A stretch of 64,000 nt of DNA from Hyphomicrobiales bacterium 4NK60-0047b (GTDB lineage: Bacteria; Pseudomonadota; Alphaproteobacteria; Rhizobiales; HXMU1428-3). How positions within the stretch are numbered: position 1 is the first letter of the stretch; each line of letters starts with the position of its first letter. Position numbers and translations under genes: made by a program. Of the stretch, positions 1 through 64,000 are shown piece after piece. A model generated the notes under the pieces. It was given only the letters and a program-made list of their open reading frames with translations. It was not told where the DNA came from and did not search any database. The stretch lies in the NCBI GenBank assembly GCA_040367435.1, contig BAABWY010000008.1, positions 62,001-126,000 on the forward strand, read 5' to 3'.

Positions 1-1688
1 CATTCAGGAATATCCAACCCTTCTCGAAGCAAGTTAATGCCAATAAGAACATCAAAGGCCCCAAGACGAAGGTCGCGTATAATCTCAATGCGCTCTAGCG
101 TATCAATATCAGAATGCATATATCGCACGCGAACACCCTGGTCATGGGCATATTCAGTCAGGTCTTCAGCCATACGTTTGGTTAGCGTCGTGACTAGGCT
201 TCGATATCCCTGAGCTGCCACTGCTTTACATTCATCAATCAAATCATCAACTTGGGTGCCCGCAGGGCGAATGATTATATCAGGATCCGTTAGCCCCGTT
301 GGGCGAATGACTTGCTCAGCAAACACGCCATCCGTTTGCTCAAGCTCCCAATCACCAGGGGTAGCCGAGACAAAAGTAGTCGGCGGGCGCATAGAATCCC
401 ATTCAGCAAACCGCATCGGCCGGTTATCCAGGCAAGAGGGTAACCGAAACCCAAAATCAGCAAGCGTGTGTTTTCTCTTAAAGTCACCACGAAACATAGC
501 GTTAAGCTGGCCAACGGTAACATGGCTTTCATCAACAAAGACAAGAGCATCATCGGGCAAATATTCAAATAAAGTGGGCGGCGGATCGCCGGGATTGCGC
601 CCAGTGAGGTATCGAGAATAATTCTCAATGCCAGCGCATGATCCCGTTGCCCCCATCATTTCCAAGTCAAATGAAACACGCTGTTCAAGTCGTTGTGCTT
701 CAAGGAGTTTGTTGACCTTTTTGAGCTCAGCAAGACGTTCTTGGAGTTCTTGTTTAATACCAATCATAGCTTGGTCAAGTGTTGGCTTTGGTGTCACATA
801 GTGCGAGTTTGCATAGAGTTTCACACTTTCAAAACTATTGGATTTATGCCCGGTTAAAGGGTCAAACTCTGTAAGGCCTTCAATCTCATCACCAAATAAA
901 GAAATCCGCCAAGCTCTGTCTTCTAGGTGAGCCGGCCAGATTTCAATCGTATCCCCGCGAACACGAAATGTACCTCTGCCAAAGGCCTGATCATTGCGTT
1001 TGTAATGGAGAGCAACGATATCTGCGATGAGTTGCTTATGCTCAATTCTCTCATTAAGGCTGAGCGGTAAAGTCATTGCTGTGTAGGTCTCAACAGAACC
1101 GATACCGTAAATACAAGAAACGGATGCAACAATAATTACATCATCTCGCTCCAGAAGTGCACGCGTTGCAGCGTGGCGCATCCGGTCGATTTGTTCGTTT
1201 ACACTTGCTTCTTTTTCAATAAACGTATCAGAGCGAGGAACATAAGCTTCAGGTTGGTAATAATCATAATAGGAAACAAAATATTCAACCGCATTATCAG
1301 GAAAGAAGTTTTTAAACTCACCATAAAGCTGTGCCGCTAGAATTTTATTTGGCGCTAGAATAAGAGCAGGCCGCCCGGTTTGCTCAATCACATTAGCAAT
1401 AGAAAAGGTCTTGCCTGTTCCCGTCGCCCCAAGCAATACCTGACTTTGCTCACCTTCAGCTAAACCATCAACGAGCGTTTTAATTGCAGTTGGCTGGTCA
1501 CCCTTGGGAGTAAATTCAGATTGAATTTTAAAAGGCACACCTCCTTCAGATTTAACCGGCCGCTCTGGTCTATGGGGCACATAAGGCGCCAGTCGCTCTT
1601 CATGACAAAGAGGATGTGTATCAAGCAGTGGTTGAGATACTGTCGCAATCTCTGAAGGTTTGGTCTTTATAGTACGTGATTTAGCCAT
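1..1688 (-). CDS. uvrB: Excinuclease ABC subunit B (UvrB), C-terminus beyond window
   Basis: UvrB is the damage-verifying helicase-like subunit of the UvrABC nucleotide excision repair complex in the cytoplasm. The visible 562 residues begin at an ATG at 1688 and run off the left edge. After a poorly conserved N-terminal extension of about 50 residues, the family core is clear: [13 protein letters not shown], Walker A GATGTGKT near residue 87, and the beta-hairpin motif [12 protein letters not shown] near residue 140 that inserts between DNA strands. The reading ends in the helicase motif REGLDIPE, so the last helicase motifs and the UvrC-binding coiled coil lie outside the window. No good Shine-Dalgarno precedes the ATG. 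The gene is divergent from the LprI-domain gene. Identification is near certain; only the start is open. Confidence 0.97.
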
Positions 1689-1915
1689 GTATAAGAATAT
1701 GGTATGACAGTGGGCTTGAAACAAGAGAAAAATAATAAAAATTGAGAGATTAAACTCTCGAATTTTTCTATTGTTATAGATTAATAAACTGGATCAGATT
1801 TTATAAAAACAAAGGCTGTCATCGGACGTCAAATCATCTAAAATGCAGCTCAAGTCTTAAAGCATATTCAAAAATTTAGGGCCTGAAATTGAAAACAACT
1901 CATAGGGTAGGAATA

Positions 1916-2977
1916 ATGAGAACAGTTAAGTCAAGCAAACTGAAGAAAATAATCAAATTTCTCTCTCTACTCTATTTTTTTGCTTTTGCCCTTACTCAAC
2001 AAACGTCAAACGCCTTTGCGGGGAATCCATCATATAATTGCGGAGGACGGCTTACTGCAAATGAAAGGTTGATTTGCTCAAGAAATGATCTCTCTGAATT
2101 AGATAGAGAAGTATCCGATGCCTTTTATGAGCTCACAGCACTCCTCAATAGAGCAGCAGCAAATTTGGTTAGAAAAGACCAATCTAGATGGCTTAAACAA
2201 CGACAGAAATGCAAAAGGAATGTTGCTTGTACAAGAAATTTATATTTGCTACGCCTCGATGAACTGGCAAACAATTTAAGTGAGCAACGCGCCTATAGAA
2301 ACCCACCAAAACAGCAACCAAAAGACCATACAAATAGGGATGAAGTAAATTGTGCTTTGAGTGGGCAGTATCACTTTCAAGGGGGCTGTGTGAATGAATG
2401 CCCTCCTGATTGGATCGCCGAACCTCGTGGTAAATTTTGTCGCAGAATGTCAGATGAAGAACGTGATGGCAGTTTATGCAGCCCGGGCTTTACCAATGTT
2501 CGCGGCAAATGCATACACAATTCTGACCTTCACAAAAAAAAGAAGCCGCAAAATACCAAACATAGAGGGCCACTGCCAAATGGGATTTACGGCATTTATG
2601 TTCTCTCTCATGGAGATAGTTTGAGAGTTGATCATACAGCAGACAAGCTTCTCTATACCCAACACAAATCAGGCAACCCAAATGATCCAAAACAACCTTT
2701 TCGCCTGACCTATCATAAAGGCTCTTATATCATCACAGATATCAAAAGTAGTCTAAGGTTACATGCAGATGGAAATGGAGATTGGAAAGTCTCGCTAAGA
2801 TATCAACCAAAAGATGATTTTACCAAATTCAATATAACTGCGGCCAACGAAGGATGTTTTTTCGTACAAACTGAAGCCTCTGCCAACTATTGGATCTGGG
2901 AACCTAATTCGCAGGTCATCCAGGTGCGCCCGCAAAGCGCAGGTGAGGAAAGCATGTTTTGCTTCTTGAAGCAGTAA
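1916..2977 (+). CDS. Secreted protein with N-terminal LprI (DUF1311) domain
   Basis: A 353-residue exported protein. I chose the ATG at 1916, preceded by TAGGAATA, over an in-frame TTG at 1889. A basic, hydrophobic signal peptide ends at about AFA (residue 35). Residues 41-118 match the LprI N-terminal pattern: paired cysteines, an ERLIC motif, LSELD, a Q-x2-W and R-x-K-C run, and a closing Y-x3-RLDEL. LprI-domain proteins include lysozyme inhibitors, but the domain alone does not prove that activity. A cysteine-rich linker follows (about 140-205) and then a 130-residue tail rich in aromatic beta-strand-like segments that could be a trefoil or lectin-like fold (inference). The chromate transporter gene starts 6 nt after the stop, so the two are probably co-transcribed. 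Confidence 0.75.
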   Translation: MRTVKSSKLKKIIKFLSLLYFFAFALTQQTSNAFAGNPSYNCGGRLTANERLICSRNDLSELDREVSDAFYELTALLNRAAANLVRKDQSRWLKQRQKCKRNVACTRNLYLLRLDELANNLSEQRAYRNPPKQQPKDHTNRDEVNCALSGQYHFQGGCVNECPPDWIAEPRGKFCRRMSDEERDGSLCSPGFTNVRGKCIHNSDLHKKKKPQNTKHRGPLPNGIYGIYVLSHGDSLRVDHTADKLLYTQHKSGNPNDPKQPFRLTYHKGSYIITDIKSSLRLHADGNGDWKVSLRYQPKDDFTKFNITAANEGCFFVQTEASANYWIWEPNSQVIQVRPQSAGEESMFCFLKQ

Positions 2978-2983
2978 TCAAAA

Positions 2984-4276
2984 ATGGAAAAGTCACTGAA
3001 CAATACTCAATTTGCGCCAGAAACTTTCAGAGAATTCTTCCAAATCTTCCTTAAGGTTGGTCTGCTCTCTTTTGGTGGACCAGCCGCGCAGATCTCTATG
3101 ATGCACCGTATTTTAGTTGATGAAACTAAATGGCTAAAAGAGCAGCAATTCTTGAATGCCCTTAGTTTTTGTATGTTTCTACCTGGCCCCGAAGCCATGC
3201 AATTGGCAACCTATGCAGGTTGGCGTTTAAAAGGCGTCATTGGCGGCCTGGTCGCGGGGTTGTTGTTCGTAATGCCAGGCGCACTCGTTATGCTCGCACT
3301 CGCCATCATCTATGCTCACTTTGGCAACCTCAGCATCATAAATACGCTTTTCCTAGGCGTTAAAGCGGCCGTTTTGATCATCGTGATTGAAGCACTCATG
3401 CGCGTATCAAATAAAGCGTTAAAAAATAAAGCCAGTTGGGTACTGGCAGCCGCCGCGTTCATCGGTATCTTTTTCTTAAAACTACCATACCCGCTGATTG
3501 TCTTATTAGCTGCCGCCTACGGATTTTTCTTTATGGTAAAAGAGACAGAAGAGGCAACAGAGATAAATCAGAAACCTGTGGCCCATCTCAAAACTTTAAT
3601 GACCATAGCAGCAGGTCTGTCCATCTGGGCACTTCCATTCATCATCCTGTCAATGACTTCCTCAGCTTCAATTCTAACTGACATCGGCATATTCTTTTCA
3701 AAATTAGCCATTGTCACCTTTGGCGGGGCCTATGCTGTCCTGGCCTATATGGGGCAAGATGTCGTCAGCCAATATGGCTGGTTAAGCCCAGGACAAATGA
3801 TGGACGGTCTCGGCCTGGCAGAGACAACACCAGGCCCGCTAATCTTAGTTACAGAATTCGTAGGCTTTCTAGCCGGTTTTAAAGAAGGCGGTTTATGGCT
3901 GGGTATAAGCGGCGCTTTGATGACCCTTTGGGTCACCTTTGTCCCTTGTTTTCTATGGATTTTCGCCGGCGCCCCTTATATTGAATGGATCTCGGCCCAG
4001 CCAAGGTTAAGTGGGGCATTAAGCGCAATTACAGCCGCTGTCGTTGGCGTCATTCTAAACCTCTCCATTTGGTTCGGGCTTCATGTGTTTTTTGCAAAAG
4101 TCACCCCAACTACCTATGGGCCAGTTACCCTCTGGCAACCAGATCTTTCATCCCTAAACTGGCAGGTGGTTGCACTCTCATGTTTGTGTGCTCTTCTCCT
4201 CTTTAAATTCCACTGGGGAATAACTCGCGTACTACTCATTTCAGCTGCGGCGGCTTTTAGTTTATCTCACTTGTAA
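2984..4276 (+). CDS. chrA: Chromate transporter, two-domain ChrA type
   Basis: A 430-residue inner-membrane protein of the CHR family, which exports chromate using the proton gradient. It has the long-chain form with two homologous halves: the first carries VGLLSFGGPAAQISMM near residue 30 and a LPGPEAMQLATYAGW segment, the second carries the partner motif TFGGAYAVLAYM near residue 246 and TTPGPLILVTEFVGF. About ten hydrophobic segments are visible. It follows the LprI-domain gene by 6 nt. No chrB or chrF regulator lies beside it, so whether it serves chromate resistance or another oxyanion is not shown here. Confidence 0.92.
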   Translation: MEKSLNNTQFAPETFREFFQIFLKVGLLSFGGPAAQISMMHRILVDETKWLKEQQFLNALSFCMFLPGPEAMQLATYAGWRLKGVIGGLVAGLLFVMPGALVMLALAIIYAHFGNLSIINTLFLGVKAAVLIIVIEALMRVSNKALKNKASWVLAAAAFIGIFFLKLPYPLIVLLAAAYGFFFMVKETEEATEINQKPVAHLKTLMTIAAGLSIWALPFIILSMTSSASILTDIGIFFSKLAIVTFGGAYAVLAYMGQDVVSQYGWLSPGQMMDGLGLAETTPGPLILVTEFVGFLAGFKEGGLWLGISGALMTLWVTFVPCFLWIFAGAPYIEWISAQPRLSGALSAITAAVVGVILNLSIWFGLHVFFAKVTPTTYGPVTLWQPDLSSLNWQVVALSCLCALLLFKFHWGITRVLLISAAAAFSLSHL

Positions 4277-4315
4277 AAAACATATGATGTAATTTCTCAT
4301 ATCACGGAAAAAACG

Positions 4316-5044
4316 ATGAACAATAATGAACCGTCACCTGTAAAAACGTACTTTGCAAACTACTCAAGAAGAATTCAGGCGGTGCTCCTCGATGGCATAG
4401 TTTTAGTCATCATCTTCGTGGGTTTAATAGTCCTGGCGTCAAATGTTGAGTTAAGCCAATGGATGAAAGTTAGTTTATTCGTGTTTGTAGGATTGTTATT
4501 CGAACCCTTGCTGGTATCAATGACGGGAGCCAGTCTTGGTCACCATTACAAAGGACTAAGGGTTGAAAAAGATGGTGACGTGAGAAACCTAAACATCTTT
4601 GAGGCTCTGTTCCGGTTTCTCATTAAAAGTGTTTTAGGCACTTTTTCACTTTTGTTTTTTCTTACAACAAAACGACATAAGGCATTGCATGATATGGCTG
4701 TTAATTCAGTCGTTGTGATGAATAATGCATCTATCAAAAAAGGTTTTAAGGGTGCCTCAGAGCGGATCATTGAGGAAAATGGCTTTAAAAATGCTTCAAA
4801 ATTAAGAAGAGGGATGATGATATGTCTCTATACTTTCTTACTGTTAATTCTTACGGGCCTGCTAAGTTATAGTTTAACGTCTATGGATTGTTTTAACTAT
4901 AACCGTTGTTCAGCACTAGATAATGGAATAGAGAGTTTAATTGGTTTGGTTTTCACAGGACTATTTCTTACAATCGTTTATTTCGGTTGGCATAGTCGAT
5001 TACTTGGCTGCCTTCGTACAAAAATTGAGAATGAACACGCGTGA
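4316..5044 (+). CDS. RDD family membrane protein
   Basis: A 242-residue membrane protein. The first 125 residues fit the RDD family: an R-x-x-A-x-x-L-D start (RRIQAVLLDG), a second helix ending in LFEPLLVSMTGASLGH, then the KGLRVEKDGD and HDMAVNSVVV signatures. Beyond the RDD core a second part (residues 160-242) adds two hydrophobic segments. RDD proteins are mostly uncharacterised; some act in ion homeostasis or as assembly factors. It begins 40 nt after chrA and its stop abuts the convergent marR-type gene, so it is the end of a plus-strand unit. Confidence 0.75.
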   Translation: MNNNEPSPVKTYFANYSRRIQAVLLDGIVLVIIFVGLIVLASNVELSQWMKVSLFVFVGLLFEPLLVSMTGASLGHHYKGLRVEKDGDVRNLNIFEALFRFLIKSVLGTFSLLFFLTTKRHKALHDMAVNSVVVMNNASIKKGFKGASERIIEENGFKNASKLRRGMMICLYTFLLLILTGLLSYSLTSMDCFNYNRCSALDNGIESLIGLVFTGLFLTIVYFGWHSRLLGCLRTKIENEHA

Positions 5045-5524
5045 TCACTTCGGCGGTGAAAACTCCAAAAACCGTTTAAACAGCTCTACTTCATCTTGGC
5101 TAAATTTCGATAACAAAGCGTCATCCAGCTTGGCAAAATGTTGCCGTGCACAAGACATCATCCGCTCACCTTCAGTGGTGAAAAGAATAACGCGTTGGTT
5201 CCCAAGCTCAGTGTCACTAACGGTTTGTAACCACCCCAAACTTTCGAGTTCCTTAATTTTCTTATGAACCGCTTGCCGCGAAATGCCCAGGCCCCTGGCC
5301 AATTCAGCGGCATGGTTCGGGCCGCAATCAAGTGCCCCTAAAAATGTCAAATGGCCAGCTGATAAATCCGTAAACCCCTGATCAATCAAGCGGGCCAGTA
5401 GCCAGTCAATCATACGTTTCTGAAAGTCATCCATGGCCATCGTGAGAGAAAGCGAGTGACTATTCGGCAGGTCAAATTGAGCCTGCGGTGATTTTCTAGA
5501 TTCAGTTGTTAACTTGGTTGACAA
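5045..5524 (-). CDS. MarR family transcriptional regulator
   Basis: A 159-residue regulator with a winged helix-turn-helix near residues 65-105 (HAAELARGLGISRQAVHKKI, then the wing ending in GERMM). MarR proteins usually repress a divergent gene and themselves and release DNA upon binding small aromatic ligands. The likely start is a TTG at 5524 with AGAGG 8 nt upstream; an in-frame ATG about 30 codons in would leave the DNA-binding domain intact. The gene diverges from the four-helix membrane protein at 5595, and the 70-nt gap holds TTGTCAA/TTGACAA half-sites that look like its operator. Ligand unknown. Confidence 0.85.
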   Translation of the reverse strand: MSTKLTTESRKSPQAQFDLPNSHSLSLTMAMDDFQKRMIDWLLARLIDQGFTDLSAGHLTFLGALDCGPNHAAELARGLGISRQAVHKKIKELESLGWLQTVSDTELGNQRVILFTTEGERMMSCARQHFAKLDDALLSKFSQDEVELFKRFLEFSPPK

Positions 5525-5562
5525 GATGCAACCTCTTTGATAGTTGTCAATTAGGTTTACAA
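5518..5562. promoter_or_regulatory. Candidate MarR operator with three half-sites
   Basis: TTGACAA (5518-5524), TTGTCAA (5544-5550) and TTTACAA (5556-5562) lie between the divergent marR-type and membrane-protein genes. The first two form a perfect 7-bp inverted pair; the last two form an inverted pair with 5-nt spacer and one mismatch, typical spacing for a MarR dimer. The first overlaps the regulator's TTG start. Inference from position and symmetry only. Confidence 0.45.
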
Positions 5563-5594
5563 GATGTTTGTATCATATTTGAAAGAGGTTGGAA

Positions 5595-5972
5595 ATGTTA
5601 AAAGCAGTTCTCATTCTAAATGCACTCTCATGCGCCATATTCGGCGCTCTGTTTTTTCTCAAAAGCGAGGAAGTTGCAAGCTTCATTGGCACGCCTCCTG
5701 TTTTGTTCGTTCAAGTCTTAGGGGCAGGGCTTTTTATAAATGCGATTTTACTGATCTTCACAGCCTTCCAATCAGCACCCAAAAGAAATGACATCCTCTT
5801 CTTTTCACTCGGTGATGCGGCGTGGGTTGCATTCACAATCATTCTTATAATTGGAAATATTTGGATTATAAACAGTGAAGCCGTCTACTGGAGCTTAGCA
5901 GTTGCTCTCTTTGTTGGTCTATGCGGATTACTTCAATGGATATTTGCTCCAAAGTCCGGAGAGGAAGCTTAA
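5595..5972 (+). CDS. Small four-helix membrane protein, probable MarR target
   Basis: A 125-residue hydrophobic protein with four predicted membrane helices and almost no soluble part; the closest recognisable pattern is the generic DUF-type four-helix proteins found next to regulators. The ATG at 5595 has AGAGGTTGG upstream; a TTG two codons earlier is less likely. It diverges from the MarR regulator and is probably controlled by it. The function is not recognisable from sequence. A strong hairpin terminator follows at once. Confidence 0.7.
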   Translation: MLKAVLILNALSCAIFGALFFLKSEEVASFIGTPPVLFVQVLGAGLFINAILLIFTAFQSAPKRNDILFFSLGDAAWVAFTIILIIGNIWIINSEAVYWSLAVALFVGLCGLLQWIFAPKSGEEA

Positions 5973-5981
5973 AAAAAACAC

Positions 5982-6018
5982 AGAAACCCAACCAAGCCTT
6001 AGTTGGGTTTCTGTTCTT
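5982..6018. terminator. Bidirectional terminator between membrane protein gene and phaC
   Basis: AGAAACCCAAC and GTTGGGTTTCT form an 11-bp stem with a short loop. An A-run precedes and T-rich sequence follows, so it can serve the two convergent genes. Confidence 0.8.
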
Positions 6019-6031
6019 CACATTTGAAAAA

Positions 6032-7834
6032 TTAATCAGCTCGAACATGAACATATTCACCAGGAGCATCCCCAAGGTTTTTAATAGGTTTCGGCTGGCG
6101 CGCAGGAACAAGGACACCACTTTTCTTGGAAATCCATTGCTCCCAATCAGTCCACCAGGAGCCCTCATGTTTTTCAGAACCTTGCATCCATTCATCAGGG
6201 TCTTTAAATAGTTTTTTCGATTTATTGGTCCAGTGACAATATTTTTTCTTCACCGGTGGGTTAACAATTCCAGCAATATGACCAGAAGCCCCTAAAACAA
6301 ATCTTTTCGGTCCGGAAAATGAATTCACACCAGCATAACAAGCTCGCCACGGCGCAATATGATCATCCTTAGTGGCCAGCATATAAGCAGGTGTTTTAAT
6401 TTTATTCACATCAATGGCATGGCCATCAACAGTAATCCGTCCCGGATCCATAAATGCATTGTCCCTGTAAAAGCTAGTGAGATATTCAACAATCATTTTT
6501 GCTGGCATTCGGGTGGCATCTGCATTCCAATAGAGAAGGTCAAACGGCACAGGGTCCTTGCCCATCAGGTAATTATTTACAACAAAAGACCAGACCAAGT
6601 CATTCTCACGCATCATGTTAAACATGCCAGCCATTTCATTACCTTCTAGATAACCGGTCTTTCCCACTTTTTCTCCAAGTGTTCGAAGCTGGTCATCATC
6701 AAAGAAAACAGACATTTCTCCTACATCACTCATGTCAACCATAGAGGCCAGAAGGGTGGCTGAGTTGATACGCTTATCACCTGTCGCCGCCATATAGGCA
6801 AGTGTTGTTGTAAGCAGAATTCCTCCAATGCAGAACCCCAATGCGTTCACTTTTTTCTCGCCCGTTGTTTTCAAAACGTTCTCTAACGCAACAAGCACAC
6901 CATCTTTCATATAGTCAGTAAAAGCCGTTTGAGCCTCGTTTGGCCCTGGGTTAACCCAGGAAATAACAAATAATGTATATCCTTGATCAACAACCCATTT
7001 GATATAGCTGTTCTCAGGCTTAAGGTCGAAAACATAAAATTTGTTAATCCACGGTGGGACAAACAAAATCGGGGTTTTATATGTTTTCTCAGTGCTGGGT
7101 GAATATTGAATAAGTTCAAAAAGATAATTTTTGTAAATCACTTTACCCGGCGAGTTAGCAATATTTTCTCCAACTTTAAAGGCATCATGATCCGTCATGC
7201 TCACCTTTAGTTGCCCATGCCCACGTTCCATGTCAGTCAATAAATTTTTAAAACCATCAAGTAAATTGTTGCCACCAGAATCGATGGTTTTCTTCATAAC
7301 CTCAGGGTTAGTGAGAAGAAAGTTACTAGGAGAAATAGCACTGGCAAATTGCCGTGTCACAAACTGGACTTTCTTCTTATCCTTTTTTGACATTCCTTTT
7401 GCATCATCAGAAAGGTTCTGTGCCCAGTCAGAAACAAGTAGGTAGGTTTCTTTAATGTAATCAAAAGCAGCATTTTTCTCCCAAGCTTCATCTTTAAATC
7501 GACGGTCCTTACTTTTGGAAGGTTCTGCAGTGGGCTCCAGTCCCAAAGACCGATTAGCAGCATTTATCCAGATGTCAGATAGGCCATTCCATAAATTAAT
7601 TTGAGCAGTTACTAAACTAGCAGGATCACTAGCATAACGCATAGCCATATCCTGAAAAGCTTTGATCGCATTTTCATCAATGTTTATGGGAATACCAGTT
7701 GCATCGTGTTGACGTTGTATAAATTCAGAAACCATCTTTGCACTTTGTTTAGAGGTCTCTAACCACTGCTCAGCAAAGGGGTTATCTTCGAAATTGGTCG
7801 CTTGAAAGTCTTTACCTTTAGAGTTTTCACTCAT
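6032..7834 (-). CDS. phaC: Class I poly(3-hydroxyalkanoate) synthase
   Basis: A 600-residue PhaC that polymerises (R)-3-hydroxyacyl-CoA into PHA storage granules. The length is that of class I enzymes, which need no PhaE or PhaR partner. The N-terminal PhaC domain (about 80-260) contains NPFAEQW-like granule-associated sequence, and the alpha/beta hydrolase core carries the lipase-like box GFCIGG with the nucleophile Cys near residue 335, Asp in ATKDDHIAPW near 488 and His in GASGHIAGI near 516. The end (LGDAPGEYVHVRAD) is the conserved class I terminus. The ATG has a strong AGGGAGGG ribosome binding site. phaA, phaB and phasin genes are not in the window. Confidence 0.97.
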   Translation of the reverse strand: MSENSKGKDFQATNFEDNPFAEQWLETSKQSAKMVSEFIQRQHDATGIPINIDENAIKAFQDMAMRYASDPASLVTAQINLWNGLSDIWINAANRSLGLEPTAEPSKSKDRRFKDEAWEKNAAFDYIKETYLLVSDWAQNLSDDAKGMSKKDKKKVQFVTRQFASAISPSNFLLTNPEVMKKTIDSGGNNLLDGFKNLLTDMERGHGQLKVSMTDHDAFKVGENIANSPGKVIYKNYLFELIQYSPSTEKTYKTPILFVPPWINKFYVFDLKPENSYIKWVVDQGYTLFVISWVNPGPNEAQTAFTDYMKDGVLVALENVLKTTGEKKVNALGFCIGGILLTTTLAYMAATGDKRINSATLLASMVDMSDVGEMSVFFDDDQLRTLGEKVGKTGYLEGNEMAGMFNMMRENDLVWSFVVNNYLMGKDPVPFDLLYWNADATRMPAKMIVEYLTSFYRDNAFMDPGRITVDGHAIDVNKIKTPAYMLATKDDHIAPWRACYAGVNSFSGPKRFVLGASGHIAGIVNPPVKKKYCHWTNKSKKLFKDPDEWMQGSEKHEGSWWTDWEQWISKKSGVLVPARQPKPIKNLGDAPGEYVHVRAD

Positions 7835-8190
7835 TATATATCCCTCCCTAATTTATAATGACCGATCAAAAACTGGTGAATATCGGCTGTTTAAAAACAG
7901 CTCTTTTAACAACAGAAATCGGTCAATATAGAAATCAAGCATCTATAGAGGCAGCTCCAGGTTGGAACTGGCTTGTAAGATGTTAAAAAAACATCAATCT
8001 CTATAGGGGCGCACATTCACCGCCAAGTTAGTATATAAAATGGCTCTTTGGAACTCTGGCTCTAGGCACCATCACAATAGAGATGATGTCAATAAAATCA
8101 GTGTAACAGACTTTTTTTGAAAAAATATATAATTTTTTTAGAACTTAAGAATTAAGCCGATGATTTTACAATAAGATCTATTGGTAAAAG
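7835..8190. other. phaC upstream region with nested stem-loops
   Basis: No coding sequence is seen. GACCGAT (7860-7866) pairs with ATCGGTC (7918-7924) around an inner palindrome GCTGTTT/AAACAGC (7886-7901), placing a stable leader structure 26-90 nt before phaC if transcription starts upstream. A further GATGTT/AACATC hairpin (about 7979-7994) and two similar TCTATAG stretches lie beyond. Whether this is a leader regulator or a small RNA cannot be told from one sequence. Confidence 0.4.
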
Positions 8191-8219
8191 AAAAACCCGG
8201 CTCAATGAGCCGGGTTTAT
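8191..8219. terminator. bioB terminator
   Basis: AAACCCGGCTCA and TGAGCCGGGTTT (8193-8217) form a 12-bp perfect stem with A/T-rich flanks downstream of bioB on the minus strand. Confidence 0.85.
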
Positions 8220-8258
8220 ATAATCAAGAATTCAAGTTTAAATGAGTGATGAATTCTA

Positions 8259-9314
8259 CTATTTTTGAGTTTTCAATCCAGCACGTTCGATGAGAGAGAC
8301 ATCACCCTCAGCATCGTTATTACCAGTTGTGAGGAGCTTCTCACCATAAAAGATTGAGTTCGCACCAGCCATGAAGCAAAGCAGTTGAGCTTCGTCATTC
8401 AGGTTAGAACGGCCAGCAGACAAACGAACACGTGCCTTTGGCATCAAGATGCGAGCCGTTGCCACCATACGAACAAGCTCGATGGAATCTACATGCTTGC
8501 GCCCCTCAAGAGGTGTTCCACCAACAGGAACAAGAGCATTAATCGGAACAGAACCAGGGTGAGGAGTTAAAGTAGCTAACACTTCAAGCATGCGTGCCCG
8601 GTCAACAATGGTCTCACCCATGCCGATGATCCCACCTGAGCAAAGCGAAATACCAGCCTTTTGCACATGAGAGATTGTATCTAACCGATCTTCAAAAGTT
8701 CTGGTTGTAATGATTTTGTCGTAAAACTCAGGAGACGTATCGATATTATGGTTATAAGAATTAAGCCCAGCCTCTTTCAAACGGCTAGCTTGGGTCTCGT
8801 TCAGCATGCCGAGTGTCACACAAGCTTCCATTCCCATGTCAGAAACACCCTTGACCATATCAACAACTTGGTCAAATTCCTTACCATCTTTTACATTGCG
8901 CCATGCAGCGCCCATGCAAAAACGAGTGGCTCCAGCGTCTTTCGCAATTTGGGCTTTTTCCATCACCGCTTGTGTTGCAAGAAGAGATTCTTTCTCTAAA
9001 CCTGTTTCTTTGCCATAGTGCGCTGATTGTGGGCAGTATTTACAATCTTCTGGGCATGAACCAGTTTTAATGCTCAATAGACTAGCAAGCTGAACCGTGC
9101 CATCTTCATGAAATTGACGGTGAACGGTTTGCGCTTTATAGAGGAGCTCCATTAAGGGGCTTTCAAGCAGTGCAACAATTTCGTCCGTTTCCCAATCATG
9201 ACGTATTAATGCGTCTGAAGAAGGGGCTTTAGTCACTGAACTATCAGCATGTGTTTGCGCATTAGCGTCTAATTGAGGCGCTGCCTCTTGATTTGAAAGT
9301 GTATAGTCATCCAT
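8259..9314 (-). CDS. bioB: Biotin synthase
   Basis: BioB is the radical-SAM enzyme that inserts sulfur into dethiobiotin in the last step of biotin synthesis. The SAM-cluster motif [10 protein letters not shown] is present, followed by the family segments [29 protein letters not shown] and LSAGRSNL. I start at the ATG at 9314 (351 residues, with about 45 residues before the conserved core RHDWETDEI); an in-frame TTG at 9386 would add 24 residues but has no spaced ribosome binding site. The gene diverges from bioF. A BioR-like box lies in the intergenic region if the ATG is used. Confidence 0.96.
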
Positions 9315-9360
9315 GGTACAGCAAGGGGTCCTGTGTAAAGAGTGTTCCTGTAATATATAG

Positions 9361-9370
9361 TCATCTATGA
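9361..9370. promoter_or_regulatory. Possible BioR-type operator
   Basis: TCATCTATGA is a dyad with TCAT/ATGA arms around CT. It has the layout of the BioR box TTATCTATAA known upstream of alphaproteobacterial biotin genes, with two symmetric substitutions. It lies between divergent bioB and bioF. No bioR gene is in the window, so this is a weak inference. Confidence 0.3.
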
Positions 9371-9428
9371 TTTGATCTTGCGTCAATCTTTAAGCCAAAA
9401 GGTCTAAAAACTCAACTAAAGAGCCATA

Positions 9429-10595
9429 ATGAAAGAATTTGAAAGCGTTTATAAAACATTTTTGCAAGATTGCCATGATAAAAATCTCAGGCGGGATTTG
9501 CTCACCATTGAGCCGGAAAGTGCCGGTAAAATCAAGGTAGATGGTAAAATATACCTAAATTTCGCATCAAATGACTATTTAGGCCTAAAACATCATCCAA
9601 AATTAATCGAAGAAAGTGTCGTATGGGCCCAAAAATATGGTTCAGGTTCCGGCGCATCACGCCTTGTTACTGGCAATTATCCCTTATTTGCAGAGGCTGA
9701 GCAAAAAATAGCGAAGCTTAAAGGCACAGAAGCCGCTTTGATACTTGCCTCTGGTTACCAGGCAAATGGTGCCGTCCTTCATGCGTTGTTTGATAAAACG
9801 GTCTTGAAACAAGCTCCTGTCGTCGTCTCAGACAAATTAAATCACGCCAGCATGCATTTTGGTTGCGCAGCAGCTAACGTGCGCCAAAAACGATATCGGC
9901 ATTTAGATGCAAGCCATGCGGATGAACTATTACAGGGAGCAGAAGAAAACGCCCCTAAATTTTTGCTTACAGAAACAGTGTTCAGTATGGATGGGGACGT
10001 AGCCCCGATAAGCAGCCTGCTGGCAAGTGCTAGTGAAACGCAAGCCATGCTAATCGCAGATGATGCACACGGCTTTGGTGTTTTAGGAGAAGGGGGCAAA
10101 GGCCTGGCAACTGGTACTGATTTAACGATTGGTACATTTTCAAAAGCGCTGGGTAGTTTTGGTGCCTATGTCGCTGGCAGTCAAACTATGATTGATTATT
10201 TAACGCAGCGCTGCGGTGGTCTTATTTATTCAACTGGCCTTCCTCCCGCAACATTAGGGGCCATTAACGCTGGGTTGGATTTGCTCCCAGAGCTAGAAGA
10301 AGAACGCGATAGAGTAGCCAATCATGCAAAACGCTTCAGAGAAGAAGTTGGAAAGTTGGGCGATGAGGGAAGCTGGAGCACTGGTAGCTCAGAAACACAA
10401 ATCGTACCGTTGATCATCGGAGACGCAAAAGAAGCGTTGGGTTTATCGACCTACCTTAAAGAACAAGGACTTTGGGTTACCGCCATTCGGCCCCCAACAG
10501 TACCAGATGGAACTGCAAGGCTGCGCTTTGCCTTTACATCATCACATGATGAGAGAGACATAGATAAATTATTAACAGCCCTAAGAAAGTGGTAA
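9429..10595 (+). CDS. bioF: 8-amino-7-oxononanoate synthase
   Basis: A 388-residue PLP enzyme that condenses pimeloyl-ACP (or CoA) with L-alanine to make KAPA. Fold-type I alpha-oxoamine synthase features are clear: FASNDYLGLKHHP near residue 45, GSGASRLVTGN near 73, the substrate-site ADDAHGFGVLGE near 213, and the PLP lysine in GTFSKALGSFG near residue 239. AAAGAG precedes the ATG. The gene is divergent from bioB and followed by a structured repeat and a BioH-like esterase gene, which probably share its transcript. Confidence 0.95.
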   Translation: MKEFESVYKTFLQDCHDKNLRRDLLTIEPESAGKIKVDGKIYLNFASNDYLGLKHHPKLIEESVVWAQKYGSGSGASRLVTGNYPLFAEAEQKIAKLKGTEAALILASGYQANGAVLHALFDKTVLKQAPVVVSDKLNHASMHFGCAAANVRQKRYRHLDASHADELLQGAEENAPKFLLTETVFSMDGDVAPISSLLASASETQAMLIADDAHGFGVLGEGGKGLATGTDLTIGTFSKALGSFGAYVAGSQTMIDYLTQRCGGLIYSTGLPPATLGAINAGLDLLPELEEERDRVANHAKRFREEVGKLGDEGSWSTGSSETQIVPLIIGDAKEALGLSTYLKEQGLWVTAIRPPTVPDGTARLRFAFTSSHDERDIDKLLTALRKW

Positions 10596-10621
10596 ATTAA
10601 AAAAAGAGGTATCCCCTCTAT

Positions 10622-10731
10622 CCGAATAAGGAGCTCAGCCCACTTCGGGCTGTGGGACATGGCGAAGCCCGGCGCAAGTGCCTGCTCCTCGAAGTGCCTG
10701 CAGCAATAGCTGCTGAATAGCCCGTGAGAGA
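10622..10731 (+). repeat. Structured repeat element, copy A1
   Basis: A 110-nt element between bioF and the esterase gene. Helices: AGGAGC/GCTCCT (10629-10634 with 10684-10689) encloses CAGCCC-ACTTC-GGGCTG, GGC-GAA-GCC and GGCGC-AA-GTGCC; a 3' hairpin GCAGC-AATA-GCTGC follows, then the tail AATAGCCCGTGAGAGA. It shares architecture but not exact bases with copies at 15.4 and 21.1-21.36 kb. Function unknown. Confidence 0.7.
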
Positions 10732-10746
10732 AAAAAGGATTATTTA

Positions 10747-11385
10747 ATGCAATTGGTCTTCATCCACGGTTGGGGAATGAATAGCAGAATTTGGCAAAGT
10801 ACAATCAAAGCCTTGCAAAGCTATGAATGTAAAACCATTGATCTTGGTTTCGTTAAAGGGGGAGAAACACATGTCCTTAATAGAACGCGGCCAACCATCG
10901 TTATCACCCATTCACTCGGCACAACCTGGTTTTTAAAAAACTACAAAACTGAAACTTTAGGCGAGCTCAACCTAAAGGCATTGGTTGCTGTAAGCGGTTT
11001 TACAAATTTTAGCAGCTTCACACCTGAGGAGACCCTGAAAAAAATGAAAGAGGGTGTCCTGGCTAACTCCGCAGCCCAAATGGCTCTCTTTTGGCGAAGA
11101 GCTGGGTGCAAAAACTTTGCAAGCCCAGAAAACCTAAACCTTGAAAAATTACATGAGGGACTTGCGTGGTTGACAAACTGGCAAGCAGCAGCAGAAGCCA
11201 AGGCTCTCAAATGCCCCAAATTCATCCTCGCTTCTAAAGCAGACAAAATAGTTCCCGCCAGTGCAATAGAAGAGCAATGGCAAGGTGAAAAAATCATCTG
11301 GCATCATCAGGCACCCCATTGCCTGCAATTAGCAGAGCCAGAATGGGTTGCCGAGAATATCCTTAAACAAGTTCAAGCCCTTTAA
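10747..11385 (+). CDS. Alpha/beta hydrolase, probable BioH-like pimeloyl-ACP methyl ester esterase
   Basis: A 212-residue alpha/beta hydrolase with an FIHGWGMN oxyanion loop and a catalytic triad readable as Ser56 (HSLGTTW), Asp166 (ASKADKIVP) and His191 (APHCLQL). In biotin clusters such enzymes (BioH, BioG and others) cleave the methyl ester of pimeloyl-ACP to end the BioC-BioH pathway. Position between bioF and bioA makes that role likely, though other esterase activities cannot be excluded. AAGGAT sits 6 nt before the ATG, just after a repeat element. Its last 23 nt overlap the convergent bioA end. Confidence 0.75.
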   Translation: MQLVFIHGWGMNSRIWQSTIKALQSYECKTIDLGFVKGGETHVLNRTRPTIVITHSLGTTWFLKNYKTETLGELNLKALVAVSGFTNFSSFTPEETLKKMKEGVLANSAAQMALFWRRAGCKNFASPENLNLEKLHEGLAWLTNWQAAAEAKALKCPKFILASKADKIVPASAIEEQWQGEKIIWHHQAPHCLQLAEPEWVAENILKQVQAL

Positions 11386-12679
11386 GTAAACCCTCATAGC
11401 CCTGCTTTAATTGTTCATTCGTTATAGAATAGGGCGGCATGAGATAAACAACAGGGCCAAGCGGTCGAATGTTCAAGCCTTCAGCCAAAAAGAAATCGCG
11501 TAATTTCAAACTGGTCTCGGATTTATAAGAACCTTCTGTGCCCTTATCACCTTCATCAATGTCAAACGCAAGAAGAGAGCCGCAAACACGAACATGTTTC
11601 ACTTTTCGATGAGAGAGTAATTCTTGTGCAAACTCCTGGTGACTGGCTTCAATCGCCTTTATGCGCTCTAAAGTTTGCTCTTCTTCAAAAAGAGCTAGAG
11701 ACCTGTTAGCAATCGAGCAAGCAAGTGGGTTGCCAGTAAAAGAATGCCCATGAGCTAAAGCTTTAGAAAAGTCATCTCCTAAAAACGCATCAAAAATATG
11801 AGCATCAATCACAGTGACAGAAAGCGGCAAAGTACCAGCCGTTAATCCCTTAGAGAGACAAATCATATCAGGCTTCACATCACATTGCTGATGGGCAAAT
11901 AAACTTCCCGTCCGTCCAAAGCCAGTCGCTATTTCATCAAAGATCACCAAAATGCCTGCAGCACGCGCAGTCTCAACAACCCGTTTCACAAATTCCGGGC
12001 GGCAAAATTTCATACCGCCAGCACCTTGAAATAAAGGCTCCATGATAATCGCAGCTATGGTGTCACCGTGCTGGTCAATCGTTTTCTGCAAAGCCGTTAT
12101 CGCTGTATCTTCACGGGTTTGCACTTCATTGTCACCAAGCCATGTTTCCCCATAAGGCACAGTATGAACCTGGCAAAGCAACTCATCGAATGAAGTAAAA
12201 AAACCAGAGCCCTTACCAACAGCCATGGCGCCAAACGTATCACCATGATAAGCGCCATCAAACGCAATAAAGTTCGTTCGCTGTGCCTCACCTTTGTTCT
12301 GCCAATATTGGTAAGCAACTTTGAGTGCAACCTCAACAGAGGTCGAACCATTGTCAGAAAAGAAGATTTTTGAGAGATTGCCGCCAAGATGATGGCTCAG
12401 ACTTTCAGCGATTTGAACCGCCGGTTCATGGGTAAAGCCTGAAAACATCACATGAGACATTTTATTGGCCTGAGCCATCATTGCGTCATTAATAGCCGGA
12501 TGTGAGTGACCATGGGTGATGGTCCACCAGGAAGAGATCAGGTCGATAATTTCATTGCCATCAACATCAAAAAGCGAGGCATCTTTTGCATGAGAAAGGG
12601 CAATGGGCTCACACTCAGTTTTATGCTGAGTAAAGGGATGCCAAATATATTCTTTATCGCGAGAGATTAAATCAGTCAT
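11363..12679 (-). CDS. bioA: Adenosylmethionine--8-amino-7-oxononanoate aminotransferase
   Basis: A 438-residue class III PLP aminotransferase that converts KAPA to DAPA using SAM as amino donor. It opens with the BioA-specific KEYIWHPFTQHK and keeps SSWWTITHGHSHPAI, GAYHGDTFGAM, IFDEIATGFGRTG and the PLP-lysine segment CLSKGLTAG. The ATG at 12679 overlaps the bioD stop as ATGA, which I prefer over an in-frame TTG at 12694. Its 3' end overlaps the convergent esterase gene by 23 nt. Confidence 0.96.
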   Translation of the reverse strand: MTDLISRDKEYIWHPFTQHKTECEPIALSHAKDASLFDVDGNEIIDLISSWWTITHGHSHPAINDAMMAQANKMSHVMFSGFTHEPAVQIAESLSHHLGGNLSKIFFSDNGSTSVEVALKVAYQYWQNKGEAQRTNFIAFDGAYHGDTFGAMAVGKGSGFFTSFDELLCQVHTVPYGETWLGDNEVQTREDTAITALQKTIDQHGDTIAAIIMEPLFQGAGGMKFCRPEFVKRVVETARAAGILVIFDEIATGFGRTGSLFAHQQCDVKPDMICLSKGLTAGTLPLSVTVIDAHIFDAFLGDDFSKALAHGHSFTGNPLACSIANRSLALFEEEQTLERIKAIEASHQEFAQELLSHRKVKHVRVCGSLLAFDIDEGDKGTEGSYKSETSLKLRDFFLAEGLNIRPLGPVVYLMPPYSITNEQLKQGYEGLLKGLELV

Positions 12680-13308
12680 GACGAAGGCCACCAATCATTA
12701 GTCGGAATATTAGGAGAAAGAGACAAAAGACTGTCCTTCGATAAATCAGAAAGGTGAGGGATCTCAGCTAAAATTTTAACATTTCCATATTGCATAATTG
12801 CTTCTTTGTTACCTTCGTTTGGCTCACCACTTAGAATAACACCAGCAATAGAAATGCCAGCAAGACGCATAACTGAAATTGTCAGCAAGCTGTGGTTTAT
12901 AGTGCCAAGCGCCGTTCGTGCAACAATAATTGTTGGCAGTTTTAAAGTAGCCATGAGATCAATCATAAAACTTCGATCATTAAGCGGAACCATAACACCG
13001 CCAGCACCTTCAACAATAAGAGGCCGAGAACAACTGGGAAGAGAAAAATCACTAAGCTCAATCTTCACACCATCAAGCTTCGCTGCAGCATGAGGAGAGA
13101 GAGGGGCGTTTAATTCAAATCGAGATGGGAGAAACCTGTCATCATCAAAAGAAGTTAAACGTTTGACAAATTGTGTATCCGTTTCATCTTCCAAACCGGA
13201 CTGTATGGGTTTCCAATATGTGCCATCTAAGTGCAACTGCACAAAAGCACTTGCAACGCTTTTACCAACATCAGTGTCGGTGCCAGTGATAAAAAATCCT
13301 TCAGCCAA
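12676..13308 (-). CDS. bioD: Dethiobiotin synthetase
   Basis: A 210-residue ATP-dependent carboxylase that closes the ureido ring of dethiobiotin. The P-loop is FITGTDTDVGKS at the N-terminus, followed by PLSPHAAAKLDG and VEGAGGVMVPL, both BioD signatures. The start is a TTG at 13308 because the P-loop begins a few codons later and no ATG precedes it. The stop overlaps the bioA start (ATGA), so bioD-bioA are translationally coupled. Confidence 0.94.
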   Translation of the reverse strand: MAEGFFITGTDTDVGKSVASAFVQLHLDGTYWKPIQSGLEDETDTQFVKRLTSFDDDRFLPSRFELNAPLSPHAAAKLDGVKIELSDFSLPSCSRPLIVEGAGGVMVPLNDRSFMIDLMATLKLPTIIVARTALGTINHSLLTISVMRLAGISIAGVILSGEPNEGNKEAIMQYGNVKILAEIPHLSDLSKDSLLSLSPNIPTNDWWPSS

Positions 13309-13366
13309 GATAAATTGCTTTCTGTAAATTTATTGAATGCGAAACGAGTTAATGCCTTAATGTCAT

Positions 13367-15124
13367 TTATTTAATACCATGCGCGAGTTTTTTAAGAGCA
13401 AAGCTAAAGAAAAATAACAAGATACCAATGCCAATAGCATAAAGACCAATATCTTGAAACACTTTCACATAAGTGGCGAGTGATGCAGCTGGGTCAAGAA
13501 CTTGTCCCGCAATGGTTTTGGTGGCTGTAAGTTTCGCAATGATAGATCCTAGCCACTGTGCCCAGGCCGATGCTAAGAACCAAACTGCCATCAGCGTTGA
13601 AATCAAAGATGCAGTTGCTAATTTTGTCATCTGGCTAAGCCCAACAGGCGAAATAAAGAGCTCGCCAGTTGTATGAAACAAATAAGCCAACATCAAAAAG
13701 ATGAGCGGAACTTTATGGTCATCACCAGCAAATTGCGCTCCATAAACCAGAACCAAAAACCCAAGCCCAACTTGAACAAGAGCAAAAGAGAATTTCATCG
13801 GAGCGGAAAAATCACGGTCTCGCCTGCCAAGAAACGCCCAGAGCGCACTAAATATAGGGGCCAAGATCAAAATGAAGCCAGTATTGAACGATTGTGTTTG
13901 TGACGCTTGTAGCGAAATGCCAGCAAGTGAGAGCTCAGTATTTCTATTTGCAAATTGATTAAGCGAAGAGCCCGCTTGTTCAAATAGAGTGAAGAATACA
14001 GTGGCTGCAAAAATTAAAATGAGTGCTAAAATAATCCGATGACTTTCAATCTTAGTGAGGGATGTCATCATCAAAAATATAAGATAAGAGAGGATCAGAA
14101 TAGAGCCGAGCATTAAGAGGTAACCAACCATCTCATGGCGTTGCACCAATAACCAAAGCAATCCAATCCCGAGGATGGAGAGGAGGTAAATTCCCCACTC
14201 TTTATTAAGAGGGCCAATAAAAGGTTGTTTTAAGAGAGCCGGTTCGTTTGGCTCACCTCGCCCCTCAAGCATGGGCGCTCCCCAAACAAACACCACCCAC
14301 CCGGCAAGCATACCAAACCCGGCAAGACCAAAACCAGCCCACCAGCCAACGGTCTGCCCTAGCAAACCACAAAGGATAGAAGCCCAAAAGGCACCAAGGT
14401 TAATGCCATAATAATAGAGTGTAAAACCGGGATCGCGCCTCGGGTCATTTTCTTCATAAAGTTGCCCGACCAAAGATGAAATATTTGGTTTTAAAAAACT
14501 GACCCCCAAAATGATAAATGAAAGGGCGAGAAATAATACATTTTGCGCTAATTTGTCTCTGCCAGTCACAGCAAGAGAATAACTATCTTTCTCTAGTCTT
14601 GAAGGGAGTTGTTCACTTCCTTCATAACCATTAATGAGAAGGGCGCCATCTTTGTCCGGCGAGAAACTATAGAGCCTATCTGAAATTTTAATTTGCACAT
14701 CGCGGCTGCTACCGCGCCCCGTCACAACAAAATCATAAGATTGATTATTAAATGTCAAAATTTGCTGAGCCGGTTTTCCTTCATAGGCCATTAAAAAATG
14801 GCCAGCAACAAGAAGAAGCGCACCAAAGGCAACAGCTTTGCGCGTACCAAGATAGCGGTCAGCTAAAATGCCACCAATCAAAGGGGTGAGAAAAACAAGC
14901 GATGTATAGGAGCCATAAAACCCTTGCGCCGTTTCATCATCAAAAAGGAAATGTTGAGTTAGATAAAATATAAGAAGGGCGCGCATACCATAATAAGAAA
15001 AGCGCTCCCACATTTCAGCAAAAAATAAAACCAAAAGCCCACGCGGATGAGATTTAAATTGTCGCCACACCGGAATAAGTGTGAGGAATGTAATTACTAA
15101 CCCAATTAAAATAATACTATTCAT
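13367..15124 (-). CDS. POT family peptide transporter
   Basis: A 585-residue proton-dependent oligopeptide transporter (MFS superfamily, PTR2/POT) that imports di- and tripeptides across the inner membrane. The proton-coupling motif EMWERFSYYG is near residue 36, followed by the MFS loop GGILADRYLGTRKA. About 13-14 membrane helices are visible. An insert of about 70 residues between helices III and IV (around residues 118-190, with beta-like polar sequence) is longer than in the E. coli Dtp proteins. It is a stand-alone gene downstream of a repeat-rich 500-nt region. Confidence 0.92.
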   Translation of the reverse strand: MNSIILIGLVITFLTLIPVWRQFKSHPRGLLVLFFAEMWERFSYYGMRALLIFYLTQHFLFDDETAQGFYGSYTSLVFLTPLIGGILADRYLGTRKAVAFGALLLVAGHFLMAYEGKPAQQILTFNNQSYDFVVTGRGSSRDVQIKISDRLYSFSPDKDGALLINGYEGSEQLPSRLEKDSYSLAVTGRDKLAQNVLFLALSFIILGVSFLKPNISSLVGQLYEENDPRRDPGFTLYYYGINLGAFWASILCGLLGQTVGWWAGFGLAGFGMLAGWVVFVWGAPMLEGRGEPNEPALLKQPFIGPLNKEWGIYLLSILGIGLLWLLVQRHEMVGYLLMLGSILILSYLIFLMMTSLTKIESHRIILALILIFAATVFFTLFEQAGSSLNQFANRNTELSLAGISLQASQTQSFNTGFILILAPIFSALWAFLGRRDRDFSAPMKFSFALVQVGLGFLVLVYGAQFAGDDHKVPLIFLMLAYLFHTTGELFISPVGLSQMTKLATASLISTLMAVWFLASAWAQWLGSIIAKLTATKTIAGQVLDPAASLATYVKVFQDIGLYAIGIGILLFFFSFALKKLAHGIK

Positions 15125-15216
15125 GAAACTCAGCCCCCATCAGCGAGTGTGCGCATACTTATGAGCACGGAAATACGTAAAAAACTTTCTATAAGCTCAG
15201 CACAGTTTTGAAAAGC

Positions 15217-15389
15217 GCACAAGTTCACATTCATGCGAGGCGTACAAAAGATCAGCCCGGATGGAGCGCGGCGAGTACGGATAAGCTGATCGTAAGAAAA
15301 GTATTGCCCCTCGAAGGCTCAAGCGAGAAAGCAGCTCGGTTGCTTGTGGGCAACTAAAGGCACACTAAAAAGCAATAGCCGTGAGAGAA
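15217..15389 (+). repeat. Divergent composite repeat, copy A2
   Basis: GATCAGC (15250-15256) pairs with GCTGATC (15285-15291) around a GC-rich loop. Then comes CCCCTCGAAGGCT, the hairpin module B (GGTTGC-TTGTGG-GCAACT near 15338) and the tail AGCAATAGCCGTGAGAGA. The 5' half differs from the other copies while the 3' half is the same, suggesting mosaic assembly. Confidence 0.55.
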
Positions 15390-15406
15390 AACAAATAACC
15401 ATCCAC

Positions 15407-15556
15407 CCGAAGAAGGAGTGTCGCCACTTTGCGACAGGACATGACGCCAAAGGCGTCCGGCGCAAGCGCCGCCTCTCGGAGGCCCAAGCGCTTAAGTACG
15501 GTTGCTAGTGGGCAACTGAAGTGCCACAAAAAAACGCTTGGAATAGCCGTGAGAGA
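15407..15556 (+). repeat. Structured repeat element, copy A3 with inserted hairpin
   Basis: Same architecture as copy A1. TGTCGC/GCGACA (15419-15424 with 15431-15436), GACGCC/GGCGTC and GGCGC/GCGCC hairpins are present. The 3' helix CCAAGCG/CGCTTGG is split by an inserted module B hairpin GGTTGC-TAGTGG-GCAACT. It ends AATAGCCGTGAGAGA and lies about 70 nt before the first small secreted protein gene. Confidence 0.7.
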
Positions 15557-15625
15557 AAACAAATGAACCAATTTCCCTCACAACAAGACCAATAGATATC
15601 AGCAAATATTTATTGGGAGACAATC

Positions 15626-16015
15626 ATGACATTCATAAAAGAACAGAACGTACTCTGCACTGTATGCGTGCTCACATTGAGCTCATTTCTTCTGGTCAGT
15701 ACACACACGCCTTCCGAAGCTTACGGAGCAAAGCTTGCTGCGAAAAATTGTGCCGCAACTTACAAATTAGGCAAAGGCAAACATAAACAAAAAAATTATG
15801 CAGGAAAGAATGCGATCAAAAACTGGAGTGCTCATGTCACATCTAGTTTAGGCCTCAAATGGGCGTCTTGGAAGCATGCATCTGCAAAATCAATTCCATG
15901 CACATATTCAAAACATTCAAAACTGTGGGGATGCAGAGCGATTGCAAAACCTTGCGCTTTCAAATCAAGGAACAAAATCCGTTCGCTCAAAACAATAAAA
16001 GTTAAAAAAGATTGA
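15626..16015 (+). CDS. Small secreted cysteine-containing protein
   Basis: A 129-residue exported protein with an N-terminal signal peptide ending near SEAYG. The mature part is basic and contains NWSAHVTSSLGLKWASW, KSIPC, LWGC and AKPC, so it has four or five cysteines suited to disulfides. The next gene encodes a shorter relative with the same order of motifs. The family resembles uncharacterised secreted proteins of Rhizobiales; no enzymatic motif is visible. GGGAGACA precedes the ATG. Confidence 0.75.
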   Translation: MTFIKEQNVLCTVCVLTLSSFLLVSTHTPSEAYGAKLAAKNCAATYKLGKGKHKQKNYAGKNAIKNWSAHVTSSLGLKWASWKHASAKSIPCTYSKHSKLWGCRAIAKPCAFKSRNKIRSLKTIKVKKD

Positions 16016-16094
16016 ACCAAATCAAAATCCAGTACGACCAATAAGCAGCAAACAAATTGATCGAAAATTATGAATACTAAAAAGGAATAAACAA

Positions 16095-16421
16095 ATGAAA
16101 CTTTTATCTACAACTCTGACAGCAGCAATTTTAACATCAGTATTAGGCCTAGGCTTAGTGTCACAATCAAATGAAGCCCATGCATATGCTTGTAAATCTT
16201 ACCCAACTCAAGCTGTTGGCGTTAGAAAAGGAAAATTCAAAGCAAGAAATATCGCCAGAAAAGGCTGGTCGATAAACGTAAAATCTCAGTTTGGTGTACC
16301 ATGGTCCGTTTGGTCGATCGCAAAGAATAAATCTATTACCTGTAGCAAGATTAATACGAACCAAGGTAAGAAATGGCGTTGTCTATCCTCAGCTAAACCA
16401 TGTCTATATGTTGTGAAATAG
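16095..16421 (+). CDS. Small secreted protein, paralogue of the upstream gene
   Basis: A 108-residue exported protein with signal peptide ending near AHAYA. Shared with the upstream gene, in the same order: GWSINVKSQFGVPWSVW, an A-x-N/S-K-SI-x-C segment, KWRC and SAKPC. The pair therefore arose by tandem duplication and both probably adopt one disulfide-bonded fold. AAAGGAATA precedes the ATG. Role unknown; the basic charge would fit binding to nucleic acid or cell-envelope polymers, which is speculation. Confidence 0.75.
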   Translation: MKLLSTTLTAAILTSVLGLGLVSQSNEAHAYACKSYPTQAVGVRKGKFKARNIARKGWSINVKSQFGVPWSVWSIAKNKSITCSKINTNQGKKWRCLSSAKPCLYVVK

Positions 16422-16515
16422 CAATAACTCTACCCCCAATAGAGTTTAGCTCTCAACAGGTCCTGTACCCAGTCCCTTACCCTAGTCGAGCGCTAAATTT
16501 TATAGACATGTCACT

Positions 16516-16557
16516 CTCCGCAACTCTTTCCCGATTAAGAGTTGCGGAGTTTTTTTA
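16516..16557 (+). terminator. Strong intrinsic terminator after secreted protein pair
   Basis: CTCCGCAACTCTT and AAGAGTTGCGGAG form a perfect 13-bp stem with an 8-nt loop, followed by seven T. Confidence 0.93.
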
Positions 16558-16569
16558 TTTAAGTGGTTT

Positions 16570-17076
16570 TTATTTCAGGCGCTTGCGCATTAAAAAATCA
16601 TTGAAATTTTCAGCGTACAAACTGTCAATCGTACAGGTCTTCTGATAGCCCATGGCGAGATAAAATTCATAAGCTGCCAAATTAAAATCCGAGCAGAGCA
16701 GCCAAAGACTTCGAGTAGCCTCAGGAGCTTGCACGTCAAACCAGGTCATTAGCTCTGAGCCAAGCCCTAGTCTTTGGACCGAAGGTAAAAGGCCAAGCAA
16801 TTCCAAATAAGGCCCCTTTAACCATGGCTCTCGAACTGAAATTGCGCCAACGAGATCATCTCCAAAATGAATAGAAAAACGAAAAAGGGAAGGGTCGTTG
16901 CGAGTGAAATGGTCAAGTAAACTTTCTTCACCAAGAGCTATCTCACTCCAGGGGAGTATGTGAGAAAGTTTTTTTGATAAGCACTGAGCACGATCAGGGG
17001 TAATGCTCTCTAATGTGAGGGCTTCTCCTTTGATTTCGCCAAGATAATAGCGAGAATTTTTGTAACCATTCGTCAT
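16570..17076 (-). CDS. GNAT family N-acetyltransferase
   Basis: A 168-residue protein of the Gcn5-related acetyltransferase fold. The acetyl-CoA site is in the middle: the beta4 strand ELLGLLPSVQRLGLGSELM contains the Q-x2-G-x-G/A motif A, and the C-terminal NLAAYEFYLAMGYQKTC is the usual motif B (N-x2-A-x3-Y-x3-G-F/Y). The substrate cannot be inferred. It is convergent with the secreted-protein pair and not obviously in an operon. Confidence 0.85.
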   Translation of the reverse strand: MTNGYKNSRYYLGEIKGEALTLESITPDRAQCLSKKLSHILPWSEIALGEESLLDHFTRNDPSLFRFSIHFGDDLVGAISVREPWLKGPYLELLGLLPSVQRLGLGSELMTWFDVQAPEATRSLWLLCSDFNLAAYEFYLAMGYQKTCTIDSLYAENFNDFLMRKRLK

Positions 17077-17204
17077 GATAGAGCTCTTTACCCTAAAGTG
17101 TGTGAGTGCCAGAGGAAAAGTGCAAGTGCGTATGAATACGTATGAGAAAATCCTTATTTTTCATAGCGGTAATTCTACGCGGTCATAGATCATGTCCCTA
17201 AGTG

Positions 17205-18299
17205 TTAGTAATGAGAATTATCTCCAGGCTTGTTTTCATAACAAGTACTAGAAATTTGCGGCTCTCCGGCCGCTAATAATTCACTAATCGTAACAAATTC
17301 ATATCCCTGTTTTTTCAAATCAGGAATAAAAAGAGGAAGAGCTCTTACAGTATTCCTACCCCGCCCATTCGCATGAGCAATGATAATAGCCCCTGGTTTC
17401 GCACGTTGTTTAACAATAGAGGCAATTCGCCTGGCAGATTGCCCAAACGCAGGGTCTCCAGTTACGATATTCCACTGTATTGGCAATTGCCCATGTTTAT
17501 AAACCTCTTCAAGGGCTTGTTTATGGCATGTCCCAAATGGAAAGCGAAAAAGGGACAGTTTTTTAGGGACAGAAGAAAGAGGGGCTGCAAAAGAAGAATA
17601 TGTTTGTGAAGCAAGCGGTGTAGACAAAAAGCTATTTACCAAAGAAGGCGCAAAACAAAACCGTTTTGAAAGAGAGGTATAAGCTCTTTCATAGGCTCCT
17701 TGAACAGAAGAGATCTCACGCACCAAAGCTTTTCCATAGAGTTTACGTAAATTCTTATGTGACCAACCATGACTGCCAATTTCAAAAAGCGGGTCTGCAA
17801 TCAATTGCTGAGCACGTTCACTATGATGGTCAAGCCACTTGCCTCCTACAAACAATGTCGCTTTTATTTTGTGCGCGCGCAAATAATCAATAACACCTCC
17901 ATCATAGCCAGAGATTTCATAAGCTGCCTCGCAAAGATCCAGAGTGAGGGCAATAAGTTTCTTACCCTTTGGTAATTTTACCCATCTAACCGTCCCTTTT
18001 TTATTAGTCTTGCCTTTGAGGGATGTGTCTTTGAAAGGTAACCGAGCTTTAAGTGAAAATGGGGACTTATAAGCAGGAGGAAAAACTCCATGCCGAGAAC
18101 GCCGTGCTCTGATTTCTTTAGGCGCTCCCTTCAACTGTTCTGTAGTCCAGCAGCGCTTTAAGAGTTGTTCATTTCCCTGAGCATAGAGAGAAGAAGAAGG
18201 AAAGACCAAACAGGGAAATGAACATGCGAAAAAAAAGATGGTAAGGTTACGTCTCAATGAGTGTAGATAAGAGACAAAAATACATAATAAAATTTTCAT
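17205..18299 (-). CDS. Secreted polysaccharide deacetylase (NodB-like) with altered motif 1
   Basis: A 364-residue exported protein: signal peptide to about residue 40, then a NodB-homology domain (carbohydrate esterase 4-like). Motif 1, usually TFDDG, reads TLDLCEAA, so the metal-binding second Asp is replaced by Leu. Motif 2 is intact as GSHGWSHKNL (H-x3-H type). Later motifs FRFPFGTCH and GAIIIAHANGRG fit motifs 3 and 5. The change means metal binding may use another residue (for example the nearby Glu) or be lost. Substrate unknown. Confidence 0.8.
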   Translation of the reverse strand: MKILLCIFVSYLHSLRRNLTIFFFACSFPCLVFPSSSLYAQGNEQLLKRCWTTEQLKGAPKEIRARRSRHGVFPPAYKSPFSLKARLPFKDTSLKGKTNKKGTVRWVKLPKGKKLIALTLDLCEAAYEISGYDGGVIDYLRAHKIKATLFVGGKWLDHHSERAQQLIADPLFEIGSHGWSHKNLRKLYGKALVREISSVQGAYERAYTSLSKRFCFAPSLVNSFLSTPLASQTYSSFAAPLSSVPKKLSLFRFPFGTCHKQALEEVYKHGQLPIQWNIVTGDPAFGQSARRIASIVKQRAKPGAIIIAHANGRGRNTVRALPLFIPDLKKQGYEFVTISELLAAGEPQISSTCYENKPGDNSHY

Positions 18300-18382
18300 T
18301 TTTCACACTCCGTACCTACAGCAAAAAGAAGCAAAAAATCACCTAATTTCAATCCTATACTAAATAGTAGAAAAACACGAAG

Positions 18383-18421
18383 GATTCTAGGATTGGGAGA
18401 ATCAACAGGTTAATGTATAAT
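18383..18421 (+). promoter_or_regulatory. Sigma-70-type promoter with overlapping inverted repeat
   Basis: TTGGGA (18393-18398), a 17-nt spacer and a perfect TATAAT (18416-18421) precede the regulator gene at 18476. GATTCT (18383-18388) and AGAATC (18398-18403) form an inverted repeat around the -35, consistent with an operator, perhaps for the regulator itself. Confidence 0.55.
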
Positions 18422-18475
18422 GGTGATTCGTAGGCGGGTATTATTAATTGTAACTCTAATTGTGTGGGGAGTTTG

Positions 18476-18940
18476 ATGCGGCAAAGACTTGCACCGGAAT
18501 CAAATCGTATAGCAGACAAACTATGGGCAGCTATGCGCGACAACGAAAAATGGTGGTCAGTGAACGACATTTCAACAGAAACAGGGGCGAGCGGTCGATA
18601 TACAAGACGCTATGTTAGAGCTCTAAAAGAGGCCGGTTATGTTGAAGCTTCAGATGAGGCAAAACGGTTTCACTCGACTTATTATAAACTTATCAAAGAC
18701 ACCGGCGAAACAGCGCCAATTTTACGGGGACGTGATGGCAGCCTTGCTGTTTATGACCCAAATTTATCTGACATGACAGGCGAAGAGCTTGAGCAAATAC
18801 GTAGTCAGTTAAATTTAACTTTACGTGAGTTTGCAGACATCATAGGTGTGCGCGATCCAAGAACGGTTCGCCGTTATGAAACAATGGATCATGTGCCTCC
18901 TCAGGTTGCAGATACAGCGCGCAAAGCTCATTTGCGTTAA
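18476..18940 (+). CDS. Two-domain HTH DNA-binding regulator
   Basis: A 154-residue cytoplasmic protein. The ATG at 18476 has GGGGAG just upstream. The N-terminal part (about 10-65) reads as a winged helix: SVNDISTETGASGRYTRRYV, then KEAGYVEAS. The C-terminal part (about 100-150) is a second helix-turn-helix of the XRE/MqsA kind: LTLREFADIIGVRDPRTVRR followed by YETMDHVPPQV. Such proteins occur both in chromosomes and on mobile elements; no phage genes are nearby. A promoter with an inverted repeat precedes it and a long stem-loop follows, so it is a monocistronic unit that may regulate itself. Confidence 0.75.
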   Translation: MRQRLAPESNRIADKLWAAMRDNEKWWSVNDISTETGASGRYTRRYVRALKEAGYVEASDEAKRFHSTYYKLIKDTGETAPILRGRDGSLAVYDPNLSDMTGEELEQIRSQLNLTLREFADIIGVRDPRTVRRYETMDHVPPQVADTARKAHLR

Positions 18941-18990
18941 AGCTTAAAATCTCTCGAAATATTGCAAAAACTCATATTTAAACAAATTTC

Positions 18991-19048
18991 CAAAAGCCTC
19001 TTAACTCCTTTAGTCATATAAACTGAAGGATGAAGAGGCTTTTGTGCT
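18991..19048 (+). terminator. Terminator after the two-domain regulator
   Basis: CAAAAGCCTCTT (18991-19002) pairs with AAGAGGCTTTTG (19033-19044); the interior also pairs (CCTT-AGT with ACT-AAGG). T-rich sequence follows. Confidence 0.8.
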
Positions 19049-19165
19049 TTAAAAATATGTAATCGTTATATTTAGCACATAATTATAGCCTTGCAGGTAA
19101 TAGCCTCTCGCGCTATTACAAATCATCAAATATTTAAGATCCACAACGTCTAAAGGTTCATAAAG

Positions 19166-19453
19166 ATGCAAATCAATGAGGCCACGGTGAAAAAAATCGC
19201 CAAACTGGCACGCATTAAAGTCACAGATCAGGAAACAAAGTCATTGGAAGGTGAGTTGAGCTCAATTCTTTCATGGGTCGAACAACTAAACGAAGTCGAC
19301 ACCGATGATGTGGAACCTTTAACAAGTGTTGTCGAAACAACGATGAAAAAACGTGAAGATGTTGTGACAGATGGTGGCTACGCACAGCGAGTGACCAAAA
19401 ACGCACCGCTTTCTGAAGATAATTTCTTTGTTGTTCCAAAAGTGGTGGAGTAA
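19166..19453 (+). CDS. gatC: Asp-tRNA(Asn)/Glu-tRNA(Gln) amidotransferase subunit C
   Basis: A 95-residue GatC, the small subunit that wraps GatA and GatB in the GatCAB complex that amidates Glu-tRNA(Gln) and/or Asp-tRNA(Asn). It has the family start [12 protein letters not shown] and the core [19 protein letters not shown], with a C-terminal [10 protein letters not shown] as in other GatC. gatA starts 3 nt after the stop. Confidence 0.95.
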
Positions 19454-19456
19454 AAA

Positions 19457-20935
19457 ATGCCAGATTTATTAGATTTATCAATCGCAGAAGCTCGCGAAGG
19501 GCTGGGTAATGGTGATTTCTCGGCTAAAGAATATACTGAAAGCCACCTAAAAGAAATTGAAAGCGCCAACAAGGCGTTAAATGCCTACATATTAGAAACA
19601 CCGGAAAAAGCGCTAGAAATGGCAGCTAAATCTGATGATCGTATGGCCAAAGGCGAAGCCGGATTGCTTGAAGGTATTCCACTTGGCATCAAAGATTTGT
19701 TCTGTACAGATGGTGTCCGCACAACAGCTTGTTCTCATATTTTAGATGGCTTTGAGCCACCGTATGAATCAACAGTGACGGAAAATCTATGGAATGCCGG
19801 TGCTGTCATGCTTGGTAAACTCAACTTGGATGAGTTTGCTATGGGGTCTTCGAACGAGACCAGCCACTATGGTGAAGTTGTTAATCCTTGGCGCCGTGAT
19901 GGTGATGAAGCCAAATTAGTTCCAGGCGGCTCATCTGGCGGGTCAGCATCAGCGGTCGCAGCTCATCTTTGTGCAGCAGCAACAGCAACAGATACCGGCG
20001 GATCAATTCGCCAACCGGCAGCTTTTACAGGAACGGTTGGCTTAAAACCAACCTATGGCCGGGTTTCGCGCTGGGGGACGATTGCATTCGCCTCAAGTCT
20101 AGATCAAGCCGGACCAATTACCCGAACAGTTGAAGACGCCGCACTTATGTTGCAAGTGATGGCAAGTCACGACCCTAAAGATACAACATCAGTTGATATA
20201 GCAGTGCCTGATTATCGAAAAGAGATGGAAGGTAAGGTCAAAGGCATGACTGTAGGTATTCCAAAGGAATATCGGGTCGATGGCATGAGTGAAGAAATTG
20301 AAGCACTTTGGCAGCAAGGCATCGAATGGTATAAAGATGCCGGTGCCAAAATTGTTGAAGTGAGCTTGCCTCATACAAAATATGCATTGCCTGCTTACTA
20401 TATCGTAGCACCAGCTGAGGCTTCTTCTAATCTCGCTCGTTATGATGGCGTTAAATATGGCCTCAGAGTTGAAGGTGATAGCATTGACGGCATGTATGAA
20501 AACACAAGAGCTGAAGGCTTTGGAGCTGAAGTTAAACGCCGGATTTTAATGGGAACTTATGTGCTCTCAGCTGGCTATTACGATGCGTACTATCTCAAGG
20601 CACAAAAAGTGAGAACGCGCATCAAGCAAGACTTCGATGAAGCTTTTAAGAATGTAGACGTAATGCTCACCCCAACAACACCAAGCCCGGCATTTGCAAT
20701 GGGCGAGAAATCGGGTGATCCACTAGAGATGTACCTAAACGACATATTCACAGTGACTGTGAATATGGCAGGGCTCCCAGGAATTTCAGTACCAGCTGGC
20801 ATGTCAAAATCTGGTTTACCGCTAGGACTACAACTTATCGGCAAACCATTTGATGAAGGCACGCTGCTAAAAGCTGGCCAAGTAATCGAGCAAGCAGCAG
20901 GCGAACTACCAAAACCAACAAAATGGTGGGCATAG
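19457..20935 (+). CDS. gatA: Asp-tRNA(Asn)/Glu-tRNA(Gln) amidotransferase subunit A
   Basis: A 492-residue amidase-signature enzyme that hydrolyses glutamine and feeds ammonia to GatB. The Ser-Ser-Lys triad is readable: Lys in [10 protein letters not shown] near residue 80, and the serines in [14 protein letters not shown] near 155-165 and [10 protein letters not shown] near 180. The gene is tightly linked to gatC; gatB lies 2.5 kb downstream, separated by a repeat array, chorismate mutase and a convergent hydrolase gene. A repeat begins directly after the stop codon. Confidence 0.97.
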
Positions 20936-20939
20936 TAGC

Positions 20940-21040
20940 GCCTGCTGTGCCGGTTGCTTTGTGGGCAACTGAAGGCACGCTAAAAGATAAGGCAACTGAA
21001 GCAGAACTAAAAAGCTCTTGGCATAGCCGTGAGAGAAAAC
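20940..21040 (+). repeat. Partial repeat copy A4 (hairpin module plus tail)
   Basis: GGTTGC-TTTGTGG-GCAACT hairpin (module B) and a half copy GGCAACTGAAG, ending CATAGCCGTGAGAGAAAAC. It lacks the 5' multi-hairpin part and begins at the gatA stop codon. Confidence 0.6.
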
Positions 21041-21042
21041 AG

Positions 21043-21363
21043 CGACGGTCACCTTGTAGGTAACCGTTATAAATATAATACTAACAACCCGAAGAGGGAG
21101 TGCCGCCACTTCGGCGGCAGGACATGACGCCAGAGACGTCCGGCGCAAGCGCCGCCCCTCGGAGGCCTTCTGCCTCAGCAGAAGAATAGCCGTGAGAGAG
21201 AACAACGACGGTCACCTTGTAGGCAACCGTTATAAATATAATACTAACAACCCGAAGAGGGAGTGTCGTCACTTCGGCGGCAGGACATGACGCCAGAGGC
21301 GTCCGGTGCCTAGCACCGCCCCTCGGAGGCCTTCTGCCTCAGCAGAAGAATAGCCGTGAGAGA
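21043..21363 (+). repeat. Tandem 163-bp duplication carrying structured copies A5 and A6
   Basis: Two units with starts at 21043 and 21206 (period 163). Each opens with a hairpin ACGGT-CACC-TTGTA-GGT-AACCGT, an AT-rich stretch containing TATAAT, then the structured element (A5 21089-21199, A6 21252-21363). A5 has GAGGG/CCCTC, TGCCGCC/GGCGGCA, GGCGC/GCGCC and CTTCTGC/GCAGAAG helices. A6 has paired changes such as GGTGC/GCACC. The final GTGAGAG of A6 acts as ribosome binding site of the chorismate mutase gene. Confidence 0.75.
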
Positions 21364-21368
21364 TGAGA

Positions 21369-21680
21369 ATGACAATTAAAGCACCAAAAGATTGCACTTC
21401 AATGGATGATGTTCGCGCTGAAATTGATCGCCTGGACGAGCAGCTGGTAACCTTAATTGGAGAGCGTTTCACATATGTTGATCGAGCCTGGCAATTAAAA
21501 GACAATCCGGCAGATGCCACAGTGCCATGGCGCATTCAGCAAGTGATTGAAAAAGTGAGGGCTCATGCCGAAGAAAAAGATGTCCCGCCAAGGCTTGTTG
21601 AGGCACTTTGGCGCCAAATGATTGGCTGGTTCATTCAGTATGAAGAAGAAAAATTGGATGAAAAGCAGTCAAACGAATAA
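21369..21680 (+). CDS. Chorismate mutase, AroQ/PchB-like
   Basis: A 103-residue all-helical protein of the chorismate mutase type II family: DDVRAEIDRLDEQLVTLIGERF with the substrate-binding Arg near residue 16, AWQLKD, then a helix pair with IEKVRAHAEEKDVPPRLVEALWRQM and a Trp/Gln-rich end. Members convert chorismate to prephenate, or act as isochorismate pyruvate lyase (PchB); the sequence does not decide between them. Two ATGs are possible; 21369 is favoured because GAGAG lies 6 nt upstream, while 21363 sits on the repeat end with no spacing. A long terminator hairpin follows. Confidence 0.82.
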   Translation: MTIKAPKDCTSMDDVRAEIDRLDEQLVTLIGERFTYVDRAWQLKDNPADATVPWRIQQVIEKVRAHAEEKDVPPRLVEALWRQMIGWFIQYEEEKLDEKQSNE

Positions 21681-21769
21681 TTTCTCTTGATATTGAATCA
21701 AATTTAGACTTAAGTATCACCAACAGATTCAAATATACGAGTTTTATGAACCTCTGGGGAGGGGTCATG

Positions 21770-21829
21770 AAAGAGGAACAAAGCAAAGTGAGGCAAAAAA
21801 TTGCCCCTTGTTTTGTTCCTCTTTTGCTT
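21770..21829. terminator. Long hairpin terminator between convergent genes
   Basis: AAAGAGGAACAAA (21770-21782) pairs with TTTGTTCCTCTTT (21812-21824), extended inwards by CAA-GAGGCAA with TTGCC-CCTTG. T-rich on the plus-strand exit. It separates chorismate mutase from the convergent hydrolase gene. Confidence 0.85.
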
Positions 21830-21897
21830 TCAAGAGACTTTTTACTTTCAAGAGTGCTTTCTTAGAGATCTCATTTTCCTAAAAAACAACAGCCCTT

Positions 21898-23127
21898 TTA
21901 AGAAGCCGATTTTTCAGCCTGAATGATCCGCCAGAGATAATAAACGGTTGAGTGCAGCAATGTATGTTTACGTCCAAAGCGGACAATCACCAAATCATGC
22001 TCTGGCAATAAATAAACAAGCTGCCCTCCATGACCTACAAAATAGGTAAAAGCCCCTTGTATAGCTTCTCCGGGACGATCAAGAATATCATGGCGCACAT
22101 GTAGTCCATAAATACCTTCACGCAAATCTTCCTTTTTAAAGCGCTCTGGCATCATGTATTTAATAACACTAGTAGATTGTAGGAACGGCACAAGGTCTTG
22201 AGGTTCTTCAGTTTTGTTTGTTAGCTCGATAGTCATGCCATTTTTTGAGAGAAAGTAAGCAATTTTCGCCCAGTCTTCTACGGTCGCAAACAAGCAGCAA
22301 TATGGAGTGACACTGCCTTCATTCGTGTAAGTCCGCCAATGCGCGTGAGAGGCTCCAGCTGGTTTCCAGATTTTTGTCGATAAAAGAACATTCAAGGGTT
22401 GTTTATAAATGCGGGTCAGCATGAGGCCAAGAAGTGCTGTGTTCACATTTTGATAGTGATATTCAGAAGAGGGCTCCTTGGGCATTTTTAACTGGTCAAC
22501 AATCCCGGGAAGTCCTTCAATATGCATCTTCGCAAGGAGGGTAAACGGATTAGAAGCATCTTTATCAGGGCCCCGTTTGGCGTCTTTAGCCAGGGGTTTA
22601 GGCGGGCCTTTCTTTTCAATTTGAAGGCCGCTTCGCATCGTTAAAAACCGCTCAATTGTTTGGTTTTTCAACCCTTCATCTTTTAAATCCAGCAAATACG
22701 TACCAATGGGGCTATCAAGACCATCAATCTCCCCTTCATCAATGGCTTTTAAGACCAAATAACCAATCAGGCTTTTTGCCATAGAATATGAATTAAACTG
22801 GGTTTTTTCATTAAACCCAGGGCGGAAATAAGCATATTTCAGGCGGCCCTTATGATAAGCCACCAACGCATCAGTTTCATTGTCCAGGTTTAGTTGCTGT
22901 AATTTCTGGCCAAACTCATTATCAAGTGCGGCATCAGCTATAAAACTATGGGGCCATTGTTGCGCTTTTCCGACGACATCCACATAAATGCCCTTGGCAG
23001 GCCAGGTTTTAGCCGGGAAGCCTTCTTCAGCAATTGCAATCACATGAGGGTAGCGGTACGTAACAGCGCTTGTCCCTAAAGCCAAAAGAACAAGGACGAG
23101 CAAAAGTAATATAAGAAATTTTTTCAT
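21898..23127 (-). CDS. Serine hydrolase of the beta-lactamase/transpeptidase fold
   Basis: A 409-residue protein with an N-terminal membrane anchor or signal (residues 4-22) and a class C beta-lactamase-like domain. The S-x-x-K nucleophile motif is SMAKSLIGYL near residue 117; YHYQNVNTALLG near 225 provides the Y-x-N motif, and VGHGGQLVYLLPEH near 370 replaces the KTG triad with HGG, as in many esterase-like members. Known relatives include 6-aminohexanoate-dimer hydrolase and D-aminopeptidases, so the substrate is open. It is convergent with chorismate mutase. Confidence 0.83.
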   Translation of the reverse strand: MKKFLILLLLVLVLLALGTSAVTYRYPHVIAIAEEGFPAKTWPAKGIYVDVVGKAQQWPHSFIADAALDNEFGQKLQQLNLDNETDALVAYHKGRLKYAYFRPGFNEKTQFNSYSMAKSLIGYLVLKAIDEGEIDGLDSPIGTYLLDLKDEGLKNQTIERFLTMRSGLQIEKKGPPKPLAKDAKRGPDKDASNPFTLLAKMHIEGLPGIVDQLKMPKEPSSEYHYQNVNTALLGLMLTRIYKQPLNVLLSTKIWKPAGASHAHWRTYTNEGSVTPYCCLFATVEDWAKIAYFLSKNGMTIELTNKTEEPQDLVPFLQSTSVIKYMMPERFKKEDLREGIYGLHVRHDILDRPGEAIQGAFTYFVGHGGQLVYLLPEHDLVIVRFGRKHTLLHSTVYYLWRIIQAEKSAS

Positions 23128-23271
23128 TCATATTCCTCAAAAAAACAGCCCTTAGACAAACGAATTATTGCCCTAACCCAAACATTACGGTAAACAGTTC
23201 CCTTCAAGCAAGTTATGCATCGGGGATAAGAGAATATTTCATCCTGGTGTGCCAGATTTGCGGCAATTGTT

Positions 23272-23447
23272 AGAGCGCTCCTCCCAAAAGTGGTTACCGG
23301 TTTTGGGAAAAAGGAACGCAACAGAAATTAAAGAGCGCTCCTCCCAAAAGTGGTTACCGGTTTTGGGAAAAAGGAACGCTTCAGAAATTAAAGAGCGCTC
23401 CACCCAAAAGTTGTCACCGGTTTTGGGACAAAAGGAACGTAAAAAAG
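23272..23447. repeat. Three tandem 60-bp repeats with Rhizobiales-type palindrome
   Basis: Units start at 23272, 23332 and 23392 (period 60). Each contains AGAGCGCTC and the palindrome CCCAAAA-GTGGTTACCGG-TTTTGGG. The first two are nearly identical; the third has diverged in the loop. The AAAAGTGGnnnCCGGTTTTGGG motif is a widespread interspersed repeat in Rhizobiales genomes (established). The array lies directly before gatB. The rest of the 335-nt gap holds nothing recognisable. Confidence 0.85.
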
Positions 23448-23462
23448 AACTATGAGGTCAAA

Positions 23463-24926
23463 ATGTCATCTGATAAATCACATTTAGTAAAGGGCGCCAC
23501 CGGAGATTGGGAGGTCGTTATCGGCCTTGAAGTGCACGCCCAGGTGACATCAAATTCAAAGCTATTTTCAGGCGCATCAACAGAGTTTGGTGGCGCCGCT
23601 AATGATCATGTCTCGTTAGTTGATGCAGCCATGCCAGGTATGCTCCCGGTGATCAATGAAGAATGCGTGAAACAAGCCGTTCGCACAGGCTTGGGGCTGA
23701 AATCAGAGATCAATCTCTTCTCTCGCTTTGACCGGAAAAACTACTTCTACCCAGATTTACCTCAAGGCTATCAAATCTCACAATTCCAATACCCCATCGT
23801 CGGTGAAGGTGTTGTGATCCTGGATATGAAGGATGGCTCTACCTTTGAAGTGGGTATTGAACGCCTCCACCTTGAGCAAGATGCTGGCAAATCAATGCAT
23901 GACCAACATCCAAGCTACTCTTATGTTGATTTTAACCGGACAGGCGTCGCGCTGATGGAAATCGTCTCCAAGCCGGATATGCGTTCATCAGAACACGCAA
24001 AAGCTTACGTTACAAAACTACGCACAATCTTACGCTACCTTGGCACATGTGATGGGAATATGGATCAAGGCTCAATGCGCGCTGATGTAAACGTTTCTGT
24101 GCGCCGCCCAGGTGAAGAATTGGGAACAAGAACAGAGACCAAAAACGTAAACTCCATCCGCTTCATTGGTCAGGCTATTGATCACGAAGTCATGCGCCAA
24201 ATTGACGTTCTTGAAGATGGCGGAACCATTGATCAGGAAACATTATTGTTCGACCCCAAAACCGGCAAAACCAGATCCATGCGCTCGAAAGAAGAAGCTC
24301 ATGATTATCGTTACTTCCCATGCCCGGATTTACTGCCATTAGAGTTCGATCAAGCCTTTGTTGATGAGTTGAAAAAAGACCTTCCTGAACTACCGGACGA
24401 AAAGAAAGAACGGCTGATGAAGGATTATGGGCTAAACAGTTACGATGCTGGCATTTTGGTGGCAGATAAAACATCGTCTGATTTCTTTGAACAAGTCGCC
24501 AAAGGCAGAGATGCTAAATTGGCTTCAAACTGGGTAACAAACGAATTCTTTGGCCGCCTGAATAAAGAAGGCAAGACAATTGAGACAAGCCCTGTAAATG
24601 CAGAACAACTTGGCGGCATCATCGAGTTGATCTCAAAGGGTGACATCTCAGGTAAGATCGCAAAAGAGCTCTTTGAAATCGTATGGGAAGAGGGCGGCGA
24701 CCCGGCTCAAATCGTTGAAGAGCGTGACATGAAAGCTGTGACAGACACTGGCGCAATTGAAGCAATCCTGGATGAAATCATCGCCAATAACCCAAAACAA
24801 GTTGAAGGCGTAAAAGAGAAACCTCAACTCATCGGATGGTTCGTCGGCCAGGTCATGAAACAAACCCAAGGCAAAGCCGACCCTAAGGTGGTGAACGGTA
24901 TTCTGAAAGAGAAGCTTGGGCTTTAA
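23463..24926 (+). CDS. gatB: Asp-tRNA(Asn)/Glu-tRNA(Gln) amidotransferase subunit B
   Basis: A 487-residue GatB, the kinase and amidating subunit of GatCAB. It carries the family signatures [13 protein letters not shown] near residue 16, [17 protein letters not shown] near 90, the EMRSD-like patch, and [13 protein letters not shown] near 275. The C-terminal YqeY-like tail ([14 protein letters not shown], then [15 protein letters not shown]) is complete. It is separated from gatCA by 2.5 kb but has the same orientation. A 60-bp repeat array precedes it and a strong terminator follows. Confidence 0.97.
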
Positions 24927-24955
24927 CTGAGCGCATGTGTTTTAAATTCTAAGCT

Positions 24956-25002
24956 AAAAAAAGCCCCGCATGATCCCATAAGATAGTGCGGGGCTTTTTT
25001 TT
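24956..25002. terminator. Bidirectional terminator between gatB and methyltransferase
   Basis: AAGCCCCGCA (24961-24970) pairs with TGCGGGGCTT (24987-24996), flanked by A-run and T-run. Confidence 0.93.
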
Positions 25003-25831
25003 ATTTCTTATCAACCAGCACCTCTAAATAATCTGCTGCAATAATAGAACTACCATCATCAGCAATATTAAAGCGCTCAATCAATGCGAGCATATCCTGC
25101 GTCAGCTCTTCTTGCCCAGCTGGTTCAAGTGCCAAGAAGGCTTTATGCACCGGTCCATAATAAGTGCGGAACAAATCAATGAACGCCTTCGGGCTTTCAA
25201 AGCGCAGCTTAAAAGTCTTTGGAGTGATAGAGATGTTTGAAGCTTCGTTTCCAAAGTTCTCTTCAAGCCATTCCTGTGTTCCCCAACGTGCTGGGGACTG
25301 AACACCAGCTGGTGGCGGCACAAGGCGGCCAAGGGTTTTGAAAAGCTGGCCGATAAATCCATCCGGTGTCCAGTTAGCAAGACCGATCCGGCCACCTGAT
25401 TTACAAACACGCAAAAGTTCAGAAGCCGATTGTTCCTGGTTTGGTGTAAACATCACACCAAAGGTCGAAACAACACCTGTGAACGAACCATCATCGAAAG
25501 GTAAGTTTTCAGCATCTGCCACCTTGAAGTTAATATCAAAGCCTTCAGCTTCAGCGCGGCCGCGGCCCATGTCCAAGAGCTCACCAACATAGTCACTTGA
25601 TGTAACATCATAGCCGCGGCGTGCCATAGCAAGGGTTACATTGCCATTTCCAGCTGCTACATCAAGAACGGGAGCACCGTAAGGAAGCTCCATAGCTTCA
25701 GCTAATGTTTCACCAACCAGTTGAAGCATAACGCCAACCTTGGCATAATCACCTGAACCCCAGGCAGCATTTTGTTTTGTCTTAATCGCTTCATAATCAG
25801 GGGAAGCTTGTCCTGTCATTTCATTCGTCAT
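25001..25831 (-). CDS. Class I SAM-dependent methyltransferase
   Basis: A 276-residue cytoplasmic methyltransferase of the Rossmann-fold class. Motif I is VLDVAAGNGNVTLAMARRG near residue 50, the acidic post-I motif is SSDYVGELLDMG, and ADAENLPFDDGSF is the usual motif II of the UbiE/Methyltransf_11 group. A later GRIGLANWTPDGFIGQ fits small-molecule methyltransferases. The substrate cannot be read. The gene has its own upstream gap and faces gatB. Confidence 0.85.
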   Translation of the reverse strand: MTNEMTGQASPDYEAIKTKQNAAWGSGDYAKVGVMLQLVGETLAEAMELPYGAPVLDVAAGNGNVTLAMARRGYDVTSSDYVGELLDMGRGRAEAEGFDINFKVADAENLPFDDGSFTGVVSTFGVMFTPNQEQSASELLRVCKSGGRIGLANWTPDGFIGQLFKTLGRLVPPPAGVQSPARWGTQEWLEENFGNEASNISITPKTFKLRFESPKAFIDLFRTYYGPVHKAFLALEPAGQEELTQDMLALIERFNIADDGSSIIAADYLEVLVDKK

Positions 25832-25961
25832 GATATCTCCTATCAGTTTGTTAATTCGCAGAATTCATTTTTAAATTCTTTTGCTCGATGAAGAGGTAAT
25901 ACAAAATTAACAAACTCTTAGATGTGTAAAATATCACACATTGGAGAAAGTCATAAATCCA

Positions 25962-27266
25962 TTAAGAGATAACCTTTTCAGCTTGCAACTCCAAACGTTC
26001 ACGAACAAGACTAATCGCCCCTCTTAAATGATAGAACTGATCAGAAAAATCTTTCGGCACAGGGATGAGTTGAACGGTGGTTTCTATCCGCTCAAGCTCA
26101 GTCATGTTTTCGGCAAAATGTTCGTGGCTTACATCCTTGTTAATATTGTGTTCTAAAGTTTTGAGTTGTTGATACCAATGAAGCAACCTGTTTCGAATGC
26201 GCCAATTATATAACAGCGGTCCTAATTTGATTATAGGAAACAAGACAGTAGCAATGGGCAACAGTAGGATAAATGAGCGCTGTAGAAACGAAGCCAGCCA
26301 AAAGGGCAGATAGCGCTGCAAAAAAGGAACGCCATCTTTATAAGAACGCTTCGTATCCTTGGTGACCAAATATTCCGGGTCATTCACTTTCGGAAATTCA
26401 GCCGTTTTTTGAAAAATATCCCCCTTACTGTGCACATCCTTTAAAGCTTGAACAAGCAATCCAGCAAGCGCAGGGTGTAAGTTCTCTTTGGCAACAAGGG
26501 CTGCAGAAGGAGCAATTAAAGACACATTTTCTGATGGGATATTGTCTACAAAATCTATTGTACCTTCAGGCAGTGTGATCATGGAAAGATACGGAAAAAT
26601 TCGAGTATAAGCTTCTGCACGTTTGAAGTTCATCAGCTTGATGCTTTTCTTGCGCAAAAGCCCTTGAATAAAAGGTGAGCTCGGCGCAACGACTAGAAAG
26701 ACGGCGTCTACGCGGCCATCTTCAAGAGCATTAATGGCAGATGATCCACTAAGGGTGAGTAATTGTGCTGTTTTATCGGTTACCCCATTAGTTGAGAGAA
26801 GCGCGGTAGCCAACTGACGCGTGCCACTATTTTGAGAGCCAATAGCTATCCGCATGTTTTTTAAATCAGTTAACCGCGTAATCTCTAAAGTGGGGCGATA
26901 AAAGACCCAAAGAGGTTCAAGAAAAACGCGCCCCAAAGACATAAGGCCATCTCGTTGACCCGTCTTTGAAACACCACCCTGCATGAGTGCAAGGTCAACT
27001 TTGCTCTCATCTGAGCGCAGTTTTTGCAAATTATCAAGAGAGCCAGCAGAGGAGAAAACTTTGAGTTCAATACCAGATTCTTTTAGAAGCTTAGCATACT
27101 GATTGCCAAAACCAAAATAGGCGCCTTTGGCCCCACCAGTAGAAATAGCAATTGTTGTAGGAGGGGCAGGCTCAATAAACTGATAGGTTGCCCAAAATGC
27201 GCCGCCCACAACCAATAGCGCAGGTACTACTACAAAGAACATATCTTTTATCCTGGATAAAGACAT
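25962..27266 (-). CDS. TAXI family TRAP transporter solute-binding protein, membrane-anchored
   Basis: A 434-residue protein with an N-terminal hydrophobic segment (8-26), a periplasmic TAXI-type binding domain (ISTGGAKGAYFGFGNQYA; FSSAGSLDNLQ; GSQNSGTRQLATALL; VDAVFLVVAPSS) and then a C-terminal extension with one or two membrane helices (about 330-355) and a coiled-coil-like cytoplasmic tail. Classic TAXI proteins are free periplasmic receptors encoded with a TRAP permease. Here no TRAP permease gene is adjacent and the protein is tethered at both ends, so it may be a sensor or serve a permease elsewhere. Confidence 0.8.
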   Translation of the reverse strand: MSLSRIKDMFFVVVPALLVVGGAFWATYQFIEPAPPTTIAISTGGAKGAYFGFGNQYAKLLKESGIELKVFSSAGSLDNLQKLRSDESKVDLALMQGGVSKTGQRDGLMSLGRVFLEPLWVFYRPTLEITRLTDLKNMRIAIGSQNSGTRQLATALLSTNGVTDKTAQLLTLSGSSAINALEDGRVDAVFLVVAPSSPFIQGLLRKKSIKLMNFKRAEAYTRIFPYLSMITLPEGTIDFVDNIPSENVSLIAPSAALVAKENLHPALAGLLVQALKDVHSKGDIFQKTAEFPKVNDPEYLVTKDTKRSYKDGVPFLQRYLPFWLASFLQRSFILLLPIATVLFPIIKLGPLLYNWRIRNRLLHWYQQLKTLEHNINKDVSHEHFAENMTELERIETTVQLIPVPKDFSDQFYHLRGAISLVRERLELQAEKVIS

Positions 27267-27448
27267 ACATACTCTCCCAATTATCCTTTGATTATATCAA
27301 AGACAATTTTTAAGAGATCCGTCAACACATCTTACACAAACTTATAATCTTCCAAGTGAATAAAACAAAAGAGACAAGCCTTATCTCTCTGAAAAAAATA
27401 AAGAAAATAAGAACCTTGGAAAAATATTATTTTAAACAAAGCCCCCAT

Positions 27449-27475
27449 GGGAATAAAAGCACGCCTCTGAACGTT
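27449..27475 (+). promoter_or_regulatory. ECF-type promoter of the sulfite dehydrogenase gene
   Basis: GGGAAT (27449-27454), 17 nt, then CGTT (27472-27475). Twelve bases from the -35 (GGGAATAAAAGC) and the -10 CGTT match at identical spacing the sequence upstream of the TauE-type gene. Spacing is that of known GGGAAT-N18-GTT ECF promoters. Confidence 0.75.
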
Positions 27476-27548
27476 AAATTAGTAATGCATGAAAAAATGC
27501 AGTGACCATGTAACGTGCAGCGACATAGTCGTGGGAGGAGAACAACAT

Positions 27549-28844
27549 ATGACGATTTCCAAAGAGCCAGAAAAAGGGCTTTATGAATTCTTTGAAAGCA
27601 ATCCAAAAGAAGCCGATAAAGAGTTTTTCGGCCGAGAAACACATGCAGATAGAAGAGGTTTTTTAAAAGGAGCTGGCTTAGCCACAATGGGAGCTATGGT
27701 AGGTTCAGCCATACCTTTTCATCAAAACATGCCAGCCGGTTTTATCCCAGCCGCATTTGCGAGTGAAGACGTGTTGGTAGGGAAAGATGGCCTGACATTG
27801 CTTAATGATCGGCCAGTAAATGCAGAAACACCGGCCCATTTATTAAATGACCTAATAACCCCAACAAGCCGCCATTTTATTCGAAATAATGGCATTCCAC
27901 CAGAGAATGTGAACCCAGAGACTTGGGAGTTGACGATTGACGGATTGGTGAAAACTCCGCTGAAATTATCAATCGCAGATTTAAAGAAGAATTTTAAAAT
28001 CCATACACTAGCTCTGGCCATTGAATGCGGCGGAAATGGGCGTTCAGCTTTTGATCCTCCAGCCAAAGGCAACCAATGGACATTGGGAGCCGTTGCGTGC
28101 TCAGAATGGACCGGCGTGAAATTAAAAGATGTGTTGGAAAAAGCCGGTGTAAAATCAAACGCTATTTACACAGCTCACGAAGGAGCAGATGCGCATCTAT
28201 CTGGCAAACCAGGTAAATTACCAATTTCTCGTGGCATGCCAATTGAAAAGGCAATGACTGACAATATCCTAATTGCTTGGGCGCAAAATGGCGCACCAAT
28301 TCACCCTAATAATGGCGCTCCACTACGCCTTGTAGTCCCTGGTTGGCCAGGCTCACTCTCACACAAATGGCTAAATAGGATTTATTTGCGTGATGTAGAG
28401 CATGACGGCCCTAAAATGACAGGTACGGCTTACCGCGTGCCTAAATATCCAGTCGCACCCGGTACAAAAGTTGATAAAAAAGATTTCGAAATTATCGAGC
28501 GCATGCCAGTGAAGTCCCTCATTACCTCGCATAAAACAGGTAGTAAAATTGGCAAAGAAATTGAAGTAAAAGGCCACGCCTGGTCAGGTGATAGAAAAAT
28601 CAAAAAAGTAGAGATCTCAATAGACTTCGGTACCACCTGGCAGAAAGTCAAACTCAACGATCCTATTAATGATGGAGCCTGGCAAAGCTGGAGCGGAAAA
28701 GTAAAATTCCCTCAAGCAGGATATTATGAAGTTTGGGCAAGAGCAACTGATGATGCTGGCGACCAGCAGCCATTTGCTTTGGCATGGAACCCAAAAGGCT
28801 ATCTGAATAATACTTTACATCGAGTTGCTCTAACTGTGGCTTAA
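27549..28844 (+). CDS. Sulfite dehydrogenase, molybdenum subunit (SorA/SoxC-like)
   Basis: A 431-residue Tat-exported molybdoenzyme of the sulfite oxidase family that oxidises sulfite in the periplasm and passes electrons to cytochrome c. The twin-arginine signal is DRRGFLKGAGLATMG near residue 35. The Mo-pterin domain has the cysteine ligand in LAIECGGNGRSAF, plus WTGVKLKDVL, PLRLVVPGWPG and KWLNRIYL; the C-terminal dimerisation domain ends with YEVWARATDDAG. The ATG at 27549 is chosen for GGGAGGAG upstream. SoxC and SorA/SorT types are not separable by eye, but no other sox genes are present and the partner cytochrome is SorB-like. Expression is probably driven by the adjacent ECF sigma factor. 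Confidence 0.88.
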   Translation: MTISKEPEKGLYEFFESNPKEADKEFFGRETHADRRGFLKGAGLATMGAMVGSAIPFHQNMPAGFIPAAFASEDVLVGKDGLTLLNDRPVNAETPAHLLNDLITPTSRHFIRNNGIPPENVNPETWELTIDGLVKTPLKLSIADLKKNFKIHTLALAIECGGNGRSAFDPPAKGNQWTLGAVACSEWTGVKLKDVLEKAGVKSNAIYTAHEGADAHLSGKPGKLPISRGMPIEKAMTDNILIAWAQNGAPIHPNNGAPLRLVVPGWPGSLSHKWLNRIYLRDVEHDGPKMTGTAYRVPKYPVAPGTKVDKKDFEIIERMPVKSLITSHKTGSKIGKEIEVKGHAWSGDRKIKKVEISIDFGTTWQKVKLNDPINDGAWQSWSGKVKFPQAGYYEVWARATDDAGDQQPFALAWNPKGYLNNTLHRVALTVA

Positions 28845-28862
28845 GCAGTTGAACCATATCGA

Positions 28863-28910
28863 AGCCTACTTCTTAAATGTAATCCCCCTTTTGAGGAGTA
28901 GGCTCTTTTT
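28863..28910 (+). terminator. Intercistronic stem-loop between dehydrogenase and cytochrome genes
   Basis: AGCCTACT (28863-28870) pairs with AGTAGGCT (28897-28904) followed by CTTTTT. It may lower expression of the downstream cytochrome relative to the dehydrogenase. Confidence 0.6.
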
Positions 28911-28932
28911 CAAAAATTATTGGAGTAAATGA

Positions 28933-29649
28933 ATGATGCGTTTACGCAAAGAAACCGTGTTAATTGGTTTCTCATTAGTGCTAGTGACAACAACAGGTTC
29001 TTTTGCCGGAGATATCAAAAAAGGCGCAAAAGTTTTTAAAAAATGTGCAGCTTGTCACACTGTAAATAAAAACCCAAAATCAACCAAGCTAGGACCAAAT
29101 CTCTACGGAATAGTTGGAGCTAAAGTTGCGTCTAAAAAAGCCTATGAAAAAAAGTACTCAAAAGGGTTGATTAAATATGGAGGCATTTGGACGCCTGAAA
29201 GACTATCTGAATTTTTAGAAAAACCAAGAAAGGTCGTGAAAAAAACTAGAATGACCTATTCTGGATTAAGAAAAGCAAAGCAGAGACAAAATCTGATTGC
29301 TTACCTAAATGCCCAAAGCGACAATCCGTTAGATTTATCAAAAGAGAAAGCGCAATCCGGCGATAATAAAAAAGAAACAAAGCAAAAGGTTGCCGTTAAA
29401 GACGAGCCAGCTGAGTTTGGTGTGCTTGTCTCAGGAAAAGGCGCTGAAGAAACATTTAATAATTGCACAGCTTGCCATTCAGAAAGGATTATTGCTCAGC
29501 AAGGACTATCCCGTAAAGGATGGATTGAAATGTTTGAGTGGATGGTTGATGAACAAGAAATGGAAAAAATCGAAGAGCCAGATTATACCTTGGTTCTTGA
29601 TTATCTATCTAAAAATTATGGCAAAGACCGACCTAATTTTCCAAAATAA
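28933..29649 (+). CDS. Di-haem cytochrome c, fused class I plus SorB-like domain
   Basis: A 238-residue exported cytochrome with signal peptide ending at SFAG. Two c-type haem sites are visible: CAACH near residue 41 in a class I cytochrome c domain (LGPNLYGIVGAKVA; methionine ligand in MTYSG), and CTACH near residue 178 in a second domain with W-x-E-MFEWMVDEQEM and VLDYLSKNYG, as in SorB-type sulfite dehydrogenase cytochromes. A charged linker joins them (about 125-155). It is the likely electron acceptor of the upstream dehydrogenase and could pass electrons on without a separate soluble cytochrome. GGAG lies 7 nt before the ATG. Confidence 0.85.
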   Translation: MMRLRKETVLIGFSLVLVTTTGSFAGDIKKGAKVFKKCAACHTVNKNPKSTKLGPNLYGIVGAKVASKKAYEKKYSKGLIKYGGIWTPERLSEFLEKPRKVVKKTRMTYSGLRKAKQRQNLIAYLNAQSDNPLDLSKEKAQSGDNKKETKQKVAVKDEPAEFGVLVSGKGAEETFNNCTACHSERIIAQQGLSRKGWIEMFEWMVDEQEMEKIEEPDYTLVLDYLSKNYGKDRPNFPK

Positions 29650-29708
29650 TTGTGATTAAGAATAACAATAAGAAATAGAATACAAACTTGCCCTCCGTAA
29701 AACTTCCT

Positions 29709-29767
29709 GTCCTCTTTAAAATTTCAAAAGTAAAATTTGGTCTAATTTTAAAGAGGACATTTTTTTA
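29709..29767. terminator. Terminator between cytochrome and anti-sigma genes
   Basis: GTCCTCTTTAAAATT (29709-29723) pairs with AATTTTAAAGAGGAC (29744-29758), followed by seven T. It lies between convergent genes. Confidence 0.9.
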
Positions 29768-29790
29768 TAAAAGAAGCAAGCAAAACAAAC

Positions 29791-30606
29791 TTAGCCGCAG
29801 CTTCGCGCATTTTTATAAACTTCATTCATAGTATCTTCTAAATTTGAGAGATAGTTGTGTTGAGAAGAGTTCGTATAATGTTGGATATAATCCGTAATTG
29901 AAGCAAACCGTGCTTTATCCATACCGCTGGCAAGCACCCAAATCTGGGTTTCGTTAATAATCCAATTTTTAAAATTTGTCTTAAGCGAAGGTATTTGTAA
30001 ATTCTTATCTAAAGCATGAAGGGGGCCAAGTTGCACAGTTAAACGGCACCCTGAAGAACCGACATAATGCAGCAATTGGATAGGGGCTGTTGAGTTGTCT
30101 TGTAGAACCTTTGTACTCACAAGTGCGAGGCCAGAAGCCCTAAGGTCAGGCAGTTTAAGGTCTGGATTAAGAAGGGCTAGTTTGTGGTTTGAAGGTGCAA
30201 TATTTGTGAAGTCATAATGAGTTTTGGAAAATTGAGAATGCCAATCAAAAGGAGTTTTGTTTTTATCTAATATTTGCTGTTCTACTAGCTCAACAGGTGT
30301 TTCAGAATTCTGAGTAAAAAAGAAAAAGGCCATTCCAGAAAGTGCAAAAACAAAGAGGAATGAAGCCGCTATTTTCCAAAGATGAGTTGATGAACTCGAA
30401 GGCAAAACTCTAGTCTCAGGCATGGACTTGGGTTGAATAGTGTAGTTTTTCAAATTGGCTTTAAGTGACAAAATGCACTCATAAGCAGCTTTTGCATCCG
30501 CGTCTTCATTAATACGCTTTAACCACAAGTCTTTGTCAGCGCCTGAAAGTTCGTCATCTGCCAAAGCATTAAGAAATATCATATCTTCATCGGGGAGGTG
30601 TGTCAT
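29791..30606 (-). CDS. Membrane-bound anti-sigma factor
   Basis: A 271-residue protein with an N-terminal cytoplasmic helical part (residues 1-70) fit to hold a sigma factor, one membrane helix near 78-95 (WKIAASFLFVFALSGMAFFF) and a periplasmic domain of about 170 residues. The zinc motif H-x3-C-x2-C of ZAS-type anti-sigma factors is absent. Two periplasmic cysteines stand out (GSSGCRLTV and the C-terminal RSCG) and could form a redox or sulfite-sensitive pair (inference). Its ATG overlaps the sigma gene stop (ATGA), the typical arrangement of a cognate pair. Confidence 0.85.
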   Translation of the reverse strand: MTHLPDEDMIFLNALADDELSGADKDLWLKRINEDADAKAAYECILSLKANLKNYTIQPKSMPETRVLPSSSSTHLWKIAASFLFVFALSGMAFFFFTQNSETPVELVEQQILDKNKTPFDWHSQFSKTHYDFTNIAPSNHKLALLNPDLKLPDLRASGLALVSTKVLQDNSTAPIQLLHYVGSSGCRLTVQLGPLHALDKNLQIPSLKTNFKNWIINETQIWVLASGMDKARFASITDYIQHYTNSSQHNYLSNLEDTMNEVYKNARSCG

Positions 30607-31136
30607 TTTTTGTGTCCTGAATTAAGTGAGCAGGAAGAGTGAGGAGAGGTCTCAAGTTGTAAAATCATTTCTTTCCGAGCACGACTAAGTCTACTCATCA
30701 CTGTTCCCTTTGCAATATCAAGAGTCTCAGCAGCTTCTGCATATCTAAAACCTAACATATCAATGAGAATTAAGATCTCTTGGTGCTCAGCTGTAAGGTG
30801 GGCAAAAGCCTCTCGAATAATCAATTGGTCTTCAGCATCAAGTGAAGCAACCAACTCATCATGAGTTAAACGTTTGACATCATCTGAATATTCCCATCTG
30901 ACCTTTTCTTTTCTCAAATTATCAATATGCAGATTACGCAACATTCGAAACGCATAAGGTTTTAAGTTAAAGTCAGTTTGTTTTAAAAGCTCAGTCTTTT
31001 CATAAATTTTCAAAAGGGTATCTTGCACAAGATCTTCCGCAATATCCATGTCTCTGACCAATGCAAGAGCGTATATATTGAGATCTTTTGCTAAGTCTAA
31101 TAATGGATCATGTTTCTTGCGAAACCGAAAGATCAT
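30603..31136 (-). CDS. ECF-family RNA polymerase sigma factor
   Basis: A 177-residue extracytoplasmic-function sigma factor with region 2 (LVRDMDIAEDLVQDTLLKIY, then FRMLRNLHIDNLRKE) and region 4 (LTAEHQEILILIDMLGFRYA, DIAKGTVMSRLSRARKEM). No region 1 or 3 is present, as usual for ECF factors. It is translationally coupled to the anti-sigma gene. Its neighbours on both sides carry matching GGGAAT-N18-GTT promoters, so they are its probable targets. In Sinorhizobium, sigma factors RpoE1/RpoE4 control a sulfite dehydrogenase operon (established), which makes the same role here plausible. Confidence 0.92.
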   Translation of the reverse strand: MIFRFRKKHDPLLDLAKDLNIYALALVRDMDIAEDLVQDTLLKIYEKTELLKQTDFNLKPYAFRMLRNLHIDNLRKEKVRWEYSDDVKRLTHDELVASLDAEDQLIIREAFAHLTAEHQEILILIDMLGFRYAEAAETLDIAKGTVMSRLSRARKEMILQLETSPHSSCSLNSGHKK

Positions 31137-31283
31137 CTAAAAAACCTTCTTGGGTTAAAGTAAGCAAAGTGTGAATAAGAATAGCTGATCATTTCAGAAA
31201 AGTCCATTGAAGGTTCGTGAATAACTAATTGTTTTTATTGATAATATTAAAATAAAAAAGTAATGGGAAATTATAAAAAAGAA

Positions 31284-31310
31284 GGGAATAAAAGCCGGGC
31301 CTGAAACGTT
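31284..31310 (+). promoter_or_regulatory. ECF-type promoter of the TauE-type exporter gene
   Basis: GGGAAT (31284-31289), 17 nt, then CGTT (31307-31310), with GGGAATAAAAGC identical to the promoter of the sulfite dehydrogenase gene. The start codon of the exporter is 34 nt further on. Confidence 0.75.
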
Positions 31311-31343
31311 TATGTACATAAAAAGAAAAATCTAAATTATGAA

Positions 31344-32108
31344 ATGGGGTTCAGAATTTTGAGTGTTGAGCTGGTAGGTTTTCTCGCAATAGCTTTGTTT
31401 GCAATAGCTATACTTTTTTCTTCAATAGGCCATGGCGGTGCCTCTGGTTACATAGCCATCTTTGCAATTATCGGCTTAGAACCAGAATTAATTCGACCCA
31501 TTGCTTTGATTTTAAATGTCGTCGTTGCTGGTTTTGGAACTTATAAATTCGCCAAAGCGGGATATATTAATTGGCGAACCGCAGCAATACTCATAGGCAT
31601 CTCTGCCCCCTTATCATTTCTTGGTGGCACCATTCACCTGCCAGCAGAAATCTATCGACCTATTCTAGGTGTGTTACTACTTCTCTCTGCCCTATATCTA
31701 ATTTGGAAAAACCTTTATGAACCTAAAATTTTATCGAGCGACACTCTAAAAGTACCACTCATAGGTAGCCTCCCGGTTGGCGGGGCAATAGGGTTTCTCT
31801 CAGGTTTAACAGGAATAGGGGGAGGCGTTTTACTAAGCCCTGTTCTAATCCTTTTCAATTGGGCAAACGTCAGGCAGACGGCAGGTTTAGCTGTTTGCTT
31901 TGTGTTGGCAAATTCAATCGCTGGTTTGGCAGGTAATTTAGTTACAATGAATAATCTCCCAGCCTTTGCAGGAGTATGGGCACTTGCGGTTTTACTTGGG
32001 GCATTGATTGGAACAAAGTTGGGATTAAAAATTGCACCTATTCCAATTCTGGTCTGGCTTCTGGCTATGGTAGTACTCATCGCAGCCCTTAAATTTTTAA
32101 TTCTATAA
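31344..32108 (+). CDS. TauE/SafE family sulfite exporter
   Basis: A 254-residue inner-membrane protein with about eight hydrophobic segments in two repeats, typical of TauE/SafE (formerly DUF81). Signature segments are SSIGHGGASGYIAIF and SGLTGIGGGVLLSPVLIL, one per half. Characterised members export sulfite, sulfoacetate or related organosulfur acids. Its position beside a sulfite dehydrogenase and its matching ECF promoter support sulfite or another sulfur oxyanion as substrate. The ATG at 31344 lacks a strong ribosome binding site. Confidence 0.87.
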   Translation: MGFRILSVELVGFLAIALFAIAILFSSIGHGGASGYIAIFAIIGLEPELIRPIALILNVVVAGFGTYKFAKAGYINWRTAAILIGISAPLSFLGGTIHLPAEIYRPILGVLLLLSALYLIWKNLYEPKILSSDTLKVPLIGSLPVGGAIGFLSGLTGIGGGVLLSPVLILFNWANVRQTAGLAVCFVLANSIAGLAGNLVTMNNLPAFAGVWALAVLLGALIGTKLGLKIAPIPILVWLLAMVVLIAALKFLIL

Positions 32109-32168
32109 AAAACAAGAAAAAAGAGTTAGTCTAGTCTTTTGACATCATTGAAAAGAAAGTCTTCTCTC

Positions 32169-32822
32169 ATGACAAAAGCTAACAATACCAAAATGTCTAG
32201 AAACATGAGACTGAAGTGGAGCTTTGGAATTTTGATAATAGGAGCGCTCGTAAATTTAAGTGATTCAACTATTGTCAACAGTCAACAGAAACTAGAGAGA
32301 GTAGATACGCCACCAAAGGCAACATATGAAATTGTAAGCCCGCCGAATTGTCTGAATTACAAAGATGAAAAGGTGCGGTTCATAAACACCACAAAGGGTC
32401 GTCCAGGTGTGGCTGCTGGAATGGCAAACAAGGATAAAACCGGGGCTCCTGTTGTCTACAGGTCAAACTATGGGGCAGCTCCACAAACATTCCAAAGATT
32501 TATTGATAGGCATGAATGCGCACATCATCAAACCGGCGATGTTGACAGACCACACCCGCCTCGTAATGGCCCAGAACACTTAATGAATGAAAGCATAGCC
32601 GACTGCATTGCTATCATGCGCCTTAGAGATGAGGAGCACTATGACAAGGCTGGGTTCGATGGTGTCGCAAAGGCCATGCGGCATGATATGGAAAAAATTG
32701 GATTTCCAGAAATTAGCGTCAGTAGTAGAATTAGTAATATCTCAAACTGTTATAAAAAGTACGATAGCGCCGAGAGTTTCATAAATAAAGTTCTTAAGAG
32801 AAGAGGGCTGCTGCAACAATAA
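32169..32822 (+). CDS. Secreted protein with HExxH zinc-protease-like motif
   Basis: A 217-residue protein, probable start ATG 32169, with an N-terminal hydrophobic segment (WSFGILIIGALVNL) serving as signal or anchor. The middle carries DRHECAHHQTGDVD, which fits the HExxH zincin motif, and 25-30 residues later NESIADCIAI, whose Glu is placed like the third ligand of gluzincins. Four cysteines are present. No named peptidase family is recognised, so a metallopeptidase role is inference. It follows the TauE-type gene by 60 nt and is convergent with the ABC-F gene. Confidence 0.65.
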   Translation: MTKANNTKMSRNMRLKWSFGILIIGALVNLSDSTIVNSQQKLERVDTPPKATYEIVSPPNCLNYKDEKVRFINTTKGRPGVAAGMANKDKTGAPVVYRSNYGAAPQTFQRFIDRHECAHHQTGDVDRPHPPRNGPEHLMNESIADCIAIMRLRDEEHYDKAGFDGVAKAMRHDMEKIGFPEISVSSRISNISNCYKKYDSAESFINKVLKRRGLLQQ

Positions 32823-32823
32823 T

Positions 32824-34707
32824 TTATGCGTCAAGTTTTTCTGTCAACTCAAGCCATTCTTCTTCTATTTCTTCAAGGTCACGTTGAGTAAGGCCGCGCT
32901 CCATAGCAAGCTCTTTAACTAACTCAGGGTCTTTTTCATAAAGGGTGACGTCATCTAATTTTTCATCAATGGCTTTAAGCTCATCATTCAACTTGGCTAT
33001 CTTTTTTTCAAGTGCTTGTATTTCTTTACGAAGAGGGGCTTGGAGAGCGCGTTTCTCAGCAGCCAAACGGCGTTCTTCCTTGCGGCTAACTTTGGGTTTA
33101 TTGCCAGCCTCACTCTTGTCTTGGGCCTTAGTCTTACCGCCTCGTGTTTGTAAAAGCTCTTTTCTGTAACTTTCCATATCACCGTCATAAGAAACGGTCG
33201 TTCCATTATCAACCAACCAAAGGCGGTCTACGGTTGCCTCTAATAAATGCCGGTCGTGAGAGATAATAATAACAGCCCCTTCATACTCATTAATTGCATG
33301 AATAAGCGCTTCACAACTATCAACGTCCAAGTGGTTTGTCGGTTCGTCAAGAATAAGAATATGTGGCGCATGAAAACTAGCTAGAGCAAAAAGTAAGCGC
33401 GCTTTCTCACCACCAGAAAGAAGCGCAGCTTTCGTATCTGCCTTTAAAGGACCAAACCCAATCGCTGCGCATTTAGCTCGTTTTTGAGCTTCTGTTTTAT
33501 CTTCCATCAATTCAGCTATGTGATCATAAGGAGAGGCTTGCGGATTAAGTTCATCTAATTGGTGCTGAGCAAAATAACCTATCGAACATTTTTTAGATGA
33601 TTTGCGAAAGCCATCCATAGGAGAGAGGTGCCCCATCAATAGTTTCGCCATGGTCGATTTGCCATTACCGTTAGAGCCAAGTAATCCGATGCGATCATCA
33701 ACATCTAAATTCAAATTCAAGTTGCGCAATACGGGTTTGTTTTCTTCATATCCAACAGAAACATCATCAAGACGGATAATTGGGTTTCCAAGTTTTGTTT
33801 TTGAACTTGGAAATATAAAAGGAGCTACCTTGTCATCAATCTGAGCAGCGATAGGTTGCATCTTTGATAGAACTTTCAAACGAGATTGAGCTTGTTTGGC
33901 TTTCGACGCTTTCGCACGAAAACGATCAACAAAGGCTTCAAGGTGCCGGCGAGCATCATCTTGTTTTTTCATCATCTTCAGTTCAAGCCGTTGTTGCTCT
34001 CTACGCGTATCTTCAAACTGATCATAGCCACCAGTATAAAGGCTCAGCTTTTGTTTATTCAGATGTAGAATGTGAGTGACAGACTTATTCAGTAGCTCAC
34101 GATTGTGAGAAACCATCAAAACCGTATGCGGATAGTTCTTTAAAAAATTCTCTAGCCAAAGCGTGCCCTCAAGATCAAGATAGTTAGAAGGTTCATCTAG
34201 TAATAAAATATCAGGCGCCGCAAAAAGTGCTGCAGCCAAAGCAACTCGCATCCGCCAGCCGCCAGAAAATTCTGATGCAAACCGTTGTTGAGCTTCTTCA
34301 TCAAAGCCAAGACCAGATAAAATAGTCGCTGCTCGCGCTGGTGCCGAATGCGCATCGATATCAAGCAGCCTTAATTGGATTTCACTTATTCGTGTCGGAT
34401 CAGTAGCAGTATCGGCTTCTTTTAATAACTCATCACGTTCAACGTCAGCTTCTAAAACAATATCCAATAAAGAGGTCTCACCCGAAGGGACTTCTTGCGC
34501 TACATGACCAATGCGCTGGGTCTTAGGCCAACTGATAGTGCCATCATCAACAGCAAGTTCGCCTGTAATCAATTTCAGAAGAGTGGTCTTCCCCGTTCCA
34601 TTTCGGCCTACAATGCCAACCTTATGGCCTGTGGGAATGGCAATGCTGGCATCAGAAATTAAAAGACGGCCGTCAATTCGAAAAGTGAGGTTGTTAATGT
34701 GCAGCAT
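32824..34707 (-). CDS. ABC-F family ATPase
   Basis: A 627-residue soluble protein with two ABC cassettes and no membrane domain. Walker A motifs are VGRNGTGKTTLL near residue 35 and LGSNGNGKSTMA near 345; signatures are FSGGWRMRVA and LSGGEKARLLF. A linker helix pair (about 235-275) separates the cassettes, and a C-terminal coiled coil (about 540-625) rich in K/E is like Uup and YheS. ABC-F proteins act on ribosomes or, for Uup, on branched DNA. The exact subgroup is not decided here; it is probably housekeeping rather than resistance. Confidence 0.9.
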   Translation of the reverse strand: MLHINNLTFRIDGRLLISDASIAIPTGHKVGIVGRNGTGKTTLLKLITGELAVDDGTISWPKTQRIGHVAQEVPSGETSLLDIVLEADVERDELLKEADTATDPTRISEIQLRLLDIDAHSAPARAATILSGLGFDEEAQQRFASEFSGGWRMRVALAAALFAAPDILLLDEPSNYLDLEGTLWLENFLKNYPHTVLMVSHNRELLNKSVTHILHLNKQKLSLYTGGYDQFEDTRREQQRLELKMMKKQDDARRHLEAFVDRFRAKASKAKQAQSRLKVLSKMQPIAAQIDDKVAPFIFPSSKTKLGNPIIRLDDVSVGYEENKPVLRNLNLNLDVDDRIGLLGSNGNGKSTMAKLLMGHLSPMDGFRKSSKKCSIGYFAQHQLDELNPQASPYDHIAELMEDKTEAQKRAKCAAIGFGPLKADTKAALLSGGEKARLLFALASFHAPHILILDEPTNHLDVDSCEALIHAINEYEGAVIIISHDRHLLEATVDRLWLVDNGTTVSYDGDMESYRKELLQTRGGKTKAQDKSEAGNKPKVSRKEERRLAAEKRALQAPLRKEIQALEKKIAKLNDELKAIDEKLDDVTLYEKDPELVKELAMERGLTQRDLEEIEEEWLELTEKLDA

Positions 34708-35253
34708 TGGCTCGGAAGGGTCCCCAGTTTGGAAGTTTGTAATTTGTAAATTTATGAAAGAGTGATTTTAAAAGCTGGTAAACCCGCAATTGAAGACGTG
34801 GCAACCCAATTGTCAAGCCATCTGAGCCGAACCTACGTGAAAATGAGTGATTGATTCATAGTTTGGACAGCACAAAAAGAAACTAATCATCATTTTTTAG
34901 AGTTGAGGGTGTACGAATTACTCACCTAAAACGTGTAAAGATAGACAATTTTTACCAAAAATGATCAAAAATTGATACGAAACGCCTAATTTAAACTTAT
35001 AAATTTTATGCTAGATTTGGAATCTACTAGTTGGTAGAATTCGCTTGTGCGCATATAAAATAATAAACGCCGTAAATCGAGTAGGGCAGCACAGAAGAGA
35101 AATAACACGCTAAATAAACGCTTAAGGCAAAAATAAACATAAAAGAACGAAATAACTTAAGTCGTGCGTGAGAATTAAATTTTGGGGATCATAAGTCCGT
35201 TTATATGCTAAAATAAGCAAATAGGCGGGAATTAGCTATAAGCGGGAAGAATT
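34708..35253. other. 546-nt intergenic region upstream of the SoxYZ-like gene
   Basis: AT-rich, no gene seen. TCTAC-TAGTTG-GTAGA (near 35022) is a short inverted repeat. AATAAACG or AATAAACA recurs at about 35061, 35113, 35132 and 35262. These could be control sites for the methylotrophy genes downstream, but nothing is decisive. Confidence 0.3.
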
Positions 35254-36129
35254 ATGAGCAAAATAAACGCGAAACTTAATGTTTTAAAAATCACACAACT
35301 ATCTAGTGCAGCCATTTTAGCAATAGCCTTATCGGTAGCACCGATGGCGATGAACAGCGCCCAATCTGCTGAAGCATCAATTGCAATACCTAAAGACAGC
35401 CTAAATTCAGTCATGTGGGATTTCATGGCCAAGGAACACTTGCTGACAGACAAGAGTAGCAAAAAAATTGTTATGAATAATCGGATTTTAGTCCATGCAC
35501 CCAAAGTGGCTGAAGATCAATTAAACCTTCCTATTCATGTTGATGCGCGCGGTATTAAAAATATTCAAAAAATCGTCGTTATCGCTGATTTAAACCCAAT
35601 TCCAAAAGTTTTAACTTATGAGCCAAAACAAGCTGAAGCTAGAATAAGCTTTCGCATCAAAGTAGGGCAAGCCACCCCTGTCAGAGCCGCGGTATTAGAT
35701 AAAGACGGTGTTTGGCATGTAGGTGGAACATTCGTTGACGCTTCAGGTGGTGGTTGCTCACAACCAGCTGTTGCCTATGGCAATGATGATTGGGTAAAAA
35801 GGTTGGCCGAAATCAGAGGGAAAATCTGGAGAACTCCTGGTCAAAACTCTGCTAAATTAAGATTTTCAGTGCGCCACCCGATGGATACAGGTTTAGCTGA
35901 TGGCATTCCAGCTTTCTTCATAGAGAAGTTGGAACTAAAAGGCGCAGGCGGTAAACTGCTTGGTAATTTATACATTAATGAACCAATTTCAGAAAACCCA
36001 ACTGTAACGCTTTTTCCTATTTTAAAAGAATCAACAACGGCCGTTCAAATTAAAGGGCGGGATAATGAAGGCAATTTAATTGATGTGGCTGTACCTGCAC
36101 CAGTTCAATCATCTGCCTTGCAAAATTAA
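35254..36129 (+). CDS. Quinoprotein-associated SoxYZ-like carrier protein
   Basis: A 291-residue exported protein with a signal peptide ending near AQSAEA. It fuses a SoxY-like half (residues 50-175, with the cysteine Cys168 in DASGGGCSQPA, where SoxY has its GGCGG substrate arm) to a SoxZ-like half (about 205-290, MDTGLADGIPAFFIEKLEL). This architecture belongs to the quinoprotein dehydrogenase-associated SoxYZ-like family (TIGR04557). Members sit beside PQQ alcohol dehydrogenases and are thought to be part of a relay, but the chemistry is not settled. Followed by the zinc hydrolase and xoxF in the same direction. Confidence 0.88.
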   Translation: MSKINAKLNVLKITQLSSAAILAIALSVAPMAMNSAQSAEASIAIPKDSLNSVMWDFMAKEHLLTDKSSKKIVMNNRILVHAPKVAEDQLNLPIHVDARGIKNIQKIVVIADLNPIPKVLTYEPKQAEARISFRIKVGQATPVRAAVLDKDGVWHVGGTFVDASGGGCSQPAVAYGNDDWVKRLAEIRGKIWRTPGQNSAKLRFSVRHPMDTGLADGIPAFFIEKLELKGAGGKLLGNLYINEPISENPTVTLFPILKESTTAVQIKGRDNEGNLIDVAVPAPVQSSALQN

Positions 36130-36169
36130 ATTGAATTAAAAACAAAATTAAAGACAAAGAGGTGTCCTG

Positions 36170-37129
36170 ATGGATAAAGTTCGTCGCTCGCTATTAATAG
36201 GGGGCGCCTCTAGTCTGGCAGCTCCAATTTTGCCAGCCTTCGCAGCCCCCCTAAAATACAATCTAAAAGCCCAAAGAATTGCGAATAATTCATATGTCGT
36301 GATTGGTAAAACTGAAGACTATTCTCCTGACAATGGCGGAGATATTGTTAATGTGGCTTTCATCGATACATCTGACGGTGTTGTACTAATCGATACCGGC
36401 TCATCAAGAAGGTATGGAGAGGCGCTAAAGCAATTAATATATGCCACAACTGGCAAAGACGTTATCCGTGTCTACAATACCCATTTCCATCCAGATCATT
36501 GTTTGGGTAATCAGCTCTTTGATAAGAAAAAAATTGCAGCTCTGCCGAAAACAATTTCAGGTTTAAAAACTTCTGGCGAAGATTTCTCAAGCAACCTGTA
36601 CCGCATTCTTGGAGATTGGATGAGGGGAACTGAAGTCATTATCCCTGAACACGTGATCAATTATAGCTCCGAGAAATTTGGTAAGCACAGATTTGAAATG
36701 CTTCCATTTTCAGGCCATACAGATGCAGATCTAGCAATTTTGGATCATGAAACAGGCGTGCTATATGCTGGTGACATTTGCTTTCTTGATCGAGCGGCAA
36801 CAACGCCGCATGCTGATCTTGAGAGCTGGCACAAATCTCTAAAAGAGATAAAGAAAATACCTCATAAAATCATTTTTCCAGGACACGGCCCTGCTGACAC
36901 GACAGCACGTTCAATTGAGCAGACTGACACTTACCTGACATGGCTGGAAACGAATCTTACAAAGTCTGCACGAAGTGGTAAGGACATGTTAGAGGCTGCA
37001 AAAATGCCAATACCAGAAAAATTTCAATCAATAGATGTCATTGAGTTGGAAATTGAGCGCTCAGTCGCACATCTTTACCCTGATATAGAAGAAAAAACAC
37101 TTCCTTTTCTTGGGCAGGGAGATGGCTAA
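36170..37129 (+). CDS. Quinoprotein relay zinc metallohydrolase (SoxH-like, MBL fold)
   Basis: A 319-residue metallo-beta-lactamase-fold protein. The N-terminus VRRSLLIGGASSLAAP looks like a short twin-arginine signal. The zinc site is readable as THFHPDHCLGN near residues 104-112, FSGHTDADLAI near 187, YAGDICFLDRAA near 203 and FPGHGPADT near 243. It matches the quinoprotein relay system zinc metallohydrolase family, related to SoxH, found with PQQ dehydrogenases. GAGGTGTCC precedes the ATG. It is 40 nt downstream of the SoxYZ-like gene, so the two are co-transcribed. Confidence 0.87.
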   Translation: MDKVRRSLLIGGASSLAAPILPAFAAPLKYNLKAQRIANNSYVVIGKTEDYSPDNGGDIVNVAFIDTSDGVVLIDTGSSRRYGEALKQLIYATTGKDVIRVYNTHFHPDHCLGNQLFDKKKIAALPKTISGLKTSGEDFSSNLYRILGDWMRGTEVIIPEHVINYSSEKFGKHRFEMLPFSGHTDADLAILDHETGVLYAGDICFLDRAATTPHADLESWHKSLKEIKKIPHKIIFPGHGPADTTARSIEQTDTYLTWLETNLTKSARSGKDMLEAAKMPIPEKFQSIDVIELEIERSVAHLYPDIEEKTLPFLGQGDG

Positions 37130-37507
37130 GTTGCTGTAATATAATGGAATTTTGCAGCCTCTCATTAAAAACTCAAAAAAGATGTACTTATTGCCAATAA
37201 ACTGAAAGAGCAAGCTCGGCTAACGTCTAAGATAGTCGTTAATTACATTGGAAGTAATCGGTTAGTTTCATTCTGAAAAAAGCAACAAACAGTCTGATAA
37301 ATTTTGGAATAGACAGAGATCTTACTTGCTCTCAGTAAATTCTAAGATATGATTTGATTGTTATCTTTTCTCATTTCAAACACATTCATAAACGATCTTT
37401 GAATGCGAATAGAAATAAAAGAATGGAGAACAGTCTAATTTAAATTGTTTCCAATTTATGAAACGAATTAAAATTTTAACAAAGTCCTAGGGGAAGGGAA
37501 CATAAGT
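37130..37507. other. 378-nt intergenic region upstream of xoxF
   Basis: No gene seen. ATTAC (37242-37246) and GTAAT (37254-37258) form a small inverted repeat. A very strong ribosome binding site AGGGGAAGGGAAC lies just before the xoxF ATG. The size of the gap suggests xoxF has its own promoter. Confidence 0.4.
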
Positions 37508-39268
37508 ATGCGCCTAAGAAGAGCAATCTTAGCGGCGGCAAGTATTCTTGCTATCGCAGCTAGTACTCCGGCTTCAGCCGAAGGTGTTAGTATTGACGAC
37601 ATCTTAAATGACCAAAAAACAGGCGGAGACATCGTAACGAACGGCCAAGATATCCGTGGCCAGCGTTTTAGTCCGCTTGACAAAATTAATACTTCAAACG
37701 TAGCTAACTTGGCACCAGCATGGGTTTTCTCATTCGGTGGCGAAAAGCAACGTGGACAAGAAGCACAGCCAATCGTATCTGATGGCATCATCTACGTAAC
37801 TGGTTCATACAGCCGTATGTGGGCGATCGACGCAAAAACAGGTGAAGAAGTATGGCAATATGACGCCCGTCTTCCTGAAGGAATTCTTCCTTGCTGTGAC
37901 GTTATTAACCGTGGTGCAGCTATCTTTGGTGATAAAGTATACTTCGGTACACTAGACGCTCAAATCGTAGCTCTTGACAAGAAAACTGGTAAAGTTGCTT
38001 GGCGCAAGAAAATTGACGATTTTAAAGCTGGCTTCTCTTACTCAGCTGCTCCATTGATCGTTCCATCTAAGCATGGCCCACTAATCGTAACTGGCGTTTC
38101 TGGCGGTGAATTCGGTATCGTTGGTCGTGTTGATGCACGCAACGTAGAAACTGGCGAGCTAGTATGGTCGCGTCCAACCATTGAGGGTCACTACGGTACT
38201 CTTAAAGGTAAAAAATCTACAATGACAGGCAAGAAAAACGAATCTTGGCCTGGTGATATGTGGAAATGGGGCGGTGGCGCTACTTGGCTTGGCGGTACAT
38301 ACGATCCAGACACAAAACAAATCTTTATCGGTACTGGTAACCCAGCCCCATGGAACTCACACTTGCGTCCTGGTGACAACAAGTGGTCATGTGGTCGTCT
38401 GGCTATCAACCCTGATACAGGTGAAATCAACTGGGGTTTCCAAACAACTCCACATGATGGTTGGGACTATGACGGTGTGAATGAAGTTATCTCATTCGAC
38501 GCTGATGGTAAGAAATTGGCAGCAACAGCTGACCGTAACGGTTTCTTCTATGTTCTAGACCGTACAACAGGTAAATTCCACAATGGCTTCCCGTTCGTGA
38601 AACAAATTTCATGGGCAAAAGGCTTAGATAAAAATGGTCGTCCTGTTTTCAATAAAGACAACTACCCAGGTAACCCAAAAGCCTCTAAAGATGGCAAAAA
38701 AGGTAAAGCTATCTTTGCTGTGCCAAGTTTCCTAGGTGGTAAAAACCAAATGCCAATGGCTTACAGCCAACAAACTGGTCTTTTCTACGTTCCTTCAAAC
38801 GAATGGGGCATGGACATCTGGAATGAGCCTGTATCATACAAAAAAGGTGCAGCTTACTTAGGTGCGGGTTTCACAATCCGTCCAATCTTCAAAAGCCACA
38901 TTGGTTCTTTGAAAGCTGTTGAGCCACTAACTGGTAAAGTTGTGTGGGAATATAAAAACAAAGCACCTCTATGGGGCGGCGTTCTTACAACAGCTGGTGG
39001 CCTTGTATTCACCGGAACACCTGAAGGTTACCTAAAAGCGTTTGACGCAAAAACAGGTAAAGTTCTTTGGCAATTCCAAACTGGTTCAGGTATTGTTGCT
39101 CCTCCAGCAACTTGGGAACAAGATGGCCAACAAGTCATCGGCGTTTCAAGCGGTTGGGGCGGTGCTGTTCCACTATGGGGCGGTGAAGTAGCTAAAACTG
39201 TTAAGTACCTTAACCAAGGTGGTGCTTTCTGGTTGTTCAAACTTCCAAAGAAAATGGCTGCTAAATAA
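37508..39268 (+). CDS. xoxF: Lanthanide-dependent methanol dehydrogenase XoxF
   Basis: A 586-residue periplasmic PQQ dehydrogenase that oxidises methanol (and often formaldehyde). Signal peptide ends at ASA (residue 24). The vicinal disulfide over PQQ is in [12 protein letters not shown] near residue 118. The sequence [11 protein letters not shown] gives catalytic Asp320 and the extra Asp322, the mark of lanthanide-binding XoxF in contrast to calcium-dependent MxaF, which has Ala there. Beta-propeller tryptophan-docking repeats (AxDAKTGxxxWQ) recur. Codon use is noticeably biased to GGT, CGT and AAC-type codons relative to neighbours, suggesting high expression. The usual xoxG (cytochrome) and xoxJ partners are not adjacent. 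Confidence 0.96.
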
Positions 39269-39294
39269 GTAGTTATTCTCTACCGATCATAATT

Positions 39295-39330
39295 AGTCCC
39301 GGGCTTTTTAAAGTCTGGGACTTTTTTTTA
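39295..39330 (+). terminator. xoxF terminator
   Basis: AGTCCC (39295-39300) pairs with GGGACT (39317-39322), with further partial pairing inside, followed by a T-run. Confidence 0.85.
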
Positions 39331-39531
39331 GCAATTTGTCCTATAGACTATTAAATCATTACCTTTAAAAAATACGTGATTTTTGGTATAAAAAAGCTCT
39401 GTACAAAGCTTAATAAAAAAATAAATCGTAAAGCTTGGATATTAAGACCTGAATATATTTCTTCAGTAAGCGAATTAAAATTCATTTAGAATTAAGTCTA
39501 AGAGCACAAATTTTTAAAAATCATTACTTAG

Positions 39532-39578
39532 TACCATATATGTGGTAATCTAGAATATGCGCGTATACCATGTGGTAT
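39532..39578. promoter_or_regulatory. Paired TACCA/TGGTA inverted repeats upstream of response regulator
   Basis: TACCA-TATATG-TGGTA (39532-39547) and ATACCA-TG-TGGTAT (39565-39578), about 32 nt centre to centre (three helical turns), lie 35-80 nt before the response regulator ATG. They look like operators, possibly for autoregulation. Confidence 0.5.
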
Positions 39579-39611
39579 GTGACACTAAGGTATGATTTGG
39601 GGAATATTAAA

Positions 39612-40289
39612 ATGAAACGCATTCTCATTATTGATGATCATCCGCTCTTCCGCGAAGCATTACATAATGCAATTAAAAGCATAATGCAGCGCGTCGAGAT
39701 CCATGAAGCGGAAACAATTGATGATTCGGTCCAAATCCTAAAAAATATCGGACGCTTTAAGCTAGCTCTCTTGGATTTATTTATGCCAGACACCAACGGT
39801 TTTGATGGATTACTAACCTTGCGCAAGCAATTTCCTAAATTACCAGTGATGATCGTCACAGGCCAAGAAGATAGCCGTTTGGTCAAAGAAGCAGTAAATT
39901 ACGGCGCAAGCGGCTTTATAGCCAAAACGGCAAGTGGTGAAGAAATTGCTCATGCAATTTCAGAAGTTCTGGCTGGAAATATTTATATCCCTGATGATTT
40001 CAGCAATGAAAGCCTTGATGAAAGTGATCAAGAGCGTGAAGACCTAGCTCGGCGCTTGTTCTCATTAACACGCCAGCAACTGATAGTTTTAAGAATGCTC
40101 CGTGAAGGTAAGCTAAACAAACAAATTGCTTATGAATTAGGAGTTGGTGAAACCACAGTCAAAGCGCATGTCTCTGAAATCTTGCGTAAAATGAATGTCG
40201 TTAGCCGCACACAAGCTGTGATTGAAGCCAGTAAAATTGATTTTGACATGATCTTAAATCAAGCAACAAACAGCTCACCAGCTGACTAA
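39612..40289 (+). CDS. LuxR-type two-component response regulator
   Basis: A 225-residue NarL/FixJ-type regulator. The receiver domain has the acidic pair in LIIDDHPLF, the phosphoacceptor Asp in LALLDLFMPDTNG near residue 55, Thr in VTGQED and Lys in GFIAKTAS. The C-terminal LuxR HTH is LTRQQLIVLRMLREGKLNKQ, then GETTVKAHVSEIL. The ATG at 39612 has TTGGGGAA upstream. No histidine kinase gene is adjacent. Related regulators (MxaB, AgmR/ExaE) control methanol and alcohol oxidation, so control of xoxF is plausible from position. Confidence 0.88.
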   Translation: MKRILIIDDHPLFREALHNAIKSIMQRVEIHEAETIDDSVQILKNIGRFKLALLDLFMPDTNGFDGLLTLRKQFPKLPVMIVTGQEDSRLVKEAVNYGASGFIAKTASGEEIAHAISEVLAGNIYIPDDFSNESLDESDQEREDLARRLFSLTRQQLIVLRMLREGKLNKQIAYELGVGETTVKAHVSEILRKMNVVSRTQAVIEASKIDFDMILNQATNSSPAD

Positions 40290-40317
40290 AAAACAAAACA
40301 ATTTCTCAAGTTTTGCA

Positions 40318-40367
40318 AACCTCTAATCAATGGCAGCAACAAGCTATAAAACGGTTAGAGGTTTTTT
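40318..40367 (+). terminator. Response regulator terminator
   Basis: AACCTCTAA (40318-40326) pairs with TTAGAGGTT (40355-40363) and is followed by a T-run. Confidence 0.82.
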
Positions 40368-40521
40368 ATATTTAGTCCGTAAACGTTTCAAAGTCAGAGA
40401 TGAGCATTTAGGTTAGTGCGTTCCACCAAAAAGTGAATTCATCAAAAGTAAGAATACCCTAGTGATCACTTGTGATTAAATCCAATAATCAACAGTGATT
40501 AAGTTCTCTTAGATCTAATCA

Positions 40522-41022
40522 TTATTCTTTCTCAAAATTCAATTTTAGAATTTCTTTTGCAAAACTGATGTATTTCATTCCAACAGTCGTTGTTGTTGAA
40601 TAAAAAAGATGAAAAATAGGAAACATAACCAACCAATAAATAAGTATTGGCTTTAGCATGTAAAAACCAGGATCAATGTTTTTAGCTCCGATTTGATAAA
40701 ACTCGAAACTAACAATAATGAAAAACGGAAATAAACTTAAATAGATGAGAGGGCCAATAAAATAAGGAATAAGGAAAATTAACCCATAGTTCCCAGCAGC
40801 TACGTTGTATTTTAAAAACTCAGAAATTTTCGGGCGCCAATAGGTAAGAATGCTGAGTTGCGTGGCAAAGTCATAAGGCCAGTTATAAAACATCCACCAA
40901 GCAGTAAGCACGGCAAGCAACCAGGCAACAATATCTCCAAATAGCGGATTGAAGCCTGCTGTAAAGTTAATTGCTCCAACCACAATAATCAACACGGTGG
41001 AATACAGAAATAATTTAAGCAA
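40522..41022 (-). CDS. Hypothetical membrane protein
   Basis: A 166-residue protein with four hydrophobic segments (near 5-25, 30-48, 75-105 and 125-150) and an aromatic-rich composition. No family is recognised. The start is a TTG with TAAGG upstream. It begins 29 nt after the stop of the other membrane protein gene (41052-41474), so the two are probably one operon; both may form a membrane complex, which is only a guess. Confidence 0.6.
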   Translation of the reverse strand: MLKLFLYSTVLIIVVGAINFTAGFNPLFGDIVAWLLAVLTAWWMFYNWPYDFATQLSILTYWRPKISEFLKYNVAAGNYGLIFLIPYFIGPLIYLSLFPFFIIVSFEFYQIGAKNIDPGFYMLKPILIYWLVMFPIFHLFYSTTTTVGMKYISFAKEILKLNFEKE

Positions 41023-41051
41023 AACCTTACTGAATTTTCGGCTTTTTATTT

Positions 41052-41474
41052 CTAAAACAACTTCTCTTTCATGAAATTTTTCATCATAAAAAAAGAATAA
41101 AAATCTTGAATGGACAATTTTTGATCAGGTGCTTTAGGGACAAAAATTCGATCTAACAAAATAGCAAAAATGATTGCTAGGAGTGCCATCGCACAGTAAA
41201 AAATTCGCCCTTCATTTGCGGAATGTTGAAGTGAAAAAATGGCAGGCCAGATGCAAGTAAGTGCGAAAATGGTCATACACCAACGACGAATAAAATTGAA
41301 AAATTTAAACCGTGCGGTGTTCCAAGGTTGGCGCATTTCAAAATCATCTAGAAATGCCTGATCAATTTTCGGTAAACCCGCCCTTTTTAAAAATTCATCT
41401 GAAACCAAAAAATCGTTCTGAAACTTTATTTTCGAATTATTCTGTAGATCGTTGTTAATAAGTTTTGTCTCCAA
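41052..41474 (-). CDS. Hypothetical membrane protein
   Basis: A 140-residue protein with a polar N-terminal 65 residues and two membrane helices (IFALTCIWPAIFSL near 72 and CAMALLAIIFAILL near 95), ending in a basic tail. The only start for the full frame is a TTG at 41474 without a clear ribosome binding site, so the N-terminus is uncertain. Not recognised as any named family. First gene of a two-gene minus-strand unit. Confidence 0.5.
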   Translation of the reverse strand: METKLINNDLQNNSKIKFQNDFLVSDEFLKRAGLPKIDQAFLDDFEMRQPWNTARFKFFNFIRRWCMTIFALTCIWPAIFSLQHSANEGRIFYCAMALLAIIFAILLDRIFVPKAPDQKLSIQDFYSFFMMKNFMKEKLF

Positions 41475-41565
41475 ATTTCAATTGTCTTATAGATTGAGCA
41501 AATCTCTTAATTTAATAAAATATTTTCATACATATTACTTTAAAAATTTCTCTGTAAGAAAAAAA

Positions 41566-42822
41566 TCACTCAAGCGGATGAACACTGAGGCTAGTAATTT
41601 TATTCTGATGCTTTCTAAGGACATGAAACCGATAGCCATGAAATGTAAACGCCTGTCCTGGTTCTGGAATTGTCTGTGCTTCATGAATAACAAGTCCAGC
41701 GATTGTTGTCGCCTCATCATCTGGTAATGACCAATCCATATGTCTGTTAAGGTCACGAATAGGAACAGACCCCTCAACATTTACAGACCCATCAGATTGT
41801 GGGTGAACACCGCTCACTTCCAAGTCATGTTCGTCCGCGATCTCACCTACAATTTCCTCTAAGATATCCTCAAGGGTAACAAGTCCCATCACTTCACCAT
41901 ATTCATCAACAACCAATGCAAAGTGAGCCTTGCGCCGCAGGAAGGCATTGAGTTGGTCTTGCAAGCGAGTGCTTTCAGGAACAAACCAGGGTTTAGAGGC
42001 AAATTGTTGAATATCTAGTTTAGAGATATCAAAATCAAGTGTAGAAAGTTCACGAAGCAAATCTTTCGCATGAACAACACCTACAATATTATCACTGTCA
42101 TCCTGCCAAAGAGGTAGACGGGTAAAAGGACTGGTGAGAATTTGGTCGACGATTTCTTCTGCAGAGTCATCAGCATTTAATGAAACTATTTTTGTGCGAT
42201 GGACCATAACATCAGAAACATCCAGTTCCTTAAGATCGAGAACACCGCCGAGCATATCTTTGTCATTTTTCACCACTCCACCTTCTTTATGATGGAGTTG
42301 AATAGCGCCTCGCAGTTCATCATGAGCTGAGATTAAGTTAGCTTTCTCAGCCAAATCACTACCAAATAAATGAAAGATTTTTATGATGACCCAGTCTATA
42401 GCCCTGGTGAACGGCGTTAAGGCGACAACTATTGGACGCAATAAGGGTGCAAATATAAGCGCTGTTTCATCAGGCTTTGTAATCGCATAAGTCTTTGGTA
42501 AAACTTCCGCAAAAATCACAACAAGAATGGTCATCGCAATGGTTGCGTAAGCAACACCAGCAGAACCAAACTCAGAAAGAAAAAGACTTGTCGCGAGTGA
42601 TGACGCAAGAATATTCACCAGATTATTGCCAATGAGAATGGAGCTAATTAACTTCTTGCGATTAGATAAAAGCTTATTCACCAACTTAGCTTTGTGGTCA
42701 CCATCGGTCTCTAATGCCAGAATGCGTGCCTTCGAAGCTGCAGTGAGGGCCGTCTCAGAACTTGAGAAAAAAGCTGAAATGAGCAGCAATAACAGAATAC
42801 AAAGTATAAGTAGCCAAATCAT
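41566..42822 (-). CDS. CNNM/CorC-type transporter (hemolysin family, DUF21-CBS)
   Basis: A 418-residue membrane protein: DUF21/CNNM transmembrane domain (1-190, with FFSSSETALTAASKARI near residue 18), a pair of CBS domains (about 205-325, LDVSDVMVHRTKIV and FALVVDEYGEVMGLVTLEDI) and a CorC_HlyC domain at the C-terminus. Family members take part in magnesium efflux or cobalt resistance. The ATG directly follows the aroB stop codon, so it is translated with aroB, a common arrangement in alphaproteobacteria. Confidence 0.9.
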   Translation of the reverse strand: MIWLLILCILLLLLISAFFSSSETALTAASKARILALETDGDHKAKLVNKLLSNRKKLISSILIGNNLVNILASSLATSLFLSEFGSAGVAYATIAMTILVVIFAEVLPKTYAITKPDETALIFAPLLRPIVVALTPFTRAIDWVIIKIFHLFGSDLAEKANLISAHDELRGAIQLHHKEGGVVKNDKDMLGGVLDLKELDVSDVMVHRTKIVSLNADDSAEEIVDQILTSPFTRLPLWQDDSDNIVGVVHAKDLLRELSTLDFDISKLDIQQFASKPWFVPESTRLQDQLNAFLRRKAHFALVVDEYGEVMGLVTLEDILEEIVGEIADEHDLEVSGVHPQSDGSVNVEGSVPIRDLNRHMDWSLPDDEATTIAGLVIHEAQTIPEPGQAFTFHGYRFHVLRKHQNKITSLSVHPLE

Positions 42823-44022
42823 CTAATGGTGTCCTGACAGTTGTGAATTCAAAAATTCTCGCAATTGATCTTCAGTGACTTTGCGATAAACCAGTGCATC
42901 GCCAATTGCGTTGGTAAGAATGAAAACAAGAGTTCCTCGTTCAACCTTCTTATCCTGGCGCATTTTATCAACAAGAGCGTCTACCGTGAACTCTTGATAG
43001 TTCGGAATATCTTGAATGCGTGTGGGCAATCCTGCCGCTTTAAAGTGTGCTTCAACTTGCTGAGACAAGCCTTTTTCACAAAGATCAAGTTCTTCTGAGA
43101 ATTCAAAAGCAAGGACCATCCCAATGGCAATGGCTTCACCGTGTAATAATCTATCACCATAGCCACAAAGAGCTTCAAACCCGTGCCCAAAGGTGTGCCC
43201 AAGATTTAGAAGAGCACGCACCCCATGCTCTTTTTCATCGGCGCTAACAACATGTGCCTTCATTGAGCAAGACGTTTGAATTGTATGGACCAAAGCTTCG
43301 GTCTCTAAATTATAAACCCGCTCACGGTTTTCATTTAACCATTGAAAAAAGTTAGCGTCTTTTATCAAACCATATTTTACAACTTCAGCATATCCAGCCT
43401 TAAACTGCCGTGGGTCCAGGGTTTTCAAAACATCAAGATCACATAAAACCAGTAATGGTTGGTGAAAGGCCCCAATGAGGTTTTTACCATATGAGCTATT
43501 GATCCCGGTTTTTCCCCCAACAGAACTATCAACCTGCGCCAAAAGGCTGGTTGGAATTTGTACAAAATCAACCCCACGCCGAAGAATGCTGGCAGCAAAT
43601 CCAGCTAGGTCACCAATGACACCACCACCAAATGCAATAACTAAGTCACCGCGTTCAATTTCATGGGAAAGCAATTCATCCAATAAAAAGCTAAGTTTAT
43701 CAAAAGATTTAGTTGCCTCACCAGCAGGTAAAATAACAGTTTTATAATCAATCCCGGCAGATTTAAGCGAAGCTTCTAAACTTGCCAAATGAAATGAAGC
43801 AACTGTTTCATCAGTAACAATCGAGCATTTAGCCTTAGGCCGCAGATCCGAAATTTTGGATCCAGCTTGTTCTAAAAGCCCACCTCCAATTAAAATATCA
43901 TAAGAGCGCTCACCAAGACCAACATTAATGAGAGTAGGGGAAGATGAACAAGTGTCCTCCATTGAGTTAGGGCCTGTTTCTGTTGTAGGTGTCTCTGTAT
44001 TATTAGAGAGATGCGAACTCAT
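42823..44022 (-). CDS. aroB: 3-dehydroquinate synthase
   Basis: A 399-residue enzyme of the shikimate pathway that converts DAHP to 3-dehydroquinate with NAD and zinc. Signatures: AFGGGVIGDLAGFAAS (NAD loop), VQIPTSLLAQVDSSVGGKTG, KYGLIKDANFF, and the zinc ligands in LNLGHTFGHGFEA and LLHGEAIAIGM. About 30 N-terminal residues rich in Ser/Thr precede the core; an internal ATG at codon 21 could be the real start. The aroK gene is upstream with an intervening stem-loop, corC directly downstream. Confidence 0.95.
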   Translation of the reverse strand: MSSHLSNNTETPTTETGPNSMEDTCSSSPTLINVGLGERSYDILIGGGLLEQAGSKISDLRPKAKCSIVTDETVASFHLASLEASLKSAGIDYKTVILPAGEATKSFDKLSFLLDELLSHEIERGDLVIAFGGGVIGDLAGFAASILRRGVDFVQIPTSLLAQVDSSVGGKTGINSSYGKNLIGAFHQPLLVLCDLDVLKTLDPRQFKAGYAEVVKYGLIKDANFFQWLNENRERVYNLETEALVHTIQTSCSMKAHVVSADEKEHGVRALLNLGHTFGHGFEALCGYGDRLLHGEAIAIGMVLAFEFSEELDLCEKGLSQQVEAHFKAAGLPTRIQDIPNYQEFTVDALVDKMRQDKKVERGTLVFILTNAIGDALVYRKVTEDQLREFLNSQLSGHH

Positions 44023-44112
44023 AAAAAAATGAACCTTTCATAATTGAACAGAGCACTTCTTAGAAAAGTGTAGCGCGGTTTTCCGATAAGAAGTGCGTAA
44101 AAACAAAAAATT

Positions 44113-44151
44113 AGAGCATTCCAATGATACAAAATAAAAGAGTAATGCTCT
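44113..44151 (-). terminator. Stem-loop between aroK and aroB
   Basis: AGAGCATT and AATGCTCT (44113-44120 with 44144-44151) form an 8-bp stem starting at the aroK stop; on the minus strand a T-rich stretch follows, so it can act as a partial terminator before aroB. Confidence 0.6.
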
Positions 44152-44719
44152 AGTGTTGTGATTGATTTGCAATCGCTTTAAGAATTTCCTGCACGATGAC
44201 TTCATGGGCAACATCGCGGCTTTCAACTGTAATGTCAGATTGTGAATAAATTGGGTAACGTTCATCAATCAATTTCTGCATCACCTCTGTTGGGTTCGTC
44301 GTTTGTAATAACGGCCGATGATCGCGCCGGCCAACCCGCTCCATGAGAACATCAAGATCAGCGCGAAGCCAAACCGAAACTCCATGAGCTTTGATATTGT
44401 TTCGTGTAACAGAACTCATAAAAGCCCCGCCACCTGTTGCTAAAATAAGAGGGCCATCAACCAAGAGGCGCTCAATTATTTTTTCTTCTCGGTCACGAAA
44501 ATAAGCTTCCCCATGCTCAGTAAATATATCGGAGATAGATTGCCCTGCAGCCGTTTCAATCTCGGTGTCAGCATCAAGAAATTTCATTTGTAAACGAGAG
44601 GCAACCCGCCTACCAATTGCAGATTTACCAGCCCCCATCAAACCAACGAGAACCAGTGACTTTTCAGACAATATCGTTTTGACTTTTTGATCGAGTTTTT
44701 TAGTTTGAATTTGCTGCAT
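44150..44719 (-). CDS. aroK: Shikimate kinase
   Basis: A 189-residue P-loop kinase that phosphorylates shikimate at the 3-OH. The Walker A is LVGLMGAGKSAIGRR near residue 30; FLDADTEIE near 54 holds the shikimate-binding Asp; FRDREEKII and ATGGGAFM near 100 complete the site; the lid has VGRRDHRPLL. aroK-aroB-corC in this order is the usual alphaproteobacterial block. Confidence 0.95.
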   Translation of the reverse strand: MQQIQTKKLDQKVKTILSEKSLVLVGLMGAGKSAIGRRVASRLQMKFLDADTEIETAAGQSISDIFTEHGEAYFRDREEKIIERLLVDGPLILATGGGAFMSSVTRNNIKAHGVSVWLRADLDVLMERVGRRDHRPLLQTTNPTEVMQKLIDERYPIYSQSDITVESRDVAHEVIVQEILKAIANQSQH

Positions 44720-44985
44720 AATGAAGTGTTTTCGTAAATTTAAATTTCAACCATTGCCAAAATAAAGAGCTGTTTAACAGCACTGCTTGTTTTTTAAGCT
44801 CTATTGTTAGCAAGCATGATGTCATGATACAATCAAGTGAACGTATTTAGTTTAAATTACTTTTAGTTTTCGACTGACTTAAGGTCTAAAAAACAGGTGA
44901 TATTAATCCGTCATTTTCGTTGAAGCCTTGTTAATCTTAAAGCAAAACGTAATATAAGCTGAAACTTTATATTTTTGGGGGCCTT

Positions 44986-45132
44986 ATGCCAAGCCTGGTA
45001 GCGTTTTTGACAAGAATAAGCATTATTTTATCGGTTACATTTATCACCCTTTATGTTTTGGCAACGGTCTTTGAACCAGCTTCACGTGAATATCGCCACG
45101 AAGTTCTTGGGCTAAAAATAGCGGATGAATAG
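44986..45132 (+). CDS. 48-residue single-pass membrane protein upstream of xerD
   Basis: A short open frame from ATG 44986 with TTTGGGGGCC upstream. It encodes one hydrophobic helix (SIILSVTFITLYVLATVF, residues 12-29) followed by a charged, conserved-looking tail (EPASREYRHEVLG). The frame, the ribosome binding site and the stop before xerD suggest a real gene. Function unknown. Conservation in related genomes would decide. Confidence 0.55.
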   Translation: MPSLVAFLTRISIILSVTFITLYVLATVFEPASREYRHEVLGLKIADE

Positions 45133-45174
45133 GTTTCACTCTTTGCAGAACAAACAAGTTTAAAGGGAGTATCT

Positions 45175-46173
45175 ATGCTCTCAAATTCAAAAAAACCGGT
45201 TTCATCAATTAAATTAATAGGTGAGTTTCTGGCAATGCTTAGCGCTGAGCGCGGAGCTAGTCAAAATACACTGGAAAGCTATGAACGTGATTTAAATCGA
45301 TTTAATGGATTTATAGAGCAGAGCAAAGAAACAAACTCTGAAACTTCCAAACTTCAACACGCCACAACTTCAGACATTAAAGCATATCTTAGCAATCTAA
45401 AAGCAAATGGATTGGCCAGTTCATCGCGAGCGCGCCAAATATCCTCATTGCGTCAATTTTATCGCTTCTTACTATCAGAACGCCTGATAAAAGATGATCC
45501 AGCCGCTCATATAGACACTCCTAAGCAAAAACGCCCCCTACCAAAGTTAATGAGTGCAAAAGATGTCGAAACCTTGTTAGCGACAGCAAAAACTGAGTGC
45601 GAAAATAAAACTCGCCATGCTAAACACCAGGCGTTACGACTAAATTGTTTATTAGAGCTCTTATACGCAACGGGAATGCGGGTAACAGAGCTGGTTAGCT
45701 TGCCATATTCCGTTTTAAATGGTGATGAGAGGTTATTCACCATTAAAGGTAAGGGCGGTAGAGAAAGATTAGTCCCTTTAAATAGCTCTGCAAGAGCAGC
45801 CTTGATTGATTATTTAGGCTGTTGTGAGAAAGAAACGTCTCAATCGACGAAGCGTCAGCCTAAATGGCTTTTTCCCTCAAATAGCAAAGAAGGCCATTTA
45901 ACTAGGCAAAGGTTCGGCCAGGAATTAAAAGAACTGGCAATAAAAGCGGGGTTAAGAGCCGAAAAAATATCTCCCCACGTACTCAGACATGCTTTTGCGA
46001 GCCATTTATTAGAACGAGGGGCTGATTTGAGGGCGGTGCAACAATTATTAGGCCATGCAGATATCTCAACAACCGAAATCTATACCCATGTACTTGAAGA
46101 ACGACTAAAGAAATTGGTTGAACAACATCATCCATTGGCAAACTACGAAAAAACCTTTAAAAAGCAAAATTAA
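45175..46173 (+). CDS. xerD: Tyrosine recombinase XerD
   Basis: A 332-residue site-specific recombinase that with XerC resolves chromosome dimers at dif under FtsK control. The N-terminal SAM-like domain (20-125) includes MLSAERGASQNTLESYERDL. The catalytic domain has Arg in YATGMRVTELVSL near 168, Lys in IKGKGGRERLV near 198, HVLRHAFASHLLERGADLRA near 270, and the Tyr nucleophile in ADISTTEIYTHV near 305. GGGAGTATCT precedes the ATG. Chromosomal context and accA downstream favour housekeeping XerD over a phage integrase. Confidence 0.92.
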   Translation: MLSNSKKPVSSIKLIGEFLAMLSAERGASQNTLESYERDLNRFNGFIEQSKETNSETSKLQHATTSDIKAYLSNLKANGLASSSRARQISSLRQFYRFLLSERLIKDDPAAHIDTPKQKRPLPKLMSAKDVETLLATAKTECENKTRHAKHQALRLNCLLELLYATGMRVTELVSLPYSVLNGDERLFTIKGKGGRERLVPLNSSARAALIDYLGCCEKETSQSTKRQPKWLFPSNSKEGHLTRQRFGQELKELAIKAGLRAEKISPHVLRHAFASHLLERGADLRAVQQLLGHADISTTEIYTHVLEERLKKLVEQHHPLANYEKTFKKQN

Positions 46174-46398
46174 CCCATTAAATATGCTAAGTGAAACATG
46201 CTTGACACAAGCAAAAGTGCAAGTAATTCTCTCATCTGGGTTAATCAATGAATGAAATATTTATGACAAATGTCATTTAAAAAGTTATCTGGTGGAAATC
46301 TTAAAATTATTAAATTCTGAGATCATCAAAAATACGGTTTAAAAAACCTCTTTGAGCTTTATTAAAGCTAATATTAAGAGAGGTAAAAAGGGTTTTGA

Positions 46399-47373
46399 AT
46401 GCGCACATATTTGGATTTTGAAAAGAAGATAGCTGAGCTTGAAAGTAAAGTATCAGAATTAAAAAGCATTGCTGCTGATGATCAGAACGAAGAAGACGCA
46501 AGTTCGGTTTCTATTGATGATGAAATTCGCACATTAGAAGAAAAAGCAGGCAAAGCTTTAAGTGATACATATGATAGCTTAACACCATGGCAAAAATGCC
46601 AGGTTGCTCGTCATCCAGATCGTCCCCATTGCATGGCCTATGTTGATGCAATGGTTACAGATTTTGTCCCCTTAGCAGGTGATCGCTATTATTCCGATGA
46701 TGATGCCTTGGTTGGCGGCCTGGGCCGGTTTCGTGGGCGTTCAGTTGTCATACTAGGGCACGAAAAAGGCCATGATACAGAAAGCCGCATTAAACATAAT
46801 TTCGGCATGGCAAGACCAGAGGGCTATAGAAAAGCTGTCCGCCTCATGGAAATGGCTGAACGGTTTCAAATGCCAATTCTAACCTTTGTAGATACAGCAG
46901 GCGCGTTCCCAGGTGTCGGCGCTGAAGAGCGTGGCCAGGCTGAAGCCATTGCTCGCTCAACTGATAAATGCCTGTCTCTTACAGTTCCAATTATAACACT
47001 GGTTATTGGAGAAGGGGGTTCAGGCGGGGCACTAGCCATTGCAACAGCCAATAAAGTGCTGATGTTAGAACATTCAATTTACACAGTGGCGTCTCCAGAA
47101 GCTGCTGCGTCAATCCTTTGGCATGATTCAACAAGAGCAAAAGATGCCGCTACAAATATGCGCATTACAGCTCAAGATTTGGATGAGCTTGGTGTTATTG
47201 ATGGCATTATAAGCGAACCTATTGGCGGCGCCCACAGAAATCCAGAAAAAATGATTGAAAGAGCTGCTAATGAGATGGAAAAACGTTTAGCTGCGTTAGA
47301 AGAGTTGAAACCAGCTGAAATCCGCCATCAACGGCAGCAAAAATTCTTGGATATCGGCAAATCTCTACAGTAA
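46399..47373 (+). CDS. accA: Acetyl-CoA carboxylase carboxyltransferase subunit alpha
   Basis: A 324-residue subunit that, with AccD, transfers CO2 from biotin carrier protein to acetyl-CoA in the first step of fatty acid synthesis. It begins with YLDFEKKIAELESKV and holds the carboxyltransferase motifs FGMARPEGYRKAVRLM, VDTAGAFPGVGAEERGQA and GEGGSGGALAIA. The product depends on biotin, made by the bio genes of this window. xerD-accA is a common alphaproteobacterial neighbourhood. Confidence 0.96.
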   Translation: MRTYLDFEKKIAELESKVSELKSIAADDQNEEDASSVSIDDEIRTLEEKAGKALSDTYDSLTPWQKCQVARHPDRPHCMAYVDAMVTDFVPLAGDRYYSDDDALVGGLGRFRGRSVVILGHEKGHDTESRIKHNFGMARPEGYRKAVRLMEMAERFQMPILTFVDTAGAFPGVGAEERGQAEAIARSTDKCLSLTVPIITLVIGEGGSGGALAIATANKVLMLEHSIYTVASPEAAASILWHDSTRAKDAATNMRITAQDLDELGVIDGIISEPIGGAHRNPEKMIERAANEMEKRLAALEELKPAEIRHQRQQKFLDIGKSLQ

Positions 47374-47448
47374 ATTTCAATATAAAGTCAGTCGCTTAGC
47401 GGGTTTTTCTCAGTCAGTCTTGAAATTGCCTAAAAAATAAACTTTTCT

Positions 47449-47485
47449 AAAAGCCCTCAGCTATTGCAGTTAGAGGGCTTTTCTT
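47449..47485 (+). terminator. accA terminator
   Basis: AAAAGCCCTC (47449-47458) pairs with GAGGGCTTTT (47473-47482). The rest of the 355-nt gap to the next gene shows nothing recognisable. Confidence 0.85.
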
Positions 47486-47728
47486 TGTGAAGTGTTGTCT
47501 GGGTTCAAGCAATATTTCTAAAATTTAGAGCCTATAATGAGATAAATTCACTGTGATCAAAAGATGATTTCAATGCCGTTAGGGTTGAGAATCTGTTTAA
47601 CTGTATTGTTGATAGGGTAAAAGTTAGAAAAAATCGTATTTAAAAGCATGAAACAACCCAACAATTTATTATCTACATGATTGTTTGAGTTGATAATGAA
47701 AAGAATAATTCGCTATTTTTAGACTAAG

Positions 47729-48880
47729 GTGAGATCTCAGTTGGTCCAGGCCAGATTACCAAAAATAAGTTCTACAGAACAAACTGATAGAACAAAAACA
47801 TTTAAAGCAAATGACCACAGCAGAAATTCGGTGAAATCTGTTTTTAAACTGCTCTCAATTTGGGGCAGAACAAAAAACAACAACACTAAGTTTAAGGTCG
47901 ATAAGTTTGCTGACAGTTTAGCTGTGCTTAAAACAGCCATCCTATTATTAGGTGCAGGCGTATTTCTAACCGCATGCAGCCAGACTTTTGAGCCAACTTC
48001 AAACGCTGCTCAAAACCCAATTTCCAAAGCAACTCAAGATTTATTGCTTAAAAAAGGCATGCGGGTCAGTGCTCCAATTTTCATTCGTATTTATAAAAAA
48101 GAATCTGAATTGGAAATCTGGAAACAAAAAGATGATGGCTTATTCTATCCCTTCAAATCTTATCCGATTTGCAACTGGTCAGGAAAATTAGGCCCTAAAT
48201 TAAAGCAAGGTGATAAGCAAGCGCCAGAAGGGTTTTATAGAGTCTCGCGCGGACAAATGAATCCAAATAGTAAGTTTCATCTATCCTTTAATCTCGGATA
48301 TCCCAATCAATATGACCGTTCATTAAATAGAACAGGGGCAAACCTCATGGTCCACGGGGATTGTAAGTCAGCTGGTTGCTATGCAATGACAGACGCATTA
48401 GTTGAAGAGATTTATGCTCTTGCTAGAGAAGCTTTTGATGGGGGACAAAAGCATTTTGATGTTCATGCTTATCCATTTCGCATGACAACAAAAAATATGG
48501 AAAAGCATAAGCGTTCAAGATGGATTAAATTCTGGAGAGACTTAAAAGCAGGACATGATGAATTCGAGCAAACAAAAATTCCACCTGTCATTCGTGTTTG
48601 TGAGCGCCGCTATCACGCAAATCCAGCATTTGCGAATATCAATTTCCAAATCAACCCGGCTGGGCCATGTCCAGGAAGACCAGGCTTTAGACCAATACGC
48701 CAAGCACCGAAGCTAACCATTGCGGGACAGGAAAAAAAGAGAGATCCTATCCAGGACGTTCTTAGAGACACAACAGATGATCCATCTCCAAGAGATAAGG
48801 GCTTTGATCAGTTGAGTTTACCGGATGATTTGTTTAGCGACGATTTAAGCGGAAGCAGCCTTAGAAATGGCGTTTATTAA
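47729..48880 (+). CDS. L,D-transpeptidase-family lipoprotein (YkuD/YafK-like)
   Basis: A protein of up to 383 residues starting at GTG 47729. An apparent lipoprotein signal (LLLGAGVFLTAC, cysteine near residue 83) is far from that start, so translation may begin further in, for example at GTG 47924. The YkuD catalytic motif is MVHGDCKSAGCYAM with Cys near residue 216. YafK-type enzymes cleave or form peptidoglycan-lipoprotein links. The C-terminal 100 residues are proline-rich and less conserved. A paralogue follows in tandem. Confidence 0.8.
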   Translation: MRSQLVQARLPKISSTEQTDRTKTFKANDHSRNSVKSVFKLLSIWGRTKNNNTKFKVDKFADSLAVLKTAILLLGAGVFLTACSQTFEPTSNAAQNPISKATQDLLLKKGMRVSAPIFIRIYKKESELEIWKQKDDGLFYPFKSYPICNWSGKLGPKLKQGDKQAPEGFYRVSRGQMNPNSKFHLSFNLGYPNQYDRSLNRTGANLMVHGDCKSAGCYAMTDALVEEIYALAREAFDGGQKHFDVHAYPFRMTTKNMEKHKRSRWIKFWRDLKAGHDEFEQTKIPPVIRVCERRYHANPAFANINFQINPAGPCPGRPGFRPIRQAPKLTIAGQEKKRDPIQDVLRDTTDDPSPRDKGFDQLSLPDDLFSDDLSGSSLRNGVY

Positions 48881-48961
48881 AAATAGCATTTTCCAATCTT
48901 GAATAAGAGCAAAAAGTCTTTGCCACTCATTTTGCGTTATTTTTAAAGGGGGGATATTTTA

Positions 48962-49843
48962 ATGTCTAGAAAGCCAAAGAAAAAGAACCATAAAGGCTTG
49001 ATATTCTTTATAACTTTCACAGTACTTTGCGCAGCGACCTTCGGTTACTTAACAAAAAATGGCCAACAATCTCTTGATGCATGGCGAGATAGAATGCAAA
49101 CCAATCAAAATTGGTTGAGTTATAAGTTAGGCAGGCCACTCCCAGGAACACCAGACCTTTCAAAACAAAAACAACGTTTGGCCAACCTCAATTTAAAATT
49201 AGGCAATCCAATCTTCATGAGAGTTTTTAAATTAGAAGGTGAGCTAGAATTGTGGATGAAAGACAAAGAAGGCTTTAAACTCTTTGCCACATATCCAATT
49301 TGCAGGTGGTCCGGCCGCCTAGGGCCAAAGCTGAAGGAAGGGGACCGCCAAAGCCCTGAAGGTTTTTATTATGTCCATAAATATCAGCTCAATCCAAACA
49401 GTCGTTGGTATCGATCATTTAACTTAGGCTACCCAAATAGTTTCGACAAAAGCTTTAAGAGAACTGGTTCATTTCTCATGGTCCACGGTGGCTGCTCATC
49501 AATTGGCTGCTATGCCATGACAAACCCGGTGATGAAAGAGATCTGGGAAATTGTAACAAACGCCTATAGGGCCGGACAAAAAAGATTTGCTGTGCATGCA
49601 TTTCCCTTTCGAATGACAGAGCGTAACATGCGCGTTTACAGCAATAAAAGCTGGGCGCCATTTTGGCAAAACCTAAAAGAAGGCTATGACTTATTCGAAA
49701 AAACAAAAATCCCACCGCAAGTTTTCGTCTGTAACAAAACTTACAAATTCAAAGCTGGCTTATTGATTGAGAAAAACCATCAATATAACTTGCAAAAAAA
49801 TTGCCCTGCAGCAACAGTCAGTTCAGTGAATAAAAAATTGTAA
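48962..49843 (+). CDS. L,D-transpeptidase-family protein, membrane-anchored paralogue
   Basis: A 293-residue protein with a basic N-terminus and one membrane helix (GLIFFITFTVLCAATFGYL, about 12-30), then a periplasmic YkuD-type domain with MVHGGCSSIGCYAM, Cys near residue 182. It shares order and sequence with the upstream lipoprotein (YPICRWSGRLGPKLKEGDRQ versus the same segment there; HAFPFRMTERNM versus HAYPFRMTTKNM). So the pair arose by duplication, one copy lipid-anchored, one helix-anchored. AAAGGGGGG precedes the ATG. Confidence 0.83.
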   Translation: MSRKPKKKNHKGLIFFITFTVLCAATFGYLTKNGQQSLDAWRDRMQTNQNWLSYKLGRPLPGTPDLSKQKQRLANLNLKLGNPIFMRVFKLEGELELWMKDKEGFKLFATYPICRWSGRLGPKLKEGDRQSPEGFYYVHKYQLNPNSRWYRSFNLGYPNSFDKSFKRTGSFLMVHGGCSSIGCYAMTNPVMKEIWEIVTNAYRAGQKRFAVHAFPFRMTERNMRVYSNKSWAPFWQNLKEGYDLFEKTKIPPQVFVCNKTYKFKAGLLIEKNHQYNLQKNCPAATVSSVNKKL

Positions 49844-49876
49844 AGTTGGATCGTTTTCTTTAATCAGAGCTAAGTC

Positions 49877-50344
49877 TTATAGCGGAACCTGGCTAAGAGA
49901 CGTGAAAAAATCAATGATCGCCTGAGCTTCAAAGGTTTTGGATATGATCAAAATATGCAAGCACCAAAAAATAATAGCAATGATATACATAGCTGTATAA
50001 GCAAGTGAGAAAGCACCACCAGCATTCCTGCCAGGATAAGTGTTTTGGATCATTTGAAAATCAAGATCTCTCTCAATACGTTTTGCTTCTTTGAGAAAAA
50101 TTTTGATCTGACTAGTTGTCCGGCGATCAAAGATCATCGCAAAAACCAGTAAGAGAACAACCATAACTGAAGCAATGACCTTGGTGGGTTGGCTTTGCAG
50201 GGTAGTGAGAATAATAGGGTAGAGGATACTATTAATCGCAATGATAAAACCAAAAAGCTTGGTTTTATGGTCTAAAAAATAGCGAAAATTCACAAGCGCC
50301 TGTTCATACTCAACCGGACGCTCTAAAATTGTAATTTTATCCAT
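49877..50344 (-). CDS. Hypothetical membrane protein
   Basis: A 155-residue protein with three or four hydrophobic helices: a pair near residues 30-75 separated by a short loop, a basic amphipathic middle (FDRRTTSQIKIFLKEAKRIE) and a further helix near 112-135. No family is recognised. It lies convergent to the transpeptidase paralogues and upstream of nothing obvious; the SLC13 transporter gene follows in the opposite neighbourhood on the same strand. Confidence 0.55.
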   Translation of the reverse strand: MDKITILERPVEYEQALVNFRYFLDHKTKLFGFIIAINSILYPIILTTLQSQPTKVIASVMVVLLLVFAMIFDRRTTSQIKIFLKEAKRIERDLDFQMIQNTYPGRNAGGAFSLAYTAMYIIAIIFWCLHILIISKTFEAQAIIDFFTSLSQVPL

Positions 50345-50519
50345 AGCTACGCAACCCCCAAAACCTTATGAATAATACATTATAAAGCCATTTCACCCCA
50401 AAAGAGCAAGCTTATCAACCAAAAGGAGATGAGAAAAAGTAAAGACTGTGGCCTCTTTGCCTTTTCCTTAAAGCAAGCAACATTATCTACTGGCCCACTT
50501 TTTTAATCATATTCGTCTG

Positions 50520-52298
50520 TTAAAATTTCCAAAACACCAAGATTGCAGGTACAGCCACGCCGATTATCAGTATCTCAAGCGGGAGCCCCATGCGCCAATA
50601 ATCCCCAAATTTATAACCACCAGGGCCCATAATGAGCGTATTATTCTTATGACCAATCGGGGTTAGAAACGCACAGCTAGCAGCAATCGCCACAGCCATT
50701 AAAAACGGGTCAGCACTAACATTAAGTCGGTTAGCAAGGTCAACCGCAATGGGGGCCGCAATCACCGCAGTTGCTGTATTATTCAACACATCAGAAAGGG
50801 TCATGGTAACGACCATAAGCAAAGTCAGAACTACCCAGGGCTCATAACCAAGTGTTACATCAACAATCCAGTTTGCAATCAATCCCGTACCGCCTGAAGC
50901 CTCTAAAGCAGCGCCAATTGGTATGAGAGAACCTAGCAAAACAATCACTGGCCATTCAACACTGTCATAAATTTTCTGCACGGAAACAATGTTTAAAAGC
51001 ACATAAGCAATCACTGTCAATCCAAGTGCGAAGGGTAGATATAATATCCCAACACTCGCAGCCAAAATAGCAGCAGCAAATAAGCCAACAGCAAGCATTG
51101 CTTTATCACGCTTGATAACTTGCAAGCCCCGTTCAGCCAAAGGCAAACATCCAAGCCAGTTAGCAATCTCAGCTAAACGTTCCGTTGGTCCATAAAGCAA
51201 TAAGATATCACCAGCTTTAATCTCAGTGCGGCGCACACGCTCGTGAATTTGCTCACCCTGGCGAGAGATGCCCATTAAGGTCACGTTATGACGATAAAGC
51301 AATCTTAACTTTAGCGCTGATTGTCCTTCAATGCGCGCCCCTTCAGGCACAACAACTTCCATAAAGCTGGTGTCAGCAGCAACAAGCGCGCGCTCATGTT
51401 TTTCAGAGCCAACAAATTCAACGCCAATAGTACCTGCCAGTTCCTCAATCACTTGAGGCGTGGCTTCAACCACCAAAATATCCCCAGTTTCAATCACTTG
51501 CCAAGCCGGAACACCCGGCAATTTATTGCCGCGCCGAACAACACCAACCACCTGCACATCACCAGCATCTTCAAGAGCCGTCACATCACGTAAGCGCTCA
51601 CCCACCAATACACTGTCATTGGCGACACGAACTTCAGCGACATAATCATCAAGCTGGAAAAGTTCTTGCGCTTGGTTTTGATCACCCCTAGCACGAGGGA
51701 TCATGCGCCACCCAATCAGAGCTACAAAAATAACCCCAACAAAAGCACAAATTAAACCAACAGGGGCAAAGTCAAACATTTGAAAAGGCTCACCAATCGC
51801 CTTTTCCCTGTAACTTGCAATGATAATATTAGGAGGAGTTCCAATGAGTGTGACGAGGCCGCCAAGGATTGAGGCAAAAGACAATGGCATCAGAGTTAGA
51901 GCAGGAGAGCGCCCCGCTTTTTCAGCCGCTCTTAAGTCAACCGGCATAAGTAAAGCCAGCGCGCCAACATTATTCATAACGGCTGAAAGGGCAGCAGCTA
52001 AACCAGACATAATACCAATATGAGAAGATAGCTTTCTTCCGCTATCAATCATATAGCGGGCAAGGAGTTCGATGGCCCCTGAGTTTGAAAGCCCCTTTGA
52101 GACAATAAGAACTAGGGCAATAATAATCACAGCAGGGTGACCAAAGCCTGAAAATGCACTGGCTTGCGGAATGACACCTAGAATAACCCCAGCGATTAAC
52201 GCTGCAAAAGCAACCAGGTCATAACGAAAGCGCCCCCAAAGCAAAAGTGCAAACACGGCGCCCAAAAGGCTAAAAAGCATAATCTGATCAGTGGTCAT
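50520..52298 (-). CDS. SLC13 family permease with two RCK_C (TrkA_C) domains
   Basis: A 592-residue inner-membrane transporter. The N-terminal half (1-185) and C-terminal half (about 405-592) each carry membrane helices of the ArsB/NhaD-SLC13 fold, with SAVMNNVGALALLMP and TLIGTPPNIIIAS, and in the second half SDVLNNTATAVIAAPIA and TPIGHKNNTLIMGPGGY. Between them lie two RCK_C domains (about 205-375, with GERLRDVTALEDAGD and GDILLLYGPTERL). Members move dicarboxylates, sulfate or sodium; the cargo is not readable here. Confidence 0.88.
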   Translation of the reverse strand: MTTDQIMLFSLLGAVFALLLWGRFRYDLVAFAALIAGVILGVIPQASAFSGFGHPAVIIIALVLIVSKGLSNSGAIELLARYMIDSGRKLSSHIGIMSGLAAALSAVMNNVGALALLMPVDLRAAEKAGRSPALTLMPLSFASILGGLVTLIGTPPNIIIASYREKAIGEPFQMFDFAPVGLICAFVGVIFVALIGWRMIPRARGDQNQAQELFQLDDYVAEVRVANDSVLVGERLRDVTALEDAGDVQVVGVVRRGNKLPGVPAWQVIETGDILVVEATPQVIEELAGTIGVEFVGSEKHERALVAADTSFMEVVVPEGARIEGQSALKLRLLYRHNVTLMGISRQGEQIHERVRRTEIKAGDILLLYGPTERLAEIANWLGCLPLAERGLQVIKRDKAMLAVGLFAAAILAASVGILYLPFALGLTVIAYVLLNIVSVQKIYDSVEWPVIVLLGSLIPIGAALEASGGTGLIANWIVDVTLGYEPWVVLTLLMVVTMTLSDVLNNTATAVIAAPIAVDLANRLNVSADPFLMAVAIAASCAFLTPIGHKNNTLIMGPGGYKFGDYWRMGLPLEILIIGVAVPAILVFWKF

Positions 52299-52448
52299 AA
52301 ATTGCCCCCCAAAAAAAGACCTCTAATTAATATTGAGACCTCTAATAGATAGTCTAATCCATAGAAAGTCTCTTGTTTTAAACCAACTCAGTTAAAAACC
52401 ATAATGATTTTACCGAACAAACAATGGTGTCTTTTAACAGAAAGAAAA

Positions 52449-52483
52449 AGCACTCCTGACAAATTTGTCAATGAGTGCTTTAA
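52449..52483 (-). terminator. secA terminator
   Basis: AAAGCACTC (52449-52457) pairs with GAGTGCTTT (52475-52483) and the interior TGACAAATTTGTCA is itself a perfect palindrome. On the minus strand a T-rich run follows. Nothing else is recognisable in the 300-nt gap. Confidence 0.8.
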
Positions 52484-52598
52484 AAATCCATCCATTTTAT
52501 ACATTGATCTAATAAATGGACAATATCTGTAATTTACAATCAGTAATTGATAGTTATTAGTTATCTCTAGCTCAGTTTTAATCTCACTACGCAGCTAT

Positions 52599-55328
52599 CT
52601 AACTTAATTTACCATGACACTGCTTATACTTTTTACCGGAACCACACGGGCATTTTTCATTCCGTGCAACCTTACCCCATGTAGAAGGATCATTCGGGTT
52701 AATGTTCTCAGCAGATTGGCGACTACGTATTTGAACAGGCATCTCAACCGGTTCATCTGAGTGGAATTCATCTTCACCAGATGAGTAATCCATATGATGA
52801 GCTTCCATCTCTGGCAATTCAGCATCATCAAGAGAGGGGAGGTCATCACCAGAAAGTTCAACATGTGACAATTGGCCAGTCACAGCTTCTCGCAATTGAC
52901 CAAGCATAGCTTCAAAAAGTGTAAAACTCTCAGTTTGATATTCATTAAGTGGGTCACGTTGACCATAGCCACGCAGGCCAACAACTTGTCTAAGGTGCTC
53001 AAGTGTAATCAAATGCTCACGCCATAGATGGTCAAGAGATTGTAAAAGTACAGATTTTTCAACCTGACGCATCAAGTCAGGGCCAATGTCAACGGCCTTT
53101 TTAGCAGCTGATTTTTTCGTTTCATCAATAAGGCGGGCAATAATTTCTTCGTCAGCAATACCTTCTTCATCAGCCCAATCTTTAATAGGTAGCTCTAAGT
53201 TGAAAATACGATCAACTTCTTCGGTCAAACCATCGACATCCCACTGCTCTGCATAGGCATTGTTAGGAATATATTTGGGAACAATTTCATCAATCAACTG
53301 CAAACGTAAATCAACAACAGTTTCAGAAACCTCTTCATCACGCATCAATTCAATACGCTGATCAAAGATAACCTTTCTCTGCTCGTTCATTACGTTATCA
53401 AATTTTAAGAGGTTCTTACGAATGTCGTAGTTGTGTGCTTCAACTTTCTTCTGTGCCTTCTCAAGCGCTTTGTTAATCCAGGGGTGAATAATCGCTTCAC
53501 CTTCTTCAAGACCGAGTTTTGAGAGAACCCCGTCCATGCGATCAGAGCCGAAAATTCGCATTAAATCATCATCCAGTGAGAGGAAGAATTTAGAAGAGCC
53601 TGGATCACCTTGACGGCCAGAACGACCACGAAGCTGATTATCAATCCGACGACTTTCATGACGTTCGGTACCAACAACATAAAGACCGCCCGCTTCAAGA
53701 GCTTGCTTTTTCTGAGTTTCAACATCAGCTGTGATATCGGCGATTTTGGCATCACGCTTCACGCCCTCTGGCATATCGCCAACTTCATTTTCGATACGCA
53801 TCTCAAGGTTACCACCAAGCTGAATGTCAGTACCGCGGCCTGCCATATTCGTCGCAATGGTCACAGCACCGGGACAACCTGCATCAGCAATGATAGACGC
53901 TTCTTGTTCATGGTGGCGCGCATTTAGAACAGCGTGCTTAACTTTCTGTTCTTTTAAGAGGCTGGCTAAAAGCTCGGATTTTTCAATAGAAGTTGTGCCA
54001 ACAAGAACTGGTTGTTTGCGAGATTGGCAATCTTTAATAAGCTCAATAATCGCTTGGTATTTTTCTTTAGCAGTGCGGTAAACTTCATCATCTTCATCAA
54101 GACGAGCAACAGGTTTATTCGTCGGAATATCAAGCACATCAAGGCCGTAAATATCCATAAATTCTTCAACTTCCGTCGCCGCCGTACCCGTCATGCCGCA
54201 AAGTTTGTCATAAAGGCGGAAGTAATTCTGGAATGTAATAGACGCAAGTGTCTGGTTTTCAGGTTGAATTTCAACATTTTCTTTTGCTTCAAGCGATTGA
54301 TGCAGGCCATCAGAGTAACGGCGTCCATCCATCATCCGTCCGGTAAATTCATCAATGATGATCACAGCATTATTCTTAACAATATAGTCTTTGTCTTTAA
54401 GGAACATATGATGCGCGCGAAGTGAATTATTCAGGTGATGAACAAGCGTCACATTTTCAACATCATAAAGGCCACCCTCAGTAAGTTGCCCCGCATCTTT
54501 CAATAATTGTTCAGCTGTCTCGTTACCAAGGTCAGTTAGAGCAACTGATTTTGCTTTTTCGTCAATTTCATAATCTTCAGGTGAAAGTTCAGGCACAATT
54601 TTATCAATGGCAGTGTATAGGTCTGTTTTATCTTCAACAGGGCCAGAAATAATAAGAGGTGTTCGCGCTTCGTCGATCAGGATAGAGTCGACTTCGTCAA
54701 CAATGGAGAAGTAATGACCACGTTGGACCATTTCTCCAAGGTCATATTTCATATTATCGCGTAGGTAATCAAAACCAAATTCGTTATTCGTGCCGTAAGT
54801 TACATCACAAGCATATTGTTCGCGTCGTTCTTCGTCTTCCATCTCATTCGTAATAGTGCCAACGGTCATGCCTAGAAAACGATAAACTTGCCCCATCCAT
54901 TCCGCGTCACGTTGTGCCAAATAATCGTTCACAGTTACAACATGAACACCGCGACCAGAGAGTGCGTTAAGATATCCAGCCAATGTAGCCACAAGAGTTT
55001 TACCCTCACCAGTCCGCATTTCAGAAATACGTCCCTCATGCAAAACCATGCCACCTATAAGCTGAACATCATAATGGCGCTGCCCAAGAGCCCGTTTCGC
55101 GGCTTCACGAACTGTCGCAAATGCAGGAACAAGCAAATCATCTAGTGTCTTTCCGTCCAAGACCTCTTGGCGAAATACTTCGGTGCGCGCCTTAAGCTCA
55201 TCATCCGTTAGCTTAATCATCTCAGGCTCGAGAGCATTAATGGCCTCTACACGACCTGAAAAGGCTTTGATTTGCCGTTCATTTGATGTTCCAAAAAATT
55301 TCGCACCAAGTGCTGAAAACGATACCAT
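52599..55328 (-). CDS. secA: Preprotein translocase ATPase SecA
   Basis: A 909-residue SecA that drives unfolded preproteins through SecYEG. The ATG at 55328 gives the usual [17 protein letters not shown] start; an in-frame upstream start would add 22 residues and is less likely. Walker A is [14 protein letters not shown] near residue 105, [19 protein letters not shown] near 210, helicase motifs [14 protein letters not shown] and [15 protein letters not shown] near 580-620. The C-terminus has the zinc motif [17 protein letters not shown], which binds SecB. A hairpin terminator follows on the minus strand. Confidence 0.98.
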
Positions 55329-55851
55329 GTCTCTGGGCCTAACCTGACTTATTAAAATGACAGCCTCTATTTTTCTTAATCGACGGGCTGACAAACAAAT
55401 TTATGTAAAATGGCACTCAAAAAAATGAAGAAACCAAAATAAAGTTAATTGGACTAAACTAAAGTCCAATAGCGTTAAAGAGTTCAATAGTGTGGCCTTT
55501 GTAAGGGCCAAGGTGATTTAAAAGGCAATTCAAAGCGAATGCTTAACACCAAAAAAGGAACTGTTCAAATATCACATGCTAATGCTAGATAAAGTGTCAA
55601 ATAACACACGACAATATGACAGATAGAAAGTCATGTGCTGATTGTCAACGCGTCTATCGTTAACATCGGCTCAAACAGGGTAAATTTCAAATTAGCGTCA
55701 CAATTGAGTGATCAAAAACAGGCCCAAAAGCTTGCGTAAGAGCTTGAATTAACCTAATGAAGACACAAAGTGTTTTTAAGAACATAAATATAAGAATGAA
55801 TAAGTTGAGCTGCATAGATCAGCTAAGACATAACTCTGAGGAAGAAAAATA
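55329..55851. other. Divergent region between secA and the foldase gene
   Basis: No gene seen. ATTGGACT (55448-55455) pairs with AGTCCAAT (55463-55470), and TGGCC (55493-55497) with GGCCA (55506-55510), giving two stem-loops 120-180 nt upstream of the secA start. They may lie in the secA leader. No SecM-like peptide was found. Confidence 0.35.
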
Positions 55852-56694
55852 GTGAAACATATAGCAAAAAGCGCATTAGCAGCTATTCTGGTTATATCAT
55901 TTGGGTCTTTGCAACTTTCAGCGGAACCCGTAAAATCCGACAAAGCAGTTGCCAAAATTGATGATGTCACCATCACTGAAACAGACATGGCTCGCGCTGA
56001 AACCGAAATGTTCAACCAGCTCGTAAATGTCCCTAAAAATGCGAGACGTAAGGTTCTAATTGAATACTTAATAGAAACTCAACTGCTAGCAAAAGCCGCT
56101 AATGCTGAAAAAATTGCTGAATCAGAAGGGTTTAAGGCAAGAAAAGATTATTATCACCGCCGCGCTCTCAGAGATACATATTTTGATAAAAAGGTGTTTG
56201 AATCTGTAAGTGAAGCAGATGTAAAGAAGACATATGATGACGCAAGCAAGGAAGAAGAAGCTCACGTTCAGCATATTCTGGTGAAAGAAGAAAAATTAGC
56301 CAAAGAAATCGTAGGGAAACTTAAAGCTGGTGGTGACTTCAAAAAACTAGCTGAAGAACATTCAATTGACCCAGGGTCTAAGAAAAAAGGTGGCGATTTA
56401 GGCTTTATTGTAAAAACACAAGTCGTGCCTTCATTCGCAAAAGCTGCTTTTGAACTTAAAAAAGGTGGAATTTCAGAACCAGTAAAATCACAATTTGGTT
56501 ATCATGTCATTCGCCAGGTAGAAAAACGCAAACGTCCACTACCTCCATTTCCTACAGTTCAAGCACGCATCAAAGAAGTTCTTTGGCAAAAGAAAGCTCA
56601 AGAACTTATTGAAAATTTGCGCAAAACCGCAAAAGTTGAATTTCTTGATAAAGAATTGGAAAAACCTCTACAACAACCACGTGGTAGCCAATAA
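55852..56694 (+). CDS. Periplasmic peptidyl-prolyl isomerase, parvulin (PpiC/SurA) type
   Basis: A 280-residue exported foldase starting at GTG 55852 after TGAGGAAGAA. Signal peptide ends near LSAEPVKS. A SurA-N-like helical part (30-125, ATVDDVTITETDMAR-type motif) precedes one PPIC rotamase domain (about 138-235: EAHVQHILVKEEKLAKEI, DPGSKKKGGDLGFIVKTQ, FGYHVIRQVEKR). It assists folding of exported proteins, fitting its position divergent from secA. The order secA, ppiC, argJ, mutT is typical of alphaproteobacteria. Repeats begin directly after the stop. Confidence 0.9.
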   Translation: MKHIAKSALAAILVISFGSLQLSAEPVKSDKAVAKIDDVTITETDMARAETEMFNQLVNVPKNARRKVLIEYLIETQLLAKAANAEKIAESEGFKARKDYYHRRALRDTYFDKKVFESVSEADVKKTYDDASKEEEAHVQHILVKEEKLAKEIVGKLKAGGDFKKLAEEHSIDPGSKKKGGDLGFIVKTQVVPSFAKAAFELKKGGISEPVKSQFGYHVIRQVEKRKRPLPPFPTVQARIKEVLWQKKAQELIENLRKTAKVEFLDKELEKPLQQPRGSQ

Positions 56695-56707
56695 GTTTAT
56701 TGAGAGA

Positions 56708-56894
56708 GCGGATGCTAGTGGGCATCTGAAGCTCAGAAAAGCGGATGCTAGTGGGCATCTGAAGCTCAGAAAAGCGGATGCTAGTGGGCATCTGAAGCTC
56801 AAAAAAGCAGATGCAGCGACGGTTGCTTGTGGGCAATCTGAAGGAGCACTAAAATGCGACGGTTGCTTGTGGGCAATCTGAAGGAGCCCCAAGA
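56708..56894 (+). repeat. Tandem hairpin repeats (module B, five units)
   Basis: Three 33-bp units (56708, 56741, 56774) with the hairpin GATGC-TAGTGG-GCATC followed by TGAAGCTC, then two 40-bp units (56816, 56856) with GGTTGC-TTGTGG-GCAAtC followed by TGAAGGAG. The two types keep the loop and the TGAAG tail and change both sides of the stem together. The same hairpin occurs inside the structured elements at 15 and 21 kb. Confidence 0.8.
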
Positions 56895-56909
56895 TGACTG
56901 TTTATAAAG

Positions 56910-56945
56910 CGCCATTGAGAGAGATCCTCAATGGCGTTTTTTTAT
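56910..56945 (+). terminator. Terminator between the foldase/repeat region and argJ
   Basis: CGCCATTGAG (56910-56919) pairs with CTCAATGGCG (56927-56936), then a run of eight T. argJ therefore needs its own promoter or read-through. Confidence 0.9.
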
Positions 56946-57004
56946 GAACGCCCTAATATGTCTGTACATATACAATAACAATTGAAAATATAAAGTCTCA
57001 CCCT

Positions 57005-58231
57005 ATGAAAACATCTCCATTCGCGCCTAAAAAAAGCCCCCAAATGCCTGAAATCAAAGGTGTTCAGCTCGCTGTAACTAAATCAGGGATCAAATATGAA
57101 GGCCGACTAGATTTGCTTTGCGCCCACTTTTCAAAGGGAACAGTAGTTGCAGGCACGCTGACTAAATCTAAAACCGCTTCAGGTGCTGTCGAATGGTGTC
57201 GAGAAAACTTAAAACAAGGCAAGGCTTCTGCTTTAATCGTAAACTCCGGGAATGCAAATGCCTTCACAGGAGCAAAAGGTGAAAAAAGTGTTGAAGATAT
57301 TGGCGCTTACTTAGCTAAAATATTAGAGTGCCAAACAACCGAAGTTTATCAATCATCAACGGGTGTAATTGGAGAACCTCTGCCGGATGGGAAAATGTTC
57401 CAAGGCATTGATCGGTTAAAAGAAAAGCTTGGTACAGCTTCATATTCTGAAGCGGCGAGTGCCATCATGACAACCGATACATATCCGAAAATGTCAACAA
57501 AGAGCTGCATGATAGATGGCGAGACAATCACGCTCAACGGTATTGCAAAGGGCTCAGGTATGATCGCGCCAGATATGGCAACCATGCTGGCTTACCTTTT
57601 TACTGATTTGCCAATTGAACAAACCATTTTACAAAAACTTGTTACTAAAGCGATTGATAAAACATTTAACTGCATAACAGTAGATGGTGACACGTCTACA
57701 AGTGACACCGTGCTTGTTTTTGCAACTGGCAAAGCCGGCATAACACCAATAACGGATGAAAAAGACAGTAGACTAAGAGCCTTTAATCGTATCTTAAACA
57801 AGCAATTGAAAGAGTTAGCCCTAGCAATTGTAAAAGATGGAGAAGGTATATCAAAATTTGTCACCATTAAGGTTCGAGGAGCAAAGGGCAAGAGAGCGGC
57901 CAAAAGAATAGGGTTGTCGATTGCTAATTCTCCTTTGGTAAAAACTGCAATTGCAGGTGAAGATCCAAATTGGGGGCGGATCATTATGGCAGTCGGCAAA
58001 TCAGGAGAAGCAGCTGATCGTGATACACTTAATATCTGGATCGGCGGCCATCAGGTCACAGCTGAAGGAGCCAGAATAGAAGGTTATGATGAGGCACTGC
58101 TAGCAGAATATATGAAAGGTGAAAATATACTCATAGAAGTCGACATAGGGCTAGGACGAGGTATAGCAGAAATCTGGACCTGTGATTTAACCCATGACTA
58201 CATATCAATTAATGCGGATTATCGTAGTTAA
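57005..58231 (+). CDS. argJ: Bifunctional ornithine acetyltransferase / N-acetylglutamate synthase
   Basis: A 408-residue self-cleaving enzyme that recycles the acetyl group from acetylornithine to glutamate in arginine synthesis. The processing site is GSGMIAPDMATMLAYLFTD; Thr193 (in DMATML) becomes the N-terminal nucleophile of the beta chain. Flanking motifs NSGNANAFTGAKGE, TGVIGEPLPD, TTDTYPK and the C-terminal IGLGRGIAEIWTCDLTHDYI are all present. It lies between ppiC-type and mutT genes, as in many alphaproteobacteria. Confidence 0.97.
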   Translation: MKTSPFAPKKSPQMPEIKGVQLAVTKSGIKYEGRLDLLCAHFSKGTVVAGTLTKSKTASGAVEWCRENLKQGKASALIVNSGNANAFTGAKGEKSVEDIGAYLAKILECQTTEVYQSSTGVIGEPLPDGKMFQGIDRLKEKLGTASYSEAASAIMTTDTYPKMSTKSCMIDGETITLNGIAKGSGMIAPDMATMLAYLFTDLPIEQTILQKLVTKAIDKTFNCITVDGDTSTSDTVLVFATGKAGITPITDEKDSRLRAFNRILNKQLKELALAIVKDGEGISKFVTIKVRGAKGKRAAKRIGLSIANSPLVKTAIAGEDPNWGRIIMAVGKSGEAADRDTLNIWIGGHQVTAEGARIEGYDEALLAEYMKGENILIEVDIGLGRGIAEIWTCDLTHDYISINADYRS

Positions 58232-58247
58232 TTTATGAGTTTATGGC

Positions 58248-58275
58248 CGATATAGATAAAAATTTATCTATATCG
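58248..58275. repeat. Perfect AT-rich inverted repeat between argJ and mutT
   Basis: CGATATAGATAAA (58248-58260) and TTTATCTATATCG (58263-58275) are exact reverse complements separated by AA. No T-run follows, so it is not a classical terminator. It could be a DNA-binding site, a hairpin in the argJ-mutT transcript, or a small mobile palindrome. Confidence 0.6.
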
Positions 58276-58308
58276 AAGCGCAAATATTAAGAGAAATTTG
58301 TAATAGTA

Positions 58309-58740
58309 ATGTCATTAGAAACTCAAATTAAGAGCCAAAAAACAAGAATTTTACATGTGGTTGCATGTGCTCTGATAGATAGAGATGGTCGTGTTTTATT
58401 GGCTGAACGTCCAAAAGGGCGGTCAATGGAAGGTCTTTGGGAGTTTCCCGGAGGAAAAATAGAACAAGGTGAAACGCCTGAAAAAGCGTTAATTCGTGAA
58501 TTGAATGAAGAATTAGGGATAGATACTAGTGAGAACTGTCTGGCACCTTTTACGTTTGCCAGTCATTCATATGAGGAATTCCACCTTTTGATGCCACTTT
58601 ATATCTGCCGAAAATGGAAAGGGCAGATTATTGGACAGGAAGAACAGAATTTAAAATGGGTAAAACCTAATAGATTAGCAGACTATCCAATGCCACCAGC
58701 TGATGTGCCATTGGTCGCGATGTTAAGAGATTTTCTTTAA
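58309..58740 (+). CDS. mutT: NUDIX hydrolase, probable 8-oxo-dGTP diphosphatase
   Basis: A 143-residue NUDIX protein. The NUDIX box is complete: FPGGKIEQGETPEKALIREL, then NEELGI (G-x5-E-x7-REUxEExGU). The preceding VLLAERPKGRSMEGLWEFPG and the tail VKPNRLADYPMPPADVPLV fit MutT of alphaproteobacteria, which removes 8-oxo-dGTP from the nucleotide pool. It is 77 nt downstream of argJ with a palindrome between. Confidence 0.88.
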   Translation: MSLETQIKSQKTRILHVVACALIDRDGRVLLAERPKGRSMEGLWEFPGGKIEQGETPEKALIRELNEELGIDTSENCLAPFTFASHSYEEFHLLMPLYICRKWKGQIIGQEEQNLKWVKPNRLADYPMPPADVPLVAMLRDFL

Positions 58741-58776
58741 AAAACAGAAACGTAATATAGGGGGAATGTAAAAGAT

Positions 58777-58956
58777 ATGTGCAAAGATAACTTATGTAAA
58801 TTCCAATCCTATTTAAAAGATGAAAATGGGGCAACTTCCATTGAATATTCTGTAATTGCGGCTGTCATCAGTGTGAGTATTGTTACTGCGGTTGGGACTT
58901 TAGGTGACAAGGTGGTGGATTTGTTTGAATTAGTTGATACTAAAATTAAACAATAG
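58777..58956 (+). CDS. Flp/Fap-type IVb pilin
   Basis: A 59-residue Flp-family pilin subunit with GGGGGAA upstream of the ATG. After a short charged leader (CKDNLCKFQSYLKDENG) comes the processing site G/ATSIEYSVIAAVISVSIV with the conserved Glu-Tyr pair of Flp pilins after the cleavage Gly at residue 18, then a hydrophobic stretch and a polar tail. No tad/cpa assembly genes are in the window, so this is a lone pilin; the machinery must be elsewhere or the gene serves another surface role. Confidence 0.9.
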   Translation: MCKDNLCKFQSYLKDENGATSIEYSVIAAVISVSIVTAVGTLGDKVVDLFELVDTKIKQ

Positions 58957-58999
58957 AATTTTCTTCGGATTAAAAGTCGTTTCAGAAATATTTTCTTAT

Positions 59000-59872
59000 T
59001 TACTTTCCAAAAACATCTTTCAAATTAACAGTACCACTACCAGGGCGAAGAGGCTTTTGTTGATCAGGGTGCGGCGCCCATCCCATTAAATAAATCAATT
59101 CAAAAGTAGCATAAACCCTTCCATCATCATCAGAATAATGTTCGGTATAGAGTTCATTCACACGTTCAAACAAAGCTTTCGTGTTATGTTGGCGTGAGCG
59201 GTTGGAAAGAACATTACTTGCCCCCATCGCTTGAAGTTCTTTCATGAGATGGGTGGCAGAATTAAAGCGCACCTTTAAAACATCTCTATCAGTCACTGGA
59301 AGGGCAAAGCCTGCTCGCTGTAGAAGGTGTCCCATATCTCTAACATCGGCAAAGGGGGCCACTCTTGGACTTACACCTCCATATAACTCTTCTTCAGCCA
59401 TAAGAAAAACATGACGCAACTCAGTTAAACTTTCCCCGCCAAGTAAAGCCGCAATCAACGCACCATCAGCCTTTAGGCATTGCCTGATTTGTAAAAGTGT
59501 TCCAGGCAAGTCATTAACAAACTGAAGGCTCAAAGCTGAAACAACCAAATCTAAACTCTCTGCAGCAAAAGGAAGTAATTCCTCATCTCCATTAATCCGT
59601 GGCGGTGGCGTTTTCTCAACCATGCCCATCACGCTGTCTAATGAATAAACATCAGTGATGTTGGTTAGTTCTCTTAAGCGGTGACTAAGATCTCCATGAT
59701 GAGCCCCTAAATTTAGCGTAAGTGGAAACTCCCGCATAATAACACTAAGACGATCCATAATGTCTTCATGTGCATATTTTAAAAGGTAATCAACAGCCTC
59801 AAGAGTATGGACTGCTTTTTTGCGGCGCGCTCTCAGTAACGCTCGATCAAATATTTCTGGAGGATTTGTCAT
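59000..59872 (-). CDS. SAM-dependent methyltransferase, BioC/NDUFAF5-like
   Basis: A 290-residue methyltransferase-like protein starting at ATG 59872 (a TTG 7 codons earlier is possible). Motif I is NLGAHHGDLSHRL, unusual because the usual LDxGxGxG is changed; DVYSLDSVMG and LPFAAESLDLVVSALSLQFV follow, and LRKADGALIAALLGGESLT-like sequence after. This family is annotated as malonyl-ACP O-methyltransferase (BioC) in some alphaproteobacteria and is close to the mitochondrial complex I factor NDUFAF5, which hydroxylates an arginine. Which activity applies is open; a role in the biotin pathway with the BioH-like gene is possible. Confidence 0.75.
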   Translation of the reverse strand: MTNPPEIFDRALLRARRKKAVHTLEAVDYLLKYAHEDIMDRLSVIMREFPLTLNLGAHHGDLSHRLRELTNITDVYSLDSVMGMVEKTPPPRINGDEELLPFAAESLDLVVSALSLQFVNDLPGTLLQIRQCLKADGALIAALLGGESLTELRHVFLMAEEELYGGVSPRVAPFADVRDMGHLLQRAGFALPVTDRDVLKVRFNSATHLMKELQAMGASNVLSNRSRQHNTKALFERVNELYTEHYSDDDGRVYATFELIYLMGWAPHPDQQKPLRPGSGTVNLKDVFGK

Positions 59873-60021
59873 TATGAATTTTCTTAAAAACAAGGCTAAA
59901 ATGCAGTGACATACTATAGAGGTTAAGTTTTTAATTACAACGAGCTCGTTAGAACCTTTACTAAAAATTAAGCTTTAGGACCCACAAATAAAGATCAGAC
60001 GATAATCAATTTTGGTCTTAA

Positions 60022-60264
60022 ATGTTTGGCGTCTTAAATGGACCGGGAGCAAGAATTGCTATGGCAACCATATTGGCATTTTCAAATTTAAATGGAAAAA
60101 AAACTAATAATAAATCATCCCGTACGAACGTAAAGAGTGATCATAAAAGCAAAAAAGCCGAGATTGTTATTTTTCCTGGTGTACGAATCGAGCGAATTAG
60201 CTCAGATAAATGTGAGACAAAACAAAATATAGATAAGTTGAGTAAGGTTAAGTGTCATTTTTAA
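60022..60264 (+). CDS. Small hypothetical protein
   Basis: An 80-residue basic protein. The most notable part is KKAEIVIFPGVRIERI, close to a short motif found in small conserved Rhizobiales proteins of unknown function. No signal peptide or membrane helix is clear. It has no strong ribosome binding site, so its coding status is moderate. Confidence 0.45.
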   Translation: MFGVLNGPGARIAMATILAFSNLNGKKTNNKSSRTNVKSDHKSKKAEIVIFPGVRIERISSDKCETKQNIDKLSKVKCHF

Positions 60265-60464
60265 TGCGCTTAAGGTTGTCCACTCTTTTAAAGCACCTTC
60301 AAATGCTCAGAATGCATTCGGTGCAGCAACCGCGCAGTCTTAAAAATGGTAAGGGACATTCTATTAAGCCAAGATAACTTAGTCCTGTTTCAAGCAAAAC
60401 GTAGAGTTCTTTAAAATTTTGTCAGTTGAGTTTGTAAAAAAGCAACCGGATAAGAACTTTACCA

Positions 60465-61184
60465 ATGAAAACTCTACGTCATATATTCCAAATTCTTTGT
60501 GCTCTATCACTGCTATCTGCCTGTGCCCTAAAAGATGATTTTGGCCGCTCAAAGCAATCTCAATTACAAGATGACGCTATAGAAGCAGTAGGGGCCATTC
60601 AGGAACATACAGGTCTTCTCTCACGTGAAGCTGCTTTTCACATTCCATATAGCGGCGATGAGATGACACTGCGAATGACATTAAAACATTTTCGCAAACC
60701 TTTTTTAGCAAAACCAATTTTACGTGCCCCGTTGAACACCGAAGGCATCACAAAAAAGAATGTTGGTGAAAATTTTCAGTCCACAATGATTTCAAATATT
60801 AAATCTGACATCAGCCGCATCAATTATTTCAAGCGTGCTGTGCAAAGAGTAATCGTTCAGGACCGTCAACGTTTTGAGGTGATCTCGCACAGATACGATA
60901 TTAACGACAATGATAGCCGCTATATCCGCGTGCGCATGAGGGAAAATCGCGCCGTTACTATGAGAGTGATGCAATTATTGGACAAGCGAAGCACCGCCTA
61001 TGATAAAGCGATTGAATATGCAGGTCTCCAATACCCAAGAAAAACCTTTCAACCAATCATACCAATGATGGATTTATTGAGAACGAAAATATCAAGCTTA
61101 AAATCTCAATATGAAAACTATGTTTATTTAGAAGGGGCAGATGACGAATTCTCAAGAAGACGCTCTTCCAACGGTGCGAAGTAA
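60465..61184 (+). CDS. Lipoprotein of unknown function
   Basis: A 239-residue protein with a lipoprotein signal (lipobox LLSAC, cysteine at residue 20). The mature part is mainly helical with many charged residues (RMREN, KRSTAYDKAIE, KISSLKSQYENYVY), suggesting coiled-coil content. No enzymatic motif is visible. It is the last plus-strand gene before the DUF1254/DUF1214 pair and probably monocistronic. A 14-bp tandem duplication covers its stop codon. Confidence 0.65.
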   Translation: MKTLRHIFQILCALSLLSACALKDDFGRSKQSQLQDDAIEAVGAIQEHTGLLSREAAFHIPYSGDEMTLRMTLKHFRKPFLAKPILRAPLNTEGITKKNVGENFQSTMISNIKSDISRINYFKRAVQRVIVQDRQRFEVISHRYDINDNDSRYIRVRMRENRAVTMRVMQLLDKRSTAYDKAIEYAGLQYPRKTFQPIIPMMDLLRTKISSLKSQYENYVYLEGADDEFSRRRSSNGAK

Positions 61185-61200
61185 ATGGTGCGAAGTAAAT
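61173..61200. repeat. 14-bp tandem duplication at the lipoprotein stop
   Basis: GGTGCGAAGTAAAT occurs twice in tandem. The first copy contains the TAA stop, so the duplication changes only the 3' untranslated region. Confidence 0.7.
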
Positions 61201-61225
61201 TTAGCGCAAAGTAAAAGCATCTAAC

Positions 61226-61251
61226 AGAAAAACAACCTAGGTTGTTTTTCT
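61226..61251. terminator. Bidirectional terminator, perfect palindrome
   Basis: AGAAAAACAACCT and AGGTTGTTTTTCT are exact complements (13-bp arms, no spacer), at the end of both the lipoprotein and the DUF1254-like gene. It overlaps the last codons of the latter. Confidence 0.85.
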
Positions 61252-61791
61252 TGGCTTTACAGTTTCAACTTGAATTTGATCACACTTAGCTCGGTTCAGC
61301 ATATTAACAACAGTCTGTTTCATAACTGGATTATCAAATGGCGCTCTTAAAACTAATAAGCCTTCTTCTATAGGCACATTAATTGGCAGCGCATCATTAT
61401 CCCCCTTAATATGATCCGGTCCTAAAAGAAGAAGGCTGGTTTCCTGGCGGACAAAATCAAACCCGTCAGCGGCGTAAAAGTTTTTACCATCAGGGTCATA
61501 AATAGCTACAGACCAATAGCCTCTCAACAGTTCAAAATCGACCTGAACAGGTCCTTTTGTTACATCATAGCGGCATATGGCAAAACTCATATCAGGCGCA
61601 TGAAAAGCCCAAAGGCGATTAGCCTCTGTGACAGAATTCACAATGAGCATTTCATTGACCTTGGTAAAATTCTGTAATCGTTTCCAAGCATCATTTTCAG
61701 AAACAAGCGGTATAGCAAGGACAGCGCAAAAATGAATGATAAGGGCAAGGATAACAGTCGCAGCACCCCATAATATATGCCTGATATTCAT
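61237..61791 (-). CDS. DUF1254 family membrane-anchored protein
   Basis: A 184-residue protein with an N-terminal membrane helix (WGAATVILALIIHFCAVLAI) and a periplasmic part that fits DUF1254 (ANRLWAFHAPDMSFAICRYD; GYWSVAIYDPDGKNFYAADG; LLVLRAP). It starts within the stop of the DUF1214 gene (TAATG), so the two are translated together. Such pairs are common in Rhizobiales; their function is not known. Confidence 0.75.
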   Translation of the reverse strand: MNIRHILWGAATVILALIIHFCAVLAIPLVSENDAWKRLQNFTKVNEMLIVNSVTEANRLWAFHAPDMSFAICRYDVTKGPVQVDFELLRGYWSVAIYDPDGKNFYAADGFDFVRQETSLLLLGPDHIKGDNDALPINVPIEEGLLVLRAPFDNPVMKQTVVNMLNRAKCDQIQVETVKPRKTT

Positions 61792-62369
61792 TAGCAGGAC
61801 ACCCGTTTAATTAATGGCAAAGGCACATCTCCATTATTCTTAATCTGAGCCTCACTCAATTGTTTCCGATAGAGACGGAAGACTAAAACAAAGGGGCCTT
61901 TATTTCCAAGTGGTAGCCAATTGGCTGGTTGTACCGTTTGAGATAAATAAATTCTAAAACCGCCATCAAATTTGATCATGGAACTTCCAGCATTAAAGCT
62001 ATACCGCTCAATTTTGTTTTTAAAAACTTGCCCTTTATGATCATAAGCAGCCATGGTCCACCACTTGGCATTCACAGCAGAACTTTCAACAACATAAGTA
62101 CAGCTTGTGTGTAAACGTCTGTGAGCATTGTCATATAGCGCGTAATAAGTTTGTACAATATTCGGTGGCAGGGGTAATTGCCCGGTTTTGGCAATATATG
62201 CTCTCGTATAAGGGTCCGCGTTTAAATGGGCTGCATCTTTCCAACTTTTCCACCCACCAACTCTTTTGGCGGCCAAACCAGAACCAGTACTTAAGGAAAG
62301 AGCCGTCAGACCAAAACCAATTAAAATAGCCATAAATATATAGGCAACAAATCTTATAAAAAATAACAT
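61791..62369 (-). CDS. DUF1214 family membrane-anchored protein
   Basis: A 192-residue protein with an N-terminal membrane helix (FVAYIFMAILIGFGLTALSL) and a periplasmic domain with the DUF1214 signature WWTMAAYDHKGQVFKNKIER and SAGSSMIKFDGGFRIYLSQ. It starts 18 nt after the end of the penicillin-binding protein gene on the same strand and is coupled to the DUF1254 gene. The three genes form a unit that may act in cell-envelope biogenesis (inference). Confidence 0.78.
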   Translation of the reverse strand: MLFFIRFVAYIFMAILIGFGLTALSLSTGSGLAAKRVGGWKSWKDAAHLNADPYTRAYIAKTGQLPLPPNIVQTYYALYDNAHRRLHTSCTYVVESSAVNAKWWTMAAYDHKGQVFKNKIERYSFNAGSSMIKFDGGFRIYLSQTVQPANWLPLGNKGPFVLVFRLYRKQLSEAQIKNNGDVPLPLIKRVSC

Positions 62370-62387
62370 AGCCTCAAGCCCGACCTA

Positions 62388-64000
62388 TTAGTTTGATTTC
62401 TTGGAAGGAGGTAGGGGATTGCCCCTTAATTCAATCTTAGCTTGCTGCTTTGCAGGTTTTTTCTCAGCAGGTGCAATAGATCCAAAATTATCTTTAGCTT
62501 TTTGCAGCAACGTGCCAATAGAGCCAAGCAGCTTAAAGGTTCGCTTTGGCATCCGTTCATCTTTTGTGTCATCAAAATTTGCTTCAGGGTTGTTGGCACG
62601 CAAATAAGCTAATCGTTTGCGCTCAGCAACTTGAACAGGGTGCAGAGGTAACCCAGGTATTTCAGGTATGTTCATAGAACGATGAGCTTTGGCCATATAG
62701 TCATGCCATGTTTGAGTGGGCAAACTACCACCAGTAACCCGATTTGTTGGGCGGCTATTGTCATTACCAAACCAAACACCAGTTACATATTTACCAGTAA
62801 ACCCAAGAAAAAACGCATCCTTGTAACCTTGTCCAGTTCCTGTTTTTCCAGCTGATACTGTAAAGTCTAAATTAGCACGGCGCCCCGTACCACCGGTTAC
62901 CACTTTACCAAGCATCTGGTTGAGCATAGCTATATGTTTGATATCAAATATTTGCTCTTGGCCCTTGGGCTCATCTTTGTCCCGCGAATAAACCAGCTTG
63001 CCTTGGTCAGTCCTGACCTCAATAATAGAATAAGGTCGAACCTTCTTACCACCGTTCGCAAAAGTAGCATAACCACCGGTATGCTCAAGTAAGGATAATT
63101 CAGCTGTTCCAATGGGCATAGTACAATTCGGGCGCACGCCTTTAAGTCCAAGCTTGACAGTATTCTCTACAACCTTCTTATGCCCAACCTTTTTGGCTAA
63201 CCAAACAGGAATTGTATTAATACTCTTGGCAAGAGCAAGTTCAAGAGTAACGGCCCCTCGGTATCTCCGGTTATAGTTTTTAGGTGACCAACGATTACAA
63301 ACCACCGGATAATCAACCACCCGGCTATTTGGCTTAAATCCTGCCTGAATAGCTGTTAGATACACATAAGGCTTAAAAGTTGATCCGGGTTGTCTTTTCG
63401 CGTTAACTGCTCTGTTAAATTGACTTTCACCATAATCATTCCCGCCGACCATTGAGCGCACAGCGCCGTCAGATGTCATAGAAACTAAAGCCGCTTCAGA
63501 AACGCGTTTAGACTTGCGATTTGGCAAAAGAACATTAGAAACTGCTTCGACAGCAAATTGCTGTAACTCCATATCGACAGTGGTCTGTACTCTTAAGGAA
63601 AGTTCACCTTTTTTAGCGGTTAGTCGCTGCACTTCATCAAAGGCCCAGTCTAGAAAATGTTCGGGGCTATTTAAGTTATCAGCTTGCGAAACAGGTACAG
63701 CTGGGTTTAAACGAGCACCGTGAACTTGCCCCTCTGTCATAAAGCCCGCTTCGACCATATTATCAAGTACTTCGTTGGCCCGGGCTCTTGCAGCCGGTAG
63801 GTTCGCGTGTGGAGAATAGCGGGTTGGAGCCTTGAACATGCCTGCCATCATGGCAGATTCAGCTAAACTAATTTCACGAGCTGATTTGCCGAAGTAAAGC
63901 TGTGTTGCAGCTTCAATGCCGTGGGCACCACCACCCATATAGGCTCGATCAAGGTAGAGACGCAATATTTCTTTTTTCTCATAATGGTTTTCAAGCCAAA
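62388..64000 (-). CDS. Penicillin-binding protein 1A-type synthase, N-terminus beyond window
   Basis: The C-terminal 537 residues of a bifunctional peptidoglycan synthase. The edge lies inside the glycosyltransferase (GT51) domain: ENHYEKKEILRLYLDRAYMG and GIEAATQLYFGKSAREI. The transpeptidase domain has S-x-x-K in RQPGSTFKPYVYL, the S-x-N motif KSINTIPVW and the KTG motif SAGKTGTGQGYKDAFFLGF. The tail is basic and proline-rich. The true start is outside the window. It leads the unit with the DUF1214 and DUF1254 genes. Confidence 0.93.
   Translation of the reverse strand, partial: WLENHYEKKEILRLYLDRAYMGGGAHGIEAATQLYFGKSAREISLAESAMMAGMFKAPTRYSPHANLPAARARANEVLDNMVEAGFMTEGQVHGARLNPAVPVSQADNLNSPEHFLDWAFDEVQRLTAKKGELSLRVQTTVDMELQQFAVEAVSNVLLPNRKSKRVSEAALVSMTSDGAVRSMVGGNDYGESQFNRAVNAKRQPGSTFKPYVYLTAIQAGFKPNSRVVDYPVVCNRWSPKNYNRRYRGAVTLELALAKSINTIPVWLAKKVGHKKVVENTVKLGLKGVRPNCTMPIGTAELSLLEHTGGYATFANGGKKVRPYSIIEVRTDQGKLVYSRDKDEPKGQEQIFDIKHIAMLNQMLGKVVTGGTGRRANLDFTVSAGKTGTGQGYKDAFFLGFTGKYVTGVWFGNDNSRPTNRVTGGSLPTQTWHDYMAKAHRSMNIPEIPGLPLHPVQVAERKRLAYLRANNPEANFDDTKDERMPKRTFKLLGSIGTLLQKAKDNFGSIAPAEKKPAKQQAKIELRGNPLPPSKKSN

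What the first reader, a model, noticed from the sequence alone, without database searches (positions are those of the whole stretch)
10622..21363. Undescribed modular structured RNA-like repeat with compensatory base changes
Copies at 10622-10731 (A1), 15407-15556 (A3), 21089-21199 (A5) and 21252-21363 (A6) share a layout: an enclosing helix, three hairpins, a 3' hairpin, then AATAGCCGTGAGAGA. Stems differ yet stay paired: helix 2 is CAGCCC/GGGCTG in A1, TGTCGC/GCGACA in A3, TGCCGCC/GGCGGCA in A5; helix 4 is GGCGC/GCGCC in A5 and GGTGC/GCACC in A6; helix 5 is GCAGC/GCTGC, CCAAGCG/CGCTTGG and CTTCTGC/GCAGAAG. The loop ACTTC and GGACATG are conserved. Seen directly. Selection at RNA level is inference: a small RNA, a leader element or a structured mobile repeat. 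I know no named RNA family that fits.
Basis: partly seen in the sequence, partly recalled or inferred. Interest (0 to 1): 0.78.

Follow-up and report, generated by a model that had tools for sequence, protein, structure and literature searches.

The report
Replication-oriented hairpin repeats that swap parts
The four copies are members of a roughly 115-base hairpin repeat scattered between genes in a group of alphaproteobacteria; nearly all copies point the same way relative to DNA replication, and they seem to trade whole hairpins with each other, so it looks like an oriented mobile DNA repeat rather than an ordinary RNA gene.

Summary
In detail: four good copies sit at the stated places, plus a degenerate copy (about 15229-15388) and a remnant (20938-21036). 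They belong to a family with at least 150 copies in this 3.47 Mb genome and 20-60 scored copies in each of 7 congeners. The 3' domain recurs in 85 of 397 genomes searched in the order. No Rfam family matches. Pairing and covariation are strong, but much of the 'compensatory' variation here is exchange of whole hairpins. Hairpin alleles assort almost independently over 118 copies, and at orthologous loci one hairpin can be replaced while the others stay. Copies are intergenic and in both orientations to genes, yet 143 of 150 share their contig's orientation, always the C-rich strand by GC3 skew. Two smaller hairpin repeats, R2 and R3, often sit in its loops and show the same polarity. No Y1 transposase or reverse transcriptase was found in this genome. 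Best reading: a non-autonomous, replication-oriented, modular DNA repeat whose mobilising enzyme is unknown. An RNA role for the order-wide 3' core is not excluded.

The parts
10622..10731 (+). R1 copy A1 (short hairpin-2 form; one extra base in the end motif)
   Evidence: 79 bits, E 1.5e-20
15229..15388 (+). Degenerate R1 copy, start not well defined, carrying nested R3 (about 15246-15299) and R2 (about 15332-15370)
   Evidence: 15277-15388 E 0.0038; R3 motifs 15250-15267 and 15279-15292, R2 core 15338-15354, exact end motif 15374-15388
15407..15556 (+). R1 copy A3, with an R2 inside the last hairpin
   Evidence: 100.9 bits, E 1.2e-26
15496..15534 (+). R2 repeat (GG[T/A]TGC...GGGCA[A/T]C hairpin, outer stem, A-run at its 3' end) nested in the loop of hairpin 4
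   Evidence: core 15500-15516; boundaries read by eye
20938..21036 (+). R1 remnant: R2-type hairpin and end motif CATAGCCGTGAGAGA
   Evidence: by eye (R2 core 20952-20969); not reported by the model
21089..21199 (+). R1 copy A5
   Evidence: 114 bits, E 2.5e-30
21252..21363 (+). R1 copy A6; apparent tandem duplicate of A5 with its left flank, but with another hairpin 3
   Evidence: 110.7 bits, E 2e-29; spacers compared by eye
56706..56890 (+). Tandem array of solitary R2 hairpins, same strand as the R1 copies in the window
   Evidence: R2 cores at 56710, 56743, 56776, 56821, 56861 (+)

Best explanation
R1 is a dispersed, non-autonomous, structured DNA repeat of the chromosome. SHOWN: about 115 nt of four variable hairpins joined by conserved linkers, ending in a conserved 3' core; intergenic; at least 150 copies here; one orientation relative to replication; hairpins that assort and are replaced largely independently of each other; two other hairpin repeats (R2, R3) that nest in its loops with the same polarity. 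INFERRED: it spreads and is edited as folded single-stranded DNA at replication forks. Some enzyme that sees the folded 3' core, or strand annealing and template switching at the short conserved linkers, copies hairpins or whole units between loci when one parental strand is exposed. That would fix the orientation, put R2 and R3 into loops and keep every inserted module self-complementary. The enzyme is not identified.
For: Copy number and family. Polarity: 99 of the 100 listed end motifs (my count) and 147 of 150 model hits (my count) share the contig's orientation; of 162 hits in the stretches held, 143 of the best 150 and 11 of the other 12 (my count). GC3-skew sign predicts it in 11 of 11 contigs with coding strand balanced (C4, C9, C10 and C11 rest on one stretch each), and the one 16S gene found lies on the opposite strand of contig C1. 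Relatives: 58 of 60 end motifs on the C-rich strand in two genomes, 14 of 14 in ten further contigs (my count), 58 of 68 in 54 other loci scored singly. Uniformity within contigs that have 2 or more listed hits (my counts): G032, another family, 39 of 39; G004 38 of 40; G007 20 of 23. R2: 164 with and 12 against, solitary R2 65 and 4; R3: 21 and 0. Exchange: independent assortment in five of six hairpin pairs; 9 of 20 orthologous pairs without nested inserts are mosaic; L012/L128 identical in the aligned left flank and hairpins 1-3, two single-base differences in the next linker, then hairpin 4 replaced by another one carrying R2. Midpoints outside ORFs in 150 of 150; convergent gaps enriched, divergent depleted, p 2e-7.
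Against: No mobilising gene found: no Y1 transposase in 7 of 8 genomes of the genus, no reverse transcriptase in 6 of 8, own included. No target-site duplication and no precise single-copy empty site were obtained; the clearest gains are tandem ones that include a ~20-nt leader. The polar pattern is absent in G018 and G255, where copies often sit as head-to-head pairs, and unclear in G033 (4 of 8 on the C-rich strand, short loci). Among the 8 clean pairs with flanks 88% or more alike, modules are mostly unchanged (7, 7 and 8 of 8), so exchange is not fast, and 4 of 20 pairs differ in every module, which independent insertion could also give. The cleanest replacement, L012/L128, involves an R2. 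Hairpins 2 and 3 favour G-U over A-C (36 to 12). The 3' core covaries across the order, so a host function is not excluded. H1 and H2 are weakly associated (p 0.03).
Confidence: 0.6

Rival explanations
1. A host-used polar chromosome signal (REP-, KOPS- or primase-site-like): the folded strand binds a protein that acts on replication, segregation or topology, and selection keeps one orientation.
For: Strong polarity with the C-rich strand in the genus and in G032; conserved 3' core in many genomes of the order; avoidance of divergent gaps.
Against: No match was detected in 312 of 397 genomes of the order (few candidates scored each), while others hold 40 to 150 or more; polarity is lost in G018 and G255; R2 and R3 are equally polar although unlike R1 in sequence; orthologous copies come and go (25 of 72 comparisons lack the end motif).
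Confidence: 0.17
2. A structured RNA: small RNA, mRNA 3'-end element or ribozyme-like motif, multiplied in this genus.
For: Significant folding; P5a pairs in 66 of 66 cells with several pair types and a nearly invariant purine-rich GNA/GUGA loop; hairpins 2 and 3 favour G-U.
Against: Both orientations to flanking genes; G-U 73 against A-C 53 overall; hairpins replaced as blocks; both strands fold strongly in the four copies tried; no Rfam match.
Confidence: 0.13
3. REP/REPIN- or IS200/IS605-type element moved by a Y1 (RAYT/TnpA) transposase that has since been lost.
For: Hairpins, intergenic, replication-oriented as expected for lagging-strand transposition (mechanism in passages of PMC6006769); head-to-head pairs in G018 and G255 resemble REPINs; Y1 genes in G003 and G033, weak in G018. 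In G013 a weak R1-like match (E 7e-4) lies about 500 bases from a sub-cut-off Y1 match.
Against: No Y1 in own genome or 6 of 7 congeners while all carry 20 or more copies; the two Y1 genes of G003 have no R1 match in the 17-kb stretch fetched, nor has the one of G033 in 7 kb, and the weak one of G018 is 7 kb from an R1 pair; G032 is rich in R1 and has none.
Confidence: 0.07
4. Ordinary palindrome correction: intrastrand template switching keeps arms identical, so apparent compensatory changes need neither RNA selection nor movement.
For: Few half-changed pairs and, overall, no clear excess of G-T over A-C cells.
Against: Does not by itself put a wholly different hairpin at a locus with near-identical flanks (L012/L128), nor give independent assortment or one orientation genome-wide.
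Confidence: 0.03

Closest known systems
REP / BIME / REPIN elements (PMC3116915, passages read) and their RAYT transposases (PMC6006769, passages read)
   Same: Intergenic hairpin repeats in high copy, plausibly moved as single-stranded DNA.
   Different: R1 is a four-hairpin unit of about 115 nt, not a REP doublet; in this genus it is polar and not paired head-to-head; no RAYT in 7 of 8 genomes; hairpins exchange as cassettes.
IS200/IS605-derived miniature elements
   Same: Orientation set by replication; folded ends.
   Different: No Y1 transposase found in own genome, no demonstrated target sequence; an autonomous version was not seen.
Rhizobium RIME, Sm and A/B/C intergenic palindromes (mentioned in PMC2573895 and PMC2245857, passages read; Osteras 1995 not held)
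   Same: Intergenic palindromic repeats of rhizobial genomes, of unknown function.
   Different: The order-wide model finds nothing better than E 0.7 on S. meliloti pSymA and pSymB; that these carry RIMEs is recalled. Sequences not compared directly.
Brucella Bru-RS (118 nt, 222 copies in the table of PMC2267715; outline and one section read)
   Same: Order (recalled), size, intergenic.
   Different: Not compared; no Bru-RS sequence was at hand.

Membership tests
Known Rfam RNA family | Match at or near a family's gathering score | tested here: not met
   Window: 0 matches; two copies at E up to 10: one chance match; 20 loci from relatives: none over gathering on the element; two Brucella sRNA matches on L200, below gathering, overlap its 5' part on the other strand
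tRNA-derived element | tRNA gene or fold in the window | tested here: not met
   0 genes
Cis-regulatory RNA / sRNA | Fixed orientation to the regulated or host transcript | tested here: not met
   142 of 150 copies with both neighbours: 50 sense and 36 antisense in co-directional pairs, 49 convergent, 7 divergent
Cis-regulatory RNA / sRNA | Transcription of the element | not testable with these tools
   no RNA-seq available
REP/REPIN (RAYT system) | RAYT/Y1 transposase in the genome | tested here: not met
   (controls ring in 5 of 14 named genomes)
REP/REPIN (RAYT system) | Repeats flank the RAYT gene | tested here: not met
   G003, 17 kb with both Y1 genes, and G033, 7 kb: no R1 match; a weak match near a sub-cut-off Y1 match in G013
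REP/REPIN (RAYT system) | Units as inverted pairs | tested here: not met
   own genome 143 of 150 one way; inverted pairs do occur in G018 and G255
IS200/IS605-type element | Orientation set by the replication fork | tested here: met
   origin and terminus themselves were not located
IS200/IS605-type element | Defined target site and clean empty sites | tested here: inconclusive
   tandem gains and loop insertions; no target duplication, no common target seen beyond A-rich flanks
Group II intron / retroelement derivative | Reverse transcriptase in the genome | tested here: not met
   RVT_1 in 2 of 8 genomes of the genus, not in own
Rhizobium RIME / A,B,C palindromes | Sequence-structure relatives in S. 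meliloti replicons | tested here: not met
   best E 0.7 on pSymB, none on pSymA, strict filters; chromosome not searched; direct comparison with RIME sequences not done

The most novel reading that the evidence does not exclude
A replication-fork-coupled hairpin-cassette system: folded single-stranded hairpins are exchanged between more than 100 chromosomal loci through short conserved linkers, on the same strand relative to the fork, by an unidentified enzyme that is neither a Y1 transposase nor a reverse transcriptase, giving combinatorial repeats into whose loops further hairpin elements insert.
Probability: 0.25. Interest if true: 0.86.

Novelty: new variant of a known kind. Interest (0 to 1): 0.66.

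Why it matters
Strong covariation across dispersed copies is often read as proof of a selected RNA. Here much of it arises because whole hairpins are exchanged, a caution for RNA discovery by covariation on repeats. The strong replication polarity of three hairpin families that are unlike in sequence, in a genome where the usual single-strand transposase was not found, makes a testable claim: some other process inserts or keeps folded DNA by replication strand. The 3' core shared across the order gives an affinity bait to find the protein.

Tried and rejected
Known RNA family or tRNA: searched, none. REP/RAYT and retroelement origin: partner genes missing in own genome. Plasmid or phage element: blastn with four queries found no match in plasmids, and one query none in phages; 53 IMG/VR stretches with the 15-mer hold no model match, so those 15-mers look like chance. 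Gene-strand cause of the polarity: rejected, coding strand is balanced. Plain GC skew was a poor guide; third-codon-position skew was used. Independent insertion at the same site as the cause of mosaics: disfavoured, since random pairs share a module in 8-10% of cases against 45-60% for orthologues. The first register of the 3' helix (CTCG/TGAG with a G-U pair) was replaced after the order-wide alignment by CTC/GAG (CGC/GCG elsewhere) with a GNA/GUGA loop. In one search helices 3 and 4 suffer from misalignment (about 80% paired). Rows dropped: A4 has 22 of the 24 rows of A3 (L217 and L222 left out; L217 has a T-G cell at the third P5a pair); one search counts 20 pairs without nested inserts out of 39; one search counts 118 of 150 after removing copies within 450 bp; searches use the best 150 of 162 hits; one search leaves out 7 of 113 named loci. 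Hits are capped by the number of candidates scored, so copy numbers are lower bounds. Five single-contig genomes had 1 to 7 matches each, too few to look for a strand switch at origin and terminus.
Full report
OBSERVATION. The four copies exist at the stated coordinates. A DNA search of the window's own genome (G000, 3,466,275 bases, 26 contigs) with 21089-21363 gives 47 matches. The 15-base end with at most one mismatch occurs 169 times against 1 for the reversed control. A covariance model from 64 copies scores 150 hits in the genome, which is the cap, all at E <= 2e-11, and 162 at E <= 0.001 in the 738 kb held here, window included.

ANATOMY. 5' to 3': an A-rich leader of about 20 nt ending near CTAnCTAT, ACGAAGAAGGAG, hairpin 1, GGACATG, hairpin 2, hairpin 3, then a 3' domain: CTC-GNA-GGC, hairpin 4, AATA, GCC-GUGA-GAG, followed by an A-rich stretch. 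Of 32 gaps under 300 bp between neighbouring copies, 14 are 16-21 nt (my count), about the length of the leader. On A1, 31 pairs are formed in 96.5% of 1938 cells, 21 pairs have changes on both sides, and covariation is 0.413 against 0.145 in shuffles (0 of 500). Two other hairpin repeats occur inside the loops of hairpins 3 and 4 (some R2 in hairpin 1), next to R1, or alone: R2 (about 37-39 nt) and R3 (about 50-55 nt). Both carry an A-run at their 3' end.

MODULES ARE SWAPPED. In 118 non-tandem copies hairpin 2 has three main forms (50, 34 and 24 copies), hairpin 1 has 31 left-arm sequences with a few common ones, and the alleles of the four hairpins assort almost independently (mutual information against 2000 shuffles: H1-H2 p 0.03, the other five pairs p 0.23-0.94). 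At orthologous loci in relatives, single modules differ completely while the others stay. In L012/L128 the aligned left flank and hairpins 1-3 are identical and two single-base differences lie in the next linker, but hairpin 4 is another sequence carrying R2. In L010/L180 and L035/L179 hairpin 1 with the leader differs (L010 also further upstream; L179 has an extra copy in the opposite orientation upstream); in L067/L073 hairpin 4; in L039/L105 the leader and hairpins 1-3, with an R2. Of 39 orthologous pairs, 20 lack nested inserts: 9 are mosaic, 6 unchanged, 4 different in every module, 1 in between. A module is shared in 45-60% of orthologous and 8-10% of random pairs; in the 8 pairs with flanks 88% or more alike modules are mostly unchanged (7, 7 and 8 of 8). 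Half-changed pairs are rare. G-T (73) and A-C (53) cells are not clearly different overall (p 0.09), unlike what RNA pairing would favour (general knowledge; no control RNA was run), though hairpins 2 and 3 taken alone do favour G-T (36 to 12) and hairpins 1 and 4 do not (37 to 41).

POLARITY. 99 of the 100 listed end motifs agree in strand within their contig, as do 147 of the 150 model hits (my counts; the exceptions are two on C1 and one on C11). In the stretches held, 143 of the best 150 hits agree (p 4e-34 if copies were independent). Third-codon-position skew is negative on the + strand wherever R1 is '+', and positive wherever it is '-', in 11 of 11 contigs; coding strand is balanced (C4, C9, C10 and C11 rest on one stretch each). 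The one 16S gene found is '-' on C1 where R1 is '+'. So, if leading strands are G-rich and rRNA is co-directional with replication, R1 sense equals the lagging-strand sequence. R2 agrees 164 to 12, solitary R2 65 to 4, R3 21 to 0. In two named relatives (Methyloligella sp. DHS20C07 and Rhodomicrobium sp. DHS20C08, metagenome-assembled) 58 of 60 end motifs are on the C-rich strand, in ten further contigs 14 of 14 (my count), and in 54 other loci scored singly 58 of 68. In one search, counting contigs with 2 or more listed hits, G032 (another family) is uniform in 39 of 39, G004 in 38 of 40, G007 in 20 of 23. By short loci other families give G018 7 of 8 (best copies), G032 5 of 7, G027 2 of 3, G033 4 of 8. 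G018 and G255 are mixed, with head-to-head pairs.

GENE CONTEXT. 0 of 150 midpoints lie in an ORF of 150 aa or more. For 142 copies with both neighbours, genes are co-directional sense 50, antisense 36, convergent 49, divergent 7, against 108, 77, 56, 57 for all gaps of 100 bp or more (p 2e-7). ORFs are mechanical calls, not annotated genes.

DISTRIBUTION. All 7 congeners carry 20 to 60 scored copies, 60 being the cap. A second model from 74 sequences of several families hits 85 of 397 genomes of the order, 49 of 141 genera, with only 9 candidates scored per genome. In 22 sequences from 14 genomes the outer 3' helix pairs in 66 of 66 cells with C-G/A-U/G-C, G-C/U-A and C-G/U-A types around a nearly invariant GNA/GUGA loop. 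I chose the sequence boundaries by that motif and left out two of 24 rows, one with a T-G cell there, which favours P5a somewhat; the shuffles and slides are the control. The exact-pattern scan of the named genome collection gave 113 stretches; their titles are all of metagenome-assembled genomes named Hyphomicrobiales, Hyphomicrobiaceae, Methyloligella, Rhodomicrobium or, once, Anderseniella. No plasmid or phage match, none on pSymA and pSymB better than E 0.7.

MECHANISM. What I think most likely, and have not shown: R1 behaves as a non-autonomous structured DNA repeat whose insertion and editing happen on single-stranded DNA at forks. For: polarity of three hairpin families, insertion into loops, tandem gain, presence and absence between species (25 of 72 comparisons of an own copy with a relative lack the end motif in the relative, some by decay). 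Against: the enzyme is missing. Y1 transposases were not found in own genome or 6 of 7 congeners, and the two of G003 have no R1 match in the 17 kb held; in G013 a weak R1-like match lies near a sub-cut-off Y1 match. PMC6006769 (passages) also reports none or few such genes in Alphaproteobacteria. Reverse transcriptases: 2 of 8 genomes of the genus. A host-used polar signal is the main rival; the conserved 3' core fits it as well as it fits a mobilisation site.

LITERATURE. Searches of the open-access library listed no paper on this repeat or on hairpin exchange with replication polarity, as far as titles and abstract starts show; passages or sections of five of the listed papers were read. 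Subscription papers, among them the RIME description, were not readable.

Noticed in passing
G000 contigs C1 and C2: Third-position GC skew falls from about -0.4 to about -0.13 within C2 between 311 kb and 360 kb with no change of sign; the C1 stretches and the first part of C2 are strongly skewed, the stretches of the other contigs weakly. Strong and weak contigs occur in DHS20C07 too.
   Followed up: no
window 56706-56890: Tandem array of five R2 hairpins, two versions of the stem (GATGC/GCATC and GTTGC/GCAAT).
   Followed up: partly
window 21349-21365: The last base of R1 copy A6 is the A of the ATG of the next ORF (21363-21680), so the repeat ends directly at a possible start codon.
   Followed up: no
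window 15626-16015 and 16095-16421: Two neighbouring small ORFs with signal-peptide-like starts, cysteines and similar layout look like a duplicated secreted protein (by eye, not tested).
   Followed up: no
L200 1406-1545 (-): Below-gathering match to Brucella sRNA CI27 (RF02600, E 1.6e-5) overlapping the 5' part of an R1-family copy; hairpin 1 of R1 relatives in G013, G033 and G099 resembles other common rhizobial palindromes (recalled), as if foreign palindromes fill that slot.
   Followed up: partly
L035 7867-8014 and L043 10328-10474: R2 in reverse orientation inside the loop of hairpin 1, among the few exceptions to R2 polarity inside R1 (5 of 36).
   Followed up: no
G000 contig C4: Only 3 of the 150 model hits lie on the 389-kb contig C4, far below the density elsewhere.
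   Followed up: no
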